Assembly (NCBI GenBank): GCA_905480075.1
Contig: CAJQOX010000074.1
Location: 1 to 64,000 of the forward strand
DNA length: 64,000 nt
Reading direction: 5' to 3'
Origin: an uncultured Aureispira sp.
Lineage (GTDB): Bacteria > Bacteroidota > Bacteroidia > Chitinophagales > Saprospiraceae
Shown here piece by piece: positions 1 to 64,000 of the stretch; positions within the stretch are counted from its first letter, which is position 1, and each line of letters starts with the position of its first letter. The notes under the pieces are model-generated. The model did not search any database, was not told where the DNA came from, and saw only the letters and a list, made by a program, of their open reading frames with translations. The translations under genes and the position numbers were made by a program.

Positions 1-1
1 C

Positions 2-772
2 GACGCTTCACAGATCATCAAAGACATCCAAAAAGAAATCAGACGTTTCAAAGCTTCTGAACGCAATATTTCAGAAATCCTGTCCAAAGGAAAGTATTTA
101 GAGGCCAAATCAGAGAACTATTACCACGTCAGCGCCTTCAACCATCCTTCAATCGCCGCATTTTATAATAAGGACAATCAACTCGACCTCGAACTCTTTT
201 CATGGGGCCTCATACCACATTGGGTAGAGACAGAAGAAAAAGCAGGGGATATTGCTATTAAAACTTTAAATGCAAGAGGAGAAACTATCTTTGAAAAGCC
301 TTCCTTTCGTTATGCGGCTGAACACTTTAGAGTTATTGTTCCTCTTAATGGCTTTTATGAACATCATCACAAAAAGAATAAAAAACTTCCTTATTTTATA
401 AAATCAGGCGACGGCAGAAGATTAATGGTGGCCGGAATAGCCACCGAATGGCTGAATGGAGAGGCTGAAATTACCAAAACACTGAGTATTGTTACTTGCA
501 GTGCCAATGAAACTATGACTTTTATTCACAACAACCCCAAACTCAAAGCAGCAAGAATGCCCCTCATTCTCGATGATGAAAATCTAAATCAGTGGATATA
601 TGGCAGCACAGAAGAGGCTAAATCATTGATAAGGCCCAATATTTCTATCGAGATGGATTATTACACTGTAAAACCCGTCCGGGGCAAAAAATACATCGGA
701 AATTCCCCTGAAATACAGGAAAAACATATTTACCCGGAGACTTATGAACCACCTACCCTTTTTTCTTTTTGA
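2..772 (+). CDS. SOS response-associated peptidase (SRAP/YedK/HMCES family), N-terminus cut by window edge
   Basis: Frame open from base 2 through the 425..772 ORF; SRAP-like segments 'FSWGLIPHW', 'NARGETIFEKPSFR', 'VPLNGFYEHH', 'TCSANETMTFIHN..RMPLIL'. Catalytic Cys2 lies outside the window. Confidence 0.88.
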   Translation, partial: DASQIIKDIQKEIRRFKASERNISEILSKGKYLEAKSENYYHVSAFNHPSIAAFYNKDNQLDLELFSWGLIPHWVETEEKAGDIAIKTLNARGETIFEKPSFRYAAEHFRVIVPLNGFYEHHHKKNKKLPYFIKSGDGRRLMVAGIATEWLNGEAEITKTLSIVTCSANETMTFIHNNPKLKAARMPLILDDENLNQWIYGSTEEAKSLIRPNISIEMDYYTVKPVRGKKYIGNSPEIQEKHIYPETYEPPTLFSF

Positions 773-887
773 TAAGAATTTAATATCAGACTATATTATT
801 TCTGAGGTAATATGTATTGTTCCTTGAATCTGACAATATGATTGCTTATTTTTAATGAGAATATACTTCTGTATAAGTTTATCACCT

Positions 888-1901
888 ATGAATAATAAAA
901 TAAGATATCCTGAGTTAGATGCACTTCGGGGCGTCGCAGTTTTGATGGTACTTCTCTATCATTTTTCACTGAATACTTTAGAGGCAGCCTATGGTTTTAA
1001 ATTTGGCCTGACAGGGGTAGAACTGTTTTTTCTTATCAGTGGCTTTGTAATTTCCTGTAGTATCAATAACGTTAAGAATAGTCTGCATTTTGTCATTAAC
1101 AGGTTTTGCCGACTTTTTCCGACTTATTGGGCATCAGTGAGTTTTACTTTTTCAATTATTTGTCTTTATAATTATAATAAAGGGATTGCGGTGGATTGGA
1201 ATATATATTGGACTAATATGACTATGGTTCAGCACTATCTTTCATTTCCTGACCTGGATATTACCTATTGGACAATGATAATTGAATTGCTTTTTTATCT
1301 TTTTATGGTTCTTGTTTATAGCGCAGGATTGATTAAGTATTTAAGGCTGTGTTCGCTTTGTTTTTGTTTAGTGATACTTTATCAGCTCGTTTTTTCAGAC
1401 AAGCAACAGATGTTAGTCTTTTGTAGTTGGCTACCCTTAATTGAGTTTTTTCCATTGTTTTACTCCGGGATTTTATTTTATCAGATTTTGGTGAATAATA
1501 AAAATACTTTTTTGAGCTATCTCTTAATATTTTTTTGTTTTATAATACAATGTTTACTTTTTGATCTTACAAACAGGTCAAATGACATTTCAGAAGCATC
1601 TTATTATGTTTTGTTGTTCTTGTTTTATATTGTGTTTGTTCTTTTTGTGAACGGAAAATTAAAGTGGATAATTTTAAAGCCTCTGCTTTTAATGGGTAAA
1701 ATATCTTTTTCGCTTTACCTCATACATTATTATTTTTCATGCTGCCATTTAATTCCCTGGATCAAAAATAATATATCAGATAATTTCTGGATTTATAGTT
1801 TCTGTTTTGCTTTGCCTGCCAATATTATAATCGCTGCACTAATTACAAATGTGATCGAAATTCCCATTAACAGAAAATGGAGAAAATTATTGATACAATG
1901 A
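888..1901 (+). CDS. Acyltransferase 3 family membrane protein (OafA/YrhL-like)
   Basis: N-terminal 'RYPELDALRGVAVLMVLLYHF', multiple hydrophobic segments. ORF opens at 855; the ATG at 888 is the more likely start. Confidence 0.85.
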   Translation: MNNKIRYPELDALRGVAVLMVLLYHFSLNTLEAAYGFKFGLTGVELFFLISGFVISCSINNVKNSLHFVINRFCRLFPTYWASVSFTFSIICLYNYNKGIAVDWNIYWTNMTMVQHYLSFPDLDITYWTMIIELLFYLFMVLVYSAGLIKYLRLCSLCFCLVILYQLVFSDKQQMLVFCSWLPLIEFFPLFYSGILFYQILVNNKNTFLSYLLIFFCFIIQCLLFDLTNRSNDISEASYYVLLFLFYIVFVLFVNGKLKWIILKPLLLMGKISFSLYLIHYYFSCCHLIPWIKNNISDNFWIYSFCFALPANIIIAALITNVIEIPINRKWRKLLIQ

Positions 1902-2064
1902 ACCCTGTACCTGGTTTTGTATTTCATTTTTCTATGGTGTTTTTATAATTTATGTCCATGTTTTAGCTTAGGAAGTATACTTCAGTATTATTAACCTAAA
2001 ATCATCTTAATAGCCCTGGATCAATTATTAACCTGAATATTCTTTTTCCTTCAATCCTATTTAC

Positions 2065-2072
2065 TATCTTTG
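2065..2072 (+). promoter_or_regulatory. Bacteroidota-type -7 element (TATCTTTG) upstream of the ALDH gene
   Basis: TAnnTTTG match about 45 bp upstream of ATG 2116. Confidence 0.5.
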
Positions 2073-2115
2073 CGGCATTGATTTAAATTTATCCTTAAAA
2101 ACTTCATTATCAGTT

Positions 2116-3672
2116 ATGCAAGAAGTATTAAAAAAACCAGTTATGCAAGAAGTACTGAATACACTTGGTCTCTCTGAGATTAATTTCGGAACAAGTACAG
2201 GGGCAGATTTTTTTGGTGACAGCAGCCAAAATTTAATTGAATCTTACTCTCCTGTTGATGGTAAGTTGATCGGTAAGGTCAGCACGACTACAAAAGAAGA
2301 ATATGAGCAGGTAATGTCTGCCGCTCAGGATGCTTTCAAAGTATGGCGTTCCACTCCGGCACCTTTGCGTGGAGAAATTGTAAGACAATATGGTGATGCA
2401 TTACGTAAATATAAAGATGAACTCGGTCGTTTGGTTTCCTACGAAATGGGCAAAAGCCTGCAGGAAGGTTTCGGTGAGGTTCAGGAAATGATCGATATCT
2501 GTGATTTTGCTGTTGGCTTGTCCCGTCAGCTTTACGGTCTGAGTATGCACTCTGAACGTCCTTCTCACAGAATGTATGAACAATGGCATCCTATGGGTGT
2601 TGTGGGAATTATCTCTGCCTTTAACTTCCCGGTTGCTGTTTGGGCATGGAATTCGATGATCGCGATGGTCTGCGGAAATGTTTCTGTATGGAAAGGTTCT
2701 GAAAAAACGCCTTTATGTGGTATCGCCTGTCAGAATATCTTTGCGGAGGTGCTCAAAGCAAATGACCTTCCCGAAGGTCTCTGTTCTATTGTTACAGGGA
2801 ATTACGAAGTAGGTGAGTGGATGTCTACGGACAAACGTATGCCTTTGATCTCGGCGACAGGCTCTACAAGAATGGGCAAAATTGTTGCTCAGAAGGTGGC
2901 TGCACGTTTGGGACGCTATCTACTCGAATTGGGTGGTAATAATGCTATTATTGTTACTCCTTCTGCCGATTTGGATGTTACCTTGATCGGTGCTGTCTTT
3001 GGAGCAGTAGGTACCTGTGGTCAGCGTTGTACTTCTACTCGTCGTCTGATTATTCACGATTCTGTTTATGATGCCTTTACTCAGAAACTGGCAAATGCAT
3101 ATACTCAGTTACGTATCGGAGATCCTTTGGATCAGAACAATCATGTCGGACCCTTGATCGATAAAGATGCGGTCGCTATGTACAACAACTCTATAGAAGA
3201 GGCCAAAAAATCCGGTGGCAATGTATTGGTCGAAGGAGGTGTGCTGACAGGGGAAGGCTATGAAAGTGGTTGCTATGTTAAACCTTGTGTTATTGAAGTG
3301 GATGCTCAGTATGAGATTGTCAAACATGAAACCTTTGCACCTATCCTTTATCTGATGAAATATTCTACTCTTGATGAGGCCATGCAAATACAGAATGATG
3401 TTCCTCAGGGCTTGTCTTCTGCTATCATGACAACTAACCTCAGAGATTCTGAACTATTCCTTTCTGCCAACGGTTCTGACTGTGGTATTGCGAATGTCAA
3501 TATCGGTACTTCAGGTGCTGAGATCGGTGGTGCCTTTGGCGGTGAGAAAGAAACTGGTGGTGGACGTGAATCGGGTTCTGATTCCTGGAAAGCTTATATG
3601 CGCAGACAGACAAATACGATCAACTACAGTACGGAGGTTCCTTTGGCACAGGGTATAAAGTTTGATTTTTAG
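2116..3672 (+). CDS. Aldehyde dehydrogenase, ALDH7-like (aminoadipate semialdehyde dehydrogenase family)
   Basis: 'GVVGIISAFNFPVAVWAWN', 'LELGGNNAIIV', 'GTCGQRCTSTRRL'; full-length 518 aa. Confidence 0.9.
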   Translation: MQEVLKKPVMQEVLNTLGLSEINFGTSTGADFFGDSSQNLIESYSPVDGKLIGKVSTTTKEEYEQVMSAAQDAFKVWRSTPAPLRGEIVRQYGDALRKYKDELGRLVSYEMGKSLQEGFGEVQEMIDICDFAVGLSRQLYGLSMHSERPSHRMYEQWHPMGVVGIISAFNFPVAVWAWNSMIAMVCGNVSVWKGSEKTPLCGIACQNIFAEVLKANDLPEGLCSIVTGNYEVGEWMSTDKRMPLISATGSTRMGKIVAQKVAARLGRYLLELGGNNAIIVTPSADLDVTLIGAVFGAVGTCGQRCTSTRRLIIHDSVYDAFTQKLANAYTQLRIGDPLDQNNHVGPLIDKDAVAMYNNSIEEAKKSGGNVLVEGGVLTGEGYESGCYVKPCVIEVDAQYEIVKHETFAPILYLMKYSTLDEAMQIQNDVPQGLSSAIMTTNLRDSELFLSANGSDCGIANVNIGTSGAEIGGAFGGEKETGGGRESGSDSWKAYMRRQTNTINYSTEVPLAQGIKFDF

Positions 3673-3725
3673 ATTTAATGATGTATAATGCAGATTGGAT
3701 ATGATGCCTCTTTGCTTAATAATAT

Positions 3726-3760
3726 AACGCGGACTGCCTTTGGGTGGTCCGCGTTTTTAT
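3726..3760 (+). terminator. Intrinsic terminator after ALDH gene
   Basis: AACGCGGAC ... GTCCGCGTT hairpin followed by T-rich tract. Confidence 0.8.
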
Positions 3761-3803
3761 TTTTGGTTGTTCCGGCAATCATTTCATTTCCTAATCTATT
3801 GAA

Positions 3804-3847
3804 CAAAAAAAAGTCCTGCTGCCAATTTGCAACAGGACTTTTTTTTC
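3804..3847. terminator. Bidirectional intrinsic terminator between convergent genes
   Basis: A-tract + AAGTCCTG ... CAGGACTT stem + T-tract. Confidence 0.8.
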
Positions 3848-3863
3848 TGTTTGGAATGAAACC

Positions 3864-4793
3864 CTACTTCACAGCAGTCACCTTATATCCCTCCTTTCTT
3901 AACAAACGGATAACCCCATTCTCGCCACCAAGGTGTCCGGCTCCCACCGCATAAAAAACAGGCATCTCCTTAGACATTTCACCTATCTTAGGAATCCACT
4001 TTTTGTTTCGGCCATCAAGCATAACTTCCTGATTGTCCATCTCGTCCAGTTCGCCCTGCATAGCAGTCAGCATGCCATCGACATCCTGCTCTTTATATTT
4101 CTCTACCATTTTAGCAAATTCGTTTGCTCCGGAATCCCCCTTTTTGATATTCTGAATCATCTCCACTAAAGCCTCAGCCTGTTCTTTGTAGGGGATTGAG
4201 TTAAATACTGCCATCTGCTCCGCTACTGTTTCCAGTCCGTCAAAGGCCATTTCGGCCTTTCTCGCCTTACTTGTCAATTCCATTTCATACATTTTTACAG
4301 GTCCGTCAATCATCTCTGTATACAAAAGAGATTGCAGAAGCATCGGCTGCCAGCTTTGTGCCATTCCGAACGTCATTTTTGCTTCAGGTGATTTGGATTC
4401 CTCCATAAAGTATTTTTTTACCAGGTCATAATCTTCTTCCGACAACAAGTCGGCCAATGATTTGTCTCCCTGCATAGGGGCTAGTTGCATCATTTGAACT
4501 GCCATTGCCATGGTTTGACTCATGTCTATTTCCATTACCAGCTTTTTACTCTTTTTAAAAGCTTTTTCCATGTTTTTATCCCAAAAGAAATCTTTTTCTG
4601 CGATCAAATGTATTGTTCCGAAAAGATAGGATGGCTTGATTCCATTTCCGGTAACTTTCCACAATAATGATTTTTCAAGTTTTCCTTCTTCAGGAGTAGA
4701 GGATGTTTTGTTATCCTGAGCTTCTGAGTTGTTGAAGGAAACGGCAAGAAGCGCAATAGTAAGAAAGGCAGTTATTTTTTTAAATATGGACAT
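3864..4793 (-). CDS. TraB/GumN family protein (TIKI-like putative metalloprotease), secreted
   Basis: N-terminal signal-like sequence; 'SYLFGTIHLIAEKD' and C-terminal 'VFYAVGAGHLGGENGVIRLLRKEGYKV' motifs. Confidence 0.88.
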   Translation of the reverse strand: MSIFKKITAFLTIALLAVSFNNSEAQDNKTSSTPEEGKLEKSLLWKVTGNGIKPSYLFGTIHLIAEKDFFWDKNMEKAFKKSKKLVMEIDMSQTMAMAVQMMQLAPMQGDKSLADLLSEEDYDLVKKYFMEESKSPEAKMTFGMAQSWQPMLLQSLLYTEMIDGPVKMYEMELTSKARKAEMAFDGLETVAEQMAVFNSIPYKEQAEALVEMIQNIKKGDSGANEFAKMVEKYKEQDVDGMLTAMQGELDEMDNQEVMLDGRNKKWIPKIGEMSKEMPVFYAVGAGHLGGENGVIRLLRKEGYKVTAVK

Positions 4794-4973
4794 TTTAGAT
4801 TTTGTTATAGTAAAATGATGAAATATCGTCTCATCATTATTAATGTGTTACAAGGATGAGAAGTTCAAATTTATTGCCAATTCAGACAAAAGTGCCATTT
4901 TTACCGATAAAATTAAATTTCTGCTAAATAATATCAGTTTTAGTAATGTAGAACAGTAATTTAAGATGTTCTG

Positions 4974-7763
4974 TCAGTCTTTCCTGAGTTTTACATAGCC
5001 AAAGAGTACAAAAAACAAAATAACGCCTATTGCAGCCCATAAAAAGGGAGAACGGAGGAGGGCGCTTTTTTTACCGTATTTTAACTCTATAGAGTCAGTG
5101 TCTCCTGTCTGTATAAAGGCAGCCCAGAAGGCAGGTTGTATGGAAAGTCCTTCTTTGTTCTGATCCAGATAGTCAAGTTTAGCTCTTTGTAATGCCTTGT
5201 CTTTTGTCATGCCGGAAGAAAGGTGGGTGTAAAATAACTTCATGATTTTTGAGGTCGAATAATCATTTACCTGCCATAAACTCATCAAAACAGAGGAGGC
5301 CCCGGCATAGGAAAAAGAATGTGCGAGCGACATAACCCCTTCCCCTTGCTGAAATTTCCCATAGCCTGTCTCACAGGCACTTAATACAACCAGTTCGGCA
5401 TCAATATCCATCTGTGCAATTTCATAGGCCCTCAGAAAATTGTCCTCCTCTTCAGAATTATCTTCAGTAAATACCAGACTGGAAAGGATGGGGTTTTTGT
5501 TGTCTAGCAAACCATGCATGGCAAGATGAATTATTCCAAAATTTTTCGCATTCTCTTTGAAGGTCTTCTCGTTTGCCATTATACCCTTGTAGAATTCACC
5601 CGGTAAAACTTCGCTCATCATGCTTACCTCTTTTTCGGCACCCGGCAAAGGGGACAATCCATCCCGCATCATTCTCGTGCTTCCTCCCCTTGAAGATTCT
5701 GATTTCGAAGCACCTTCTTCAGGGTATTCAGCAGCAAAGGCAAGTATCCCTTTTTCTGATATCATGCGTTTTTCTTTTTCTTTTTTCTTGCCAAGCATAA
5801 TGGTAGCAGAATAATTATAACTGACAGGATAGTCTTTTATCAGGAATGGATAACTTTTGTATACTCTTGGGTTTTCAGGGTCTGAAGTCAAAAAAGTTTC
5901 AAAAGGAATATGTGCCAGGTGTTGGTCGGGTACAATGATTAAATGTTGCCCTTTTTTTACCTTTTTTAAAGGGCCCGCTAAAAATGTCTCATGGAAATAA
6001 CGGGCAGCGGCAGTGTATATTGAATCTGATAAGGTGACGTTTTGAGCAATGAAACGGTAGTTTGTCAATGTTTTTCGTAACATAATTGTATGATGCTTGT
6101 CCTTGGCTCGGTCTATCTGCAATGGAAAAATATCAAGACTGTTTTTTGTTACTACAAAAACATAATGCATCTGAATTCCCAGGGCATATTCTATTAGAAC
6201 AGCATCGTCCTTTGCTAAAAAATTCTGAACTGATTTTAAATCGCCAAGGCCAATTTCATATCGGTGGTTATAATAATCAGGGTATTCTACCATTAACTCT
6301 TTTTTGAAATTTTCTATTTCACGGTTCAGGCTGTTAATTGATTGTTGAATCTCATTTAAGTCCTCCTCGTTGTTTGTTTCTATTTTTATTTTTTGCAAAG
6401 ACTTTAATTTTTGTTGATATTCTTTTTCTTTTATCTTCATTTCCTCGGGCAAATCCACCAAAGATTGATTTTCCTTTGAACGAAGGGCATTGACCAATAA
6501 GGTAGATTTGCTGCGTTCTGAGTAAAAGAAGGCATCTTCCAGGTATTTTTTATCTTTTGTACTCTTATAAAGCTCATGGGCATAAAATATACTTCTGTCA
6601 AACAAAATAGCTGCGCCAAGTCGGAATAGTATCAATTTGTTTTCTTCAGAAAGATAACTGTCCATCAGTTGTTCGCCATACTTTGCCATCGCTTGCACGA
6701 CCTTATAACCTTCCTTTAATTCCTCGATGTTATGGGTGTTGTCATACTTTTGCTTATATAATTCAATGCTGTACATCATGATAGCTGCCTGTGCACAGGT
6801 AGCAAGAAAGTCGTTGTTAAAAGTCAGCTGCTCGGCCATGTCAGGAATATTGTCGATTTCCATTATGTTGCTGCTGTTGCTCAGAAAAGCCTTGATATAA
6901 CATCTGTTTGCAGCGTCGAAATCTTTGATGACAGAATAGGCAAAACCATATTGAGTCCATATTCTGGCATTAATAAGGTTTTTTGTGGAAATAAGCCGGT
7001 CTGCTATAGGTTCATATTTATTTAATAACTTTTTTGCTTCTTCTGTTTTAGCTGACCAGCCATAAATTTCGGCAAGATTTGCTGCAACACTGATAGCAAG
7101 GTCAGGATGCTTTTCTGATAGTTCCATTGCTTTGAAGTAACTTTCGTAAGATTTTGAAAAGTTATATTGGTTTTTGTATATGGCCCCAAGATTATTATAG
7201 AAAATCGCAGAATACTTACTGTCTGCTTGCTTGTTTGCTTCAAGAAGTACTATTCCCTCTTTGCATAAACCCTTTGCTTTTGTCCAGTTTTTTACTTTTG
7301 CATAAACAATGATATTTTCATTCAGAGCATGCCAATAGGCCATAGAGTTCTCACCGGCAATATTCAAAACCGTATTCAATATCTCCTGATACATGCCTTG
7401 TGCCTCTGAATATCGTATCAATAACATATATGAACAGGATAAATCCAATAAGGAGTTAGTGTAGTTCAGGTTGTTAGTGCCATAAATTTCTTTATTGATA
7501 TCCAAGGCTTTTTGAAAGGAATTCATCGCATATTCGTGTTCCCCCAGGTTCTGAAACTGATGCCCGGCAGCCTTGAACTTTTTTGCGTGCTCCAGGTTTT
7601 TTTCTTTCTTATTTTTGCATAGTTCGTTATATGATGCTACACAGGCTTCAAAGCTCATGTCATTATGCTGTATTACAGATTCAGGGAAAACCAAAAAGTT
7701 TTGTCCGTAAACAAAGGAGTGATTAAATGAGGTCACCAATAAAAGAATCAGTATCTGTTTCAT
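4974..7763 (-). CDS. TPR repeat protein with C-terminal CHAT (caspase-like) domain and terminal TM helix
   Basis: Signal peptide-like N-terminus, TPR-like repeats, 'IIHLAMHG' (His) and 'LVVLSACETGYGKFQQGEGVMSLAHSFSYAGASSVLMSLWQVND' (Cys) CHAT motifs, C-terminal 'FLWAAIGVILFFVLFGYVKLRKD'. Confidence 0.9.
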   Translation of the reverse strand: MKQILILLLVTSFNHSFVYGQNFLVFPESVIQHNDMSFEACVASYNELCKNKKEKNLEHAKKFKAAGHQFQNLGEHEYAMNSFQKALDINKEIYGTNNLNYTNSLLDLSCSYMLLIRYSEAQGMYQEILNTVLNIAGENSMAYWHALNENIIVYAKVKNWTKAKGLCKEGIVLLEANKQADSKYSAIFYNNLGAIYKNQYNFSKSYESYFKAMELSEKHPDLAISVAANLAEIYGWSAKTEEAKKLLNKYEPIADRLISTKNLINARIWTQYGFAYSVIKDFDAANRCYIKAFLSNSSNIMEIDNIPDMAEQLTFNNDFLATCAQAAIMMYSIELYKQKYDNTHNIEELKEGYKVVQAMAKYGEQLMDSYLSEENKLILFRLGAAILFDRSIFYAHELYKSTKDKKYLEDAFFYSERSKSTLLVNALRSKENQSLVDLPEEMKIKEKEYQQKLKSLQKIKIETNNEEDLNEIQQSINSLNREIENFKKELMVEYPDYYNHRYEIGLGDLKSVQNFLAKDDAVLIEYALGIQMHYVFVVTKNSLDIFPLQIDRAKDKHHTIMLRKTLTNYRFIAQNVTLSDSIYTAAARYFHETFLAGPLKKVKKGQHLIIVPDQHLAHIPFETFLTSDPENPRVYKSYPFLIKDYPVSYNYSATIMLGKKKEKEKRMISEKGILAFAAEYPEEGASKSESSRGGSTRMMRDGLSPLPGAEKEVSMMSEVLPGEFYKGIMANEKTFKENAKNFGIIHLAMHGLLDNKNPILSSLVFTEDNSEEEDNFLRAYEIAQMDIDAELVVLSACETGYGKFQQGEGVMSLAHSFSYAGASSVLMSLWQVNDYSTSKIMKLFYTHLSSGMTKDKALQRAKLDYLDQNKEGLSIQPAFWAAFIQTGDTDSIELKYGKKSALLRSPFLWAAIGVILFFVLFGYVKLRKD

Positions 7764-8120
7764 TTTGTATTATTTTTCTATTCAGAAATCCGAAAATGAG
7801 AGTTGAGTTTCTTCTCAGGATTAAAAAAGGGCATGGCTTAACAAATTATTACCCTAAATTAATATAATTGTTTACCAATTTTGTGCTTTAAATAAAAAAC
7901 TAAACAATTTTATTCTTGTTAAGTTTTTAAATGAAAGTTAAATTTCTTTTAAAGGATCATTTATAAATCATTGGTTTCTGATAATTAATAATATTATTCA
8001 TATGATGACTTGATTTTATTTTCATTGAAAAACAGAAATCCTCAAATATTTACTAATTTTGTTTTTTGAATTGAAAAACTCAATTTATCCCTTTTTTTAA
8101 GATAAGCCTTAATAATAAAT

Positions 8121-9350
8121 ATGTATCCTAATTTACGGTATGCTTTTTATGATATCCTCGGATTGGATATCCCTGCCCTCAGCCTTATTCAGACCTATGG
8201 TTTTTTTCTTGCCTTTACCTTTGTTTGCTGTGGTCTTGCACTCAGGGCCGACCTGATGAGGAGAGAGAAGTTGGGTCTGTTACATGGAGTAGAAGAAGAA
8301 AAGCAGGTAGGTGGGGCCTTATCGGTGGCGGACGTTCTAACTAATGTGTTCATGGGCTTTTTGTTGGGGTTTAAAGGCTTTTATGCTATGGCTTATCCGC
8401 AGCTTTTTACCGGTTCCAATGCGAAAGATTATCTGTTTTCCCTGGAACATGGCTATTGGTGGGCAGGAATTTTACTTGCTCTTGTTTTTGTTTTTTTTAA
8501 ATACAGAGATAATAAGAAAGAAAGTGCGGAATATCCTGAAAGACAGAGGATTAAAGAAATGGTTATGCCCCACAAAAGGGTAGGAGATATAGTTATTCTT
8601 GCTGCGGTCAGTGGTATTGTAGGGGCTAAGTTGTTGTATATGACAGAAAGGGATTATCCTACATGGTCTGCCATGATTCAGGACTTTTTCAGTGGCAGCG
8701 GATTGGCAGTTTATGGTGGTTTTATTCTGGCTTTCTTTGTGGTGTCTTATTATGTAAGATCAAAAAAAATACCACTGAGTCAATTGCTCGATGCCTGTGC
8801 CCCGGCTATGATTCTCGGTACCGGCCTTGGTCGACTTGGTTGTCATTTTTCAGGTGATGGGGATTGGGGAGATCCAAATCCTTATGCAAAACCTTTTGAA
8901 TGGCTCCCGGATTGGTTGTGGGCCTATAATTACCCGAATAATGTGATGAATCAGAATTTATTGATGGATGATTGTTATTATCCTGCTGATTTTGGCGACT
9001 ACTGTCATATGCTGACCAAACCGGTTTTTCCAACCCCTATTTATGAACTGATTATTTGCCTTGTTATTTTTGCCATTCTATGGAAACTAAGGCATCGTGT
9101 CAGATTACATGGTATTGTATTTAGTGTATATCTTATTTTTACCGGCCTTGAACGATATCTTTTGGAAATGATCCGGGTTAATGATGATTATAGTATTGCA
9201 GGTTTTAATTTATCTCAGGCTCAGTATATTGCAATGGCACTTTTTTCTGTCGGAGTGGTTCTGACGACAGTTCTGCTTATTAAACAGCGTAAAATGACTG
9301 ATGCTACTCAGGTACTGACCGGGGAAGATCGTAAAATACATAATGAGTAG
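8121..9350 (+). CDS. lgt: Prolipoprotein diacylglyceryl transferase
   Basis: 'GRLGCHFSGDGDWGDPNP' Lgt-signature variant, 'FPTPIYELIICLVIFAILWKLR', 'GLERYLLEMIRVN'; multi-TM. Confidence 0.88.
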   Translation: MYPNLRYAFYDILGLDIPALSLIQTYGFFLAFTFVCCGLALRADLMRREKLGLLHGVEEEKQVGGALSVADVLTNVFMGFLLGFKGFYAMAYPQLFTGSNAKDYLFSLEHGYWWAGILLALVFVFFKYRDNKKESAEYPERQRIKEMVMPHKRVGDIVILAAVSGIVGAKLLYMTERDYPTWSAMIQDFFSGSGLAVYGGFILAFFVVSYYVRSKKIPLSQLLDACAPAMILGTGLGRLGCHFSGDGDWGDPNPYAKPFEWLPDWLWAYNYPNNVMNQNLLMDDCYYPADFGDYCHMLTKPVFPTPIYELIICLVIFAILWKLRHRVRLHGIVFSVYLIFTGLERYLLEMIRVNDDYSIAGFNLSQAQYIAMALFSVGVVLTTVLLIKQRKMTDATQVLTGEDRKIHNE

Positions 9351-10734
9351 TAGAGTCAGTAAATTTTAAATAATGTGATTGTAGCTCATCATAGCCCAAA
9401 GAACCCCATTTGGTAAGAAACCGTGTTTTGTATTTGTATCGGTCCCATTGCCTTACTTCATGCCTTGTGTTGTATATAAGCACCGTTCTCTGTTCGTCAA
9501 ATTCCAATGTTGAAAGCATCCAGAATTCATAGGGGCTCGACCAGGTTTGTTCAAACATCCCTTCAGGAACTTGTTTGGCGTCAATCAGTAATTTTCGGTT
9601 TTCTAAATCTGCAGTCTTTGCCAGTAATTCTCTCTTCCAGTTAAGTGCAGCAGTGAATTTCTCATGCTTATGCTCTATATGTACTAATCTTGCGCCGGTT
9701 ATTAGTACGATAAGAGCCAAACCGTAACTTTTTTTTATGCGGGGTAAAATATCAGTGACGAATGGTAATAAAAGAAAAATACCCAAAGGCATATAAAATG
9801 ATTCTAGATGCCACTGATCTGTAGATGTGGGAAAACTTGTAATCAGAATCAGTAGATAACCCCAGAAAAATGCGCTAACCAATCCTGCCTTCAGCCATAA
9901 TTTGTTTATCAGGTAATAGAGGGTTACCGTTACTAATAGTATAGGAAGAAAGTAATAGTCATGCATTACATAGTTCCAGAAAATTCCGTTCGATTCCAGT
10001 TTGTGATAGTTCGGAAAATATTCCAAAAGATTAACAATCCGGCCACTTGCTGCGGTATCGTATTTTGTTTTTAAGGCGAATGTTTTAAACAGTAGTATAA
10101 TAAAAGCAAGCGGGATGCCGCTGTAAAGGTATTTTAGGTGCTTTTTATCTATTGTGCTTAAAATTGAAAAGATGCTGATAAAAAGAAATATTATTATCAT
10201 CAGGGGATGAAAAAACACAAGAGTTACCAGCATCACTGATAAAATAATTAATCGCAATACCTTTGTATCCTTGCCGGCAAAATGCTGAAGAACACCAAAA
10301 TACAAGAGTGTGAAGGTGATGCCCTCTATCAATTCTGATTGTATCCAGTAAAAAGTGCAGGCAACCATAAATACATTGGACAGCAATAATGTAAGTGCCA
10401 AACCTGAGTTTTTGAGCCATTTGAGACTGATAAAAAAAACAAGTGCATTAAGGATTATAAATCCAACGGAATAATTGATCATAATATACTTCAGCGGCAA
10501 GCCCAGGTGATAGCTGAAATAAATGAAGGATTGAGAGAATACAGACCCAAAACGGTTTACCTGAAGGACATAATTGCCGTCTTTCAGCATGTAAAAAAAA
10601 CGGAAAGAACTGTCAAGGAGAATGGTGCGCTCCTTAAAAAAAACAATTGCCAGTATAAAAAGAATCAAATAGCTAATTATTCCGATTCTGAATAAACTTT
10701 TCTCTGTTAAAGGTTTTTGTTCGTTAATGTCCAT
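9304..10734 (-). CDS. Multi-pass membrane protein, function unknown
   Basis: 476 aa ORF with many hydrophobic segments; no family recognised. Confidence 0.7.
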   Translation of the reverse strand: MDINEQKPLTEKSLFRIGIISYLILFILAIVFFKERTILLDSSFRFFYMLKDGNYVLQVNRFGSVFSQSFIYFSYHLGLPLKYIMINYSVGFIILNALVFFISLKWLKNSGLALTLLLSNVFMVACTFYWIQSELIEGITFTLLYFGVLQHFAGKDTKVLRLIILSVMLVTLVFFHPLMIIIFLFISIFSILSTIDKKHLKYLYSGIPLAFIILLFKTFALKTKYDTAASGRIVNLLEYFPNYHKLESNGIFWNYVMHDYYFLPILLVTVTLYYLINKLWLKAGLVSAFFWGYLLILITSFPTSTDQWHLESFYMPLGIFLLLPFVTDILPRIKKSYGLALIVLITGARLVHIEHKHEKFTAALNWKRELLAKTADLENRKLLIDAKQVPEGMFEQTWSSPYEFWMLSTLEFDEQRTVLIYNTRHEVRQWDRYKYKTRFLTKWGSLGYDELQSHYLKFTDSTTHYVFYDLPRSVPE

Positions 10735-10750
10735 AAAAACTCAAATTCTC

Positions 10751-11851
10751 TTAGAATATAAAGTGGCCACTTTCGTAAATCAATTCATCGTCAGCAAAAA
10801 TCTGACCTCCGTTTTTCATGTCTGCTATCATGTCCCAGTGTATCGCCGATTTGTTAACACCACCATTTTGAATGTATGCCTGTCCAACCGCCATGTGGAC
10901 GGTCCCGCCAATTTTCTCATCAAATAAAATATTCTTTACCGGGGTTTGAATTCGCATGTTTGTTCCTATTGCCGCCTCTCCAAAACGTCTTGAACCTTCA
11001 TCAATTTCAAAAATTTTGTCCAATAACTTTTTGCCTTTCTTTGCTTCCCATTTCTCAACCCAACCATCTTTTACCCATAGAGTTATTCCCTCCACTTCCT
11101 CTCCCATAAACATTGAAGGGTAAGAAAAATGTATCGTACCGTTCACTGAATCGTCTACAGGTGCTGTGTACACCTCGCCTGAAGGCATGTTCGTCTTTCC
11201 GTCTGAATTTATCCAGGTTCTGCCTTCTGTGGAAAAGGAAATGTCTATCCCCTCTCCTAAATAGCGCATTTTTGTTCTTTTGTTGAGTAAGTCCACAGCC
11301 GCCTGTTGATTGCGGCTGACTTCTTCCCAGCACCCCTGAGGGTTCTCGTCATAAAGGTGACAGGCATGATAAATGAAGTCTGCATATTCTTCCAATGACA
11401 ATCCCGCATTCTGTGCATGTGCCAATGTAGGGTATTCGCAAAGTGTTCTTTTTAATTCCAGGCTTGCTGTTCGTTCAGAATATCTTGTTCTGTATGGCTT
11501 TCTTGCCTGTGTTTCAATTTTTGCTTTTTCGGAACTTACTTTTTGGGTAGAACGGCTGTAAAATGGTGCCCGGATATATATATAGGCATTAAACTCTTCC
11601 ATTGCCAATGAGTAAAGAGGGGGTACATATTGAAGCTGTTCAGTATTGCTCTCCCTGAGCCTGATAGTCCGCTGATCCCTGAAATCCATTGAAATATGTG
11701 GAAGCCCCCCTGCCCGGAGTACTTCTCTGTAAACTTCTCTGACAAGCGGTTCTGCCAGGGTTGTCGATTGAACCATTACCCGCTCGCCTTCTTTCAGGCT
11801 GACACAGTAATTAACAAGTAGTTTAGCATATTTATTTAATATCGAAGACAT
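10751..11851 (-). CDS. M29-family aminopeptidase (AmpS/thermophilic aminopeptidase-like)
   Basis: 'LLVNYCVSLKEGERVMVQSTTLAEPLVREVYREVLRAGG', 'INSDGKTNMPSGEVYTAPVDDSVNGTIHFSYP', 'GTNMRIQTPVKNILFDEKIGGTVHMAVGQAY'. Confidence 0.9.
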   Translation of the reverse strand: MSSILNKYAKLLVNYCVSLKEGERVMVQSTTLAEPLVREVYREVLRAGGLPHISMDFRDQRTIRLRESNTEQLQYVPPLYSLAMEEFNAYIYIRAPFYSRSTQKVSSEKAKIETQARKPYRTRYSERTASLELKRTLCEYPTLAHAQNAGLSLEEYADFIYHACHLYDENPQGCWEEVSRNQQAAVDLLNKRTKMRYLGEGIDISFSTEGRTWINSDGKTNMPSGEVYTAPVDDSVNGTIHFSYPSMFMGEEVEGITLWVKDGWVEKWEAKKGKKLLDKIFEIDEGSRRFGEAAIGTNMRIQTPVKNILFDEKIGGTVHMAVGQAYIQNGGVNKSAIHWDMIADMKNGGQIFADDELIYESGHFIF

Positions 11852-11890
11852 GTTTTTTAATTTTTATAAGAATGTAAATCAATCTGTTTC

Positions 11891-14683
11891 TCAAAAATTA
11901 GAATTTTCCATTTTTTCCTTCAGATACTGTGCAGTATATGAATCTTTAACTTCTGTCAACCCTTCAGGAGTACCCTGATATAACAGGTGCCCTCCGTTTA
12001 TTCCTCCACCTTTTCCAAGGTCTATTACATAATCTGCTGATTTGATAACATCAAGATTGTGTTCTATTACTATTATTGAATGTCCTGTTTCTACGAGTGC
12101 ATTAAAGGCATCAAGGAGTTTGCTGATGTCGTGAAAGTGAAGGCCCGTGGTAGGCTCATCAAAAATAAACAGAATTTTATCTCTGCTGCTTTCTTTTGCC
12201 AGGAATGAAGCTAGTTTTACCCGCTGTGCTTCTCCTCCACTCAATGTACTCGAGGGTTGCCCAAGTCCGATGTACCCAAGGCCAACATCTGCAAGAGGTT
12301 GAATTTTTGCAGAGATATCTGCATCATCAGCAAAAAATACCAATGCTTCGTCTACAGACATTGCCAGAGTTTCATAGATGTTTTTTCCTTTGTACCTGAC
12401 CTGTAACACTTCTTTCTGAAATCGTTTTCCTCCGCATTCGTCGCAAATAAGTCGTACATCTGCTAGAAATTGCATGCTGACGATAGTCTCTCCGGCGCCT
12501 TTACAGGTCTCACAGCGTCCGGCTTCTACATTGAATGAAAAATGTTTTGGTTTGTATCCTTTTATTTTTGCAGCCTGCTGTTTTGAGTAAAGCTTGCGTA
12601 TCGAGTCATAGGCTTTTACATAGGTAACCGGGTTGGACCTGGAAGACTTTCCTATTGGTTGCTGATTGACCATTTCTATCTTACGGATAGATTTTAAATC
12701 TCCCTCTATGCTGTCGTGTGCCCCCGGCTTGTCCTGCCCTTCTCCCATACGGTGTAACATAATAGGATATAGTATTTGCTTAATAAGTGTTGTCTTGCCA
12801 CTTCCGCTTACACCCGAAACAGCAATGAATACATTCAGGGGGAAGGTTACATCAATATCTTTCAGGTTATGCTGCCTTGCCCCTCTGATGGTTATTGACT
12901 CTGTCCAGCTTCTTCGGTGCTTTGGTGTTGCAATCCCCATCCGGCCACTCATGTATTTTGCGGTTAAACAATCCGCCGCATCGTCGTGTATCTTTTCATA
13001 AGGCCCTGCAAATACAACATTTCCTCCATGGATTCCTGCGGCCGGCCCGATATCAACCAAATAGTCTGCATTGGCAATAATATCTTCTTCATGCTCAACC
13101 ACTACCACGGTGTTGCCCAGGTCCCGAAGTACTTTTAAAACGGAGATTAATTTAGAGGTGTCTCTTGGATGCAAGCCAATACTTGGTTCGTCGAGCACAT
13201 ATAATGAACTTGTCAGATTGGATCCTAACGAACGGGTCAGGTGTATTCTCTGTATCTCTCCCCCCGATAAGGTGTACGATATCCTGTTGATCGAAAGGTA
13301 ATTTAGTCCTACATCAAGCATGAATTGTAACCTTGTTGTGATTTCAATTATTAATCTTTTGGCTATTTCAAAATCTGTCTCGGATAAATCCAATTGCTCA
13401 AAAAAAGCAAATAACTCATCTATAGGAATGTTGATCAGATCGGAGATAGCCTTGCCTCCTACAAGAACATACAAGGACTCTTTCCTCAACCTTGATCCTT
13501 TGCATTCAGTACAATTGGTTTTGCCCCGATACCTGGCCAACAAAACCCTGTTTTGTATTTTATAGGTTTTTTCTGCAAGTTCATTGAAGTATTGATTGAT
13601 CCCGCCAAACAGTTCATTGCCCGTCCACAATAGCGTTCTTTGTTCTGCTGTTAGTTCCCGGTAGGGAGTATGGACAGGGAAATCTATCTTGTGGGCTATG
13701 TCAAGAAAGGCCTGTTTCCACTTTCCCGATTTTTCTCCACGCCAGCAAACGATGGCTTCTTCAAATACAGATTTTTTCTTATTGGGCACCACCTTGTCTT
13801 CGTCTATGCCCAAGATTTGCCCGTAGCCCTCGCAGGAGGGACAAGCGCCGAAAGAACTGTTGAAGTTAAATAGCTGAGGCCCGGGTTCTTCAAATTGAAT
13901 GCCGTCCAGTTCAAACTTATTATTGAATTCAACCTCCTCGCCATCTGTCGTCCTGAGTATACATACTCCTTGTCCTTCAAGAAAGGCAATCTGGGTAGAA
14001 TCTGCTATACGTTTTGCATTTTCTTCATCGTCTTTTGTTGAAACAAAGCGATCTATTAATATTTTTAAATCTTTGGAAGGGTCTTCTATCTCTGCATGGT
14101 TCTCAATCAACTCCTCAACTTTTCTCAGTTTTCCATTATGTAATACCCTCGTATAGCCTTTTTGTAATAAAAAATCCAGGGTTTTAGGCAATGTCTGTGT
14201 CTCGCTGAAAAAAAATGGAATCAAAAGCATTATGCGTATTCCTTCGTCAAGAGAAACCATATAATCAACAACGTCAGAAACAGTATGTCTTTTGACTTCC
14301 TGATTGGAAATCGGGGAATATGTTTTACCGATACGTGCATATAATATCCGAAGGTAATCATATACTTCTGTAAGAGTGCCTACAGTAGAACGTGCGTTTT
14401 TTACACCTACTTTTTGTTCGATAGCAATAGCAGGACACAGCCCTTGTATATTGTCAACGTCAGGTTTTTTCATGCGCATCAGGAATTGTCGCGCATAGGA
14501 AGATAAACTCTCGACATACCTGCGCTGACCTTCAGCATACAAGGTGTCGATAGTCAATGAAGATTTGCCTGATCCTGAGACACCGGTTACTACTACTAGT
14601 TGATTATAAGGTATCTCGATGTCAATATTTTTCAGGTTGTTTGCCCGGGCACCTTTTATTAAAATAGATTTTTTCTTTATCAT
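11891..14683 (-). CDS. uvrA: Excinuclease ABC subunit A
   Basis: 'VVVTGVSGSGKSSLTIDTLYAEGQRRYVESLSSYARQFL', two ABC modules with 'TLSGGEIQRIHL' and 'TLSGGEAQRVKLA', Zn-finger Cys pairs. Confidence 0.98.
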   Translation of the reverse strand: MIKKKSILIKGARANNLKNIDIEIPYNQLVVVTGVSGSGKSSLTIDTLYAEGQRRYVESLSSYARQFLMRMKKPDVDNIQGLCPAIAIEQKVGVKNARSTVGTLTEVYDYLRILYARIGKTYSPISNQEVKRHTVSDVVDYMVSLDEGIRIMLLIPFFFSETQTLPKTLDFLLQKGYTRVLHNGKLRKVEELIENHAEIEDPSKDLKILIDRFVSTKDDEENAKRIADSTQIAFLEGQGVCILRTTDGEEVEFNNKFELDGIQFEEPGPQLFNFNSSFGACPSCEGYGQILGIDEDKVVPNKKKSVFEEAIVCWRGEKSGKWKQAFLDIAHKIDFPVHTPYRELTAEQRTLLWTGNELFGGINQYFNELAEKTYKIQNRVLLARYRGKTNCTECKGSRLRKESLYVLVGGKAISDLINIPIDELFAFFEQLDLSETDFEIAKRLIIEITTRLQFMLDVGLNYLSINRISYTLSGGEIQRIHLTRSLGSNLTSSLYVLDEPSIGLHPRDTSKLISVLKVLRDLGNTVVVVEHEEDIIANADYLVDIGPAAGIHGGNVVFAGPYEKIHDDAADCLTAKYMSGRMGIATPKHRRSWTESITIRGARQHNLKDIDVTFPLNVFIAVSGVSGSGKTTLIKQILYPIMLHRMGEGQDKPGAHDSIEGDLKSIRKIEMVNQQPIGKSSRSNPVTYVKAYDSIRKLYSKQQAAKIKGYKPKHFSFNVEAGRCETCKGAGETIVSMQFLADVRLICDECGGKRFQKEVLQVRYKGKNIYETLAMSVDEALVFFADDADISAKIQPLADVGLGYIGLGQPSSTLSGGEAQRVKLASFLAKESSRDKILFIFDEPTTGLHFHDISKLLDAFNALVETGHSIIVIEHNLDVIKSADYVIDLGKGGGINGGHLLYQGTPEGLTEVKDSYTAQYLKEKMENSNF

Positions 14684-14939
14684 AAGTGTAACCTTTTGTT
14701 GATTGCCTCGTATTATCTAAATAAAAAAATATACCAGTAAAAAAAATAACTCTGAACATTCTCTACATTCTGAATTTGTCAAAAAAATAAAGATAATTTA
14801 TTTTGGCGCAATTTAGCTAATTTTATTATTCAAAGTATTCTTTGTCTGAATTTTCTATATTATACTGAGGATATTTTCCCTTTATTAAATACACTTAAAT
14901 AAAAACCTTATTGCCTGCACCTCTACTCCACTGAATTTT

Positions 14940-14951
14940 GTAAGTAAGTAA
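14940..14951. repeat. GTAAGTAAGTAA motif copy 1 (upstream of truncated sigma ORF)
   Basis: Direct match; about 25 bp upstream of ATG 14965. Related copies at 15385, 15498 and 16118. Confidence 0.7.
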
Positions 14952-14964
14952 ATAATAAATATTT

Positions 14965-15237
14965 ATGTTGAGTAGTAAGCCATGTAGTGATAAAGACCTT
15001 GTGTGCAGATACATCAAGGGAGATGACAGAGCATTCGAAATTTTGTTTAACAGACATAAAGGGAAAGTTTATACTTGTGTCTATTGTTACCTGAAAGACG
15101 AAAATCTCGCGGATGATGTTTTTCAGCAAACATTTATGAAGGTGATCGATGTATTGCGTTCAGGTACCTATGATGTTGATACAAAGTTTCTTCAATTCGT
15201 TTTGAGGACCGCTTATGAGATAGTCAGCTTAAAATAA
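14965..15237 (+). CDS. Truncated ECF-like sigma-70 factor (region 2 only)
   Basis: 90 aa; 'DKDLVCRYIKGDDRAFEILFNRHKGKVYTCVYCYLKDENLADDVFQQTFMKVIDVLRSG' aligns by eye with the full-length paralog at 15522..16109; stops before region 4. May be a pseudogene. Confidence 0.75.
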   Translation: MLSSKPCSDKDLVCRYIKGDDRAFEILFNRHKGKVYTCVYCYLKDENLADDVFQQTFMKVIDVLRSGTYDVDTKFLQFVLRTAYEIVSLK

Positions 15238-15384
15238 AAATAAGGCCCTAAAAGATTCTTTGCAGTCGAATTTTTGATTTAAATGTTAAAAACGAAAAAA
15301 AATACAATAAAGATAAGGAGTTTCGACTCAATTTAATTAACTTTATTTGCTCAAAGCAATATTTCCCAAAATTAACTTCGCATG

Positions 15385-15394
15385 GTAAGTAAGT
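15385..15394. repeat. GTAAGTAAGT motif copy 2
   Basis: Direct match between the two sigma ORFs. Confidence 0.6.
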
Positions 15395-15497
15395 GAAAGG
15401 TTGATTTTGTTTATTGTTCCCAAGTTTAAAAAAAAGTAAATTTCTAAAAAAAAAAACAGTACCTATTGTAAAAAAAATTACACCCTAGCATTTTTTT

Positions 15498-15509
15498 GTA
15501 AGTAAGTAA
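15498..15509. repeat. GTAAGTAAGTAA motif copy 3 (upstream of full-length sigma gene)
   Basis: Direct match, 24 bp upstream of ATG 15522, same spacing as copy 1. Confidence 0.7.
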
Positions 15510-15521
15510 ATCAAATTAATT

Positions 15522-16109
15522 ATGCAAAGTTGTAAGTCTTGCACAGACAAAGACCTCATATGTATGTATATACATGGAGGCAAGGAAAGAGCGTTCGAAA
15601 CGCTGCTCAACAGACACAAGTCCAAAATCTACACGTCTATTTACATGTTTGTAAAAGACAGAGATTTGGCCAATGACATCTTCCAGGAAACTTTTATTAA
15701 AGTTATTGATACTTTCAGATCAGGAAAGTACAATGAAGAAGGTAAATTTATTCAATGGGCACTTCGGATTTCTTATAATTTATGTGTTGACTTTTTTCGT
15801 AAAAATAAACGAAGAAAGACAATTACGCCTTCCGAAGACTTTGATATCTTCAATTTAATTGCCGCAAAAGATGATAATCAGGAAACGGTTATCATGAAAG
15901 AACAAACCTATTCCAAAGTCCGGAAATTGGTAGATTCTTTACCTCAGGAACAAAAAGAGGTTGTCTTGTTGAGGAATTATGCAGATTTAAGTTTTAAGGA
16001 AATTGCAGAGCTGACAAATGTCAGTATCAATACCGCACTGGGTAGAATGCGTTATGCACTTATTAATATTCGTAAAACAATAAGTGAACACCACATTAGC
16101 CTGCAGTGA
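15522..16109 (+). CDS. ECF-type RNA polymerase sigma-70 factor
   Basis: Region 2 'RDLANDIFQETFIKVIDTFRSGKY' and region 4 'LPQEQKEVVLLRNYADLSFKEIAELTNVSINTALGRMRYAL'. Confidence 0.95.
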   Translation: MQSCKSCTDKDLICMYIHGGKERAFETLLNRHKSKIYTSIYMFVKDRDLANDIFQETFIKVIDTFRSGKYNEEGKFIQWALRISYNLCVDFFRKNKRRKTITPSEDFDIFNLIAAKDDNQETVIMKEQTYSKVRKLVDSLPQEQKEVVLLRNYADLSFKEIAELTNVSINTALGRMRYALINIRKTISEHHISLQ

Positions 16110-16117
16110 TTTTTAAA

Positions 16118-16127
16118 GTAAGTAAGT
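16118..16127. repeat. GTAAGTAAGT motif copy 4 (just downstream of full-length sigma gene)
   Basis: Direct match starting 9 bp after the stop codon. Confidence 0.6.
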
Positions 16128-16187
16128 ACTATTTGTAACTGCGATGTTTTGGGGGGAGCTCCAATTCATTTTATGTTGCACAGAAAG

Positions 16188-16221
16188 CTTTGTTGAGGAT
16201 TTTCCTCAACAAAGTTTTTTT
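16188..16221 (+). terminator. Intrinsic terminator of sigma factor gene
   Basis: CTTTGTTGAGGA-TTT-TCCTCAACAAAG followed by T7. Confidence 0.9.
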
Positions 16222-16325
16222 ATGGTCCTGAATTTGTTTTTAATGGGGTATTGATTATTTGTCATTATCCTGTAATGAATTTTGGTAAAATTGTTTCCTG
16301 GTTTTAGAATCTAGGTTTTTATTCT

Positions 16326-16333
16326 TATATTTG
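16326..16333 (+). promoter_or_regulatory. Candidate -7 element (TATATTTG) upstream of acyl-CoA dehydrogenase
   Basis: TAnnTTTG match; about 170 bp upstream of ATG. Confidence 0.4.
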
Positions 16334-16504
16334 TTTCGAAGAAGAGGGATAATGTTTTCCCTTTTAAATCCAAGAAAGAGATTTCGCTTTACCTGCGATA
16401 TCTCTTTCTTTGCGTTTAAGGAAAAATGTTAAACTAATCCGGCGTTTTTAGTTCAATCTGAAAATGCTCAATTATCATTAATCAAATTAATTATCGTTTT
16501 AATT

Positions 16505-18304
16505 ATGCAAGAAGTAATAGAAAATATGGTAAACCAGGTTTTAAATGGTGGAGAGTTCATTGTTAAAGATTCTAAACCCGAAGATGTTTTTACTCCGGAG
16601 GATACGAATGAAGAACAGGATATGATTCGGGCCATGGTCAAAGATTTTGTTAGCGCAGAAGTCGAAACAAGATATGCTGACATAGAAAAACAAAAAGATA
16701 ATATTTCCAAAAAAATACTGGCATCTGCCGGTGAGTTGGGAATACTTGGAGCGCATATTCCGGAAGAATACGGAGGAATGCCCATGGATACTAATACCAA
16801 TACGATCATTGCCGAGGAAATTGGTTATGCCGGTTCATTTTCTGTAGCGGTTTCTGCCCATACAGGAATAGGTATGTTGCCCGTTTTGTATTTCGGTACC
16901 GAAGAGCAAAAGAAAAAGTATTTGCCTGGCTTGTCTTCAGGGCAGTTAGTTGCCTCTTATTGTCTGACAGAACCGAGTTCAGGTTCTGATGCCTTGTCTG
17001 CTAAAACCAAGGCGATTTTATCTGATGATGGGGAGCATTATTTGCTCACAGGGCAAAAAATGTGGATAACTAATGCCGGTTTCGCGGATGTATACATTGT
17101 TTTTGCACAGGTAGATGGGGATAAGTTTTCTTGTTTTCTTGTTGATAAGGGCGCAGAAGGACTTAGTCTTGGTGCTGAAGAAGATAAGCTCGGTATTAAA
17201 GGTTCATCGACCCGGCAGGTCTTTTTCGAAAATGTAAAAGTGCATAAATCAGCACTGCTCGGCGAAATTGGCAAAGGTCACCTGATCGCTTTCAATGTGC
17301 TGAATATCGGTAGGTTCAAGTTAGGCGTTATGGCCCTTGGTGCTGCAAAAAGAAATTTTGATGTAGGGGTGAAATACTCCAATGAGCGTCAGCAATTTAA
17401 ACAGTCTATATCTAATTTTGGAGCAATACAATACAAGTTGGCCGAACAAACAATTAAAATGTATGCTGCCGAATCTGCATTATACAGAACCTCTATGTTG
17501 CTGCAACAAAAAGCGGAGGCTTTACATAAGGCCGGTGCTTCTTTTGCAGAAGCAAAACTTGAAGCAGCGGAAGAATATGCTGTTGAGTGTGCAATGCTAA
17601 AAGTCCTGGGGTCAGAAATGTTAGATTATGTTGTTGACGAAACAGTTCAGATACATGGTGGATACGGTTTCTCCGAAGAGTATGAGGCTGCCCGTCATTA
17701 TCGCGATGCCCGTATAAATCGAATCTTTGAAGGCACAAATGAAATTAATCGCCTTCTGACCGTTGCTATGATGATGAAAAGAGCTGCTAAAGGAACTTTT
17801 GATCTTGCAGGGCCTGCTTGGGCCGTGCAAAAAGAACTCACCTCAATGCCGGTGGCTTCTAAATCTGATGGTGCCTTTGCCGCAGAGGTTGACACCGTCA
17901 AAAATATGAAGAAAATTTTGCTTATTGTTGCCGGGGCTGCCGCTAAATATCAGATGGATGGTAAGCTGAATCTCAAAACGGAACAGGAAATTACTATGAA
18001 TGTTGCTGACGTAATGATAGATGTCTTCACTTGTGAGTCTCTCTTGTTGCGAGTACAGAAATTAGCTGACAAAGGAGGTGATGTTGCCAATCATGTTCAC
18101 ATTCTTGAAGTATTTCTTTCTGATGCCATAGACCGGATTGCCAAAAATTCCAAAGATGCGCTTTGTTCCTTCGTAGAAGGGGAGCCCCTCAGAATGATGC
18201 TTATGGGAATTAAACGTTACGCAAAATACAAAATTGTGAATGTAAGAGATGCTCGCAGAGCTATTGCCAAGCCGATCATTGAAAATAATAAATACTGTTA
18301 CTAA
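16505..18304 (+). CDS. Acyl-CoA dehydrogenase (with C-terminal extension, VLCAD/ACAD9-like length)
   Basis: 'ASYCLTEPSSGSDALSAKTKA', 'QIHGGYGFSEEYEAARHYRDARINRIFEGTNEINRLL'. Confidence 0.95.
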   Translation: MQEVIENMVNQVLNGGEFIVKDSKPEDVFTPEDTNEEQDMIRAMVKDFVSAEVETRYADIEKQKDNISKKILASAGELGILGAHIPEEYGGMPMDTNTNTIIAEEIGYAGSFSVAVSAHTGIGMLPVLYFGTEEQKKKYLPGLSSGQLVASYCLTEPSSGSDALSAKTKAILSDDGEHYLLTGQKMWITNAGFADVYIVFAQVDGDKFSCFLVDKGAEGLSLGAEEDKLGIKGSSTRQVFFENVKVHKSALLGEIGKGHLIAFNVLNIGRFKLGVMALGAAKRNFDVGVKYSNERQQFKQSISNFGAIQYKLAEQTIKMYAAESALYRTSMLLQQKAEALHKAGASFAEAKLEAAEEYAVECAMLKVLGSEMLDYVVDETVQIHGGYGFSEEYEAARHYRDARINRIFEGTNEINRLLTVAMMMKRAAKGTFDLAGPAWAVQKELTSMPVASKSDGAFAAEVDTVKNMKKILLIVAGAAAKYQMDGKLNLKTEQEITMNVADVMIDVFTCESLLLRVQKLADKGGDVANHVHILEVFLSDAIDRIAKNSKDALCSFVEGEPLRMMLMGIKRYAKYKIVNVRDARRAIAKPIIENNKYCY

Positions 18305-18317
18305 TACTTACTATTGT

Positions 18318-18356
18318 CTGTCCGGCTAATTTTTACTTTCCGGACAGGCATTTTTT
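18318..18356 (+). terminator. Intrinsic terminator of acyl-CoA dehydrogenase
   Basis: CTGTCCGG ... CCGGACAG then GCATTTTTT. Confidence 0.85.
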
Positions 18357-18428
18357 ATTTTTTTTTATTAAAATTATCGGTAATTGAATAATATCCGCTA
18401 TTTACTCCTTATTTTTGTATAAAAAACA

Positions 18429-19466
18429 ATGTATAAGTTTTTTATCAAGCCCTTCTTCTTCAGAATGCAACCTGAAAAGGCCCACTACTTCGCTATGGGC
18501 TGTCTTTCTTTTTTTTCTAAAATACCAGGTTTCTCCGCTTTGTTCAGATTGTTTTATGATTTCAGGCATCCAAATCTCGAAAGGAAGGTTTTTGGCCTTA
18601 CCTTTAAAAATCCGGTAGGATTGGCTGCCGGCTTCGATAAGGATGCAAGGTGGTTCAATCAGTTGTCTGACCTTGGCTTTGGTTTTATAGAAATCGGGAC
18701 GCTTACTCCAAAACCGCAAACAGGAAATGAAAAACCCAGGTTGTTCAGAATTCCGGAAGATGAAGGGTTGATCAACAGGATGGGATTTAATAACCTTGGC
18801 CCTGAAGATGCTGTACTGAGACTGAAAAAAAGAAAAACCAACATTATTATTGGAGGGAATATCGGGAAAAATACTGCCACTCCCAATGAAAATGCACTGG
18901 CTGATTATGTATTTAACTTCAATGTGCTGCACGAATATGTCGATTATTTTGTAGTAAACGTGAGTTGCCCCAATGTGAAAGACCTTACTAAATTGCAGGA
19001 TACTGAATTTCTTCTCAAGTTGCTATCTGAACTCAAAAGTATCAACGCCGACAAAGAAACCCCAAAACCTATCCTGCTCAAAATTGCGCCCGACCTGAAT
19101 CATGACCAACTGGACGAGATAATTGAGATTGTAGCGCAAACTAATATAGAAGGTGTGATAGCTACTAATACCACAACGTCAAGGGATGGCCTGAAGACTT
19201 CTGATACTATAATAAGTGAAATTGCCAATGGAGGCCTCAGTGGCAGGCCGCTGAAAGACCGTTCTACAGAAGTCATCCGGTATTTGTCCGAAAAATCAAA
19301 GAAGGCCTTCCCTGTTATTGGTGTAGGAGGCATATATAGTCCTGAAGATGCGCTTGAAAAACTCCAGGCAGGTGCTGACCTGGTTCAGATTTATTCAGGC
19401 TTTATTTATGAAGGTCCGGGCCTTGTGAAAAGAATCAATAAGGAAATTCTGAAAATGAATCTCTGA
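18429..19466 (+). CDS. pyrD: Dihydroorotate dehydrogenase (quinone), class 2
   Basis: '[16 protein letters not shown]', '[23 protein letters not shown]', '[10 protein letters not shown]', '[36 protein letters not shown]'. Confidence 0.97.
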
Positions 19467-19474
19467 AACCCATC

Positions 19475-20002
19475 TTACTTCTTTGAATTGTAATACATTT
19501 CTTTTGCCTTTTCAAAGTCTTCCCTCCCTGGTGCAGAGGCTGACATTTCATATTCTTTTGTCCCGCATGGATTCTCTATCGCCTCCGATGTCCAGCTGAG
19601 AATGTTTTCTGTGCCCCTATCCTCTGTCCAGTCGTAATGTGGGTATTCAGAATCAAGGGGGCTTTTTCCTTTTTTGTCCGTCATTCCGGCTTTGTCTGGA
19701 ATCTGATGGATAAATAGACCATAAACAGGCTTTTTTTGTAAAACAGCCTCCCTTATCTCATATTCAATGAAATATCGCCCATAGGATTCTGAACCAATTA
19801 ACACTATAACTGCATCGGCCTGAGAAATTTCTTCCTCTATCCATTGGTGGATTGAAGGAAGTCCTATTTCCATCATTTCTGCTATTTGTTCAGCGCTGAT
19901 AAAGGGCGTCATACTACAGCCTGGCAGGCTGTTCCAAATTGCTGTCAATGTTTTGATACGGTCATAGTCATAACTGTAGTGAAAGCTAAAAAAAACATGC
20001 AT
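19475..20002 (-). CDS. TIR-like (ThsB/DUF1863-type) domain protein
   Basis: N-terminal 'MHVFFSFHYSYDYDRIKTL', 'SQADAVIVLIGSESYGRYFIEYEIREAVLQKKPVYGLFIHQIPDK' resemble the ThsB-type TIR fold; recognised by eye only. Confidence 0.75.
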   Translation of the reverse strand: MHVFFSFHYSYDYDRIKTLTAIWNSLPGCSMTPFISAEQIAEMMEIGLPSIHQWIEEEISQADAVIVLIGSESYGRYFIEYEIREAVLQKKPVYGLFIHQIPDKAGMTDKKGKSPLDSEYPHYDWTEDRGTENILSWTSEAIENPCGTKEYEMSASAPGREDFEKAKEMYYNSKK

Positions 20003-20011
20003 TCTTTTTGT

Positions 20012-20917
20012 TTATATTTCTTCATAATTGTCAAAATCTGATGGTTTATTTATTGATAAATCTACAAATTTCAGCATAATTTTCCAATATTCTCCCCCTG
20101 CAAAATGTAGAAACCAGGAATGACAGTAGGCCGATGTAAGGGCTAATCTGATTATTTTCGAGTCTTTTGGGACTGCAGCTCTAGCTTCTGTGAAATCTTC
20201 TGAATGGCATAAATAAGGGTAAGCGTAATACAGGTAGTTACTTAGAATAAAGTTGAATCTGTAATCTATAAAATGATGTAGTTCAGCCTTTATTATTTCG
20301 TAGGACAAAGGACGCATTTCATAGTTGTAGGCATAGCCGGTTTCTTCATCGTACTTTTCTTCGTACTTGTTGTATACTTTGTTTAAAATGTCTTTATGCT
20401 TTTCAGGGTTCAATACAAGGACACCCGCCTGCAAAACTTCATTTAATTCTGTGTGTATTCCGAAATTCTGATAATAGGAGGCAGGAGTAGGGTTTATTAC
20501 CAGTTTTTTATTTCTTTTTTTGCAGTAATCTATATAGCAGCCATACAGATAGTCATGCATTTCTTCAGATATGAATGAGTAGGCATTGGTTGCGCCTATT
20601 TTTTCTGATGGAACTTGGCTGAAAACACAGGGGGCTTCCGGGTTTATTAGTATGTCACTGTCCAGCCACAATATACGTTCATATTTACGACATTCCGGGG
20701 GGTTAAGTACAAGGCACTTCTGCCATGATACAGACCGCTCTGCTGCCCTTTTGCTTTTGTCTAAGGGTTCTGTGAAAATTATTATATCACAATGTTGTTT
20801 CAGTGCATATGACTGCCATGTTTCCCGTATGTATTGATTCCATTCCCCCAGAAATACTTCGCCAATAGCTATGCTTACTATCAGCCTACGGGAATCTTTG
20901 TTTTTAATGAAGATCAT
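20012..20917 (-). CDS. GT-A fold glycosyltransferase-like protein
   Basis: 'YERILWLDSDILINPEAP' DxD motif after an N-terminal beta-alpha-beta pattern; 'VLQAGVLVLNPEKHKDIL', later 'AYCHSWFLHFAG'. Confidence 0.7.
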   Translation of the reverse strand: MIFIKNKDSRRLIVSIAIGEVFLGEWNQYIRETWQSYALKQHCDIIIFTEPLDKSKRAAERSVSWQKCLVLNPPECRKYERILWLDSDILINPEAPCVFSQVPSEKIGATNAYSFISEEMHDYLYGCYIDYCKKRNKKLVINPTPASYYQNFGIHTELNEVLQAGVLVLNPEKHKDILNKVYNKYEEKYDEETGYAYNYEMRPLSYEIIKAELHHFIDYRFNFILSNYLYYAYPYLCHSEDFTEARAAVPKDSKIIRLALTSAYCHSWFLHFAGGEYWKIMLKFVDLSINKPSDFDNYEEI

Positions 20918-21066
20918 GAATGACTATAGTTTGTCCTGTTGGTTTTGTCAGTTTAATATAAGTATATTATTAGATTCTCTGTTAATTCTTTATTGATTTT
21001 TATCTTGTTTTGAATCCCTTTAGCCTCTTTTTAATATCTTGCGATTTCTATAAAAACATATTGACT

Positions 21067-21867
21067 ATGAAAGTATGGGCAACCTCTGACTTGCACATTG
21101 ATTATCCGGAAAATTTTAAATGGTTTCTGAATCTGTCTTCTGTGGATTATACAGATGATATTCTGATTATTGCAGGTGATATTACCGATGAGTTGATTAA
21201 TATGCAATTACTCTTTAAATCCATAGTGCCAAAGTTTAGTAAGGTGCTCTTTCTGCCCGGAAATCACGATTTGTGGCTTTATAAAAAGGATGCGCTAGAT
21301 TCAATGGAAAAATTCCATAAGGTTCTTCAGCTGGCAAATGATGAAGGCCTTCAAACGAAGCCTTTTCTGAGGGATGAATTAAGCATCATTCCACTCTACA
21401 GCTGGTATGATTTTACTTTTGGTACTCCTTCTAAAACTATCAGAAGGGCATGGCGCGATTTTAAACGTTGTAAATGGGGGATGGACTTTCCTGAATTGAC
21501 TCATTATTTTCATCAGATGAATGAGAAATACCTCTGTACCCAAAGTGAAGAAATAATATCTTTCTCTCACTTTCTTCCCTCTGTTTCAATGATGCCGGAG
21601 GATATTCCCCAAATCGTTAAATCGCTTTTTCCTGTTTTTGGCAGCAAAAAACTGGGTGAACAGCTACGGATTTTGAAGCCCGACATGCATATTTATGGAC
21701 ATAGTCACCTCAACAGGTCTTTCGAGAAAGAGGGGACTTCTTATATTAATAATGCCTTTGGCTACCCTCAGGAAAGTCATATCTGCAGAAAATCCCTGCT
21801 TTGTGTTTATGAGGATGGAGTACTTAATCGTTCTGTGCCACAGTGGCCCGAACACAGAAGTTTATGA
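21067..21867 (+). CDS. Calcineurin-like metallophosphoesterase
   Basis: 'MKVWATSDLHIDYPENF', 'IIAGDITDE', 'LFLPGNHDLW', 'HIYGHSHLNRSFEKEGTSYINNAFGYP'. ORF opens at 21010; start more likely 21067. Confidence 0.9.
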   Translation: MKVWATSDLHIDYPENFKWFLNLSSVDYTDDILIIAGDITDELINMQLLFKSIVPKFSKVLFLPGNHDLWLYKKDALDSMEKFHKVLQLANDEGLQTKPFLRDELSIIPLYSWYDFTFGTPSKTIRRAWRDFKRCKWGMDFPELTHYFHQMNEKYLCTQSEEIISFSHFLPSVSMMPEDIPQIVKSLFPVFGSKKLGEQLRILKPDMHIYGHSHLNRSFEKEGTSYINNAFGYPQESHICRKSLLCVYEDGVLNRSVPQWPEHRSL

Positions 21868-22181
21868 CAGGTATTAATATTTGTCCGATATGATACTGTT
21901 TTTGTTATTATTTTATATGCATTAAACTTCATTTTTGCTTGTTAAATCAATTTTTATTATATAATTATAGTTTAGTTGGCTTATTTTTGTCTGATTATGA
22001 TGTGTTGTTTTGTTTAAAAAATAATGCTCCTGGAAGCTTGAATACATTCGAATCATTTCGTTAATTTTTTCATTTTTTAATCACTGACAATTAATTGCAA
22101 ACACAAAAGGGCATCTGCTTCTGTCTCATTTGATTCTTAAATGTTTATTAAAAAAAACCAAATTAAAACAAAGAATCCTTT

Positions 22182-22207
22182 AAGCCTGTTATTCCTTTAG
22201 GCTTTTT
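22182..22207 (+). terminator. Possible weak terminator hairpin
   Basis: AAGCCT ... AGGCTT followed by a short T run. Confidence 0.4.
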
Positions 22208-22220
22208 CACTAAAATTTCT

Positions 22221-22228
22221 TAGTTTTG
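22221..22228 (+). promoter_or_regulatory. Candidate -7 element (TAGTTTTG) upstream of TPR protein gene
   Basis: TAnnTTTG match followed by GCAGCGC. Confidence 0.4.
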
Positions 22229-22371
22229 CAGCGCAGGAAATAAAATTTTACTTTTAAGGGTGAAATTATAAGGACTGTACCAGAAAGACTGATGTATGAA
22301 ATTTTTATGGCACGGCTTTTGGATTTTAGGATAATGTGTGAATTTATAATTATTAAAAAATAGTAATCGAT

Positions 22372-23835
22372 ATGATTCAGAAATGGAATTTACTTCTGAC
22401 TTTTAGTGCAATAATGGCACTTATTTTATCAGCTCCCAATCAGGTTTCTGCACAATGTGATTCCTGGGAAGCACACCCTGATGGCAAGGAAAGTGCTATG
22501 GAACAGCATGTGATTTACAGACGACTTTTTGAAGCTAAAAAATATGAGGAAGCATTTCCTTTATGGGAAAAACTTTTTGCACATGTTACTGCTCCTAAAG
22601 AATCGAAATCGGTTCATTTTAAGGACGGCATCATCATGTACAAGGAAAAGGCAAAAGCTGAAAAAGACAGAGAGAAAAAGAAGGTCTTGGTTGAAAGTAT
22701 GATGAAACTATATGACGATATGGCTGCCTGTCTCGGAGAAAAATCCAGCGACAGGGCAAGAGAAGGCTATAATATTTATGCAGTAAGAGGAACTCCGTCA
22801 TTGGCCGTTAAAATGTTTGAAAAATCTATCGAGTTGGGAAAAAAAGAAACACATAACATGATCCTCGTCCCGATGGCTCAGTTGACGGTTTCAATGTTTA
22901 TGAGAAAAAACCCTGACTATAATGACGAATACATGCGTAAATTGTATGATACGCTTAAAGAAATAGTAGACCATAACGTCAATAACAAGACTAAGGATGC
23001 TGCTAAATATCAGTCTAAATGGGAGAGAGTAGATAAAGAGTTTGGCAAGATCGGAGATAAGATCTGGGGCTGTGATTTTCATGTTAAAGAGTGGAAATCT
23101 AAATTTGAAGCAGACAAAAATAACATGGTACAGAACAAGGAAATCCTTAAAATCCTTAAAAGAAAATGTGGTGTAGAAAATGAATTGTATGTAGCGGTAA
23201 ACACAATTTATGAACCATGGAACAGGGCAAGGCTTGATTCAATAGCCGAAGCCAATTTTGAAGCCTTGTGTAATTATAAGAAAGGAAATTATAAAGAATC
23301 AAAATCTCAGAAAGCCAGAAAGGCAGGGGATCAAGTTAAAGCAGATTCCTTAAAAGCAATTGCCTTTGAATGGTATGAAAAATCCCTAGATGATGCTTCG
23401 TCTGAAAATTGCGAAGTTTCCGATGCTGATAAAGGGGATTTGGCTTACAGACTTGCCGATAGCTACTACAGAAAAGGAGCTTATTCAAAAGCGAGGTCTT
23501 TATGCAATAAAGCGGCTTCATTGAAGCCCGGATGGGGAAACCCTTATATGCTAATCGGTACAATGTATGCCTCAAGCGGAAAACGTTGTTCCGGCGGGAA
23601 GGGTACAGGCTGGGATGCACAGGTGGTAGCATGGGCAGCAATGGACATGTGGTCAAAAGCAAAAAGTGTTGACTCTTCCGTAGCGGAAAAAGCCAATAAA
23701 CAAATTTATAAATATAAAAAATACCTGCCCACCAAAGGAGAAATCTTTCAACGTGGTCTTGCGGTAGGAAGTAGCTATAAAGTGGGTTGTTGGATAAATA
23801 CCACGACTACTATCCGTGCAGGAGGTGAAGAATAA
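22372..23835 (+). CDS. Secreted TPR-like protein of unknown function
   Basis: Signal peptide-like N-terminus; TPR-like 'LAYRLADSYYRKGAYSKARSLCNKAASLKPGWGNPYMLIGTMY'. Confidence 0.75.
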   Translation: MIQKWNLLLTFSAIMALILSAPNQVSAQCDSWEAHPDGKESAMEQHVIYRRLFEAKKYEEAFPLWEKLFAHVTAPKESKSVHFKDGIIMYKEKAKAEKDREKKKVLVESMMKLYDDMAACLGEKSSDRAREGYNIYAVRGTPSLAVKMFEKSIELGKKETHNMILVPMAQLTVSMFMRKNPDYNDEYMRKLYDTLKEIVDHNVNNKTKDAAKYQSKWERVDKEFGKIGDKIWGCDFHVKEWKSKFEADKNNMVQNKEILKILKRKCGVENELYVAVNTIYEPWNRARLDSIAEANFEALCNYKKGNYKESKSQKARKAGDQVKADSLKAIAFEWYEKSLDDASSENCEVSDADKGDLAYRLADSYYRKGAYSKARSLCNKAASLKPGWGNPYMLIGTMYASSGKRCSGGKGTGWDAQVVAWAAMDMWSKAKSVDSSVAEKANKQIYKYKKYLPTKGEIFQRGLAVGSSYKVGCWINTTTTIRAGGEE

Positions 23836-23862
23836 ACCGTACAGGAATATTTTATTAACTGA

Positions 23863-23920
23863 ACAGCCCTTCGTTTAATTGCTGCATCTTTCTTTCAGCT
23901 TTTACGAAGGGCTGTTTGTT
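23863..23920 (+). terminator. Intrinsic terminator after TPR gene
   Basis: ACAGCCCTTCG ... CGAAGGGCTGT stem + T-rich tail. Confidence 0.75.
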
Positions 23921-24069
23921 TTTTGTCTGTTTACTTTTTCTATTTGTTACATCAGATTGTACTGAACAACATTTTTTTTCTAAATTTGGAGCCGTCACAT
24001 ATTTCTTTCCTGGAGAAATAATAATTTGTTGAGCTATTTTGACATTTTTATCTTATAAAATATTGAATA

Positions 24070-26688
24070 ATGAATTTCAGATTTTTTCAAATACTTGCCA
24101 TTGCCTCTCTGTTTTTTGCCGGATGCAAAACCAACAGCAAAGTTATTACCACAGACTATACAGTTGAGAACAGAATACTTGATACACTTTCTGTTACAGC
24201 ATCTAAAATTTCAACGTATAAAAGGCCCGTTTATAATCCGGCTGCTGAAAGAACCAACGATCTTATTCATACCAAACTCGACGTTACCTTCGATTGGCAG
24301 AATCAATACCTCAACGGGAAAGCGACACTCGATCTGCAACCTGTCTTTTATTCTGTTAAATCAGTCAGGCTCGATGCAAAAGGTTTTGATATTCATAAAG
24401 TAGCCCTGATAAACGCCAAAGCTGAAATACCTCTGAAATATGTTTACGAAAACAATAAAGACCTGATCGTTAAGCTTGATAAATATTATAAAAAAGGTGA
24501 AAAATACAGGCTTTTTATTCAATATACTGCCAAACCCAATGAATTGCCCATAGGAGGAAGTGAGGCAATTACTTCCGACAAAGGCTTGTATTTTATCAAC
24601 CCACTGGGGAATGATAAAGGGAAACCTCAGCAAATATGGACACAAGGAGAAACGGAATCAAGTTCTTGTTGGTTCCCTACTATCGACAGGCCGAATGAAC
24701 GTTGCACGCAGGAGATGAATATTACTGTTCAGGACAAATTTAAAACCCTGTCGAATGGAAAACTTACCGGTTCTGTTAAAAACCCCAATGGTACCCGTAC
24801 CGATAATTGGGTGATGGACCTGCCACATGCCCCTTATCTGTTTGCAATGATTGTAGGTGAATTTGCTGTTGTGTCGGAACAGTGGAATGGGAAATTGCTG
24901 GAATATTTTGTAGAGGCTGAATACGAAAAAGATGCAAAGGCCATTTATAAAAACACACCGGAAATGTTGACTTTTTTCTCTGATAAATTCGGGGTTACTT
25001 ACCCATGGAATAAATACTCTCAGGTTGTTGTCCGCGATTATGTTTCGGGGGCTATGGAAAATACCACCGCGGTTATTTTTGGTGACTTTGTACAACTTAC
25101 ATCCCGTGAATTGATTGATCACTCTGACCTCAATGAGTCTATTGTAGCGCACGAAATGATGCACCACTGGTTCGGAGACCTTGTTACCTGTGAAAGCTGG
25201 GCCAACCTCCCGCTAAACGAATCTTTTGCCAATTATAGTGAATACCTTTGGTTTGAGCACAAATACGGAAGGGATGCTGCAGATTATATTCGTAAAAATG
25301 AAATAGACGGATATATGAATCAGGCAGTAATGAGAGGCGATAAACATCCGCTGATTCATTTTGGTTATAATGATAAAGAGGAGATGTTCGATGCCCACAG
25401 TTATAACAAAGGAGGGACAATACTCCACATGCTCCGATATGTTGTTGGTGACAATGCCTTCTTTGCCAGCCTGAAAAAATACCTGGAAGATAATCAGTTC
25501 AAAGCTGCAGAGGTGCACCACCTTCGACTTGCATTCGAGGAGGTAACTGGCAAAGACCTTAATTGGTTCTTCAATCAATGGTTTCTTTCTGCAGGTCATC
25601 CTGTACTCGAAATTACCAAAGATTATGACGAAGATTCAAAAATGTTGAATGTTACTCTGAAGCAAACTCAGGACTATAAGAAGAGTGCCGTTTTTGTACT
25701 CCCCTTTGCAATAGATGTGTATAAAAATAATAACGACGAACCAGTTCGTACAGATGTTGTTATGACTCAGCAGGAACAGACTTTTTCGATAAAAGCAGAT
25801 TCTGAACCCGTTTGGGTTGCTGTTGATGCCGAAAGGGTCTTGTTATGTAAGTATAAATTTAATCAATCCAACCAGGATTTAATCAATCAGTACAGATTGT
25901 CTGGCAGGTTTCAAAACCGATATGATGCTATAAAAGGATTAAGGTATGCTCAGAAGGATGAACCTGAAGCTATAAAGTTATTTATACAGGCCCTGGATGA
26001 TCCTTTCTGGAAAATCAGGGAGAAAGCAGTGGATGTGGTTCAAATCAGCAAAGAGGATAAGGCTGTAATAAATAAAATAATAGACATGGCACAGAATGAC
26101 CCGCGTTCTCAGGTAAGAGCAGCGGCGATGGAAAAAATTGCCGAATTTAATAATGCTGATTTGCTTGTTGTCGCTAAAGAAGCAATCGAAAAAGACTCCT
26201 CTTACCTCGTTGTTTCTGCTGCACTCAAAGCCATTAATGATAATAACTCTGAAGCAGGAATTGAATATGCTAAGAAGTTAAGGGATCTTGATAGTCCTTC
26301 ATTATTAAACGCTATTGCAGCAATTTTTGAAAAAACTGGTGATTTGAAATACGTGAGTTTCTATGAGCAAAACTGGAACAAAACGGATAATTATGCCCGA
26401 TTCACTTTCTTTAACTCTTATGCTGCTTTTCTTCAGAACACCAAAGATGAAAAACTGATAATTGAAAAAGTGAGTTACCTCAAAGGAATTTCCCTTGATA
26501 TGAATGTTTCTCAGTGGGGAAGATATGCCGCTTCCAATGCGCTTAAAAAAATGAGAGATTTCTACTTTGAATCAAAAGGGAAGTCGTCGGATAAAAATAT
26601 CTATGATGTTATCGTGGCAGCTATTACAGAAATAAAAAAAGGGGAAAAGGATGAAACCCTCCTGAAGTTGTATAGCTCCTGGAAATAG
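24070..26688 (+). CDS. M1 family metallopeptidase (aminopeptidase N-like), probable lipoprotein, with HEAT-like C-terminus
   Basis: Lipobox 'LFFAGCKT'; 'GAMENTTAVIFGD', 'IVAHEMMHHWFGDLVTCESWANLPLNESFANYSEYLW'. Confidence 0.95.
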   Translation: MNFRFFQILAIASLFFAGCKTNSKVITTDYTVENRILDTLSVTASKISTYKRPVYNPAAERTNDLIHTKLDVTFDWQNQYLNGKATLDLQPVFYSVKSVRLDAKGFDIHKVALINAKAEIPLKYVYENNKDLIVKLDKYYKKGEKYRLFIQYTAKPNELPIGGSEAITSDKGLYFINPLGNDKGKPQQIWTQGETESSSCWFPTIDRPNERCTQEMNITVQDKFKTLSNGKLTGSVKNPNGTRTDNWVMDLPHAPYLFAMIVGEFAVVSEQWNGKLLEYFVEAEYEKDAKAIYKNTPEMLTFFSDKFGVTYPWNKYSQVVVRDYVSGAMENTTAVIFGDFVQLTSRELIDHSDLNESIVAHEMMHHWFGDLVTCESWANLPLNESFANYSEYLWFEHKYGRDAADYIRKNEIDGYMNQAVMRGDKHPLIHFGYNDKEEMFDAHSYNKGGTILHMLRYVVGDNAFFASLKKYLEDNQFKAAEVHHLRLAFEEVTGKDLNWFFNQWFLSAGHPVLEITKDYDEDSKMLNVTLKQTQDYKKSAVFVLPFAIDVYKNNNDEPVRTDVVMTQQEQTFSIKADSEPVWVAVDAERVLLCKYKFNQSNQDLINQYRLSGRFQNRYDAIKGLRYAQKDEPEAIKLFIQALDDPFWKIREKAVDVVQISKEDKAVINKIIDMAQNDPRSQVRAAAMEKIAEFNNADLLVVAKEAIEKDSSYLVVSAALKAINDNNSEAGIEYAKKLRDLDSPSLLNAIAAIFEKTGDLKYVSFYEQNWNKTDNYARFTFFNSYAAFLQNTKDEKLIIEKVSYLKGISLDMNVSQWGRYAASNALKKMRDFYFESKGKSSDKNIYDVIVAAITEIKKGEKDETLLKLYSSWK

Positions 26689-26700
26689 CTTGTTTGGTGC

Positions 26701-27702
26701 TCAGAAATAAAATGGATGAAATTTAACCTCCCCTGTGGTGTTTATCTCCAGGGCAGGAAAGGGTACCTTGAATAGGTTTAAGATGCCAAAGATTGTCTTC
26801 AGCCATTTGTGTTTTGTGGGTATGCGCTCAAAGTCTATGTCCAGAGAAAGAAAAAACTGACTCTGTCTTTGTAAATGTGAAGGCGCAGTAAATGAATTGC
26901 CCCACTCGTCTTCCCAGGTGTTGCTTTCTGCACCATAAACATTTTCGATGCCATAACCGACTGCTATGTTTATCCAGGAAGGAGGAAAATTGTGTTTTCG
27001 GTTTTTGATAAAACTGGCAATATTCACAGACAACCATATCGTCTGTCCGTTATACTCCTTGAAGAGTAATTCAGGAGGGCTTGTTCCGAATAGTTCAGCC
27101 GTCCTGTCTTTGATAGTGGTTGTCGCATTGCCATTGGAAGATTGAATAGGTGCAGTGGAGTATTCAGGTCTGTGAGCAGACATCTTAAGCCTGAATCGTT
27201 GTTCATTCCATAATAATTCCTGACCAAGATATAAGCTGCTCCCTATCAGATTAAAGCCCATGTCGCCCCAGGAAAACCCCCACTGTTCAGAAAAACCATC
27301 CATCATCTCTAATGTAGTCTGAAATAGCAATCCCGTGCCGAACCCTATCCAACAAGCTTGTTTTTTGGGGACCCCGGCCCAGTGGTATAGATCGCCGGCC
27401 CATTTGCTTTCAAAATACCCTGTCATTGCATGGCCGAATTTGTCCATCTGACGCCATCCCTGCCAATCATCAAAAAAATGAAATTTCCCCCGGGGATACT
27501 GTGCATACCATGCTTGGTCCAAGCCAATTGTTATTCCTGTGTACCCTGCAACCCCAACACTTGTTAATGCCCAAAATCTGGCTTTATTATATGATGGAGC
27601 ATTGTCAAAGAAATTTATTTTCATTAATCCGGGGATACTGTCTCCCTGAGCAGGAACATTGGTAACTAAGAACAATAATAGTATAATCCGGAATAGTGTC
27701 AT
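26701..27702 (-). CDS. DUF2279-like predicted periplasmic/outer-membrane-associated protein
   Basis: 'FHFFDDWQGWRQMDKFGHAMTGYFESKWAGDLYHWAG', 'LLFQTTLEMMDGFSEQWGFSWGDMGFNLIGSSLYLGQELLW'. Confidence 0.75.
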   Translation of the reverse strand: MTLFRIILLLFLVTNVPAQGDSIPGLMKINFFDNAPSYNKARFWALTSVGVAGYTGITIGLDQAWYAQYPRGKFHFFDDWQGWRQMDKFGHAMTGYFESKWAGDLYHWAGVPKKQACWIGFGTGLLFQTTLEMMDGFSEQWGFSWGDMGFNLIGSSLYLGQELLWNEQRFRLKMSAHRPEYSTAPIQSSNGNATTTIKDRTAELFGTSPPELLFKEYNGQTIWLSVNIASFIKNRKHNFPPSWINIAVGYGIENVYGAESNTWEDEWGNSFTAPSHLQRQSQFFLSLDIDFERIPTKHKWLKTIFGILNLFKVPFPALEINTTGEVKFHPFYF

Positions 27703-27784
27703 TGGTAACTTTATATGGGATTTGTGATATTAAAATATCCATTTCACCTGAAGTTATTGGAATGATAATATAACCATCATTCGT

Positions 27785-28750
27785 TTATTCAGACAAGTGT
27801 TTCCCTCTGCGCATTTCATAATATAATAAAGATTCTCTTGTTTTTCCATGTTGAAGCTCTACTGCCTTTAACATGGATTTTACACCTCTGTGCATGATAA
27901 CATAATAATCTTCCATTGTGGAGGTTTCTTTTACAGGTATTTCCAAGACCTTCCTGCCTCCCTGACTTTTGGGTAGTTGAACTTCTTTTTCTTTTTTAAG
28001 TAAAAATGTGAGTTCTTTCTTTTCTCTTGTCTTGAAAATAATACATGGAAGGGATTTTTCTTTTTTACCTCTCATTACCATCCTGTTTTCAAATGTAATG
28101 TCAATGTCGTCACTTGGGAAAATCCTTTTTGCAACCCGGTGATCTTTTAAATTATGGTGTTTGATCGAGACAAAGGGGTATAATTTTTTGCCGGTAAATT
28201 CTTCCATCGTTCTTGCGTCATAATCTTCCTGATGTGAGAAAAACTTACCGTCCAGTTTGCTTTGATCTTCAGGAGTCGGTTGAATAAAATAGGTGTGTTC
28301 GGCATCTGTCATCGTAGGTCGAAACTTGATTTGAGTAACATGGCTGATTCCATTTTTGTAAATCTTCAGATGTCCTTGCAAGTCCCGGTTTTTGGTGTTC
28401 ATAAGCCTAATCTCAAAGCCATAACTGGTCTTGTCTATTCTTGCTATATTAAGTTTATAGGGTTTATCATTAGTTGATTCAGATGTTATTCCGGCAGGAG
28501 TGAACTTTGCCCTCTCGTCTACCGTAATATAGAAGCTGTTAATTTTAAATGAAACAATACCTTCCTCAACAGAATTTGGATAGTGTGCATCACTCATCTT
28601 TCCTTCAAAGGGTACAAAGGTGTATCCGTATAGGTCGAGTTCTTTGGTAAATTGATAATCTTCAGAAAAAGTATATCTTTGAAATTCCTGAGCATATGAA
28701 AAAGGAGGTATGATTAACCAGATTATAATAAAAAGGAAAATTGTTTTCAT
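27785..28750 (-). CDS. Hypothetical secreted protein
   Basis: ORF 27785..28795; internal Met at 28750 begins a signal peptide-like 'MKTIFLFIIIWLIIPPFSYAQ'. Confidence 0.65.
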   Translation of the reverse strand: MKTIFLFIIIWLIIPPFSYAQEFQRYTFSEDYQFTKELDLYGYTFVPFEGKMSDAHYPNSVEEGIVSFKINSFYITVDERAKFTPAGITSESTNDKPYKLNIARIDKTSYGFEIRLMNTKNRDLQGHLKIYKNGISHVTQIKFRPTMTDAEHTYFIQPTPEDQSKLDGKFFSHQEDYDARTMEEFTGKKLYPFVSIKHHNLKDHRVAKRIFPSDDIDITFENRMVMRGKKEKSLPCIIFKTREKKELTFLLKKEKEVQLPKSQGGRKVLEIPVKETSTMEDYYVIMHRGVKSMLKAVELQHGKTRESLLYYEMRRGKHLSE

Positions 28751-29060
28751 AGTTTGTTCGTTGTTTTGTTTGTTCAGTTGTCTCAATCTGTGCAAAAGTT
28801 ACCGGATAACTTTAGATTTCATCTGATCTGTTTGCCTTTAAGAGTAATTTGTTTTTAGACAATAGAACAAAAATAAGAATTATTGCTGTATTTTTAAATA
28901 TTGTAAGGATTTTGTATATCCACTACTCTTGTTGTATAAGTTCTTTGTTTTAAGACTTTCGTTATTATTTATTTATATTTCTGATTGTTACATAGGCAAT
29001 GCGTATGCCATTTTTGATACTATAGGTTTAAAAGTTGATTTTTTAATGTTTTTCATTAAG

Positions 29061-31319
29061 ATGATGAAAGAAAGATTAGTTAATGTTTTTTATACATTTC
29101 CCGTGCAGCTTATCAAAATGCAACTTAAGCATAATTTGCTTTTGTTGGGATTTTGGGCATTCCTGTTTGTTGTCATTAGTGGAGGAATTGGCTCCTCTAT
29201 GGGTATTCATTACCTTTTTTTGGACCCTGAATATATGGGGGAAGTTTCTTTTTGGAGCTTTTTTATTATTGGGCTTGCCTATGGCAGTTTTTTTATAGCA
29301 TGGAATTCTAGTGTCTATATTCTGAATAGCTACAGATTTCCTTTTCTTGCATCACTTCATCGACCTTTCGCAAAGTTTAGTTTCAATAATATTCTGCTCC
29401 CTGTCGCCTTTGCTGTGTTTTATGTCTTCAGAATTATTCAGTTTCAGTGGTATAATGAATATGCCGGACAATATAGTGTAATCTTTTATTGCCTGGGGTT
29501 TTTAGCGGGAACTTCCTGTATGCTGCTGCTCTCTATGCTATATTTCCATAATACAAACACGGATATGCAAACTTACAGGAAGGCTAATAAACTTAAGCTT
29601 TCCAAAATGCTGAGGTCAATTGTTGTGAAAAGGAAAGAAAGGGAACAGAACCTTTCGCTTGAGGGGCCTTATAAACACGCATGGAGAGTTGACTTCTTTC
29701 TTAATGAATATTTTCAGTGGAGAATAGTGCGTAATGTCGAACACTATAATTTTAAATTGCTGGATCGTGTTTTTAAACAGAATCACGCGAACGCTTTGGT
29801 TATCCAAAGCCTTAGCATCACTGCTTTGATATTGATGGCTGCCCTGGTCGAGTATCCCTATTTCAGGATTCCGGCAGCAGCTTCTATGTTACTGCTGTTT
29901 TCTGTTCTAACTACTATCGTTGGTGCTTTGACTTATTGGATGGAGGAATGGAGGGCGCTTTTTATACTTGTTGTGCTGTTTTCGGTTAGTCAAATGATGA
30001 ACTGGGGATGGTTTGCTTATCAAAACAGGGCATATGGCCTCAATTATGACAAACCGCCTGTTGAATACTCTGTTAATGTACTCGATTCTGTAAGTTCCAA
30101 AAAACTATACCAGAAAGATGTCAGGAATACACTGAAAATTCTGAACCGGTGGCGGGCTAAGTTTGGCGAAAGCCGCTTGCTCAGAAAACCCAAACTTGTA
30201 CTACTTTGTGTCAGCGGAGGGGGGATTCGTGCTAGTCTGTGGTCAAATCATGTTATTCGCGAAATTGACAAGGAATTAAATGGTAAGCTTATGAAACATG
30301 CCGCCCTGATAACCGGTTCATCCGGAGGAATGTGGGGGGCTTCAATTTACAGGGAACTTTATTATCAGAAACTAAAGGGGGAAAATGTCAATCTTTACGA
30401 TAGCAAATACCTCGATTACACTTCAAAGGATTTAGCGAATGCCTTGTTGTTTACTTTTCTGGTAAATGATATCTTTATCCCCTGGGTGAACCGAGAGGTA
30501 AACGGCTATACTTATAAACAAGACAGAGGCTATGTCTTTGAACAACAGTTTATTGAAAATACAGAAGGATTAATGGATGTTGATTTGGGCTATTATAAGG
30601 AACCTGAAGAAAAGGCGCTTCTCCCTATGATGTTTTTGACCCCTATGATTACCAACGATAGCAGAATGATGCTTATTTCCCCTCACGGTGTCAGTTATAT
30701 GATGAGACCCCCCTTTAGTTATCATAGAGGAGGAAACGAAGCAGGAATAGATGCCGTTGATTATGGCGCTTTGTTTAAAGATCATGATCATCTCAATCTT
30801 CGTTTTGCTTCTGCCCTTAGGATGAGTGGCACTTTTCCGTTTATTTTCCCAAGTGTTCAAATGCCCACAAAACCGGTTCTGAATCTTATGGATGCAGGGT
30901 TCAGAGATAATTTTGGATTGGAAACTGCTACTCGTTTTGCTACTATCTTCAGGAAGTGGATTAAAGAGAATACAAGTGGAGTCACTATTATCTCTGTCAG
31001 ATCCTATGCTAAAAAAGATAAAATTGCTGAAACTAATTCAAAGTCTCTTTCTGAACTTGCTTTTAATCCTCTTGGTCCTGTTTTTTCAGTCGATGCCCTA
31101 CAGAATTATCATCACGATGCCTATATTTCTTACCTCAGATCTAAAATAGGATACGATAAAGTAGATGTTGTGAAATTCGTCTATAAACCTACTGTTTTGG
31201 ATAACAGGGCTTCTCTTAGTTTGCATCTTACTCAACGTGAAAAAAATGATATTCTGAAGGCTGTTTACCTGGAAGAAAATCAGGAAAGTATTAAATTATT
31301 AAAAGATTTGATAAAATGA
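29061..31319 (+). CDS. Polytopic membrane protein with patatin-like phospholipase domain
   Basis: 'VSGGGIRASLWSNHVI', nucleophile elbow 'ITGSSGGMWGAS' (GxSxG), 'LNLMDAGFRDNFGLE'; several N-terminal TM segments. ORF opens at TTG 28929; ATG 29061 more likely. Confidence 0.75.
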   Translation: MMKERLVNVFYTFPVQLIKMQLKHNLLLLGFWAFLFVVISGGIGSSMGIHYLFLDPEYMGEVSFWSFFIIGLAYGSFFIAWNSSVYILNSYRFPFLASLHRPFAKFSFNNILLPVAFAVFYVFRIIQFQWYNEYAGQYSVIFYCLGFLAGTSCMLLLSMLYFHNTNTDMQTYRKANKLKLSKMLRSIVVKRKEREQNLSLEGPYKHAWRVDFFLNEYFQWRIVRNVEHYNFKLLDRVFKQNHANALVIQSLSITALILMAALVEYPYFRIPAAASMLLLFSVLTTIVGALTYWMEEWRALFILVVLFSVSQMMNWGWFAYQNRAYGLNYDKPPVEYSVNVLDSVSSKKLYQKDVRNTLKILNRWRAKFGESRLLRKPKLVLLCVSGGGIRASLWSNHVIREIDKELNGKLMKHAALITGSSGGMWGASIYRELYYQKLKGENVNLYDSKYLDYTSKDLANALLFTFLVNDIFIPWVNREVNGYTYKQDRGYVFEQQFIENTEGLMDVDLGYYKEPEEKALLPMMFLTPMITNDSRMMLISPHGVSYMMRPPFSYHRGGNEAGIDAVDYGALFKDHDHLNLRFASALRMSGTFPFIFPSVQMPTKPVLNLMDAGFRDNFGLETATRFATIFRKWIKENTSGVTIISVRSYAKKDKIAETNSKSLSELAFNPLGPVFSVDALQNYHHDAYISYLRSKIGYDKVDVVKFVYKPTVLDNRASLSLHLTQREKNDILKAVYLEENQESIKLLKDLIK

Positions 31320-31353
31320 TAGCTTCTTTTTTCTTTATCAAGAAAATGTTTTC

Positions 31354-31361
31354 TATCTTTG
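31354..31361 (+). promoter_or_regulatory. -7 element (TATCTTTG) for bL25 gene
   Basis: TAnnTTTG match about 50 bp upstream of ATG 31409. Confidence 0.5.
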
Positions 31362-31408
31362 CACGTTCATAAATAAAAGTGATTTTTAGATTTAAATATA
31401 ATATTCAA

Positions 31409-32023
31409 ATGGAAACAATAGCATTAGAGGGGACTTTAAGAACGGACCTTGGCAAGAAAAGTACAAAAGCTTTACGTAATGCCGGTTTAGTACCCTGCGT
31501 CATTTATGGTAGTGGGAATAATATTCATTTTAGCTCAGCTACTCAGGCGTTCCGCGACCTGATCTATACTAATGAGTTTAGAATTGCTGAAGTTAATGTT
31601 GATGGAAAAAAAATCAAGGCTATTATTAAAGCTGTACAGTTTCATCCTGTTAACGACCATATAATGCATGTTGACCTTCTCGAACTGATTGAAGGAAATG
31701 TTTTGAAAACGGAAGTTCCTATCCGTCTGGTTGGTTCTCCTAATGGAGTGAAAGTAGGGGGTGTCCTTATGCAAAAAATTCGTAAACTGAAAGTTAAGAC
31801 TACTCCTGAGTTCCTTTCTGCATCTATCGATGTTGATGTTTCTCACCTTGAAATGGGTAAGTCAATTCGTATCCGTGAAGTCAATGTACCGGAAGGTGTT
31901 GAGATTATGAACTCTGGTGGTATTCCACTTGCTTCTGTTGAAGTTCCACGTGCTCTTCGTTCTTCTTCTGCTGAAGAAGAAAAAGAAGCAGAGGGTGAAA
32001 CAGAAGAACAGGCGGCTGAATAA
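31409..32023 (+). CDS. rplY: Ribosomal protein bL25 (CTC/TL5 form)
   Basis: 'LEGTLRTDLGKKSTKALRNAGLVPCVIYG', acidic C-terminal tail. Confidence 0.93.
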   Translation: METIALEGTLRTDLGKKSTKALRNAGLVPCVIYGSGNNIHFSSATQAFRDLIYTNEFRIAEVNVDGKKIKAIIKAVQFHPVNDHIMHVDLLELIEGNVLKTEVPIRLVGSPNGVKVGGVLMQKIRKLKVKTTPEFLSASIDVDVSHLEMGKSIRIREVNVPEGVEIMNSGGIPLASVEVPRALRSSSAEEEKEAEGETEEQAAE

Positions 32024-32050
32024 TAATTGACAGTCATTCAGACTTGTTTT

Positions 32051-32092
32051 AAGACGTAGTATATGCTTTGGTGTGTACTACGTCTTTTCTTG
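32051..32092 (+). terminator. Intrinsic terminator after bL25 gene
   Basis: AAGACGTAGTA ... TACTACGTCTT + TTCTTGTTTT. Confidence 0.75.
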
Positions 32093-32232
32093 TTTTCGGG
32101 CTTTTTATACAGAGTTGCTCTATTCCTTTGAGGATCTTTACTCTTACCCCGATATTCCTGATAAAATTTTCTTGTTTGCATTTATTATTTTGAAGATGTC
32201 AGGACCTTTTTTTTAGCAAAATACTTATTCTG

Positions 32233-32943
32233 ATGATGTCCTTGTTCAGGAAGTTATTTAGTAAAAAAAATATTCCGCAAAATGTGGAAAAAATCCTTGA
32301 CGATAATCCTAAAATTGATCAAAATTTGAAATTCCTTATTACCGGACTTGGAAATATCGGAACAGAATACAGTGGCACACGTCATAATATTGGGTTTGAT
32401 GTTGTCGATTTCCTGGCTTTAAAATTCGATGTCAGTTTCAAAAGTGTACGGTATGGCTTTTTGGGTACATTTAAGCACAAAGGGCGCTTTTTTTATTTGC
32501 TGAAACCGAATACTTATATGAACCTCAGCGGTCAGGCGGTCAGGTATTGGCTGCAAAAAGAAAAAATAAATACTAAGAACCTCCTTGTTGTTTCCGATGA
32601 CCTGAATATTAATTTCGGACAGGTGAAAATCAAAGCCAAAGGTAGTGCAGGGGGGCATAATGGCTTGAAAAATATTGAGCAATTACTTGGTTCTTCTGCT
32701 TACCCAAGACTCAGAGTAGGTATTGGGGATAGGTTTAGTAAAGGTAGACAGGTAGATTTTGTGCTTGGAAAATGGTCAGATGAGGAAGGTTTAATCCTAC
32801 AGGAAATTATCAGTCATGCTGCTGATGCTGTGTTGTCTTTCGGCAGCATTGGCCTTGAACGTACAATGAATTCCTTTAACAAAGACCTGTTTAAAAAGAA
32901 GGAAGCCAAAAATAAGAACAATAAAAAAGACCCCGGAACTTAG
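32233..32943 (+). CDS. pth: Peptidyl-tRNA hydrolase
   Basis: 'LITGLGNIGTEYSGTRHNIGFDVVD', 'LKPNTYMNLSGQAV', 'KGSAGGHNGLKNIEQLLG'. Confidence 0.95.
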   Translation: MMSLFRKLFSKKNIPQNVEKILDDNPKIDQNLKFLITGLGNIGTEYSGTRHNIGFDVVDFLALKFDVSFKSVRYGFLGTFKHKGRFFYLLKPNTYMNLSGQAVRYWLQKEKINTKNLLVVSDDLNINFGQVKIKAKGSAGGHNGLKNIEQLLGSSAYPRLRVGIGDRFSKGRQVDFVLGKWSDEEGLILQEIISHAADAVLSFGSIGLERTMNSFNKDLFKKKEAKNKNNKKDPGT

Positions 32944-32998
32944 AGGGCCTATATTGATTTTACGATTATTAATTAGCAAACAGCTGTACTAATTGCTA

Positions 32999-34081
32999 TC
33001 AGTAGTACTTGTAATCGTAAGTATGTTCAGATATCATATTCCCATCCTTGTGGACTGTCTTTCGTAAAATGCTGTTTTTTGCATCATACTCTACCGTTTC
33101 TTTTGTGGTTCCTGATTCTTTTCCGTCTTCATAAGATACCCGTAGGCTTTCTGTCAGATTAGAGTATTTGTCATATTTGTAATGAATGATCTCTGTGATA
33201 TCGTCATCAATCATTTGTGTGGTTTTGACCTTGTTGCCGGTTTCGTCATATTCATCTTCGTTGTGCCAAAGACCCATGCCTCCTTTTTTATTGTTGAAAT
33301 CTATCAATACCCTTGCCTTGGTTGGGTCGTAAGAAGCTTTTGCTCCACCAAAAGAACTTATTTGTTCCCCGTTCTTATACTTAAGGTGTTCCTTTATTTT
33401 GTTGCGTTGAAATGTAATAATATCTTTATAAGTATCCTGGCCATCTTTTATTACGGACTCGGATGAGGCAAGATATCCGGCTTTTGTATAGGCTGTTTTT
33501 TTTGTTTCTGAGTATTTTACTTTTTCCGAATTTACTTCCCATTTTTTATACAAGGTTTCTTCATGTAGCTTATTGTATTTGTATAGTTCTTCTCCTACCT
33601 TTTTGCCTTCTTTGTTTGTCAGCTTTATTTTAAATGGTTTCCCGATTTTATTGTACTTGTAAGTTTTGTTGAATGTTTCCCCGTTGGATTTTGTGAATTC
33701 AGAAAATTCTACTTTGGTTTTTCTGTTATTTAAAAGCAGAAAAAAAGTTTTATACCTTGACATTCTGTCACCGGTTTCATCGTACTTTGAAACTTCAACT
33801 ATCCTGAATTCATCTTTCCATTCTGTAGATCGTAATGATCTGACAGTAAGTTCCCCTCCCGGATTACATAAGTAGAGTTCGTGTTTCAGCATCCTGCCCT
33901 TTTCGTCAAATTCCTTCAGTTCTTTTTTTGTTAACTTCAGCTTTTCTTCTTCTTTCTGCTCTTCAAATCTTTCAAAGTTTTTGGATTCAACTGATGCAAC
34001 TTTAGTGTTTTGTGCCTTGCTATAGCTAGATATAAAGATAGCAGTACTTAATAGGAGTAAAGTTATTCGCGTATTTTTCAT
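32999..34081 (-). CDS. Secreted YD-repeat-like hypothetical protein (paralog A)
   Basis: Signal peptide-like N-terminus; repeats such as 'YDETGDRMSRYKTF', 'YDETGNKVKTTQ', 'YDKYSNLTESL'; C-terminal 'YDYKYY'. Confidence 0.7.
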   Translation of the reverse strand: MKNTRITLLLLSTAIFISSYSKAQNTKVASVESKNFERFEEQKEEEKLKLTKKELKEFDEKGRMLKHELYLCNPGGELTVRSLRSTEWKDEFRIVEVSKYDETGDRMSRYKTFFLLLNNRKTKVEFSEFTKSNGETFNKTYKYNKIGKPFKIKLTNKEGKKVGEELYKYNKLHEETLYKKWEVNSEKVKYSETKKTAYTKAGYLASSESVIKDGQDTYKDIITFQRNKIKEHLKYKNGEQISSFGGAKASYDPTKARVLIDFNNKKGGMGLWHNEDEYDETGNKVKTTQMIDDDITEIIHYKYDKYSNLTESLRVSYEDGKESGTTKETVEYDAKNSILRKTVHKDGNMISEHTYDYKYY

Positions 34082-34182
34082 AATGGTAATAATTTATTGA
34101 CAGTATAAAAGATTATACCTATACCTTTTATCGCAATTTAAATTATTGTAGGTTTAAATTGCCTCAATATTGCTTATATCTT

Positions 34183-35403
34183 TTAGTAGTATTTATAAAT
34201 ATACATTGTTTTTTCGAAAGTTTTGTTATTATCCATCGATAAACTTTGTAAAACAGGATTGCCCTGCGAATCGTATTTTATTTTTAACATTGAAAGAATT
34301 TTCTGTCTGTTTTTTTGTTCCTCTTTTATTGCCTGACCGTTTTTGTTGTAATGTGTAGTTAATGTATAACGCAACAGACCTTGGTTTGAGAATTTGCTGC
34401 TGATTTTTTTTAATATTTTTCCTTCTTTATTGTATTCAAAAGAATCAACTTGTGTTAAAGAGGAATTCCTGTATGTTTTGCTGATATAAGGTAGGCTGTC
34501 CCTGTATTCTGTCTCTTTTTTATTTGTTTCTTTGTTGTTTCTCAGTTTTATATCACTGTATATCCTGCCGTTTTTGTATTTAATGATATGTTTGTCACAG
34601 ATGATTTTGTACTTTTTTGCAGACCCTTTTTTGCTTTTGTTAACGGATACCTTTAGTTTCTTTCTTAATACCGTGTTGTTTTCCAAAATCTTACCATTAT
34701 TGTCATACTTTAATTTTTGTTTGTAACGGTTTAAGTAGTGCTTTCCCCATGAACGGATAAGTTCATTTCTTTTGTTGTAACGGAACCTGTAGTCCCTTCT
34801 TTTTGCCTTTCTTTCTGCTACCTCTCCTTTTCCATTTATTGTAGTCCATTTCGAATAGGTTTTCCATCGGTTCTGAAGCCCTTTGTTGTTGTAACTGTAG
34901 TAATGACAAAACAATGAGGTGTTGCCCCTGTAATCATAACTGCATCGCTCGATCAGGTTATTGTTTGAGTTGTAAATTAAGGTATCTTCTCTGGAAATAT
35001 CTCCGAAATCATCATATAACTGCCGGTATAGCCTTTTGCTGTTCTCTTCCTTTAGCTCGTATTCCAGATATTTTGTTATTAGTTTTGTACTTACAGGTTC
35101 TTTGTCAGAAGGATAGTTGATGATGTGTTCTGTTAATGTTTTTGATTCTGAATCAAAATAAGATTTCTCTTCTTTTTTTAATTTATTGCTATTTAAATGA
35201 TAGTAATAATAGAGTTTCCTTATTTCCCTGCCCTTCTTATCATAAATAGTGGTTTTATGATACCTTGTCAAACTGTCACTTTCTGATGTCATAAAGGAAA
35301 TTTCAATCTTCTCCTTTATCTTTCCCTGCGATTTACATTGATTAAATGTAAATATAAGGATAAGTATAAAAATCCATTTGCTTATAAAAATCATATTGGG
35401 CAA
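34183..35403 (-). CDS. Secreted YD-repeat-like hypothetical protein (paralog B)
   Basis: 'IYDKKGREIRKLYYYY', 'YNKEGKILKKISS', 'YNKNGQAIKEEQKN', 'YDSQGNPVLQSL'; C-terminal 'YIYKYY' as in paralog A. Confidence 0.7.
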   Translation of the reverse strand: MPNMIFISKWIFILILIFTFNQCKSQGKIKEKIEISFMTSESDSLTRYHKTTIYDKKGREIRKLYYYYHLNSNKLKKEEKSYFDSESKTLTEHIINYPSDKEPVSTKLITKYLEYELKEENSKRLYRQLYDDFGDISREDTLIYNSNNNLIERCSYDYRGNTSLFCHYYSYNNKGLQNRWKTYSKWTTINGKGEVAERKAKRRDYRFRYNKRNELIRSWGKHYLNRYKQKLKYDNNGKILENNTVLRKKLKVSVNKSKKGSAKKYKIICDKHIIKYKNGRIYSDIKLRNNKETNKKETEYRDSLPYISKTYRNSSLTQVDSFEYNKEGKILKKISSKFSNQGLLRYTLTTHYNKNGQAIKEEQKNRQKILSMLKIKYDSQGNPVLQSLSMDNNKTFEKTMYIYKYY

Positions 35404-35511
35404 TTTGATGTTATGAAGGTTTTTCTGTTTATTTGCCGCCTCTCTCGTTCAGAGGACTAAAACCCATGCCAAAGATAAGCCATTCTTTTTGAAATGACCT
35501 TTCATCAAAAC

Positions 35512-35541
35512 AAAAAAGGCAAATCATTGAGGATTTGCCTT
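35512..35541 (-). terminator. Intrinsic terminator on minus strand
   Basis: Minus strand: AAGGCAAATC-CTCAAT-GATTTGCCTT followed by TTTTGTTTTG; no annotated gene ends here. Confidence 0.65.
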
Positions 35542-35620
35542 ATTCGTAAAAAGTTAGCGTAAACTAAACTTTTATTTTTGCCTTTTATTTAAAATTTATA
35601 TTATTGATACAAAGGTATGA
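35512..35620 (-). ncRNA. Candidate small RNA (unassigned family)
   Basis: Minus-strand TACCTTTG (TAnnTTTG) at 35611-35618, then hairpin AAAAGTTTAG/CTAACTTTT, then the intrinsic terminator; no ORF. Confidence 0.3.
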
Positions 35621-35633
35621 GTTTTGTATCAAT
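35603..35633. repeat. 11-bp perfect inverted repeat (ATTGATACAAA-N9-TTTGTATCAAT)
   Basis: Read directly from sequence; overlaps the minus-strand TACCTTTG. Confidence 0.8.
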
Positions 35634-35874
35634 TTATCTTCGTTGGGTACATAACGAAAATCGCCTTGTAAATAAAACGAAAGTTTTTTTCCTTTCGCTG
35701 CTTTGGGTGTTATTTTTTTTATTATCCGTTTTTTTACAAATTAGCTTCAAAATTGGTTTTATTATAAAAAAAGTATAACTTCTTCTCTTTATTGTGAAAA
35801 TATATGGTTTTTAATATTATTAAAACTCTTAAGTTGTATACTTTTGTTTTAAGCCCTTTGTATATTTAATTTTT

Positions 35875-37227
35875 ATGTGGAAAAAAATAATCAGAACGTT
35901 AACCCTTCGTAATGTCTATCTCGGAAACCGATTTTTTTGGCTTTTCGGAAGTATAGCGGCATTGTTTATTATTAGTTTTCCCTTTTCTCTCTTGTTTGCT
36001 GTAGCTAAAACAGCACTGGTTTTTGCTTCCGCTTTACTCCTCGTCGATTTCTTTTTGCTATTTAACAAAGGGGTGAATGTTGATTGTGAAAGAATACTTC
36101 CCCGTAAACTTTCGCTGGGTGATGATAATACGGTGAACTTAAAATTATTTAACAGGTATGGCCTGGGCCTTGATATTTGTATTATCGATGAATTGCCGGT
36201 TGAGTTTCAAAAAAGAGATTTTCAAATTGTAGATTTCTTAAAGGCAGGGCAACAAAAAACGTATCCTTATACTTTAAGACCCGTTCTGAGGGGGGAGTAC
36301 ACTTTCTATAATGTGAACCTTTATGTGAATTCCAGACTTGGCTTGGTGCAACGTAGAATTACTCACAGACTTAAAGAAAGTATTCTTGTCTACCCTTCTA
36401 TTATGCAAATGAACAGGTTTTCTCTTATGGCTGTCGCCAAAATTTCTACCATGAAAGGGGTGAAAAAAGTGCGTAAGGTCGGTTCAAGTTATGAGTTTGC
36501 TCAAATCAGAAATTATGTAAAAGGGGATGATTACAGATCCATAAACTGGAAGGCTACCAGCAGGAAAAACAGCCTGATGGTTAATCAGTATGAAGATGAA
36601 CGCTCTCAGCAAATTTACTCTGTTATCGATAAAGGGCGTTCTATGCAGATGCCTTTTAATGGGATGAGTTTGCTGGATTATGCTATCAATTCATCTTTGG
36701 TTATTTCGGGAGTCTCTCTCAAAAAACACGATAAGGCAGGGCTGATGACTTTTTCTGATAAAGTCGGTTCTACTGTTAAGGCAGAATCAGGCCCAAAACA
36801 ATTGAATTTGATTATTGAAACTCTTTATAAAGAAAACCCGCGTAACTTCGAGGCAAACTATGAACTTCTTTATACTGCTACAAAGCAATTCATAAGAAGA
36901 AGGAGCCTTATTTTTCTCTATACCAACTTTGAAAGCTTTTCTGCTATGCAAAGGGTTTTGCCGCTTCTTAGACGTATTAATGCTTCTCACCTGCTTGTAG
37001 TTGTCTTTTTTGAAAATACCGAAATTGTCGATTACTCCCATAATGAAGCCCATACTACCGAAGAAATTTATAATAAAACCATTGCCTCCAGATTCGTGGA
37101 GGAAAAATACCGCATTGTTCAGGAATTAAGACAGTATGGTATTCAGGCTATTCTCACAAGACCCGAAAACTTGTCTGTTAACAGCGTTAATAAATACCTG
37201 GAAATGAAATCAAGAGGGATGATTTAA
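35875..37227 (+). CDS. DUF58 domain protein
   Basis: 'FAQIRNYVKGDDYRSINWKATSRKNSLMVNQYEDERSQQIYSVIDKGRSMQMPF' is the DUF58 signature. Confidence 0.92.
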   Translation: MWKKIIRTLTLRNVYLGNRFFWLFGSIAALFIISFPFSLLFAVAKTALVFASALLLVDFFLLFNKGVNVDCERILPRKLSLGDDNTVNLKLFNRYGLGLDICIIDELPVEFQKRDFQIVDFLKAGQQKTYPYTLRPVLRGEYTFYNVNLYVNSRLGLVQRRITHRLKESILVYPSIMQMNRFSLMAVAKISTMKGVKKVRKVGSSYEFAQIRNYVKGDDYRSINWKATSRKNSLMVNQYEDERSQQIYSVIDKGRSMQMPFNGMSLLDYAINSSLVISGVSLKKHDKAGLMTFSDKVGSTVKAESGPKQLNLIIETLYKENPRNFEANYELLYTATKQFIRRRSLIFLYTNFESFSAMQRVLPLLRRINASHLLVVVFFENTEIVDYSHNEAHTTEEIYNKTIASRFVEEKYRIVQELRQYGIQAILTRPENLSVNSVNKYLEMKSRGMI

Positions 37228-37259
37228 GATTTCTTCTCTTTTTGTAACTAATTTGTTCT

Positions 37260-37517
37260 ATGTCTGAAAAACTTAAAGTAATTCCTTCTGTACTCCTTAA
37301 AATGGGATCGGATTGGTCTGTAAAAGTTAATGAAAATCCATTCACTCCCGGTAAAGGGGCTAATTTGCCTTCCCTCGGTTATCCCTGTGCTTCTTGTGCA
37401 GGTGTTGATACTAAATTGCGTTTCGCAAAAAGTACTGAAGTAGCAGAAAGTACGCTTGAATGGATGGAATTAATCTGCAAATCTTGCGGCAACTACACTT
37501 TATATACTAAAAAATAA
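37260..37517 (+). CDS. Small zinc-ribbon-like hypothetical protein
   Basis: 85 aa, two CxxC knuckles ('CASC', 'CKSC'). Confidence 0.65.
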   Translation: MSEKLKVIPSVLLKMGSDWSVKVNENPFTPGKGANLPSLGYPCASCAGVDTKLRFAKSTEVAESTLEWMELICKSCGNYTLYTKK

Positions 37518-37540
37518 TTATTTAATTTAAATATCTAAAA

Positions 37541-38566
37541 ATGCGCGCTGTAGTCCTTACTAAATTCGGAAAATCAGATAAGGCTTTTCAAATTCAGGAA
37601 CGGGATATACCTGTTCCCGAAAATCATGAAATTTGCGTTAAAGCGGAGGCTTTTGGACTCAATTTTGCCGATGTAATGGCCCGGCAGGGCTTATATGATG
37701 ATTGCCCTGCCTTACCCGCTGTTATTGGCTATGAGGTGGTTGGGCGTGTTCATGCAATAGGTAAGGATGTTAAAGACTTTGAAATCGGACAAAGGGTAGT
37801 TTCTCTTACCCGATTTGGCGGGTATGCTGAATATGCTGTTGCAGATGCTCGGGCAGCTATACTTATCCCTGATGAGATGGATTACTGTGTTGCGGCGGCA
37901 CTTGCCACGCAATATGCTACTGCTTATTATTGTTCTGCTTACACTACTCAACTTCATGAAGGGGAACATGTCCTTATTCAGGCTGCAGCTGGCGGAGTGG
38001 GAACGGCACTTGTGCAAATGGCTAAAAATAAAGGCTGTATTGTATATGGTACTGCTAGTTCTCAAAAAAAACTGGACTACCTGAAGGAGTTGGGGGTCGA
38101 TTATCCTATTAATTATAAAGATACTGATTTTGAAGAGTTTATTAATAAAACTTCAGGTAAAAAAGCGATAGATGTCGCTTTCGATAGTATTGGTGGTAAT
38201 TCTGTTAAAAAAGCAAGGAGGCTTCTGGCTAATGGAACCGGCCGTATCATTTGTTATGGCGCTGCAAGTATGTCAGGAAAAAGAAAAAGTATCCCGAGAC
38301 TACTCAAATTGGTTTTTGGCTTTGGTTTTCTTCCCTCAGTTGAACTTTTATTGAAGTCTCAAGGGATCACAGGAGTAAATATGTTACAAATCGCTGATAA
38401 TCGCCCCGAAGCACTTAAGGTCTGTATGCAGGAAGTATCAAAAATGGTAGTAGAAGGAAAACTTAAGCCTACTGTTGGGGGCAAATTTTCTATTGACGAA
38501 TTGGCTGAAGCACATGATTTTCTTGGTAATCGACAATCAATAGGCAAAGTAGCAGTTCATTGGTAG
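37541..38566 (+). CDS. Medium-chain dehydrogenase/reductase (quinone oxidoreductase/VAT-1-like)
   Basis: 'EAFGLNFADVMARQGLYDDCPALPAVIGYEVVGRV', 'VLIQAAAGGVGTALVQMAK'. Confidence 0.92.
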   Translation: MRAVVLTKFGKSDKAFQIQERDIPVPENHEICVKAEAFGLNFADVMARQGLYDDCPALPAVIGYEVVGRVHAIGKDVKDFEIGQRVVSLTRFGGYAEYAVADARAAILIPDEMDYCVAAALATQYATAYYCSAYTTQLHEGEHVLIQAAAGGVGTALVQMAKNKGCIVYGTASSQKKLDYLKELGVDYPINYKDTDFEEFINKTSGKKAIDVAFDSIGGNSVKKARRLLANGTGRIICYGAASMSGKRKSIPRLLKLVFGFGFLPSVELLLKSQGITGVNMLQIADNRPEALKVCMQEVSKMVVEGKLKPTVGGKFSIDELAEAHDFLGNRQSIGKVAVHW

Positions 38567-38599
38567 GTAATTCTTATCAATTGATATGCTTGAAATAGT

Positions 38600-39331
38600 T
38601 TAACGGGTTAACACAATGTAGTCGTTGATCAATGTCCTCAGAAATTTACTCCGGTCTTTTGGTATAGGGCTGATGTTCAATTGCTCTGATACATGGTCAG
38701 ATAGTTCTTTTATGGCCTTTTTATGTGCCTGGTTTGGATACCTCCGCTCTCGTTCAAGTGATTTTTTGATGAATAACATGTCTTGTTCGTTAAATTTCCG
38801 AATCTGTGGAAATGTTGGCTGATAAGTGTCAAGAGTCGATATTTTTAAAATGTCATTCAGCGTGAACGTTCTCTGTGATGTAGTTCTTATTACTGTGGTT
38901 CCGGATAACAAGCCACCCAGTCGCTGACTCTTAGGGGATGCGTTTATTAATAAGGAACCTACTGAACCCAATGACATGAATATGTCTATAAACCGGAACA
39001 TCCAACGCATAAAATAATCCTGACTCGTCGGTGCATCTCCATTTAGTTTTACTACTTTCAGCCCCATAGCCTTTTTGCCCAGAGATTGTCCGTTCATTAA
39101 TATTTCTGACGCCAATGTATAGAAAATGAATATTGGTGCAAGAATAAGGTAAAGAAACAATGTGTAACTATCGCTCGAACCGATTGCTGAACTCCCAAGT
39201 ATGCTCAGAAAGGTTATTATTCCTGACATTACCAGTATATCTATAAAATACGACATGAACCGGTTGCCTAATGATGCCAGTTCGTATTGTATAGTTACTT
39301 TTTGAGCGGTGTTTATTTCTATTGTTTTCAT
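38600..39331 (-). CDS. RDD family membrane protein
   Basis: 'YELASLGNRFMSYFIDILVMSG', 'NGQSLGKKAMGLKVVKLNGDAPTSQDYFMRWMFRFIDI'. ORF extends to 39373; Met at 39331 likelier. Confidence 0.87.
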   Translation of the reverse strand: MKTIEINTAQKVTIQYELASLGNRFMSYFIDILVMSGIITFLSILGSSAIGSSDSYTLFLYLILAPIFIFYTLASEILMNGQSLGKKAMGLKVVKLNGDAPTSQDYFMRWMFRFIDIFMSLGSVGSLLINASPKSQRLGGLLSGTTVIRTTSQRTFTLNDILKISTLDTYQPTFPQIRKFNEQDMLFIKKSLERERRYPNQAHKKAIKELSDHVSEQLNISPIPKDRSKFLRTLINDYIVLTR

Positions 39332-39595
39332 TTGTTTAATAATTCTGATTATCTGCCGGAATGAAATATACAATTATTTTTTGCTTTTCAGCAAATTAAC
39401 ATGGGGGATTCTATGGAAAAATATTAAAACTTAATATATTGTATTCTTAATGGGTATTAAAATCTTTATCCCGTTTCAAATAACTTCAGAACTTATTTTG
39501 TGATTTTATTGTTGGTTTTCCTGACGGCTTAATACTATAAAGTCCCTTCTGATTGTTTTAATTGTTTATATCCTTTTAATAAAGTCAAAATCTGA

Positions 39596-41476
39596 ATGCG
39601 CGAAACTCATTTCATTAAACAAAACAAAGACAAATGGGCAAGGTTTGAACGTAATCTTGGTAAAGGAGATGCAAACCCCGATGAACTGAGTGACTTGTTT
39701 ATTGAAATTACAGATGATTTATCCTATTCCAGGACATTCTATCCAAATCGTTCTGTCAGAGTTTATCTTAATAATATAGCGCAGAAAGTTTTTTATAGTG
39801 TTTATAAAAACAGAAAAGGACGGTTGTTTAAGGTTGTTGGCTTCTGGAGAGATACTGTTCCTCAAATAATTTACGAATCCCGCCGGTCTTTTCTCTTCGC
39901 TTTTCTCATTTTTATCGCTTCGGCACTCGTAGGTGCTTTCTCTTCTTATATGGATGTCGATTTTCCAAGAGTTATTCTTGGTGATGAATATGTCAATATG
40001 ACCTTGGATAATATCGAAAACGGAAGACCTATGGCGGTTTATCAGGATCCTGATTCCAGACAAATGTTCTTCTCAATTGCGAAGAATAATCTGATGGTCT
40101 CTGCACTCTGTTTTATTGTCGGCCTTTTCTTTGGTGTCGGAACTATTTTTGTCCTCATTCAGAATGGTATCATGGTTGGCGCATTTCAATATTTCTTTTT
40201 TAGTCAAGGGGTCTATATGCAGTCTGTTTTTACTATTTGGATGCATGGCGCCCTCGAAATCCCTTGTATAATTATTGCAAGTGCTGCAGGATTAACTATG
40301 GGGGGAGGGCTGGTTTTTCCGAAAACACTGTCAAGAATGCAAAGCCTGCAATTGTCTGCCCGAAGGGGCCTGTTGATTATGCTAACTATTGCACCGCTTA
40401 TTGTTCTTGCTGCTTTCATCGAAAGTTATATTACAAGGTATACAGAGGCTTCTTTTATTGTCAGAGGTGTTGTTATATTCGGTTCTTTCGCCTTTATTAT
40501 CAGCTATTATATTGTCTATCCTTATATGAAGGCTAAAAAAGGTTTTACCTCTTTCCTCAATGACATTAAATTGCCTCCCGTTCAGGAATCCGGATTAAAT
40601 TATACTAAAATTAAAAATAGCGCTCAGGTCTTTAGTGATGCTTTTATCTTTTACAGACAAATGGTTAAACCGGCGGCTATTATCTCATTGCTGCTTGCTT
40701 CGGTTTATACTGCCATTTTGTTACTCGATGGAGACAGGTATGCTTTTAATACTATCGTCGGCCTTGAACAGTTGTTTTTAAGCCCATGGTCCCTGGTCTC
40801 TTACACAATAGAAAATGTTTCTCAGTTTATGCTTGTTGGTGAACTGACGGTTCCATGGTTTCTGAATTTTATTACTTCAAGTGTAATGGCTTACCTCGTC
40901 CTATTTTGGGTGCAAAAAGATGTTCATAAAAATAAAAATATTGAATACAATGCCTCTTTCTTCTTTAATACTATTAGCTCGACGGCAATTTGTATGTTTG
41001 GTATTCATTTCATTATGCTCGCCTCCGAAGGATGGTTGTTTTTGCTGATGGTTTTTCTTGTGCCTGTTATTATGGTGATTATGGCTACCGTCTTTAATGA
41101 AAACCTCAACCTTATTTCTGCAGCGGGCCGTGCTTTGTCTATTATTTCAGGAAATTGGGTGGTCATGATGGGCGCTTATATTGTTATATCTGTTATGTGC
41201 CTTGTTTTTCTCTTTATGGCTACTGCGCCTATTGCAGGATTTTATTTAGGGGTTATTGCCAATGCGTTTCCAATTACTGATCTTGAACTGGTAAGACAAG
41301 GGTTTTATCTTTTTCTTTACTCTTTCATGCTCAGCTTCCTTTTTCCCCTTGTCTTTATTGTTATGAGTATTGGCTTTTTTAGCTTCAGGGAAACTAAAGA
41401 GGCTGCTAGCTTATTTAAAAAAATTCCCGATGTCGGGGTTCGTAAAATCAGCTATGGAATGGAAGCCGAAAATTAA
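39596..41476 (+). CDS. SpoIIM (DUF95) family membrane protein
   Basis: 'MRETHFIKQNKDKWARFERNL', 'GVYMQSVFTIWMHGALEIPCIIIASAAGLTMGGGLVFP'. Confidence 0.87.
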   Translation: MRETHFIKQNKDKWARFERNLGKGDANPDELSDLFIEITDDLSYSRTFYPNRSVRVYLNNIAQKVFYSVYKNRKGRLFKVVGFWRDTVPQIIYESRRSFLFAFLIFIASALVGAFSSYMDVDFPRVILGDEYVNMTLDNIENGRPMAVYQDPDSRQMFFSIAKNNLMVSALCFIVGLFFGVGTIFVLIQNGIMVGAFQYFFFSQGVYMQSVFTIWMHGALEIPCIIIASAAGLTMGGGLVFPKTLSRMQSLQLSARRGLLIMLTIAPLIVLAAFIESYITRYTEASFIVRGVVIFGSFAFIISYYIVYPYMKAKKGFTSFLNDIKLPPVQESGLNYTKIKNSAQVFSDAFIFYRQMVKPAAIISLLLASVYTAILLLDGDRYAFNTIVGLEQLFLSPWSLVSYTIENVSQFMLVGELTVPWFLNFITSSVMAYLVLFWVQKDVHKNKNIEYNASFFFNTISSTAICMFGIHFIMLASEGWLFLLMVFLVPVIMVIMATVFNENLNLISAAGRALSIISGNWVVMMGAYIVISVMCLVFLFMATAPIAGFYLGVIANAFPITDLELVRQGFYLFLYSFMLSFLFPLVFIVMSIGFFSFRETKEAASLFKKIPDVGVRKISYGMEAEN

Positions 41477-41549
41477 TTGCATTTTTTTTCGCTTCTCACC
41501 ATTCTCTTGCAATTTTTGTAGTTTTTTTACGTAGTTTTTAATCTGTTAA

Positions 41550-42272
41550 ATGAATCTGAATATTAAATATCTTTGCTTGATTGCTTTCTTTCTTCTCTTT
41601 GTAAAGGTACCCGCTTTTGCAGATAACGATGAAACGTTGGCCTATAAAAATGAATCGCTGGAATTGAAGACTTTTGATAAGAGTCAATGGCGTAGCTTGT
41701 CTGAAAATATGTCTTTTACCCAAAAAGTTAAACCTAAGAAAATAAAAAAAGACAAAGGTCAGAATTCCAGTAATAACACAATTGTCCCCCCCGAGATCAA
41801 CCCGGTCTCTTTTATGACATTTGCCAGATTTGTCTTGGTTTTTCTTGCAGTTCTTCTTCTTGCTTTTGTGATTTTTAAAACAGTCGCAGGGGATGCAATT
41901 CTGGTAAATAATCAGGTGCAACGAAAAAATATTTCTTCTATCAGGGATGTCGAAACCAACCTTCAGGAAGCAGATGTAGATGGATTTCTCCAAAAATCTC
42001 TCACAGATGAGGATTATCGGCTTTCTATTAGGTTGTACTATCTCTCTATTATTAAAGAATTGTCCCTGAAAAATGTTATAAATTGGAAAAAAGACAAAAC
42101 CAATGGACACTATTTAAGAGAAATGAGAGACGGGAAACACCCGCTGCTAAAGGAGTTCAGAAATGTAACCCGTATATTCGAATATGTCTGGTACAGCAAT
42201 ACTGCCTTTGATAAAGGTCAGTTTCTTGAGGTGTCCGTCGATTTTAAAAATTTATTAACTGCTATTAAATAA
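41550..42272 (+). CDS. DUF4129-like protein
   Basis: Signal peptide, single TM, C-terminal 'YRLSIRLYYLSIIKELSLKNVINWKKDKTNGHYLREM'; conserved position in cluster. Confidence 0.7.
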   Translation: MNLNIKYLCLIAFFLLFVKVPAFADNDETLAYKNESLELKTFDKSQWRSLSENMSFTQKVKPKKIKKDKGQNSSNNTIVPPEINPVSFMTFARFVLVFLAVLLLAFVIFKTVAGDAILVNNQVQRKNISSIRDVETNLQEADVDGFLQKSLTDEDYRLSIRLYYLSIIKELSLKNVINWKKDKTNGHYLREMRDGKHPLLKEFRNVTRIFEYVWYSNTAFDKGQFLEVSVDFKNLLTAIK

Positions 42273-42286
42273 CTTTTCTGCCTTCT

Positions 42287-43624
42287 ATGAATAAAAGAAC
42301 CACTTACTTTATTGCTGCTTTGGTTTTTATTGGCCTGATTGTGTACTTTACGCAATTTCAACAGCAATTCTATAGCTGGTCGGAAGATTATGAAGTCAAA
42401 GGAGAAAATCCTTACGATATTAAAGTTCTTTATGAATTGCTCGACAATAGATTCAATCTTGATGTCATCGAAAACAGGGTGACTACCGAACTTTCTGATG
42501 ATGAAAATAAGGCTGAAGGAACTTCTTATCTTTATATAGGAAAAAATCCGCAATATACCGAAAAAGAAGCCTGGCATCTCAAAGAATATGTCAAGGCAGG
42601 GGGGGAAGCTTTTTTGATTACGGATCATATTCAGGATAGCCTGGCGGAAATCCTCTTTTACAGGGAAGATTGTGGTTCGGCTACTACATGGGCCGGAAGG
42701 AACCCCGAAAAGTATACTCCTAAGGTGCTTTCAGGATTCAACCACCCCGATATCAGTAATCATTATTACGAGTTTCAATATACCTTTAATCACTTTCCCG
42801 CTTCTTATTCTTGGAAATATGTACCGGAGGCTGCTTTTTGTAATAAAAGGGATTATCCTGTCGCCGCCCTCGGTTCCTTTGTTATTGATAAAAAAAATGA
42901 AAATTATATCAACTTTTTTCGTGTCAAAGTAGGTCTCGGATATTTTTACTTTCATACCAATCCTATTATGTTTTCTAATAAATTTATGGTTGATAGCGTG
43001 GGACTCGAATATGCTGACTTTGTATTCTCTCACGTCAAAAGTAATGATATGTTCTGGGATAGGGAAAGCCTCAATCTGCCCGAAAATCAGAAGGCAAAAC
43101 GACGCGACAGACCGCAGATTCCTGCCAAATCCCCTCTCGAATATATCTTCTCTCAACCTGCACTCCGATGGAGTTGGTATATGTTTTTAACCCTCGGGGT
43201 ACTTTATGTCCTTTTTGGCGCAAAACGAAGACAAAGAGAAATTCCTGTCCTGGAAAATAACAGGAATACTTCTCTCGAATTTATTGAAACGATCGGAAGG
43301 CTTTATTTTCAGAAACAGGACCATAAGGGAATTGTTAAAAAACAAATGCACCTGTTTTTAGCCCATGTCAGACAAAGATATAACCTGGTAACCAGGGATC
43401 TGGACGATAAACTTATTGCCAGAATTGCGATAAGGTCTAAGGTGGATGCTGATATCGTTAATGATATCTTTAAAGCTCATTTTAAATTGAGAAAAATTTT
43501 GCAGAAACCTTATTCTAAAGTGTCTGCTGATACCCTCAATAACTTTTATTTGCTTATTGAAAGGTTTCATAATGAAGAACGAAAAACAAAATTTGAAAAA
43601 ATAGCTGATAATTCCGAAAATTGA
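42287..43624 (+). CDS. DUF4350 domain protein
   Basis: 'NPYDIKVLYELLDN', 'LKEYVKAGGEAFLITDHI', C-terminal TM plus helical domain. Confidence 0.75.
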   Translation: MNKRTTYFIAALVFIGLIVYFTQFQQQFYSWSEDYEVKGENPYDIKVLYELLDNRFNLDVIENRVTTELSDDENKAEGTSYLYIGKNPQYTEKEAWHLKEYVKAGGEAFLITDHIQDSLAEILFYREDCGSATTWAGRNPEKYTPKVLSGFNHPDISNHYYEFQYTFNHFPASYSWKYVPEAAFCNKRDYPVAALGSFVIDKKNENYINFFRVKVGLGYFYFHTNPIMFSNKFMVDSVGLEYADFVFSHVKSNDMFWDRESLNLPENQKAKRRDRPQIPAKSPLEYIFSQPALRWSWYMFLTLGVLYVLFGAKRRQREIPVLENNRNTSLEFIETIGRLYFQKQDHKGIVKKQMHLFLAHVRQRYNLVTRDLDDKLIARIAIRSKVDADIVNDIFKAHFKLRKILQKPYSKVSADTLNNFYLLIERFHNEERKTKFEKIADNSEN

Positions 43625-43714
43625 TGTTTATATCACTATATTCTTTTCGATTTTTAGAATCTGAATGTGTTTTTAATACATTTTTATTTTCAATACCATA
43701 AACTTTTTAACAAA

Positions 43715-44698
43715 ATGAATGATAATTATTCCTGGGACGATGACCAGGCTTCTGTTGCCGAAATACAAAAAGTGGTCGATAAGGTAAGGGACGAAGTTCA
43801 AAAAGTAATCATTGGACAGGATAGCCTCATTGAATTGATTATGGTTTCTGTCTTTGCCGGGGGGCATGTCCTTCTTGAAGGGGTGCCGGGAGTCGCCAAA
43901 ACCCTTGCCTCCAAATTGATGGCCAAAACTTTAAATGTCGATTTCTCACGTATTCAGTTTACTCCCGATATGATGCCCTCTGATGTTACAGGGACTAGTA
44001 TCTATAATATGCAAACTGCTAAATTCGCTTTCAATAAGGGTCCTGTATTCTCTAATATGGTCCTTATTGATGAAATTAACAGGGCCCCGGCCAAAACCCA
44101 GGCTTCCCTTTTTGAAGTTATGGAAGAAAAACAGGTGACCGTCGATGGGAATACTTATAAAATGGCTTTCCCTTTTATGGTCATTGCTACCCAAAACCCT
44201 ATTGAACAAGAAGGTACTTATAAATTACCTGAAGCTCAGTTGGATAGGTTTTTGTTCCGGATTCAACTCGATTATCCCTCGCTGGAAGAAGAACAGGAAA
44301 TCCTTCGCCGTTTCAGAAATGATTTCTCTAAAAAGCAAATTGGAGAGGTCCAGGCGGTTATAAATGCCAAAGAAGTGGAAAAATGTCAGAGAATTGTCGA
44401 AAAAATTCACGTAAAAGATGAATTACTCGATTATATTGCCGCTATCACCCTTAATACAAGAAATAATGGCGACTTGTTCCTTGGGGCTTCTCCCAGGGCT
44501 TCTCTTTCTATTATGCAGGCTGCAAAGGCGGTCGCTGCTATTAATGGACGAGATTTTGTTACGCCGGACGATATTCAATATGTCGCTTTCCCTGTCCTCA
44601 ATCACCGTATTATCCTTACGCCAGAAAGAGAAATGGAAGGTATGGACGTCAGAGATGTGATTAAGGATATTATTGCCAAAGTGGAAGTGCCAAGATAA
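43715..44698 (+). CDS. MoxR family AAA ATPase
   Basis: 'AGGHVLLEGVPGVAKTLASKLMAKTL' Walker A, 'VLIDEINRAPAKTQASLFEVMEEKQVT' Walker B. ORF opens at GTG 43667; ATG 43715 likelier. Confidence 0.96.
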   Translation: MNDNYSWDDDQASVAEIQKVVDKVRDEVQKVIIGQDSLIELIMVSVFAGGHVLLEGVPGVAKTLASKLMAKTLNVDFSRIQFTPDMMPSDVTGTSIYNMQTAKFAFNKGPVFSNMVLIDEINRAPAKTQASLFEVMEEKQVTVDGNTYKMAFPFMVIATQNPIEQEGTYKLPEAQLDRFLFRIQLDYPSLEEEQEILRRFRNDFSKKQIGEVQAVINAKEVEKCQRIVEKIHVKDELLDYIAAITLNTRNNGDLFLGASPRASLSIMQAAKAVAAINGRDFVTPDDIQYVAFPVLNHRIILTPEREMEGMDVRDVIKDIIAKVEVPR

Positions 44699-44699
44699 T

Positions 44700-44903
44700 A
44701 TGTGTAGGTTCTTCAAAAAAAAACAAAAAAATACGGATAATAAATCCCTCAGTATCAAACCTGAAAGCCAGGAAAAGTTAAATTATCCACTGGTGGAAAA
44801 TTTGCATTTTTATATCGAAAATGGCAATTATGTTTTTACCGGGTTTTACCTAAAAAACAGAGGCTATTGTTGTGAAAATAAATGCAGACATTGCCCTTAT
44901 TGA
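44700..44903 (+). CDS. DUF5522-like small Cys-rich protein
   Basis: 'NYVFTGFYLKNRGYCCENKCRHCPY' C-terminus. Confidence 0.75.
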   Translation: MCRFFKKKQKNTDNKSLSIKPESQEKLNYPLVENLHFYIENGNYVFTGFYLKNRGYCCENKCRHCPY

Positions 44904-45173
44904 TGCGGTCATTTTTTTGTAATGTTGCAAAATATTTTGTTCCGCTTTAATCTGTTTCATCCTGGAATCTTTAAATCACTGCCCTTTGCCGGAAAGTGGT
45001 GTTGTAGTTCAGAATAATAAATGTCTCTCCTGTGAATGTTTATTTGCCTGATAATTATTTTTATATTAAACGGCTGTATCTGTTATGCTTCTCAGACTAA
45101 TTAACTTGAATCTGATGATTTTTGTTAATTATTTGATGATGTGATTAATGAAAGATGCTGGGTTTTTGAAATT

Positions 45174-45938
45174 TTAATCAAATATGGCAACTACCCGTGC
45201 AGGCGCTGCAGAACCTCCCTTTATTTTGAGGGGAAATACCGCTACTTTGAATCCACTCGGTGGTAATGATTTAAGGTTGGTCAATTGCTCCATATGAAGG
45301 TATTCATGCTCTATTCCAACTAAATGGCCTTCCCAAAATAATTCTTTATTGTTTGTCTTTCTTGCCTCCTCTGCTAAGTGCTTTAGTGGAAGGTCCCAGC
45401 CCCATTGATCGATACCCATTACTTTTATTCCCTGAGAAATAAGCCACTCTGTCGCTGCCTTACTCATCCCGGTACCTCGAAGAAAAAAATCTTTGCCCTT
45501 TAACTGATCCCGGTCGGTTCGTATCAATACTATATTACCCGCTTTTAAATTTACTCCGGTTTTTTTTAAATCCGAACGAAGGTCGTCAACCGTAATGGCT
45601 TCAAAATCTCTTTTATGACTCATGTCTATTACTACTCCATCCCCATATAACCAATCTAAAGGAACTTCATCTATTGTTTTCGCCTTCTTGCCTTCCGATA
45701 TTGGACCGTAATGCCAGGGGGCATCCAGGTGGGTTGTGGAATGTACTCCCATGTTTTTAATCTTGTCATCTGCCCATCCACTGAATTTTTCAGGGACAAG
45801 CCGCTTGGGAAGTTTTAATATATGTCGGATTAATTTCATGCTTTTTGAATGTGGCAGGTGTTTTACCTTAATTCGCATGAACCAGGGATCCTCTTTTTTG
45901 TACTCTATCGTTTTTGAAAGATCTGTTATTTTTGCCAT
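45174..45938 (-). CDS. Cyclase family protein (kynurenine formamidase-like)
   Basis: 'GVHSTTHLDAPWHYGP' metal-binding motif, 'VIDMSHKRDFEAITVDDL', 'GIDQWGWDLPL'. Confidence 0.88.
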   Translation of the reverse strand: MAKITDLSKTIEYKKEDPWFMRIKVKHLPHSKSMKLIRHILKLPKRLVPEKFSGWADDKIKNMGVHSTTHLDAPWHYGPISEGKKAKTIDEVPLDWLYGDGVVIDMSHKRDFEAITVDDLRSDLKKTGVNLKAGNIVLIRTDRDQLKGKDFFLRGTGMSKAATEWLISQGIKVMGIDQWGWDLPLKHLAEEARKTNNKELFWEGHLVGIEHEYLHMEQLTNLKSLPPSGFKVAVFPLKIKGGSAAPARVVAIFD

Positions 45939-46144
45939 TGTTTTTATTTAAGGATTTTGCAGCATCTGAATGTGTTTTTATTTCTGATACAACTAAATTA
46001 CAGGGGAAGAATATAATTTTTAAAAAAATACCCTTAATTCGCTTTCACCAGGGGAAAATAGGAGCTTTAGAACTTTTATTTCATGAAAAGTAGAATTTTT
46101 TTTAAAAAAAACATTTAAGTTTTTCTTTTTCTCAAAAAGTATTG

Positions 46145-46152
46145 TACTTTTG
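46145..46152 (+). promoter_or_regulatory. -7 element (TACTTTTG) of the str operon
   Basis: TAnnTTTG followed by CATTCGCTT, about 60 bp upstream of rpsL. Confidence 0.6.
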
Positions 46153-46212
46153 CATTCGCTTAAGTAAACCCCTTCTATAGGGAGATTAGAAAAATGTAGT
46201 AATATTTATTAA

Positions 46213-46593
46213 ATGCCTACGATAAACCAATTAGTTAGAAAAGGACGAAAAGTAATCAAGCTTGCTTCTAAAGCCAGAGCCTTGGATTCTTGTCCTCAGA
46301 AACGAGGCGTATGTACACGTGTTTACACTACAACGCCTAAAAAACCAAACTCAGCCTTACGTAAAGTTGCTAAGGTGCGTCTGACAAACGGATTTGAAAT
46401 TATTGCCTATATTCCGGGTGAAGGACACAACTTACAAGAACACTCTATAGTTTTGGTAAGAGGAGGTAGAGTAAAAGATTTACCTGGTGTACGTTATACT
46501 GTTGTCAGGGGTGCCCTTGATACTGCAGGTGTTGCAGACAGAAAACAATCCAGGTCTAAATATGGTGCTAAAAGACCTAAAGTTAAGAAGTAA
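46213..46593 (+). CDS. rpsL: Ribosomal protein uS12
   Basis: '[12 protein letters not shown]', '[34 protein letters not shown]'. Confidence 0.99.
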
Positions 46594-46717
46594 ATAATAA
46601 TTTAATATTTTTTAGATATAACGTCATAAGTTGATTAAGTTCTGAAGAAGTCGGAACTGAAGATTGAGCCAACAATGTTTTTAAGGCTCAAACAACAGCT
46701 AAAAAGATTTATAGATA

Positions 46718-47203
46718 ATGAGAAAGAGAAAACCGAAAGTGCGCCAGATCGCACCCGATCCACGGTATGGAGACAAACAAGTTACACGTTTTGTGAATAT
46801 GCTAATGTTGGACGGTAAAAAAACAACTGCATACAGAGCCTTCTATCAGGCTATGGATATTATGGAAGAGAAAACCGGCGAATCTGCTCATGAAATTTTC
46901 CAGAAAGCAATTAAAAATGTTATGCCCGCTATAGAAGTACGCTCTCGTCGTATCGGTGGTGCTACATTTCAGATTCCAACCGAAATTCGTCCTGAACGCC
47001 GACTCTCAGTCGCTATGAAATGGATGATTAAATATACCCGTCAGCGTAGTGGTAAAGGTATCGCAACCAAATTGGCTGCTGAGATGCTCGCTGCCTCTAA
47101 AGGGGAAGGCGCTACAGTTAAAAAGAAAGATGATACACACAAAATGGCGGAGTCCAACAGGGCTTTTGCTCACTTTGGCCGTAGAAGAACTAAATCTAAA
47201 TAG
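46718..47203 (+). CDS. rpsG: Ribosomal protein uS7
   Basis: 'DPRYGDKQVTRFVNMLMLDGKKTTAYRAFYQAMDIM', 'VRSRRIGGATFQIPTEIRPERR'. Confidence 0.99.
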   Translation: MRKRKPKVRQIAPDPRYGDKQVTRFVNMLMLDGKKTTAYRAFYQAMDIMEEKTGESAHEIFQKAIKNVMPAIEVRSRRIGGATFQIPTEIRPERRLSVAMKWMIKYTRQRSGKGIATKLAAEMLAASKGEGATVKKKDDTHKMAESNRAFAHFGRRRTKSK

Positions 47204-47269
47204 TTAGTTATTCCAATTATATATCCAAGACATTTTTTTATACATAATTAAAGACGCTATTCAAAAGTC

Positions 47270-49399
47270 ATGGCAAAGATAGATTTAACATACACTAGAA
47301 ATATTGGTATCGCTGCACATATTGATGCAGGAAAAACCACTACCACTGAACGTGTTCTGTATTATACAGGTATTAGTCACAAAATTGGCGAAGTACATGA
47401 TGGTGCAGCTACTATGGACTGGATGGAACAGGAACAAGAACGTGGTATTACTATTACTTCTGCAGCTACCAAAACAGAGTGGCCCTGGAAGGATGAACAG
47501 TATGCTGTTAATATTATTGACACTCCCGGCCACGTGGATTTTACCGTTGAAGTAAATCGCTCTTTGAGGGTTTTGGACGGTCTTGTCTTTTTGTTCTGTG
47601 CTTCAGGTGGTGTAGAACCGCAGTCTGAAACGAACTGGAGACTTGCTGATGGTTATAAAGTGCCTCGTATTGCCTTTGTTAATAAAATGGATCGTCAGGG
47701 TGCTGACTTTTTCTCTGTTTGTCAACAAATGAGAGATATGTTGGGTGCTAATGCAATTCCTCTTCAGGTGCCTATCGGTTCTGAAGATGACTTTAAAGGA
47801 GTAGTTGACCTTATTACAGGTAATGCTATTGTTTGGAATGAACATGATATGGGAATGACTTTCGAAATTGTTCCTATTCCCGAAGACTTGGTAGATATTG
47901 CAGCTGAAGCTCGTGAAAAATTACTTGAAGCTGTTGCTGAATATGATGAAAATTTATTGGAAAAGTACTTTGAAGATCCGGATTCAATCTCTCATGATGA
48001 AATCCGTGCTGCTGTCCGTGCTGCCGTTTGTGATATGAGTATCATCCCGGTTATGTGTGGTTCTGCTTTCAAAAATAAAGGGGTTCAGGCTGTCTTGGAT
48101 GCTGTATGTGCTTTCTTGCCTTCTCCGCTGGATGTTGATGCTGTAACAGGTACAAATCCGGATACTGAAGAGGAAGAATCTCGTCCGGCTGATTTTGATG
48201 CTCCCTTTGCTGCTCTTGCTTTCAAAATTGCTACAGACCCTTATGTTGGTCGTCTGTGCTTCTTCCGTTGTTATTCAGGGAAATTGGATGCAGGTTCTTA
48301 TGTCTTAAATACTCGTTCAGGTAAAAAAGAACGTATTTCACGTATCTATCAGATGCATGCAAACGAACAAAAGCCTGTTGAAACTGTCTATGCAGGAGAT
48401 ATCGCCGCAGGTGTTGGTTTCAAAAATATTAAAACCGGTGATACTCTATGTGATCTCGATCATCCGATTGTCCTGGAAAGTATGGACTTCCCCGATCCGG
48501 TTATCAGTATCGCTATTGAGCCTAAAACTCAAAAAGATGTTGAAAAACTAGGTATGGCTTTGGCTAAATTGTCCGAAGAAGATCCTACTTTTATCGCAAG
48601 ATATAACGATGAAACAGCTCAGACTATTATTAGCGGTATGGGGGAACTTCATCTCGAAATAATTGTTGACCGCCTCAAACGTGAGTTTAAGGTTGAAGTG
48701 AACGAAGGGGCTCCTCAGGTTAACTATAAAGAGGCTTTAACTAAATCCGTTACGCACCGTGAACGTTTGAAAAAACAATCTGGTGGTTCTGGTTTGTTTG
48801 CCGATATGGAGTTTGAATTAGGCCCTGCTTCAGAAGAATTCCTGGAAAGTGATGACTTTAAAAATTCTAAAGTTAGAATGGAGTTCAATTGGGATATCAA
48901 AGGAGGGGTTATCGACAAAGCTTACGTTAATCCTATTAAGAAAGGTTTTGATTCTATGATGGATAATGGTGTGCTAGCAGGGTACAATATCGATAGTATG
49001 AGTGTAAGGGTTTATGATGGTGGTATGCACGCGGTGGATTCCAAACCTATTGCCTTTGAACTTTGTGCTAAAGAAGGCTTTAAAGCGGCTGCAAGGTCTT
49101 GTAAACCTGTTCTTCTTGAACCTATTATGAAATTAGAAGTGGTTTCTCCTGAGGACTATATGGGCTCTATTATCGGTGACCTTAACCGTCGTCGTGGTAT
49201 TATGAAAGCGCAGGAACCTAAAGGCTCTGGTATTATCATTAAGGCTGATGTGCCTTTGTCAGAAATGTTTGGTTATATAACTGACCTGCGTACGCTGACT
49301 TCAGGACGTGCTTCTTCCAGTATGGAGTTCTCTCACTATGCACCGGCTCCGAATGCAGTGGCTTCTAAAGTCATTGAAAATGCTAATGCAACTGTTTAA
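47270..49399 (+). CDS. fusA: Elongation factor G
   Basis: '[25 protein letters not shown]', '[11 protein letters not shown]', '[21 protein letters not shown]'. Confidence 0.99.
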
Positions 49400-49477
49400 A
49401 TGTTTTTAATATTAATATAGTCAGTCTTTTTAGCTGGCTTGCTTTTAATCATATTTTATAAAATTATTCATCGAGGC

Positions 49478-49786
49478 ATGAATCAGAAAATTAGAATCAA
49501 ACTCCGTTCTTACGATCACAATTTAGTAGACAAATCTACTGCAAAGATTGTAAAAACCGTACGCAATACCGGTGCAGTTGTTACTGGACCGATTCCGCTG
49601 CCCACTCATAGAAAGGTGTTTACAGTTTTGCGCTCTCCGCATGTAAACAAAAAATCTCGTGAGCAGTTTCAACTTCGTACGCACAAACGTCTTATTGAAA
49701 TTTATAGTTCAACTGCTAAGACGGTAAGTGCTCTTGAAAAACTCGAACTGCCTAGTGGCGTCGATATTCAGGTGAAATTAATGTAA
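49478..49786 (+). CDS. rpsJ: Ribosomal protein uS10
   Basis: '[23 protein letters not shown]'. ORF opens upstream at 49439. Confidence 0.98.
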
Positions 49787-49832
49787 TTTGTTCATTTGTA
49801 GATTTTACTACAATTCTTAAAAAAAGAATAAA

Positions 49833-50453
49833 GTGGAAGGTTTAATAGGAAAAAAAATAGGTATGACCAGCATTTTTAATGAAGCTGGTGATAACATAGC
49901 CTGTACTGTCGTTCATGTCGGACCTTGTGTTATTACACAGGTTAAAACGGATGAAACGGATGGCTATAATGCAGTTCAGATCGGATATGGTGAACGTAAA
50001 GTTAAAAGTTCAACAAATCCCATGAAAGGACATTTTGCAAAAGCAGGGACTACTCCCAAACAAAAAGTTGCTGAGTTTCGTGATAGCGAAGTGAAGGCTG
50101 CTATTGGTGATGTTTTAACTGTTGCTGACGTATTTAATGAAGGTGACTTTGTAGAAGTTACTAGCAACTCTAAAGGAAAAGGTTTTCAGGGGGTTGTTAA
50201 AAGACATGGCTTTCATGGTGTCGGACAGGCAACGCATGGTCAGCATAATCGCCTTCGTGCTCCAGGTTCAATTGGTGCCGCTTCTTATCCCGCTAAAGTT
50301 TTCAAAGGTATGAAAATGGCAGGTAGAACAGGTGGAAAAAAAGTAACTACTATCGGTTTAAAGGTAGTGAAAATTTTTGCAGAAGAAAATTTATTACTTA
50401 TTAAAGGAGCTGTCCCTGGTCATAAGGGCGCTTTTGTAATCGTGAAGAAATAA
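49833..50453 (+). CDS. rplC: Ribosomal protein uL3 (GTG start)
   Basis: '[17 protein letters not shown]', '[35 protein letters not shown]'. Confidence 0.98.
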
Positions 50454-50455
50454 TC

Positions 50456-51283
50456 ATGAAATTAGAAGTATATAACATAAACGGTGAAAACCTCGGTAGA
50501 GAGGTGGAACTGCCAGACTCAGTTTTTGGTCTGGAGTTGAACGAGAAACATGATCATGTTGTCTATCTTGCTGTTAAAAAGTACCTTGCCGCTCAACGTC
50601 AGGGAACTCATAAAGCTAAAGGTCGCGCAGAAATTAAAGGTTCAACCAAAAAAATTAAAAAACAAAAAGGTACAGGTACTGCTCGTGCAGGTTCTATCAA
50701 AAATCCTTTGTTCCGTGGTGGTGGTCGTGTTTTTGGTCCTGAACCAAGAGATTACACCATTCAACTGAATAAAAAGGTGAAAAAACTTGCCCGTAGATCT
50801 GCTTTGTCTTCTAAGGCTCAGGAAGGTGCTATTATCGTCGTTGAAGATTTTGTCTTCGATAGCCCTAAAACTAAAACATATCTCAATTTGTTAACTAGCC
50901 TGAAAAATGGTGAAAATGACTTGAGTGATGCTAAAAGTCTTTTGATCCTTGATGCTCCTCAGATTGATAATGCTCCGGTAAAACCTAAGTTGCCTACCAA
51001 GAAAAGAGGCGCTAAGAAAAAAGCGGCTTTTGCTGATGCGATGAAGTCTTACTCCTCTGACTTGAAAGCGTATAAGGAAAATCTTAAAACTTATACAGCT
51101 TCCATGGATGAGCATATGGATAAAGTCGAAAAAGGTTATGACAATATTGTTTTGTCTAGCCGTAATATTAAAAAAGCTGTTGTGGCAGATGCCAAAACAC
51201 TTAATGTTTATCAAATTTTGAATGCTAATTGTTTAGTAGTTTCTGAAAGTGCGGTGAATCGCCTGTCTGAAATGCTTTCATAA
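50456..51283 (+). CDS. rplD: Ribosomal protein uL4, with internal insertion
   Basis: '[46 protein letters not shown]', C-terminal '[37 protein letters not shown]'. Confidence 0.97.
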
Positions 51284-51318
51284 TCGTATTCTCAAGTCTT
51301 TAAATTGATATATCAGAA

Positions 51319-51669
51319 ATGAAAAATATTATAATCAGGCCGATTCTTACTGAAAAAACGAATGCCCTGGCTGAAAATCCACTTCTTAACCAATATACTT
51401 TCGAAGTGTTGAAATCAGCTAATAAAATAGAAATTAAAAATGCAGTTGAAGAACAGTTCGGTGTAACTGTAAATTCTGTCAATACTTCTATTCGCCCGGG
51501 TAAAGCTAAATCAAGAGTCGTGAAAGGCCGCCATACTAAAGGTCGTACTTCTTCTATCAAAAAAGCAATCGTTACTATTGCTGAAGGAGAATATATCGAT
51601 GGTTTCTTTGGTGATATGGGTATGGATGAGGTTGAACTCATCGATGATAACGAAGAAGCTAATGCTTAA
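51319..51669 (+). CDS. rplW: Ribosomal protein uL23
   Basis: 'IIIRPILTEKTNALAE', 'FGVTVNSVNTSIRPGKAKSR'. Confidence 0.96.
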   Translation: MKNIIIRPILTEKTNALAENPLLNQYTFEVLKSANKIEIKNAVEEQFGVTVNSVNTSIRPGKAKSRVVKGRHTKGRTSSIKKAIVTIAEGEYIDGFFGDMGMDEVELIDDNEEANA

Positions 51670-51746
51670 GATGTATATGAATAATATACACAATATTTAA
51701 ATTTATTATTTAACTATAGTCGCGAAACTGATAAATTCGTATAACA

Positions 51747-52577
51747 ATGCCAGTAAAAAAGTTTAATCCGATTACCCCTGGTACAAGAACCCGCGTAGCT
51801 AATACCTTCGCGGAGCTCACGACTGATAAGCCCGAGAAAAGCTTATTGTCCAAGCTGAAAAAATCAGGAGGTAGAAACAACGAAGGTCATAGAACAGTAC
51901 GCCACAGAGGTGGTGGACATAAACGCCGTTATCGTGTGATTGATTTCAAACGTAATAAAGATGGTGTCCCTGCTACTGTAAAAAGTATTGAATATGATCC
52001 TAATCGTACAGCGTATATTGCTCTTTTGGTCTATGCCGATGGTGAAAAACGCTACATTATTGCACCAAATAAATTAATGGTTGGTGATTCTATACTTTCG
52101 GGTAAAGGAATTGCACCTGACCTCGGTAACTGTCTGCCTTTGGGAGATATGCCGGTCGGTACCAAAATTCACGCTATCGAAACACGCCCTGATAAAGGAG
52201 CTGTTTTAGTGAGAAGTGCCGGGGCCTCCGCAGAGTTGGCAGGTAAGGATGGTAAATATGTCCTTGTCAAATTACCTTCCAGTGAAACTAGACTAATACT
52301 TGCTACTTGTAGGGCTACTATCGGTGAGGTCTCTAATAAAGACCACGGTTTAGAAGTACTTGCTAAAGCTGGACGTAGTCGTTGGTTAGGTCGCAGACCT
52401 AGAGTAAGAGGGGTTGCAATGAATCCTGTTGATCACCCGATGGGGGGTGGTGAAGGTAGATCCTCTGGTGGACACCCACGTTCTCGTAATGGTATTATGG
52501 CTAAAGGTCAGAAAACCAGAAATAAGAAGAAATACTCTAATAAGTTAATTGTTACAAGAAGAAAAACTAAAAAATAG
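51747..52577 (+). CDS. rplB: Ribosomal protein uL2
   Basis: '[26 protein letters not shown]', '[22 protein letters not shown]'. Confidence 0.99.
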
Positions 52578-52844
52578 ATGGCACGTTCACTAAAAAAAGG
52601 ACCTTACATTTATCACAAACTTGTGACAAAAGTACTTAAGTCCAAAGAATCTAAAAAGAAATCAGTAATTAAGACATGGTCTCGCTCTTCTATGATTATT
52701 CCTTTAATGGTAGGAGAAACAATTGCTGTTCATAATGGTAAAACTTTTGTCCCTGTTTTCGTAACTGAAAATATGGTTGGTCATAAACTCGGTGAGTTTT
52801 CTCCAACTCGTACTTACAGAGGACACGGAGGTAAAAAGAGGTAA
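52578..52844 (+). CDS. rpsS: Ribosomal protein uS19
   Basis: '[10 protein letters not shown]', '[21 protein letters not shown]'. Confidence 0.99.
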
Positions 52845-52882
52845 TTAAAAATTAATACAATAGCAAAGTTCAAATATAAGTT

Positions 52883-53302
52883 ATGGAACAAAATCAAGAG
52901 TTTGTAACGGCTGTTGCGAAAATTAAAAACTGCCAGATGTCTGCCCGCAAAATGCGGTTAGTAGCAAATATCATCAGGGGAGTAGAAGTTGAAAAAGCAC
53001 TCGGTATTCTTAAATATACCAAAAAAGAAGCTGCTTTATGGTTGGATAAACTATTAACTTCCGCTATCGCTAACTGGAGTGTTTTGACTGAAGAGGAAGC
53101 TGATGATTATCAGTTGGTAGTCTCTGCAATCTGGGTAGACCAAAGTTCGCAACTCAAACGTTTTCGCCCGGCTCCACATGGCCGCGCTCATCGTATTCGC
53201 AAACACTTCTGCCACGTAACCCTTCAGGTTTCTAATTCAAAAGCATTGGAAATTTATGAAGAAGCAGAGCAGGAAGTTGAAGAATTAGAAGAAACCGAAT
53301 AA
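52883..53302 (+). CDS. rplV: Ribosomal protein uL22
   Basis: 'SARKMRLVANIIRGVEVEKALGIL', 'RFRPAPHGRAHRIRKHFCHVTL'. Confidence 0.97.
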   Translation: MEQNQEFVTAVAKIKNCQMSARKMRLVANIIRGVEVEKALGILKYTKKEAALWLDKLLTSAIANWSVLTEEEADDYQLVVSAIWVDQSSQLKRFRPAPHGRAHRIRKHFCHVTLQVSNSKALEIYEEAEQEVEELEETE

Positions 53303-53329
53303 TCAATAGTATAACACTAATTAAATATT

Positions 53330-54055
53330 ATGGGACAAAAAACTAATCCTATAGGTAACCGGTTGGGTATCATCCGTGGATGGGACTCTAATTGGTTTGG
53401 TGGTAAATCATTCGCAGATAAAGTTGTTGGTGATGAAAAAATTCGCCGATACCTTAAAGTAAGAATCGATAAAGGAGGAATCGCTCGCATCGTTATTGAG
53501 CGTACTCTTAAACGTATCACTGTAACTATTCATACTTCAAGACCAGGTATCATTATTGGTAAGGGCGGTCAGGAAGTAGATAGAATTCGTGAAGAATTAA
53601 AAAAATTGACCAATACTGATGTTCAAATCAATATCGTCGAAATTCGTAAACCTGAAATGAATGCTCAGATTGTAGGAGAAACTATCGCTAAACAGGTAGA
53701 AGCTCGTATCAATTATAGAAAAGCTACTAAAATGGCTATTCAGGCTACTATGAGAGCCGGTGCTGAAGGTATTAAGGTTCGTTTGTCAGGTAGATTGAAT
53801 GGCGCTGAGATGGCTCGTTCTGAAGAGTATAAAGAAGGAAGAAGTCCTTTGCATACTTTTAGAGCTGATATAGACTACGCTTTGGTGGAAGCCAATACAG
53901 TTTATGGTAAAATTGGTGTCAAAGTCTGGCTTTGTAAAGGTGAGATACTAGACAAAGTTGATTTATTTCCTGCCCCTGTTAAACGTGATCGTAAGGGCAA
54001 TTATGGTAAAGGAAATAATGACAGAAAAAGAAATGATCGCAGAAGAAGAAAATAA
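53330..54055 (+). CDS. rpsC: Ribosomal protein uS3
   Basis: '[21 protein letters not shown]', '[21 protein letters not shown]'. Confidence 0.99.
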
Positions 54056-54090
54056 AATCGCAAAATTTAGGAACTTCTAAAAGTTTTTTA

Positions 54091-54098
54091 TATTTTTG
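54091..54098 (+). promoter_or_regulatory. Candidate internal promoter -7 element (TATTTTTG) between rpsC and rplP
   Basis: TAnnTTTG followed by CACTCGCTT, nearly identical context to the str promoter (TACTTTTGCATTCGCTT); in a 121-bp intergenic gap. Confidence 0.5.
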
Positions 54099-54176
54099 CA
54101 CTCGCTTTGAATTTTACATGGCTTTATGCTTTGCTCATCGCGTTTAATATTAATAGAAATATTCAATTGTAGATAA

Positions 54177-54599
54177 ATGTTACAGCCGAAAAAAACAAAA
54201 TACCGCAAGCAACAAAAAGGTCGCAATAAAGGCCTTGCCCACAGAGGCTCTTCTGTTGCTTTTGGCTCGTTTGGTCTCAAGACCCTTGAAGGTGCTTGGA
54301 TCACTAGCCGTCAGATAGAAGCTGCGCGTATCGCTATGACCCGCTACATGAAAAGGGAAGGTAAAGTGTGGATACGCATTTTTCCCGACAAACCTGTCAC
54401 CAAAAAACCATTGGAAGTAAGAATGGGTAAAGGTAAAGGGGCTTTGTCTCATTATGTTGCGGTTATCAGACCGGGAAGAATTATGTTTGAATTGGATGGT
54501 GTATCCAGGGAAGTGGCCAGTGAAGCGCTACGCCTCGCCGCTCAAAAACTTCCTGTCAGTACTAAATTTGTAGTGCGTAATGATTACTCCGAAGATTAA
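54177..54599 (+). CDS. rplP: Ribosomal protein uL16
   Basis: '[19 protein letters not shown]', '[36 protein letters not shown]'. Confidence 0.99.
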
Positions 54600-54620
54600 T
54601 ACACTTAAACTGTTATTAAA

Positions 54621-54875
54621 ATGTCTAAATCAGAACTAAAAGGCTTAAGTGTTCAGGAATTGAATGACGAGTTGGAAATTTTTCAAAAACACTATTATAC
54701 TCTAAAATTTAATAATGCTGCTTCCACTTTGGAAAATACTGCTGAAATTAAAAATGTGAGACGTAATATTGCTCGTGTCAAAACTGAAATAAGAGCCAAA
54801 GAATTATCTGAATCTACTCCAAAAAGAGATAAGATTCAACTAAGAAGAAGATTAGCTAAAAAGATTAAAAAGTAA
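54621..54875 (+). CDS. rpmC: Ribosomal protein uL29
   Basis: 'LSVQELNDELEIFQKHYYTLKF', 'VRRNIARVKTEIRAKEL'; position in operon. Confidence 0.93.
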   Translation: MSKSELKGLSVQELNDELEIFQKHYYTLKFNNAASTLENTAEIKNVRRNIARVKTEIRAKELSESTPKRDKIQLRRRLAKKIKK

Positions 54876-54892
54876 TTTAAATAAATTCCGCA

Positions 54893-55156
54893 ATGGAAGA
54901 AATTAAAAGAAATTTACGTAAACAACGTGTTGGTGTCGTAACCAGTAACAAAATGGATAAATCCATATCAGTTATAGTTGAGCGTCGTGTTAAACACCCG
55001 ATTTATAGCAAGACCATGAAAAGTACTAAAAAGTACCTAGCTCATGATGAAACGAACTCTTGCAATATCGGTGATACTGTTCGCATTATGGAAACTCGTC
55101 CACTCAGCAAACGCAAACGCTGGAGATTATTGGAAATTATTGAACGCGCCAAATAA
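54893..55156 (+). CDS. rpsQ: Ribosomal protein uS17
   Basis: '[32 protein letters not shown]', '[21 protein letters not shown]'. Confidence 0.98.
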
Positions 55157-55167
55157 GATATTAAGTC

Positions 55168-55533
55168 ATGATACAACAAGAAAGCAGACTGAGAGTTGCC
55201 GATAATTCCGGCGCCAAAGAGGTCCTTTGTATTAAGGTACTCGGCGGTTCTAAAAGACGCTATGCATCTATTGGTGACATTATAGTTGTCACTGTCAAAG
55301 ATGTTGCCCCTGGTGGGCTAAAAAAAGGTACTGTTTCCAAAGCAGTTATCGTTAGAACAAAAAAAGAAATCCGTAGAAAAGATGGTTCTTATATCCGGTT
55401 TGATGACAACGCTGTTGTCTTACTGAATGATAGTGAAGAACCAAGAGGATCACGTATTTTTGGCCCTGTGGCCCGTGAACTTCGTGATCGTGATTTTATG
55501 AGAATTGTTTCATTAGCACCTGAAGTACTTTAA
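55168..55533 (+). CDS. rplN: Ribosomal protein uL14
   Basis: '[33 protein letters not shown]', '[28 protein letters not shown]'. Confidence 0.99.
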
Positions 55534-55536
55534 GTA

Positions 55537-55869
55537 ATGAAAAAGTCAAATAAAAAAGTAATTAAAAGTCACATTAAAAAAGGTGACACAGTAGTGGTCC
55601 TTTCCGGAGATTCTAAAGGCGATACCGGAGTTGTAGAGGCTGTTTTTGCCGCCGAATACAGAGCGATTGTCAAAGGGGTTAACATGGTTAAAAGACATGT
55701 CCGTCCCAGCGCTGATCAAATGGGAGGTATCATTGAAAAAGAAGCTTCTCTTCATATTTCCAACCTGATGTTGTTGGATGGGAATGGAGAAAAAAGCCGT
55801 ATTAAAAATGAAAGGAATGAAAACGGAAATAAAATCCGTGTTTCTAAAAAAACTCAAGAAGTAATTTAG
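55537..55869 (+). CDS. rplX: Ribosomal protein uL24
   Basis: '[26 protein letters not shown]', '[14 protein letters not shown]'. Confidence 0.97.
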
Positions 55870-55871
55870 TC

Positions 55872-56423
55872 ATGGAATATCAACCAATATTAAAGACGAA
55901 ATACAAAAAGGAATTGATTACTGCTTTGATGGATAAATTCCAGTATAAGTCAGTTATGCAGGTTCCTAAGTTAATCAAAATATGCCTTAGCCAAGGTGTC
56001 GGATTAGCTACCTCTGATAAAAAGTTAGTGGATAATGCAGTTTCTGAAATGACCGTTATTGCAGGACAGAAGGCTGTCAAAACCAAAGCTAAAAAATCTG
56101 TCTCTAACTTCAAACTTAGAGAAGGTATGCCAATCGGTGCAAGGGTAACTCTTCGTAATGATAATATGTATGAGTTTCTTAACAAACTTGTTACTATTGC
56201 TCTTCCAAGGGTAAGGGATTTTAGAGGGATCAATAATAAAAGCTTTGATGGCCATGGTAATTTTACTATGGGAATCACTGAACAAATTATTTTCCCTGAA
56301 ATTAACCTCGATAAAATACCTAGAATAACTGGTATGGATATCACTTTTGTAACTAATGCTAAAACAGACGAGGAAGCATTGGAGTTGTTGAAACTCTTAG
56401 GTATTCCTTTTAAAAACCAATAA
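55872..56423 (+). CDS. rplE: Ribosomal protein uL5
   Basis: '[23 protein letters not shown]', '[34 protein letters not shown]'. Confidence 0.99.
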
Positions 56424-56429
56424 TTTACA

Positions 56430-56699
56430 ATGGCTAGAAAATCAGTAGTAGCAAGAGAAGTCAAAAGACGTAAACTAGTTGCCAAGTATGCTAAATTGCG
56501 TGCTGAACTGAAGGCAAATGGAGACTATGAGGCTTTGGATAAATTACCCAAAAATTCTTGTCCTATTCGTTTACACAACAGGTGTCAACTGACAGGCAGA
56601 CCAAAAGGTTATATGCGTCAATTTGGTATCTCTCGCGTAACATTTAGAGAAATGGCCCTCAAAGGCCTTATCCCGGGTATCACGAAGGCAAGTTGGTAA
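56430..56699 (+). CDS. rpsN: Ribosomal protein uS14 (non-zinc form)
   Basis: '[48 protein letters not shown]'. Confidence 0.98.
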
Positions 56700-56721
56700 T
56701 CAACTCCTTTATTTTATCCTC

Positions 56722-56750
56722 CCGTTGTCTTTTAATCAACGGTTTTAATT
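56722..56750 (+). terminator. Possible attenuator/terminator hairpin between rpsN and rpsH
   Basis: CCGTTG-TCTTTTAAT-CAACGG followed by TTTTAATTATTATTATT. Confidence 0.4.
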
Positions 56751-56813
56751 ATTATTATTCAATCAGCAATTAAATCCAACTCAGGGATAATTATTGCGAT
56801 TAAAACAGAAAGT

Positions 56814-57218
56814 ATGGCACTTACTGATCCTATTGCGGATTACCTTACTCGTATTCGTAATGCACAAATGGCCGGTCACCGCATGGTTACTATTCCGGCG
56901 TCCAACATGAAGAAAAGTATTACTCAAATCTTGTATGACCAGGGGTATATTCTGAAATATAAATTTGAGGAAACAGCTAATAAACAAGGTCAGATTCTCA
57001 TCGCTTTGAAATATAATAAGGAAACTAAAAAGCCTGTTATTCAAATGATGAAAAGAGTTTCAAGACCAGGTTTAAGACATTATGTGAAATCTACATCTAT
57101 GCCTAGCGTTATTAATGGCTTAGGTACTGCTGTAGTTTCAACTTCTAAAGGTGTTTTGACCGATAAAGCTGCTAGAAAAGAAAATGTTGGTGGTGAAGTC
57201 CTTTTCTATATTTATTGA
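56814..57218 (+). CDS. rpsH: Ribosomal protein uS8
   Basis: 'TDPIADYLTRIRNAQMAGHRMVTIPASNMKKSI', 'GLGTAVVSTSKGVLTDKAARKENVGGEVLFYIY'. Confidence 0.99.
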   Translation: MALTDPIADYLTRIRNAQMAGHRMVTIPASNMKKSITQILYDQGYILKYKFEETANKQGQILIALKYNKETKKPVIQMMKRVSRPGLRHYVKSTSMPSVINGLGTAVVSTSKGVLTDKAARKENVGGEVLFYIY

Positions 57219-57279
57219 TGCTTTGCATTGTTTATAGAATTACGACTTACTTATATATTAAATATTAAATCTATTAAAG

Positions 57280-57834
57280 ATGTCAAGAGTAGGAAATTCT
57301 CCGATTAATATTACTGCCGGAGTAGATATAAAAATTGATAAAAACCTGGTTACTGTAAAAGGGCCTAAAGGTGAATTGAAACAATTGATTAATTCTGATG
57401 GTATTACTGTTAAAATTGAAGAAAATCGATTGATAGTCAAAAGAGCTACTAACCAAAAACGCCACAAAGCAATGCATGGCCTTTATCGTCAGCTTCTTTC
57501 TAATATGGTTTATGGTGTCTCTGTTGGGTTTGTTACTGAACTAGAACTTCACGGGATTGGTTTTCGGGCCAAAAATTCCGGACAACTACTGGAAATGGCA
57601 CTCGGTTTTTCTCATCCCGTTATGTTTTTCTTACCGGATGAAGTTAAATTGGAAACAATTTCTGAAAAAGGAAAACCGCCGGTTATCAAACTAACTAGTT
57701 CTGATAAACAATTAATCGGACAGATCGCTGCTAAAATTCGTGCCTTCCGTAAACCTGAGCCTTATAAAGGTAAAGGTATCAGATTTAAAGGTGAAGAAAT
57801 CAGAAGAAAAGCAGGTAAAACAGCTGCTAAATAA
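57280..57834 (+). CDS. rplF: Ribosomal protein uL6
   Basis: 'MSRVGNSPINITAGV', 'VKGPKGEL', 'RKPEPYKGKGIRFKGEEIRRKAGKTAAK'. Confidence 0.99.
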   Translation: MSRVGNSPINITAGVDIKIDKNLVTVKGPKGELKQLINSDGITVKIEENRLIVKRATNQKRHKAMHGLYRQLLSNMVYGVSVGFVTELELHGIGFRAKNSGQLLEMALGFSHPVMFFLPDEVKLETISEKGKPPVIKLTSSDKQLIGQIAAKIRAFRKPEPYKGKGIRFKGEEIRRKAGKTAAK

Positions 57835-57874
57835 TTAAATACAATATTCTCTTAAAAGATATATATTCAGAATC

Positions 57875-58243
57875 ATGAGTTCTAAGACACTAAATCGTCG
57901 TAAAAAGGTTCATAAAAGAATCAGAAAAACTCTCTCAGGTACGGCTACAAGACCTAGATTGTCAGTATTTAGAAGCAATAAGGGTATTTATGCTCAAGTT
58001 GTTGATGATACTACTGCTACTACGCTTGTTGCAGCTTCATTCAAGGAAATTGAAGCAACTACTAAAATTGAGCAGGCTAAGGCTGTAGGTCAGTTAATTG
58101 CTTCTAAAGCAATAAAAGCTGGTATTACTACAGTGATTTTTGATAGAAGTGGTTACTTATACCATGGCCGGGTTAAGGCTTTGGCTGATGGTGCCCGCGG
58201 TGAACGTAAAGAAGACGGAACCAACGAATTGTTACAATTCTAA
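57875..58243 (+). CDS. rplR: Ribosomal protein uL18
   Basis: '[37 protein letters not shown]', '[23 protein letters not shown]'-like C-terminus. Confidence 0.98.
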
Positions 58244-58253
58244 ATCTAAAAAA

Positions 58254-58775
58254 ATGGCTAAGAATAAAAAAAATAACAGAGTTAAATCCTCTGAATCCGA
58301 AATGAAGGATAAATTAGTCTCTCTGAACAGAGTTGCTAAAGTTACTAAAGGTGGTCGTACATTCAGCTTCGCTGCTATTGTTGTGGTTGGAGATGGAAAA
58401 GGTACTGTAGGACATGGTCTGGGAAAAGCCAGAGAAGTTGCTTCTTCAATTACTAAAGCAACTGAAGATGCTAAAAAAAGTCTTATACATGTTCCTGTAT
58501 ACAAAGGTACAATACCTCATGCTCAGCATGGTAAATATGGTGCAGGAAAGGTCCTTATTATTCCTGCTGCTGATGGTACAGGGGTTATTGCAGGGGGGAC
58601 TATGAGAGCTGTTTTAGAAATGGCAGGAATTCAAAATGTCCTAGCTAAATCTATCGGTAGTTCTAACCCGCATAATGTTATAAAAGCTACTATTGATGCG
58701 CTAAGCAAATTACGCTCGCCTATCGATGTTGCTAAAGCAAGAGGAATCTCTTTAGAGAAAGTTTTCAATGGCTAA
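58254..58775 (+). CDS. rpsE: Ribosomal protein uS5
   Basis: '[44 protein letters not shown]'. ORF opens upstream at 58140. Confidence 0.98.
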
Positions 58776-58793
58776 TTGCTAAATACTATTATT

Positions 58794-58973
58794 ATGTCTA
58801 AAGTAAAAGTTACTCAGGTAAAAAGTATTATCGATCGTCCTAAAAGTCAAAAAGCTACTATGAAAGCTTTAGGTCTTCGTAAGATGAATCAATCGGTAGA
58901 ACATGAAGGTACTCCTCAGATTATGGGGATGATCAATAAAATTAAACACTTGGTTCTTGTTGAAAACTTATAG
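58794..58973 (+). CDS. rpmD: Ribosomal protein uL30
   Basis: '[55 protein letters not shown]'. Confidence 0.97.
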
Positions 58974-59048
58974 TTTTCCGTTTACCATTGCTGTTATTTA
59001 TTATTATAATTATTGATTTATTTCAATCAGTAAAATAATTTTAATCTA

Positions 59049-59735
59049 ATGAAACTTAATAATTTAAAACCCGCTAAAGGTTCTGTTAAAAATAGAAAAC
59101 GGATTGCCAGAGGTGTTGGTGCAGGTTCAGGTCGTACGGCTACTCGTGGTCATAAAGGGGCTAAATCTCGTTCAGGTTACTCTAATAAAAGAGAATTTCA
59201 AGGTGGTCAAATGCCTTTGCAGAAACTCTTGCCTAAAAGAGGGTTTAAAAATTCGCACCGTAGATATCAATCGGGAAGACCTGCTGAATATACTGCTATT
59301 AATCTCTCTCAGTTGGAATACTACGCAGGTAAACATAACCTGACTGAAATCACTCCGGCTATCTTTGCTGATTTAAATATCGTTAGCAAATCCAATACCT
59401 TTAAGGTGTTGGCCAAAGGTGATCTAAAACTTGCTCTTGAAGTTACCGCTCCTCGTTTTTCCGCCGCTGCTAAAAAAGCAATTGTGGATGCCGGAGGTAA
59501 AGCTTTTGTCGAGGTTAAGTTGAACTCTTTGCAAGGGATAGCTCATTCTGAAAAAGTTGAAAAAGTTGATTTGGCTCTCATTAAGAAGCACTTTCCCTTT
59601 GTTCAAGATGACGATTGTTTTCATGTTGTAGCAGAAGGTGATATTTCTAATAAGCTAACTATTGAGACTCATAAAATTTCTGAAGAAGCTAAAGCTCAGA
59701 TTGAAGCCCTAGGCGGTTCTGTTGTTTTGGTTTAG
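59049..59735 (+). CDS. rplO: Ribosomal protein uL15 with duplicated C-terminal domain
   Basis: 'MKLNNLKPAKGSVKNRKRIARGVGAGSGRTATRGHKGAKSRSG', 'FQGGQMPLQKLLPKRGF'; 228 aa instead of the usual about 150. Confidence 0.97.
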   Translation: MKLNNLKPAKGSVKNRKRIARGVGAGSGRTATRGHKGAKSRSGYSNKREFQGGQMPLQKLLPKRGFKNSHRRYQSGRPAEYTAINLSQLEYYAGKHNLTEITPAIFADLNIVSKSNTFKVLAKGDLKLALEVTAPRFSAAAKKAIVDAGGKAFVEVKLNSLQGIAHSEKVEKVDLALIKKHFPFVQDDDCFHVVAEGDISNKLTIETHKISEEAKAQIEALGGSVVLV

Positions 59736-59796
59736 TATGGATCACAGTTGATTAACAACTTGTTTTGTACTCTTCAAATTATAATATCTTAAGATA

Positions 59797-61125
59797 ATGA
59801 ATGCTTTAATTAAAAAATTACAGGCAATCTGGGAAATTGAGGATTTGAGAAATCGTATCCTTATTACTATAGGTTTTCTTGCAGTTTACCGCTTTGGTAG
59901 TTTTGTCATTTTACCTGGTGTAGATTCCGCCGCTTTGTCTAAAGCTATTGGTTCTACTGGTGGAATGATGGGTATGTTGGATATGTTTACTGGTGGATCC
60001 TTTTTTAAGGCTGCTGTTTTCGCCCTGGGTATCATGCCTTATATTTCAGCTTCTATTATTGTTCAGTTACTTGGTTTTGCTGTCCCCTATTTTCAAAAAC
60101 TCCAGAAAGATGGAGAAAACGGGCAAAGAAAAACCAATCAGATAACAAGGGTTATAACTATCGCAATTACGATTGTTCAGGGATCTGCTTATCTTACTTA
60201 TCTGAATGCTCAGCAAGGTGTTATTCTTCCTGAAATTCCGCCTACTGTTTTTTGGCTGGCTAATATTATTATTCTAACTGCAGGTACTGTTTTTTGTATG
60301 TGGCTGGGGGAACGTATTACAGATAAAGGTGTAGGAAATGGTATTTCTTTGTTGATTACTGCTGGTATTATTGCGGCTTTACCTGGTGCTTTTGTTCAGG
60401 AATTCTACCTGAAACTTGATAACCTCATAATCTTTATTATTGAAATTGCTCTGTTTGTTGCTGTTGTAATGGCTAGTGTGGCTTTGGTTCAGGCAGTTAG
60501 AAAAATAAAAATTCAGTTTGCTAAACATATGATTGGTAAATCTAATCTTAGTGGGCTTGGTACTGAAAGGGATTATTTGCCTATCAAATTAAATGCAGCT
60601 GGAGTTATGCCTATTATCTTTGCTCAGGCTTTGATGTTTGTTCCGGGTGCTGTCGCTGCAGGTTTAGGTGCCGAAAGTGGATTTTGGACGCAAATGGCAG
60701 ATTTTACTTCTGTACCGTATAATATAGTGTTCTTTATCCTTGTAGTTGTCTTTACTTATGTTTACACAGCTTTAATTGTTAACCCGCAGCAATATGCTGA
60801 CCACCTTAAAAGACAGAATGCTTTTATACCGGGTGTCAAACAAGGAAATGATACTGCTGAGTATATAGATGATGTTACTACTCTAGTTACTTTACCAGGG
60901 TCTATTGCTTTAGGTTTTATATCTATTATCCCTGGTATCGCTGCTGCTACTATTACTTCAAATGTTGGCTTTGCTATCTTTTATGGTGGAACTTCATTAC
61001 TGATACTTGTAGCTGTTGTTTTAGATACTCTTCAGCAAATTGATAGTCACATGTCAATGCATGGGTACGACGTTAGAAAAATTAAGACAAGAACAAGATC
61101 TACTGAGACTGATTCAGTTATTTAG
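59797..61125 (+). CDS. secY: Preprotein translocase subunit SecY
   Basis: 'RILITIGFLAVYRFGSFVILPGVD', 'FALGIMPYISASIIVQLLG', 'GIGNGISLLI'-like segments. Confidence 0.98.
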   Translation: MNALIKKLQAIWEIEDLRNRILITIGFLAVYRFGSFVILPGVDSAALSKAIGSTGGMMGMLDMFTGGSFFKAAVFALGIMPYISASIIVQLLGFAVPYFQKLQKDGENGQRKTNQITRVITIAITIVQGSAYLTYLNAQQGVILPEIPPTVFWLANIIILTAGTVFCMWLGERITDKGVGNGISLLITAGIIAALPGAFVQEFYLKLDNLIIFIIEIALFVAVVMASVALVQAVRKIKIQFAKHMIGKSNLSGLGTERDYLPIKLNAAGVMPIIFAQALMFVPGAVAAGLGAESGFWTQMADFTSVPYNIVFFILVVVFTYVYTALIVNPQQYADHLKRQNAFIPGVKQGNDTAEYIDDVTTLVTLPGSIALGFISIIPGIAAATITSNVGFAIFYGGTSLLILVAVVLDTLQQIDSHMSMHGYDVRKIKTRTRSTETDSVI

Positions 61126-61235
61126 ACTGATTTAATCTTTTGTAAGTATAAAACCTTATCTTTTAGCATATAAATTGCATAAAATTAGGTTATTTAAATA
61201 AATATTCAGATATTCGCACTCCGAAAAGTGAATCT

Positions 61236-61454
61236 ATGGCTAAGCAAGAACTAATAAGACAAGATGGAACAATTACCGAAGCACTGTCAAATGCTATGTT
61301 CCGTGTCCAATTAGAAAATGAACATATTATTGTTGCTACTATCTCTGGTAAAATGAGAATGAATTATATTCGTATTCTTCCCGGGGATAAAGTTGCAGTA
61401 GAAATGTCTCCATATGATTTAACCAGAGGACGCATTATTTATCGTTATAAATAA
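61236..61454 (+). CDS. infA: Translation initiation factor IF-1
   Basis: '[62 protein letters not shown]'. Confidence 0.99.
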
Positions 61455-61466
61455 ATTAATTAAATC

Positions 61467-61583
61467 ATGAAAGTAAGACCATCGGTAAAAAAACGTTCAA
61501 TTGATTGTAAAATTGTTCGCCGAAAAGGAAGATTATATATTATTAATAAAAAAAATCCTAAGTTCAAACAACGTCAGGGTTAA
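61467..61583 (+). CDS. rpmJ: Ribosomal protein bL36 (lacks the full zinc-ligand set)
   Basis: Manual translation [38 protein letters not shown] (38 aa); absent from the ORF track because of its length. Confidence 0.97.
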
Positions 61584-61607
61584 TTAATACAGGTTTAAAT
61601 TTAAGAT

Positions 61608-61985
61608 ATGGCTCGTATTGCAGGGGTAGATTTACCCAAGAACAAAAGAGGTGTAATTGGACTGACTTATATTTTTGGAATAGGTCCGACTTCAGCTGAA
61701 AAAATCCTTCTAGAAGCTAAGATAGGTATTGATGTAAAGGTCCGTGAATGGACTGACGAAAATATTAAAAGTATTCGTCGCATCCTTGGTGATTCTTATG
61801 TTATTGAAGGTCAGTTGCGTACTGAAATCCAGTTAAATATAAAACGTTTAATGGATATTGCCTGCTACAGGGGATTGAGACACAGAAAAGGCTTGCCTTT
61901 ACGTGGACAAAGAACTCAGACCAATGCGCGTACCCGTAAAGGGAAACGTAAGACTGTTGCAAATAAGAAAAAAGCAGGTAAATAA
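61608..61985 (+). CDS. rpsM: Ribosomal protein uS13
   Basis: '[26 protein letters not shown]', '[25 protein letters not shown]'. Confidence 0.99.
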
Positions 61986-62021
61986 AATATGAAATCTAAT
62001 TTATTCTAGATTATAAAAGTT

Positions 62022-62408
62022 ATGGCAAAGTCAAAAAAAGTTAAAAAGAAGAATGTAAAAGTCGAATCGCAAGGTCAGGCTCACATTCGCGCATCGTTTA
62101 ATAATATCATTATTACTTTAACTAATAATGCTGGACAGGCTATCTCATGGGCTTCTGCTGGTAAAGCAGGGTTTAGAGGGTCTAAGAAAAATACTCCTTA
62201 TGCCGCTCAGATTGCTGCTACAGATGCAGCTAAAGAAGCTTACGATTGTGGCCTTAGAAGTGTTACAGTTTTTGTTAAAGGACCTGGTTCAGGTCGCGAA
62301 GCAGCTATCAGAGCAATAGATGCTGCTGGTATTAAAGTGTTATCTATTCAGGATGTTACACCCATGCCTCACAATGGTTGTCGTCCTCCTAAAAAACGTA
62401 GAGTTTAA
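62022..62408 (+). CDS. rpsK: Ribosomal protein uS11
   Basis: '[40 protein letters not shown]', '[18 protein letters not shown]'. Confidence 0.99.
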
Positions 62409-62467
62409 TTCATTTGATCTTCCTGTCTTAATAATTGGTGGGGATCAAAATAAATGTTAGTAAACAA

Positions 62468-63082
62468 ATGGCAAGGTATACAGGACCAAAAACTAAAAAA
62501 GCTAGAGCCTTAGGTGAAGCTATTTTTGGATACGATAAAGTCTTCGAAAAGAAAAAATACGGCCCGGGTCAACATGGACCTTCTAAGCGTCGTAGACAAA
62601 AATCGGATTATGCTATCCAGTTGATGGAAAAACAAAAAGCAAAATATACTTACGGTGTTTTAGAACGTCAATTCCGTATAATGTTTCAAAAAGCAAGCAG
62701 AAAATCTGGTGTTACTGGTGAAAACTTGTTTCAACTGCTCGAAGCTCGCCTCGATAATACTGTCTTTCGTTTGGGAATTGCCCCGACTCGTAGTGCTGCA
62801 AGACAATTAGTCTCTCATAAACACATTGCTGTTAATGGTGTTGTGACTAATATTCCTTCTTGTTCTCTTAAAGAAGGTGATGTAGTTACTGTCAGAGGTA
62901 AATCTCAGGGTTTGGATGTTATTCTCGAATCACTTGGAGTTAATGCTCAGAATGTTCGGAAATACCCTTGGCTTGAATGGAATGATTCCAAAATGGAAGG
63001 AACTTTTATTCAGAATCCAACAAGAGATCAAATTCCTGAAAAAATTAATGAACAGCTTATTGTTGAGCTGTATTCAAAATAA
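62468..63082 (+). CDS. rpsD: Ribosomal protein uS4
   Basis: '[21 protein letters not shown]', '[32 protein letters not shown]'. ORF opens at 62435; ATG 62468 matches family start. Confidence 0.98.
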
Positions 63083-63108
63083 TCCTTCTGTTCAAAATGA
63101 ATAGTTTT

Positions 63109-63138
63109 ATTCAGAACTTCCCTATGGGAGTTCTGAAT
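63109..63138 (+). other. Hairpin in rpsD-rpoA intergenic region
   Basis: ATTCAGAAC-(T)TCCC-TAT-GGGA-GTTCTGAAT; no T-tract after it. Confidence 0.6.
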
Positions 63139-63197
63139 ATATTGTTAGGAACATAGTCAATTTTTCAGATCATTTTCAATAGTCATATTCTAATCTT

Positions 63198-64000
63198 ATG
63201 AGTTTATTAAACTTCCAGAAACCAGATAAAATCCTTCTTAAAAAAGCGGATGATTTTGATGGGAAATTTGAATTTAAACCCCTCGAACCAGGATTCGGAC
63301 AAACTATGGGGAATTCTTTGCGTAGAGTCTTATTATCTTCATTGGAGGGACATGCTATTTCTGCTGTTCGTATCCGTGGAGTCGACCACGAATTTTCATC
63401 TATCAAAGGTGTTGTAGAAGATGTCGTTGATGTCATTCTTAACCTCAAACAGGTATGTCTAAAATACTTGCTAGAGGACGATATTGATGAAGTTGAAAAA
63501 ATCTATGTTACTATTTCAGGTAAAGATGTTTTTACTGCAGGTGATTTGGGTGAGGCTACTAATGTATTTGAAATCACTAATCCTGATCTTGTAATTTGTC
63601 ACCTCGAACCTTCTGTAACTTTAGAAGTTGAACTCAATGTGACTAAGGGAAGAGGTTATGTTTCTGCAGAAGAAAATTTGCCTAAAGATGCTCCTATTGG
63701 ATTTATCCCAATCGACGCTATCTATACTCCAATCAAAAATGTAAGGTATGCTGTATCTTCAAGTAGGGTTGGTCAACACACAGATTACGAAAAGTTAGTA
63801 GTCGATATCAAAACGGATGGTACTATTCATCCTGAATATGCTATTAAAGAAGCTTCTAAAATTTTGATTCAACACCTGATGTTAATTTCTGATGAGAATA
63901 TTACATTTGATGATGATTCCAAAAAAGAAGATAATATCGTTGATGAACATATTTTGCACATGAGAAAACTTCTCAAAACTTCTCTCGAAGATTTAGATCT
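63198..64000 (+). CDS. rpoA: DNA-directed RNA polymerase subunit alpha, truncated by window end
   Basis: 'FEFKPLEPGFGQTMGNSLRRVLLSSLEGHAISAVRIRGVDHEFSSIKGVVEDVVDVILNLK'; open to window end. Confidence 0.98.
   Translation, partial: MSLLNFQKPDKILLKKADDFDGKFEFKPLEPGFGQTMGNSLRRVLLSSLEGHAISAVRIRGVDHEFSSIKGVVEDVVDVILNLKQVCLKYLLEDDIDEVEKIYVTISGKDVFTAGDLGEATNVFEITNPDLVICHLEPSVTLEVELNVTKGRGYVSAEENLPKDAPIGFIPIDAIYTPIKNVRYAVSSSRVGQHTDYEKLVVDIKTDGTIHPEYAIKEASKILIQHLMLISDENITFDDDSKKEDNIVDEHILHMRKLLKTSLEDLD

What the first reader, a model, noticed from the sequence alone, without database searches (positions are those of the whole stretch)
59349..59735. Tandem duplication of the C-terminal domain in ribosomal protein uL15
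uL15 is 228 aa instead of about 150. The extra C-terminus aligns by eye with the preceding domain: 'FKVLAKGDLKLALEVTAPRFSAAAKKAIVDAGGKAFVEV' versus 'FHVVAEGDISNKLTIETHKISEEAKAQIEALGGSVVLV'. This looks like an internal domain duplication in a core ribosomal protein, which would add density on the large subunit surface.
Basis: partly seen in the sequence, partly recalled or inferred. Interest (0 to 1): 0.6.

Follow-up and report, generated by a model that had tools for sequence, protein, structure and literature searches.

The report
Doubled domain in ribosomal protein uL15
In one clade of marine, partly predatory bacteria (Aureispira, Saprospira and two unnamed genera), the core ribosomal protein uL15 carries a second copy of its folded domain, and its neighbour uL4 carries a 60-residue insert in exactly the same genomes, so this clade probably builds an enlarged surface on its large ribosomal subunit.

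Summary
uL15 (window 59049-59735, 228 aa) has the normal bacterial N-terminus and C-terminal domain (residues 80-153), followed by a second copy of that domain (154-228). The second copy alone hits PF00828 at 4e-12. AlphaFold gives it the same strand and helix order, and a model built only from second-copy sequences matches uL15 in the PDB (TM 0.86).

It is not a Bacteroidota norm. It occurs in 16 of 398 Saprospiraceae genomes, in 4 of 112 genera: Aureispira, Saprospira and two unnamed genera. It was not seen elsewhere in order or phylum samples. These genomes form one clade (bootstrap 100). The copies duplicated once, before the clade radiated, and copy 2 is under purifying selection.

The same 16 genomes carry a ~60-aa insert in uL4, a structural neighbour of uL15. 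The clade members checked also have a 7-aa insert in uL15 and an acidic uL23 tail. bL20, bL21 and 23S length are unchanged.

My reading is a coordinated, lineage-specific enlargement of the 50S surface around uL4 and uL15. It resembles the archaeal/eukaryotic pairing of eL18, which has the same fold, with a uL4 extension. The docking itself is inferred, not shown. Novelty: new variant of a known kind.

The parts
59049..59735 (+). rplO, ribosomal protein uL15 with duplicated C-terminal domain (228 aa)
   Evidence: TIGR01071 148.9 bits vs cut-off 77.95
59049..59264 (+). ordinary bacterial uL15 N-terminal extension (residues 1-72)
   Evidence: alignment A4; PDB matches over residues 1-153
59265..59285 (+). 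7-residue insert (about residues 73-79, YQSGRPA; 6 residues in carrier G095) between N-terminal extension and domain 1; in all duplicated proteins aligned, in none of the single-domain relatives shown
59286..59507 (+). domain copy 1 (residues 80-153), equivalent to the ordinary uL15 C-terminal domain
   Evidence: PF00828 residues 84-152; pLDDT about 92
59508..59732 (+). domain copy 2 (residues 154-228), the extra L15/L18e-fold domain, acidic in most members
   Evidence: PF00828 4e-12; pLDDT about 87 and 86 alone; PDB uL15 TM 0.86
50456..51283 (+). rplD, ribosomal protein uL4 (275 aa instead of about 208)
50957..51133 (+). about 60-aa insert of uL4 (residues about 168-226), Pro-rich start then a charged, Tyr-containing segment, in the globular domain after the segment SLLILD
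   Evidence: present in the same 16 genomes as the uL15 duplication
51613..51666 (+). acidic C-terminal tail of uL23 (about 18 residues), in the clade members checked

Best explanation
In the common ancestor of the Aureispira/Saprospira clade, the segment of rplO that encodes the C-terminal L15/L18e-fold domain was duplicated in frame and in tandem. The protein remains the cell's only uL15: the N-terminal extension and copy 1 are the normal rRNA-binding parts. Copy 2 folds the same way, has diverged, turned acidic in most members, and is kept by purifying selection. The most likely working is that copy 2 sits as an extra, mostly protein-facing module on the solvent side of the 50S next to domain 1, and packs against the ~60-residue insert that uL4 gained on the same branch. 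The pair would brace the uL4/uL15 region in assembly or in the mature subunit. Shown: duplication, fold (predicted), single origin, selection, co-occurrence with the uL4 insert. Inferred: location, contact with the uL4 insert, and function.
For: Homology and fold of copy 2. Single origin: copy 2 monophyletic with bootstrap 100, copy 1 with 80; the clade is monophyletic with bootstrap 100 in a 16-protein tree that leaves out uL15 and uL4. Selection: copy 2 is as conserved as copy 1 (56 % and 55 % mean pairwise identity) with dN/dS about 0.08-0.24. Co-occurrence: the 16 family genomes with the duplication are the 16 that match the full-length uL4 with insert. uL15 and uL4 touch in the bacterial 50S (456 square angstroms; PMC4881015). 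The uL15 contacts seen in the passages read from that paper's table use residues 8-63, so domain 1 has no protein partner listed there. Most other S10/spc/alpha proteins, and bL20 and bL21, keep normal lengths.
Against: No structure of such a ribosome was found, and no contact between copy 2 and the uL4 insert was modelled. Both changes map to one long branch, so their joint occurrence is one coincidence, not 16 independent ones. uL23, uL22 and (in part of the clade) uL3 and uL18 also grew, so general growth of r-proteins in this clade could explain the pairing. uL15 reaches uL4 through its N-terminal extension, not its C-terminal domain.
Confidence: 0.6

Rival explanations
1. Neutral growth: the duplication was fixed by drift on a long branch and copy 2 is a tethered, non-essential domain. 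The uL4 insert and uL23 tail are independent growths of r-proteins in the same lineage.
For: Several r-proteins are longer in this clade; the stem branch is long (0.12); Saprospira copies have drifted far (PF00828 0.0047 for S. grandis, below cut-off; G715 not detected).
Against: Copy 2 is kept in all 16 genomes; in close pairs its dN/dS is about 0.08-0.24 and it is as conserved as copy 1. Small and large subunit proteins in the same operons mostly keep standard lengths.
Confidence: 0.22
2. eL18 convergence (a sharper form of the main reading): copy 2 occupies a place like that of archaeal/eukaryotic eL18, which has the same fold, and binds the uL4 insert as eL18 binds the uL4 extension.
For: eL18 and the uL15 domain share fold 3.100.10 (PMC11354259); in yeast the first part of the uL4 extension is accommodated by eL18 (PMC4598080); eL13-eL18 extensions meet on uL15 (PMC7804294); uL4 insert and copy 2 co-occur; the copy-2 profile weakly matches an eL18 chain (E 0.23).
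Against: The yeast uL4 extension is C-terminal, whereas this insert is internal. Copy 2 is acidic, while eL18 also binds rRNA. The eL18 profile match is not significant.
Confidence: 0.2
3. Extra-ribosomal or regulatory use: copy 2 lies on the surface as a binding platform for another factor (assembly GTPase, nascent-chain factor) or for feedback on its own mRNA.
For: Acidic, non-rRNA-like composition (net charge -3 to -6 in all 13 members tested except G095).
Against: No candidate partner was found; the co-occurring change is in a ribosomal neighbour.
Confidence: 0.13
4. Artefact of assembly or gene calling (frameshift fusion of two rplO genes).
For: None found.
Against: One uninterrupted frame in 16 genomes of 4 genera, several with chromosome-sized contigs, with one rplO per genome.
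Confidence: 0.01

Closest known systems
Bacterial uL15 (TIGR01071, PF00828)
   Same: Same gene place in the spc operon, same N-terminal extension, same C-terminal fold; scores above the equivalog cut-off
   Different: Carries a second complete copy of the domain and a 7-residue insert; the bacterial uL15 chains in the PDB listed here are at most about 160 aa with one matched stretch
eL18 (archaea, eukaryotes)
   Same: Same fold as the uL15 domain (PMC11354259); neighbour of uL4 and uL15 in 60S subunits
   Different: A separate protein; copy 2 here is fused to uL15; eL18 model NF003079 scores 37.8 against a cut-off of 85 and its best stretch is in copy 1
Chloroplast and mitochondrial uL15 with long extensions
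   Same: Longer than about 150 aa
   Different: Only one matched L15-type stretch per chain in these searches, so no second L15 domain was seen
Co-evolved extensions of neighbouring r-proteins in eukaryotes (uL4, eL18, eL13, eL15; PMC7804294)
   Same: Neighbouring r-proteins gain matching parts on one branch
   Different: Here in one bacterial clade, by duplicating a whole folded domain of uL15, a protein listed as not developing extensions (PMC11354259)

Membership tests
Bacterial uL15 (TIGR01071) | Score above equivalog cut-off | tested here: met
   148.9 bits vs 77.95
Bacterial uL15 (TIGR01071) | Single copy between rpmD (uL30) and secY | tested here: met
Bacterial uL15 (TIGR01071) | One C-terminal domain, about 150 aa | tested here: not met
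   Two domains, 228 aa; this is typical rather than strictly defining, so it is filed as a variant of uL15
Bacterial uL15 (TIGR01071) | Incorporated in the 50S subunit | not testable with these tools
   Only uL15 gene in the genome, so very likely
Ribosomal L15/L18e domain (PF00828), for copy 2 alone | Score above gathering cut-off | tested here: met
   46.8 bits vs 21.5 for the window protein; G095 32.5 bits met; S. grandis 17.8 just below; G715 not detected
Ribosomal L15/L18e domain (PF00828), for copy 2 alone | L15/L18e fold | tested here: met
   Predicted model matches uL15 9i5t_O, TM 0.86 over the query, rmsd 1.9
eL18 | Score above eL18 model cut-off | tested here: not met
   NF003079 37.8 vs 85; PF17135 15.4 vs 28
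eL18 | Sits on uL4 and uL15 in the large subunit | not testable with these tools
   Needs a structure

The most novel reading that the evidence does not exclude
A bacterial lineage independently re-created an eL18-like module: a second L15/L18e-fold domain, here fused to uL15, docks on a newly gained uL4 segment on the 50S solvent side, as eL18 and the uL4 extension do in eukaryotes.
Probability: 0.2. Interest if true: 0.85.

Novelty: new variant of a known kind. Interest (0 to 1): 0.55.

Why it matters
[quoted passage not shown] A whole-domain duplication in it, in the same clade as an insert in a neighbouring protein, is a natural experiment in how ribosomes grow by coordinated addition of protein parts. 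That process is usually studied in the archaea-to-eukaryote transition. Saprospira grandis and Aureispira sp. CCB-QB1 have been studied as cultured strains, so one cryo-EM structure could settle it. It is also a clear molecular marker for the clade.

Tried and rejected
Assembly or frameshift artefact: rejected. Phylum-wide feature: rejected. Longer open frames in other genomes (G368, G031, G078, G413, G170, G137, G238, G409, G165) were checked and are ordinary 148-158 aa proteins. The Dehalococcoidia hit L037 is an ordinary 160-aa uL15. Clade-specific length change of 23S rRNA: none between long conserved anchors, and only one 3-base insertion shared strictly by the clade, in an alignment of 11 sequences; this is a coarse test. 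Enlargement of bL20 or bL21: none; bL35 64-66 aa in the carriers where found. Viral-contig search gave no relatives. Literature searches found no description of a duplicated uL15 domain or of Aureispira ribosomal proteins, but the library lacks most subscription papers. A motif search for copy 2 in named genomes found only six records labelled Aureispira or Saprospiraceae plus L037; it missed Saprospira, so it is not exhaustive. Phyla other than Bacteroidota were not surveyed systematically.

Full report
What is there. The ORF at 59049-59735 (+) encodes a 228-aa uL15 at the normal place between uL30 and SecY, and it is the only uL15 in its genome. Residues 1-153 align end to end with ordinary bacterial uL15. 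The remaining 75 residues are a second copy of the C-terminal domain. Copy 2 without its first three residues hits PF00828 at 4e-12; copy 1 and copy 2 align over 70 columns at profile probability 96.8 % and E 2.7e-10; and a profile of copy-2 sequences alone finds the C-terminal domain of uL15 chains in the PDB.

Structure. AlphaFold2 on the whole protein (46 sequences, copy 2 supported only by the duplicated proteins) gives confident domains at about pLDDT 92 and 87 with the same order E-H-H-E-E-H-E; the N-terminal extension is low confidence, as expected for a part that folds on rRNA. Copy 2 alone, with only 13 copy-2 sequences, folds at pLDDT 86. Its best PDB matches are uL15 chains (9i5t_O, TM 0.86 over the query, rmsd 1.9).

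Distribution. All nine genomes of the window's genus carry it. The genus is Aureispira: locus L004 (G008:C21) and named contig NZ_JHBV01000021.1 of Aureispira sp. CCB-QB1 have the same length (157,192) and the same uL15. In 398 genomes of the family, 16 genomes in 4 of 112 genera carry it, with a wide score gap to the rest (weakest full-length match 7.6e-90, best single-domain 1.6e-62). One of these genera is Saprospira: G685 contig 1 is 4,250,550 bp, the chromosome length published for S. grandis strain WH-T. Samples of 399 genomes of the order and 396 of the phylum found no others.

History and selection. A tree of 16 other operon proteins (2,689 columns) puts all nine sampled carriers in one clade, bootstrap 100 on the branch separating carriers from all non-carriers, sister to the other sampled Saprospiraceae (the script printed 81 for the re-rooted node, but in the unrooted newick that value belongs to the split inside the clade). 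In a domain tree copy 2 is monophyletic at 100 and copy 1 at 80, so one duplication preceded the radiation. Copy 2 is as conserved as copy 1 (56 % and 55 %) with dN/dS about 0.08-0.24 in close pairs. It is acidic in 12 of 13 members tested (net charge -3 to -6; G095 is 0), while copy 1 is near neutral in most. This fits a surface that does not mainly touch rRNA; that step is inference.

The larger pattern. Comparing lengths across the S10/spc/alpha region, the carriers also have uL4 of 269-275 aa instead of 208-217, by a ~60-aa insert in the globular domain (residues about 168-226; F. johnsoniae uL4 aligns on either side, with the break near its residues 148-160). They also have uL23 of 110-120 instead of 89-99 with an acidic tail, a uL22 N-terminus about 7 residues longer than relatives aligned, and in part of the clade inserts in uL18 and uL3. 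Over 396 family genomes the full-length uL4 match is found in exactly the 16 uL15 carriers; the next genomes match only residues 1 to about 168 with open frames too short for the insert. Genomes below the score limit were not listed individually. uL4 and uL15 are direct neighbours in the bacterial 50S (PMC4881015). bL20 and bL21 keep their lengths, and 23S rRNA shows no clade-specific length change in a coarse test.

How it probably works. The best reading is a coordinated enlargement of the uL4/uL15 part of the 50S solvent side, with copy 2 as a folded add-on packed near domain 1 and likely against the uL4 insert. There is a parallel. In yeast the uL4 extension is first accommodated by eL18 (PMC4598080), and eL18 has the same fold as the uL15 domain (PMC11354259) and lies near uL15 (PMC7804294). 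Whether copy 2 takes an eL18-like place is open; the uL4 insert is internal, not C-terminal, and no superposition was run. Because both changes lie on one branch, their co-occurrence is a single event pair, so I hold the docking claim at moderate confidence.

Comparison with known kinds. By TIGR01071 it is bacterial uL15; by NF003079 and PF17135 it is not eL18. Organelle uL15 proteins are longer but showed only one L15-type stretch. I found no report of this duplication in the open-access library, which is not proof that none exists.

Noticed in passing
50957-51133: uL4 (rplD) carries a ~60-aa insert found in the same 16 family genomes as the uL15 duplication.
   Followed up: yes
51613-51666: uL23 has an ~18-residue acidic C-terminal tail in the carriers checked, absent from other Saprospiraceae and outgroups checked.
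   Followed up: partly
L101, L102, L104, L159 (uL3 gene): uL3 is 229-240 aa in Saprospira and G115, by an insert of about 20 residues or more (alignment shown for G096, G190, G115), but normal in Aureispira.
   Followed up: partly
57875-58243: uL18 ends in [17 protein letters not shown] in Aureispira (GTNEFLQF in G115) and GARGAQKEDGSNELLQF in Saprospira; other relatives, including carrier G095, have a shorter end such as GAREGGLxF.
   Followed up: partly
L118, L119, L124, L125, L131, L132 (bL35): bL35 of the carriers has a HILTK(K/M)SK motif, while other Saprospiraceae checked mostly have SHMMRNKSKKAK; bL35 is a large contact partner of uL15 (PMC4881015).
   Followed up: partly
52883-53302: uL22 has an N-terminus about 7 residues longer in the carriers.
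   Followed up: no
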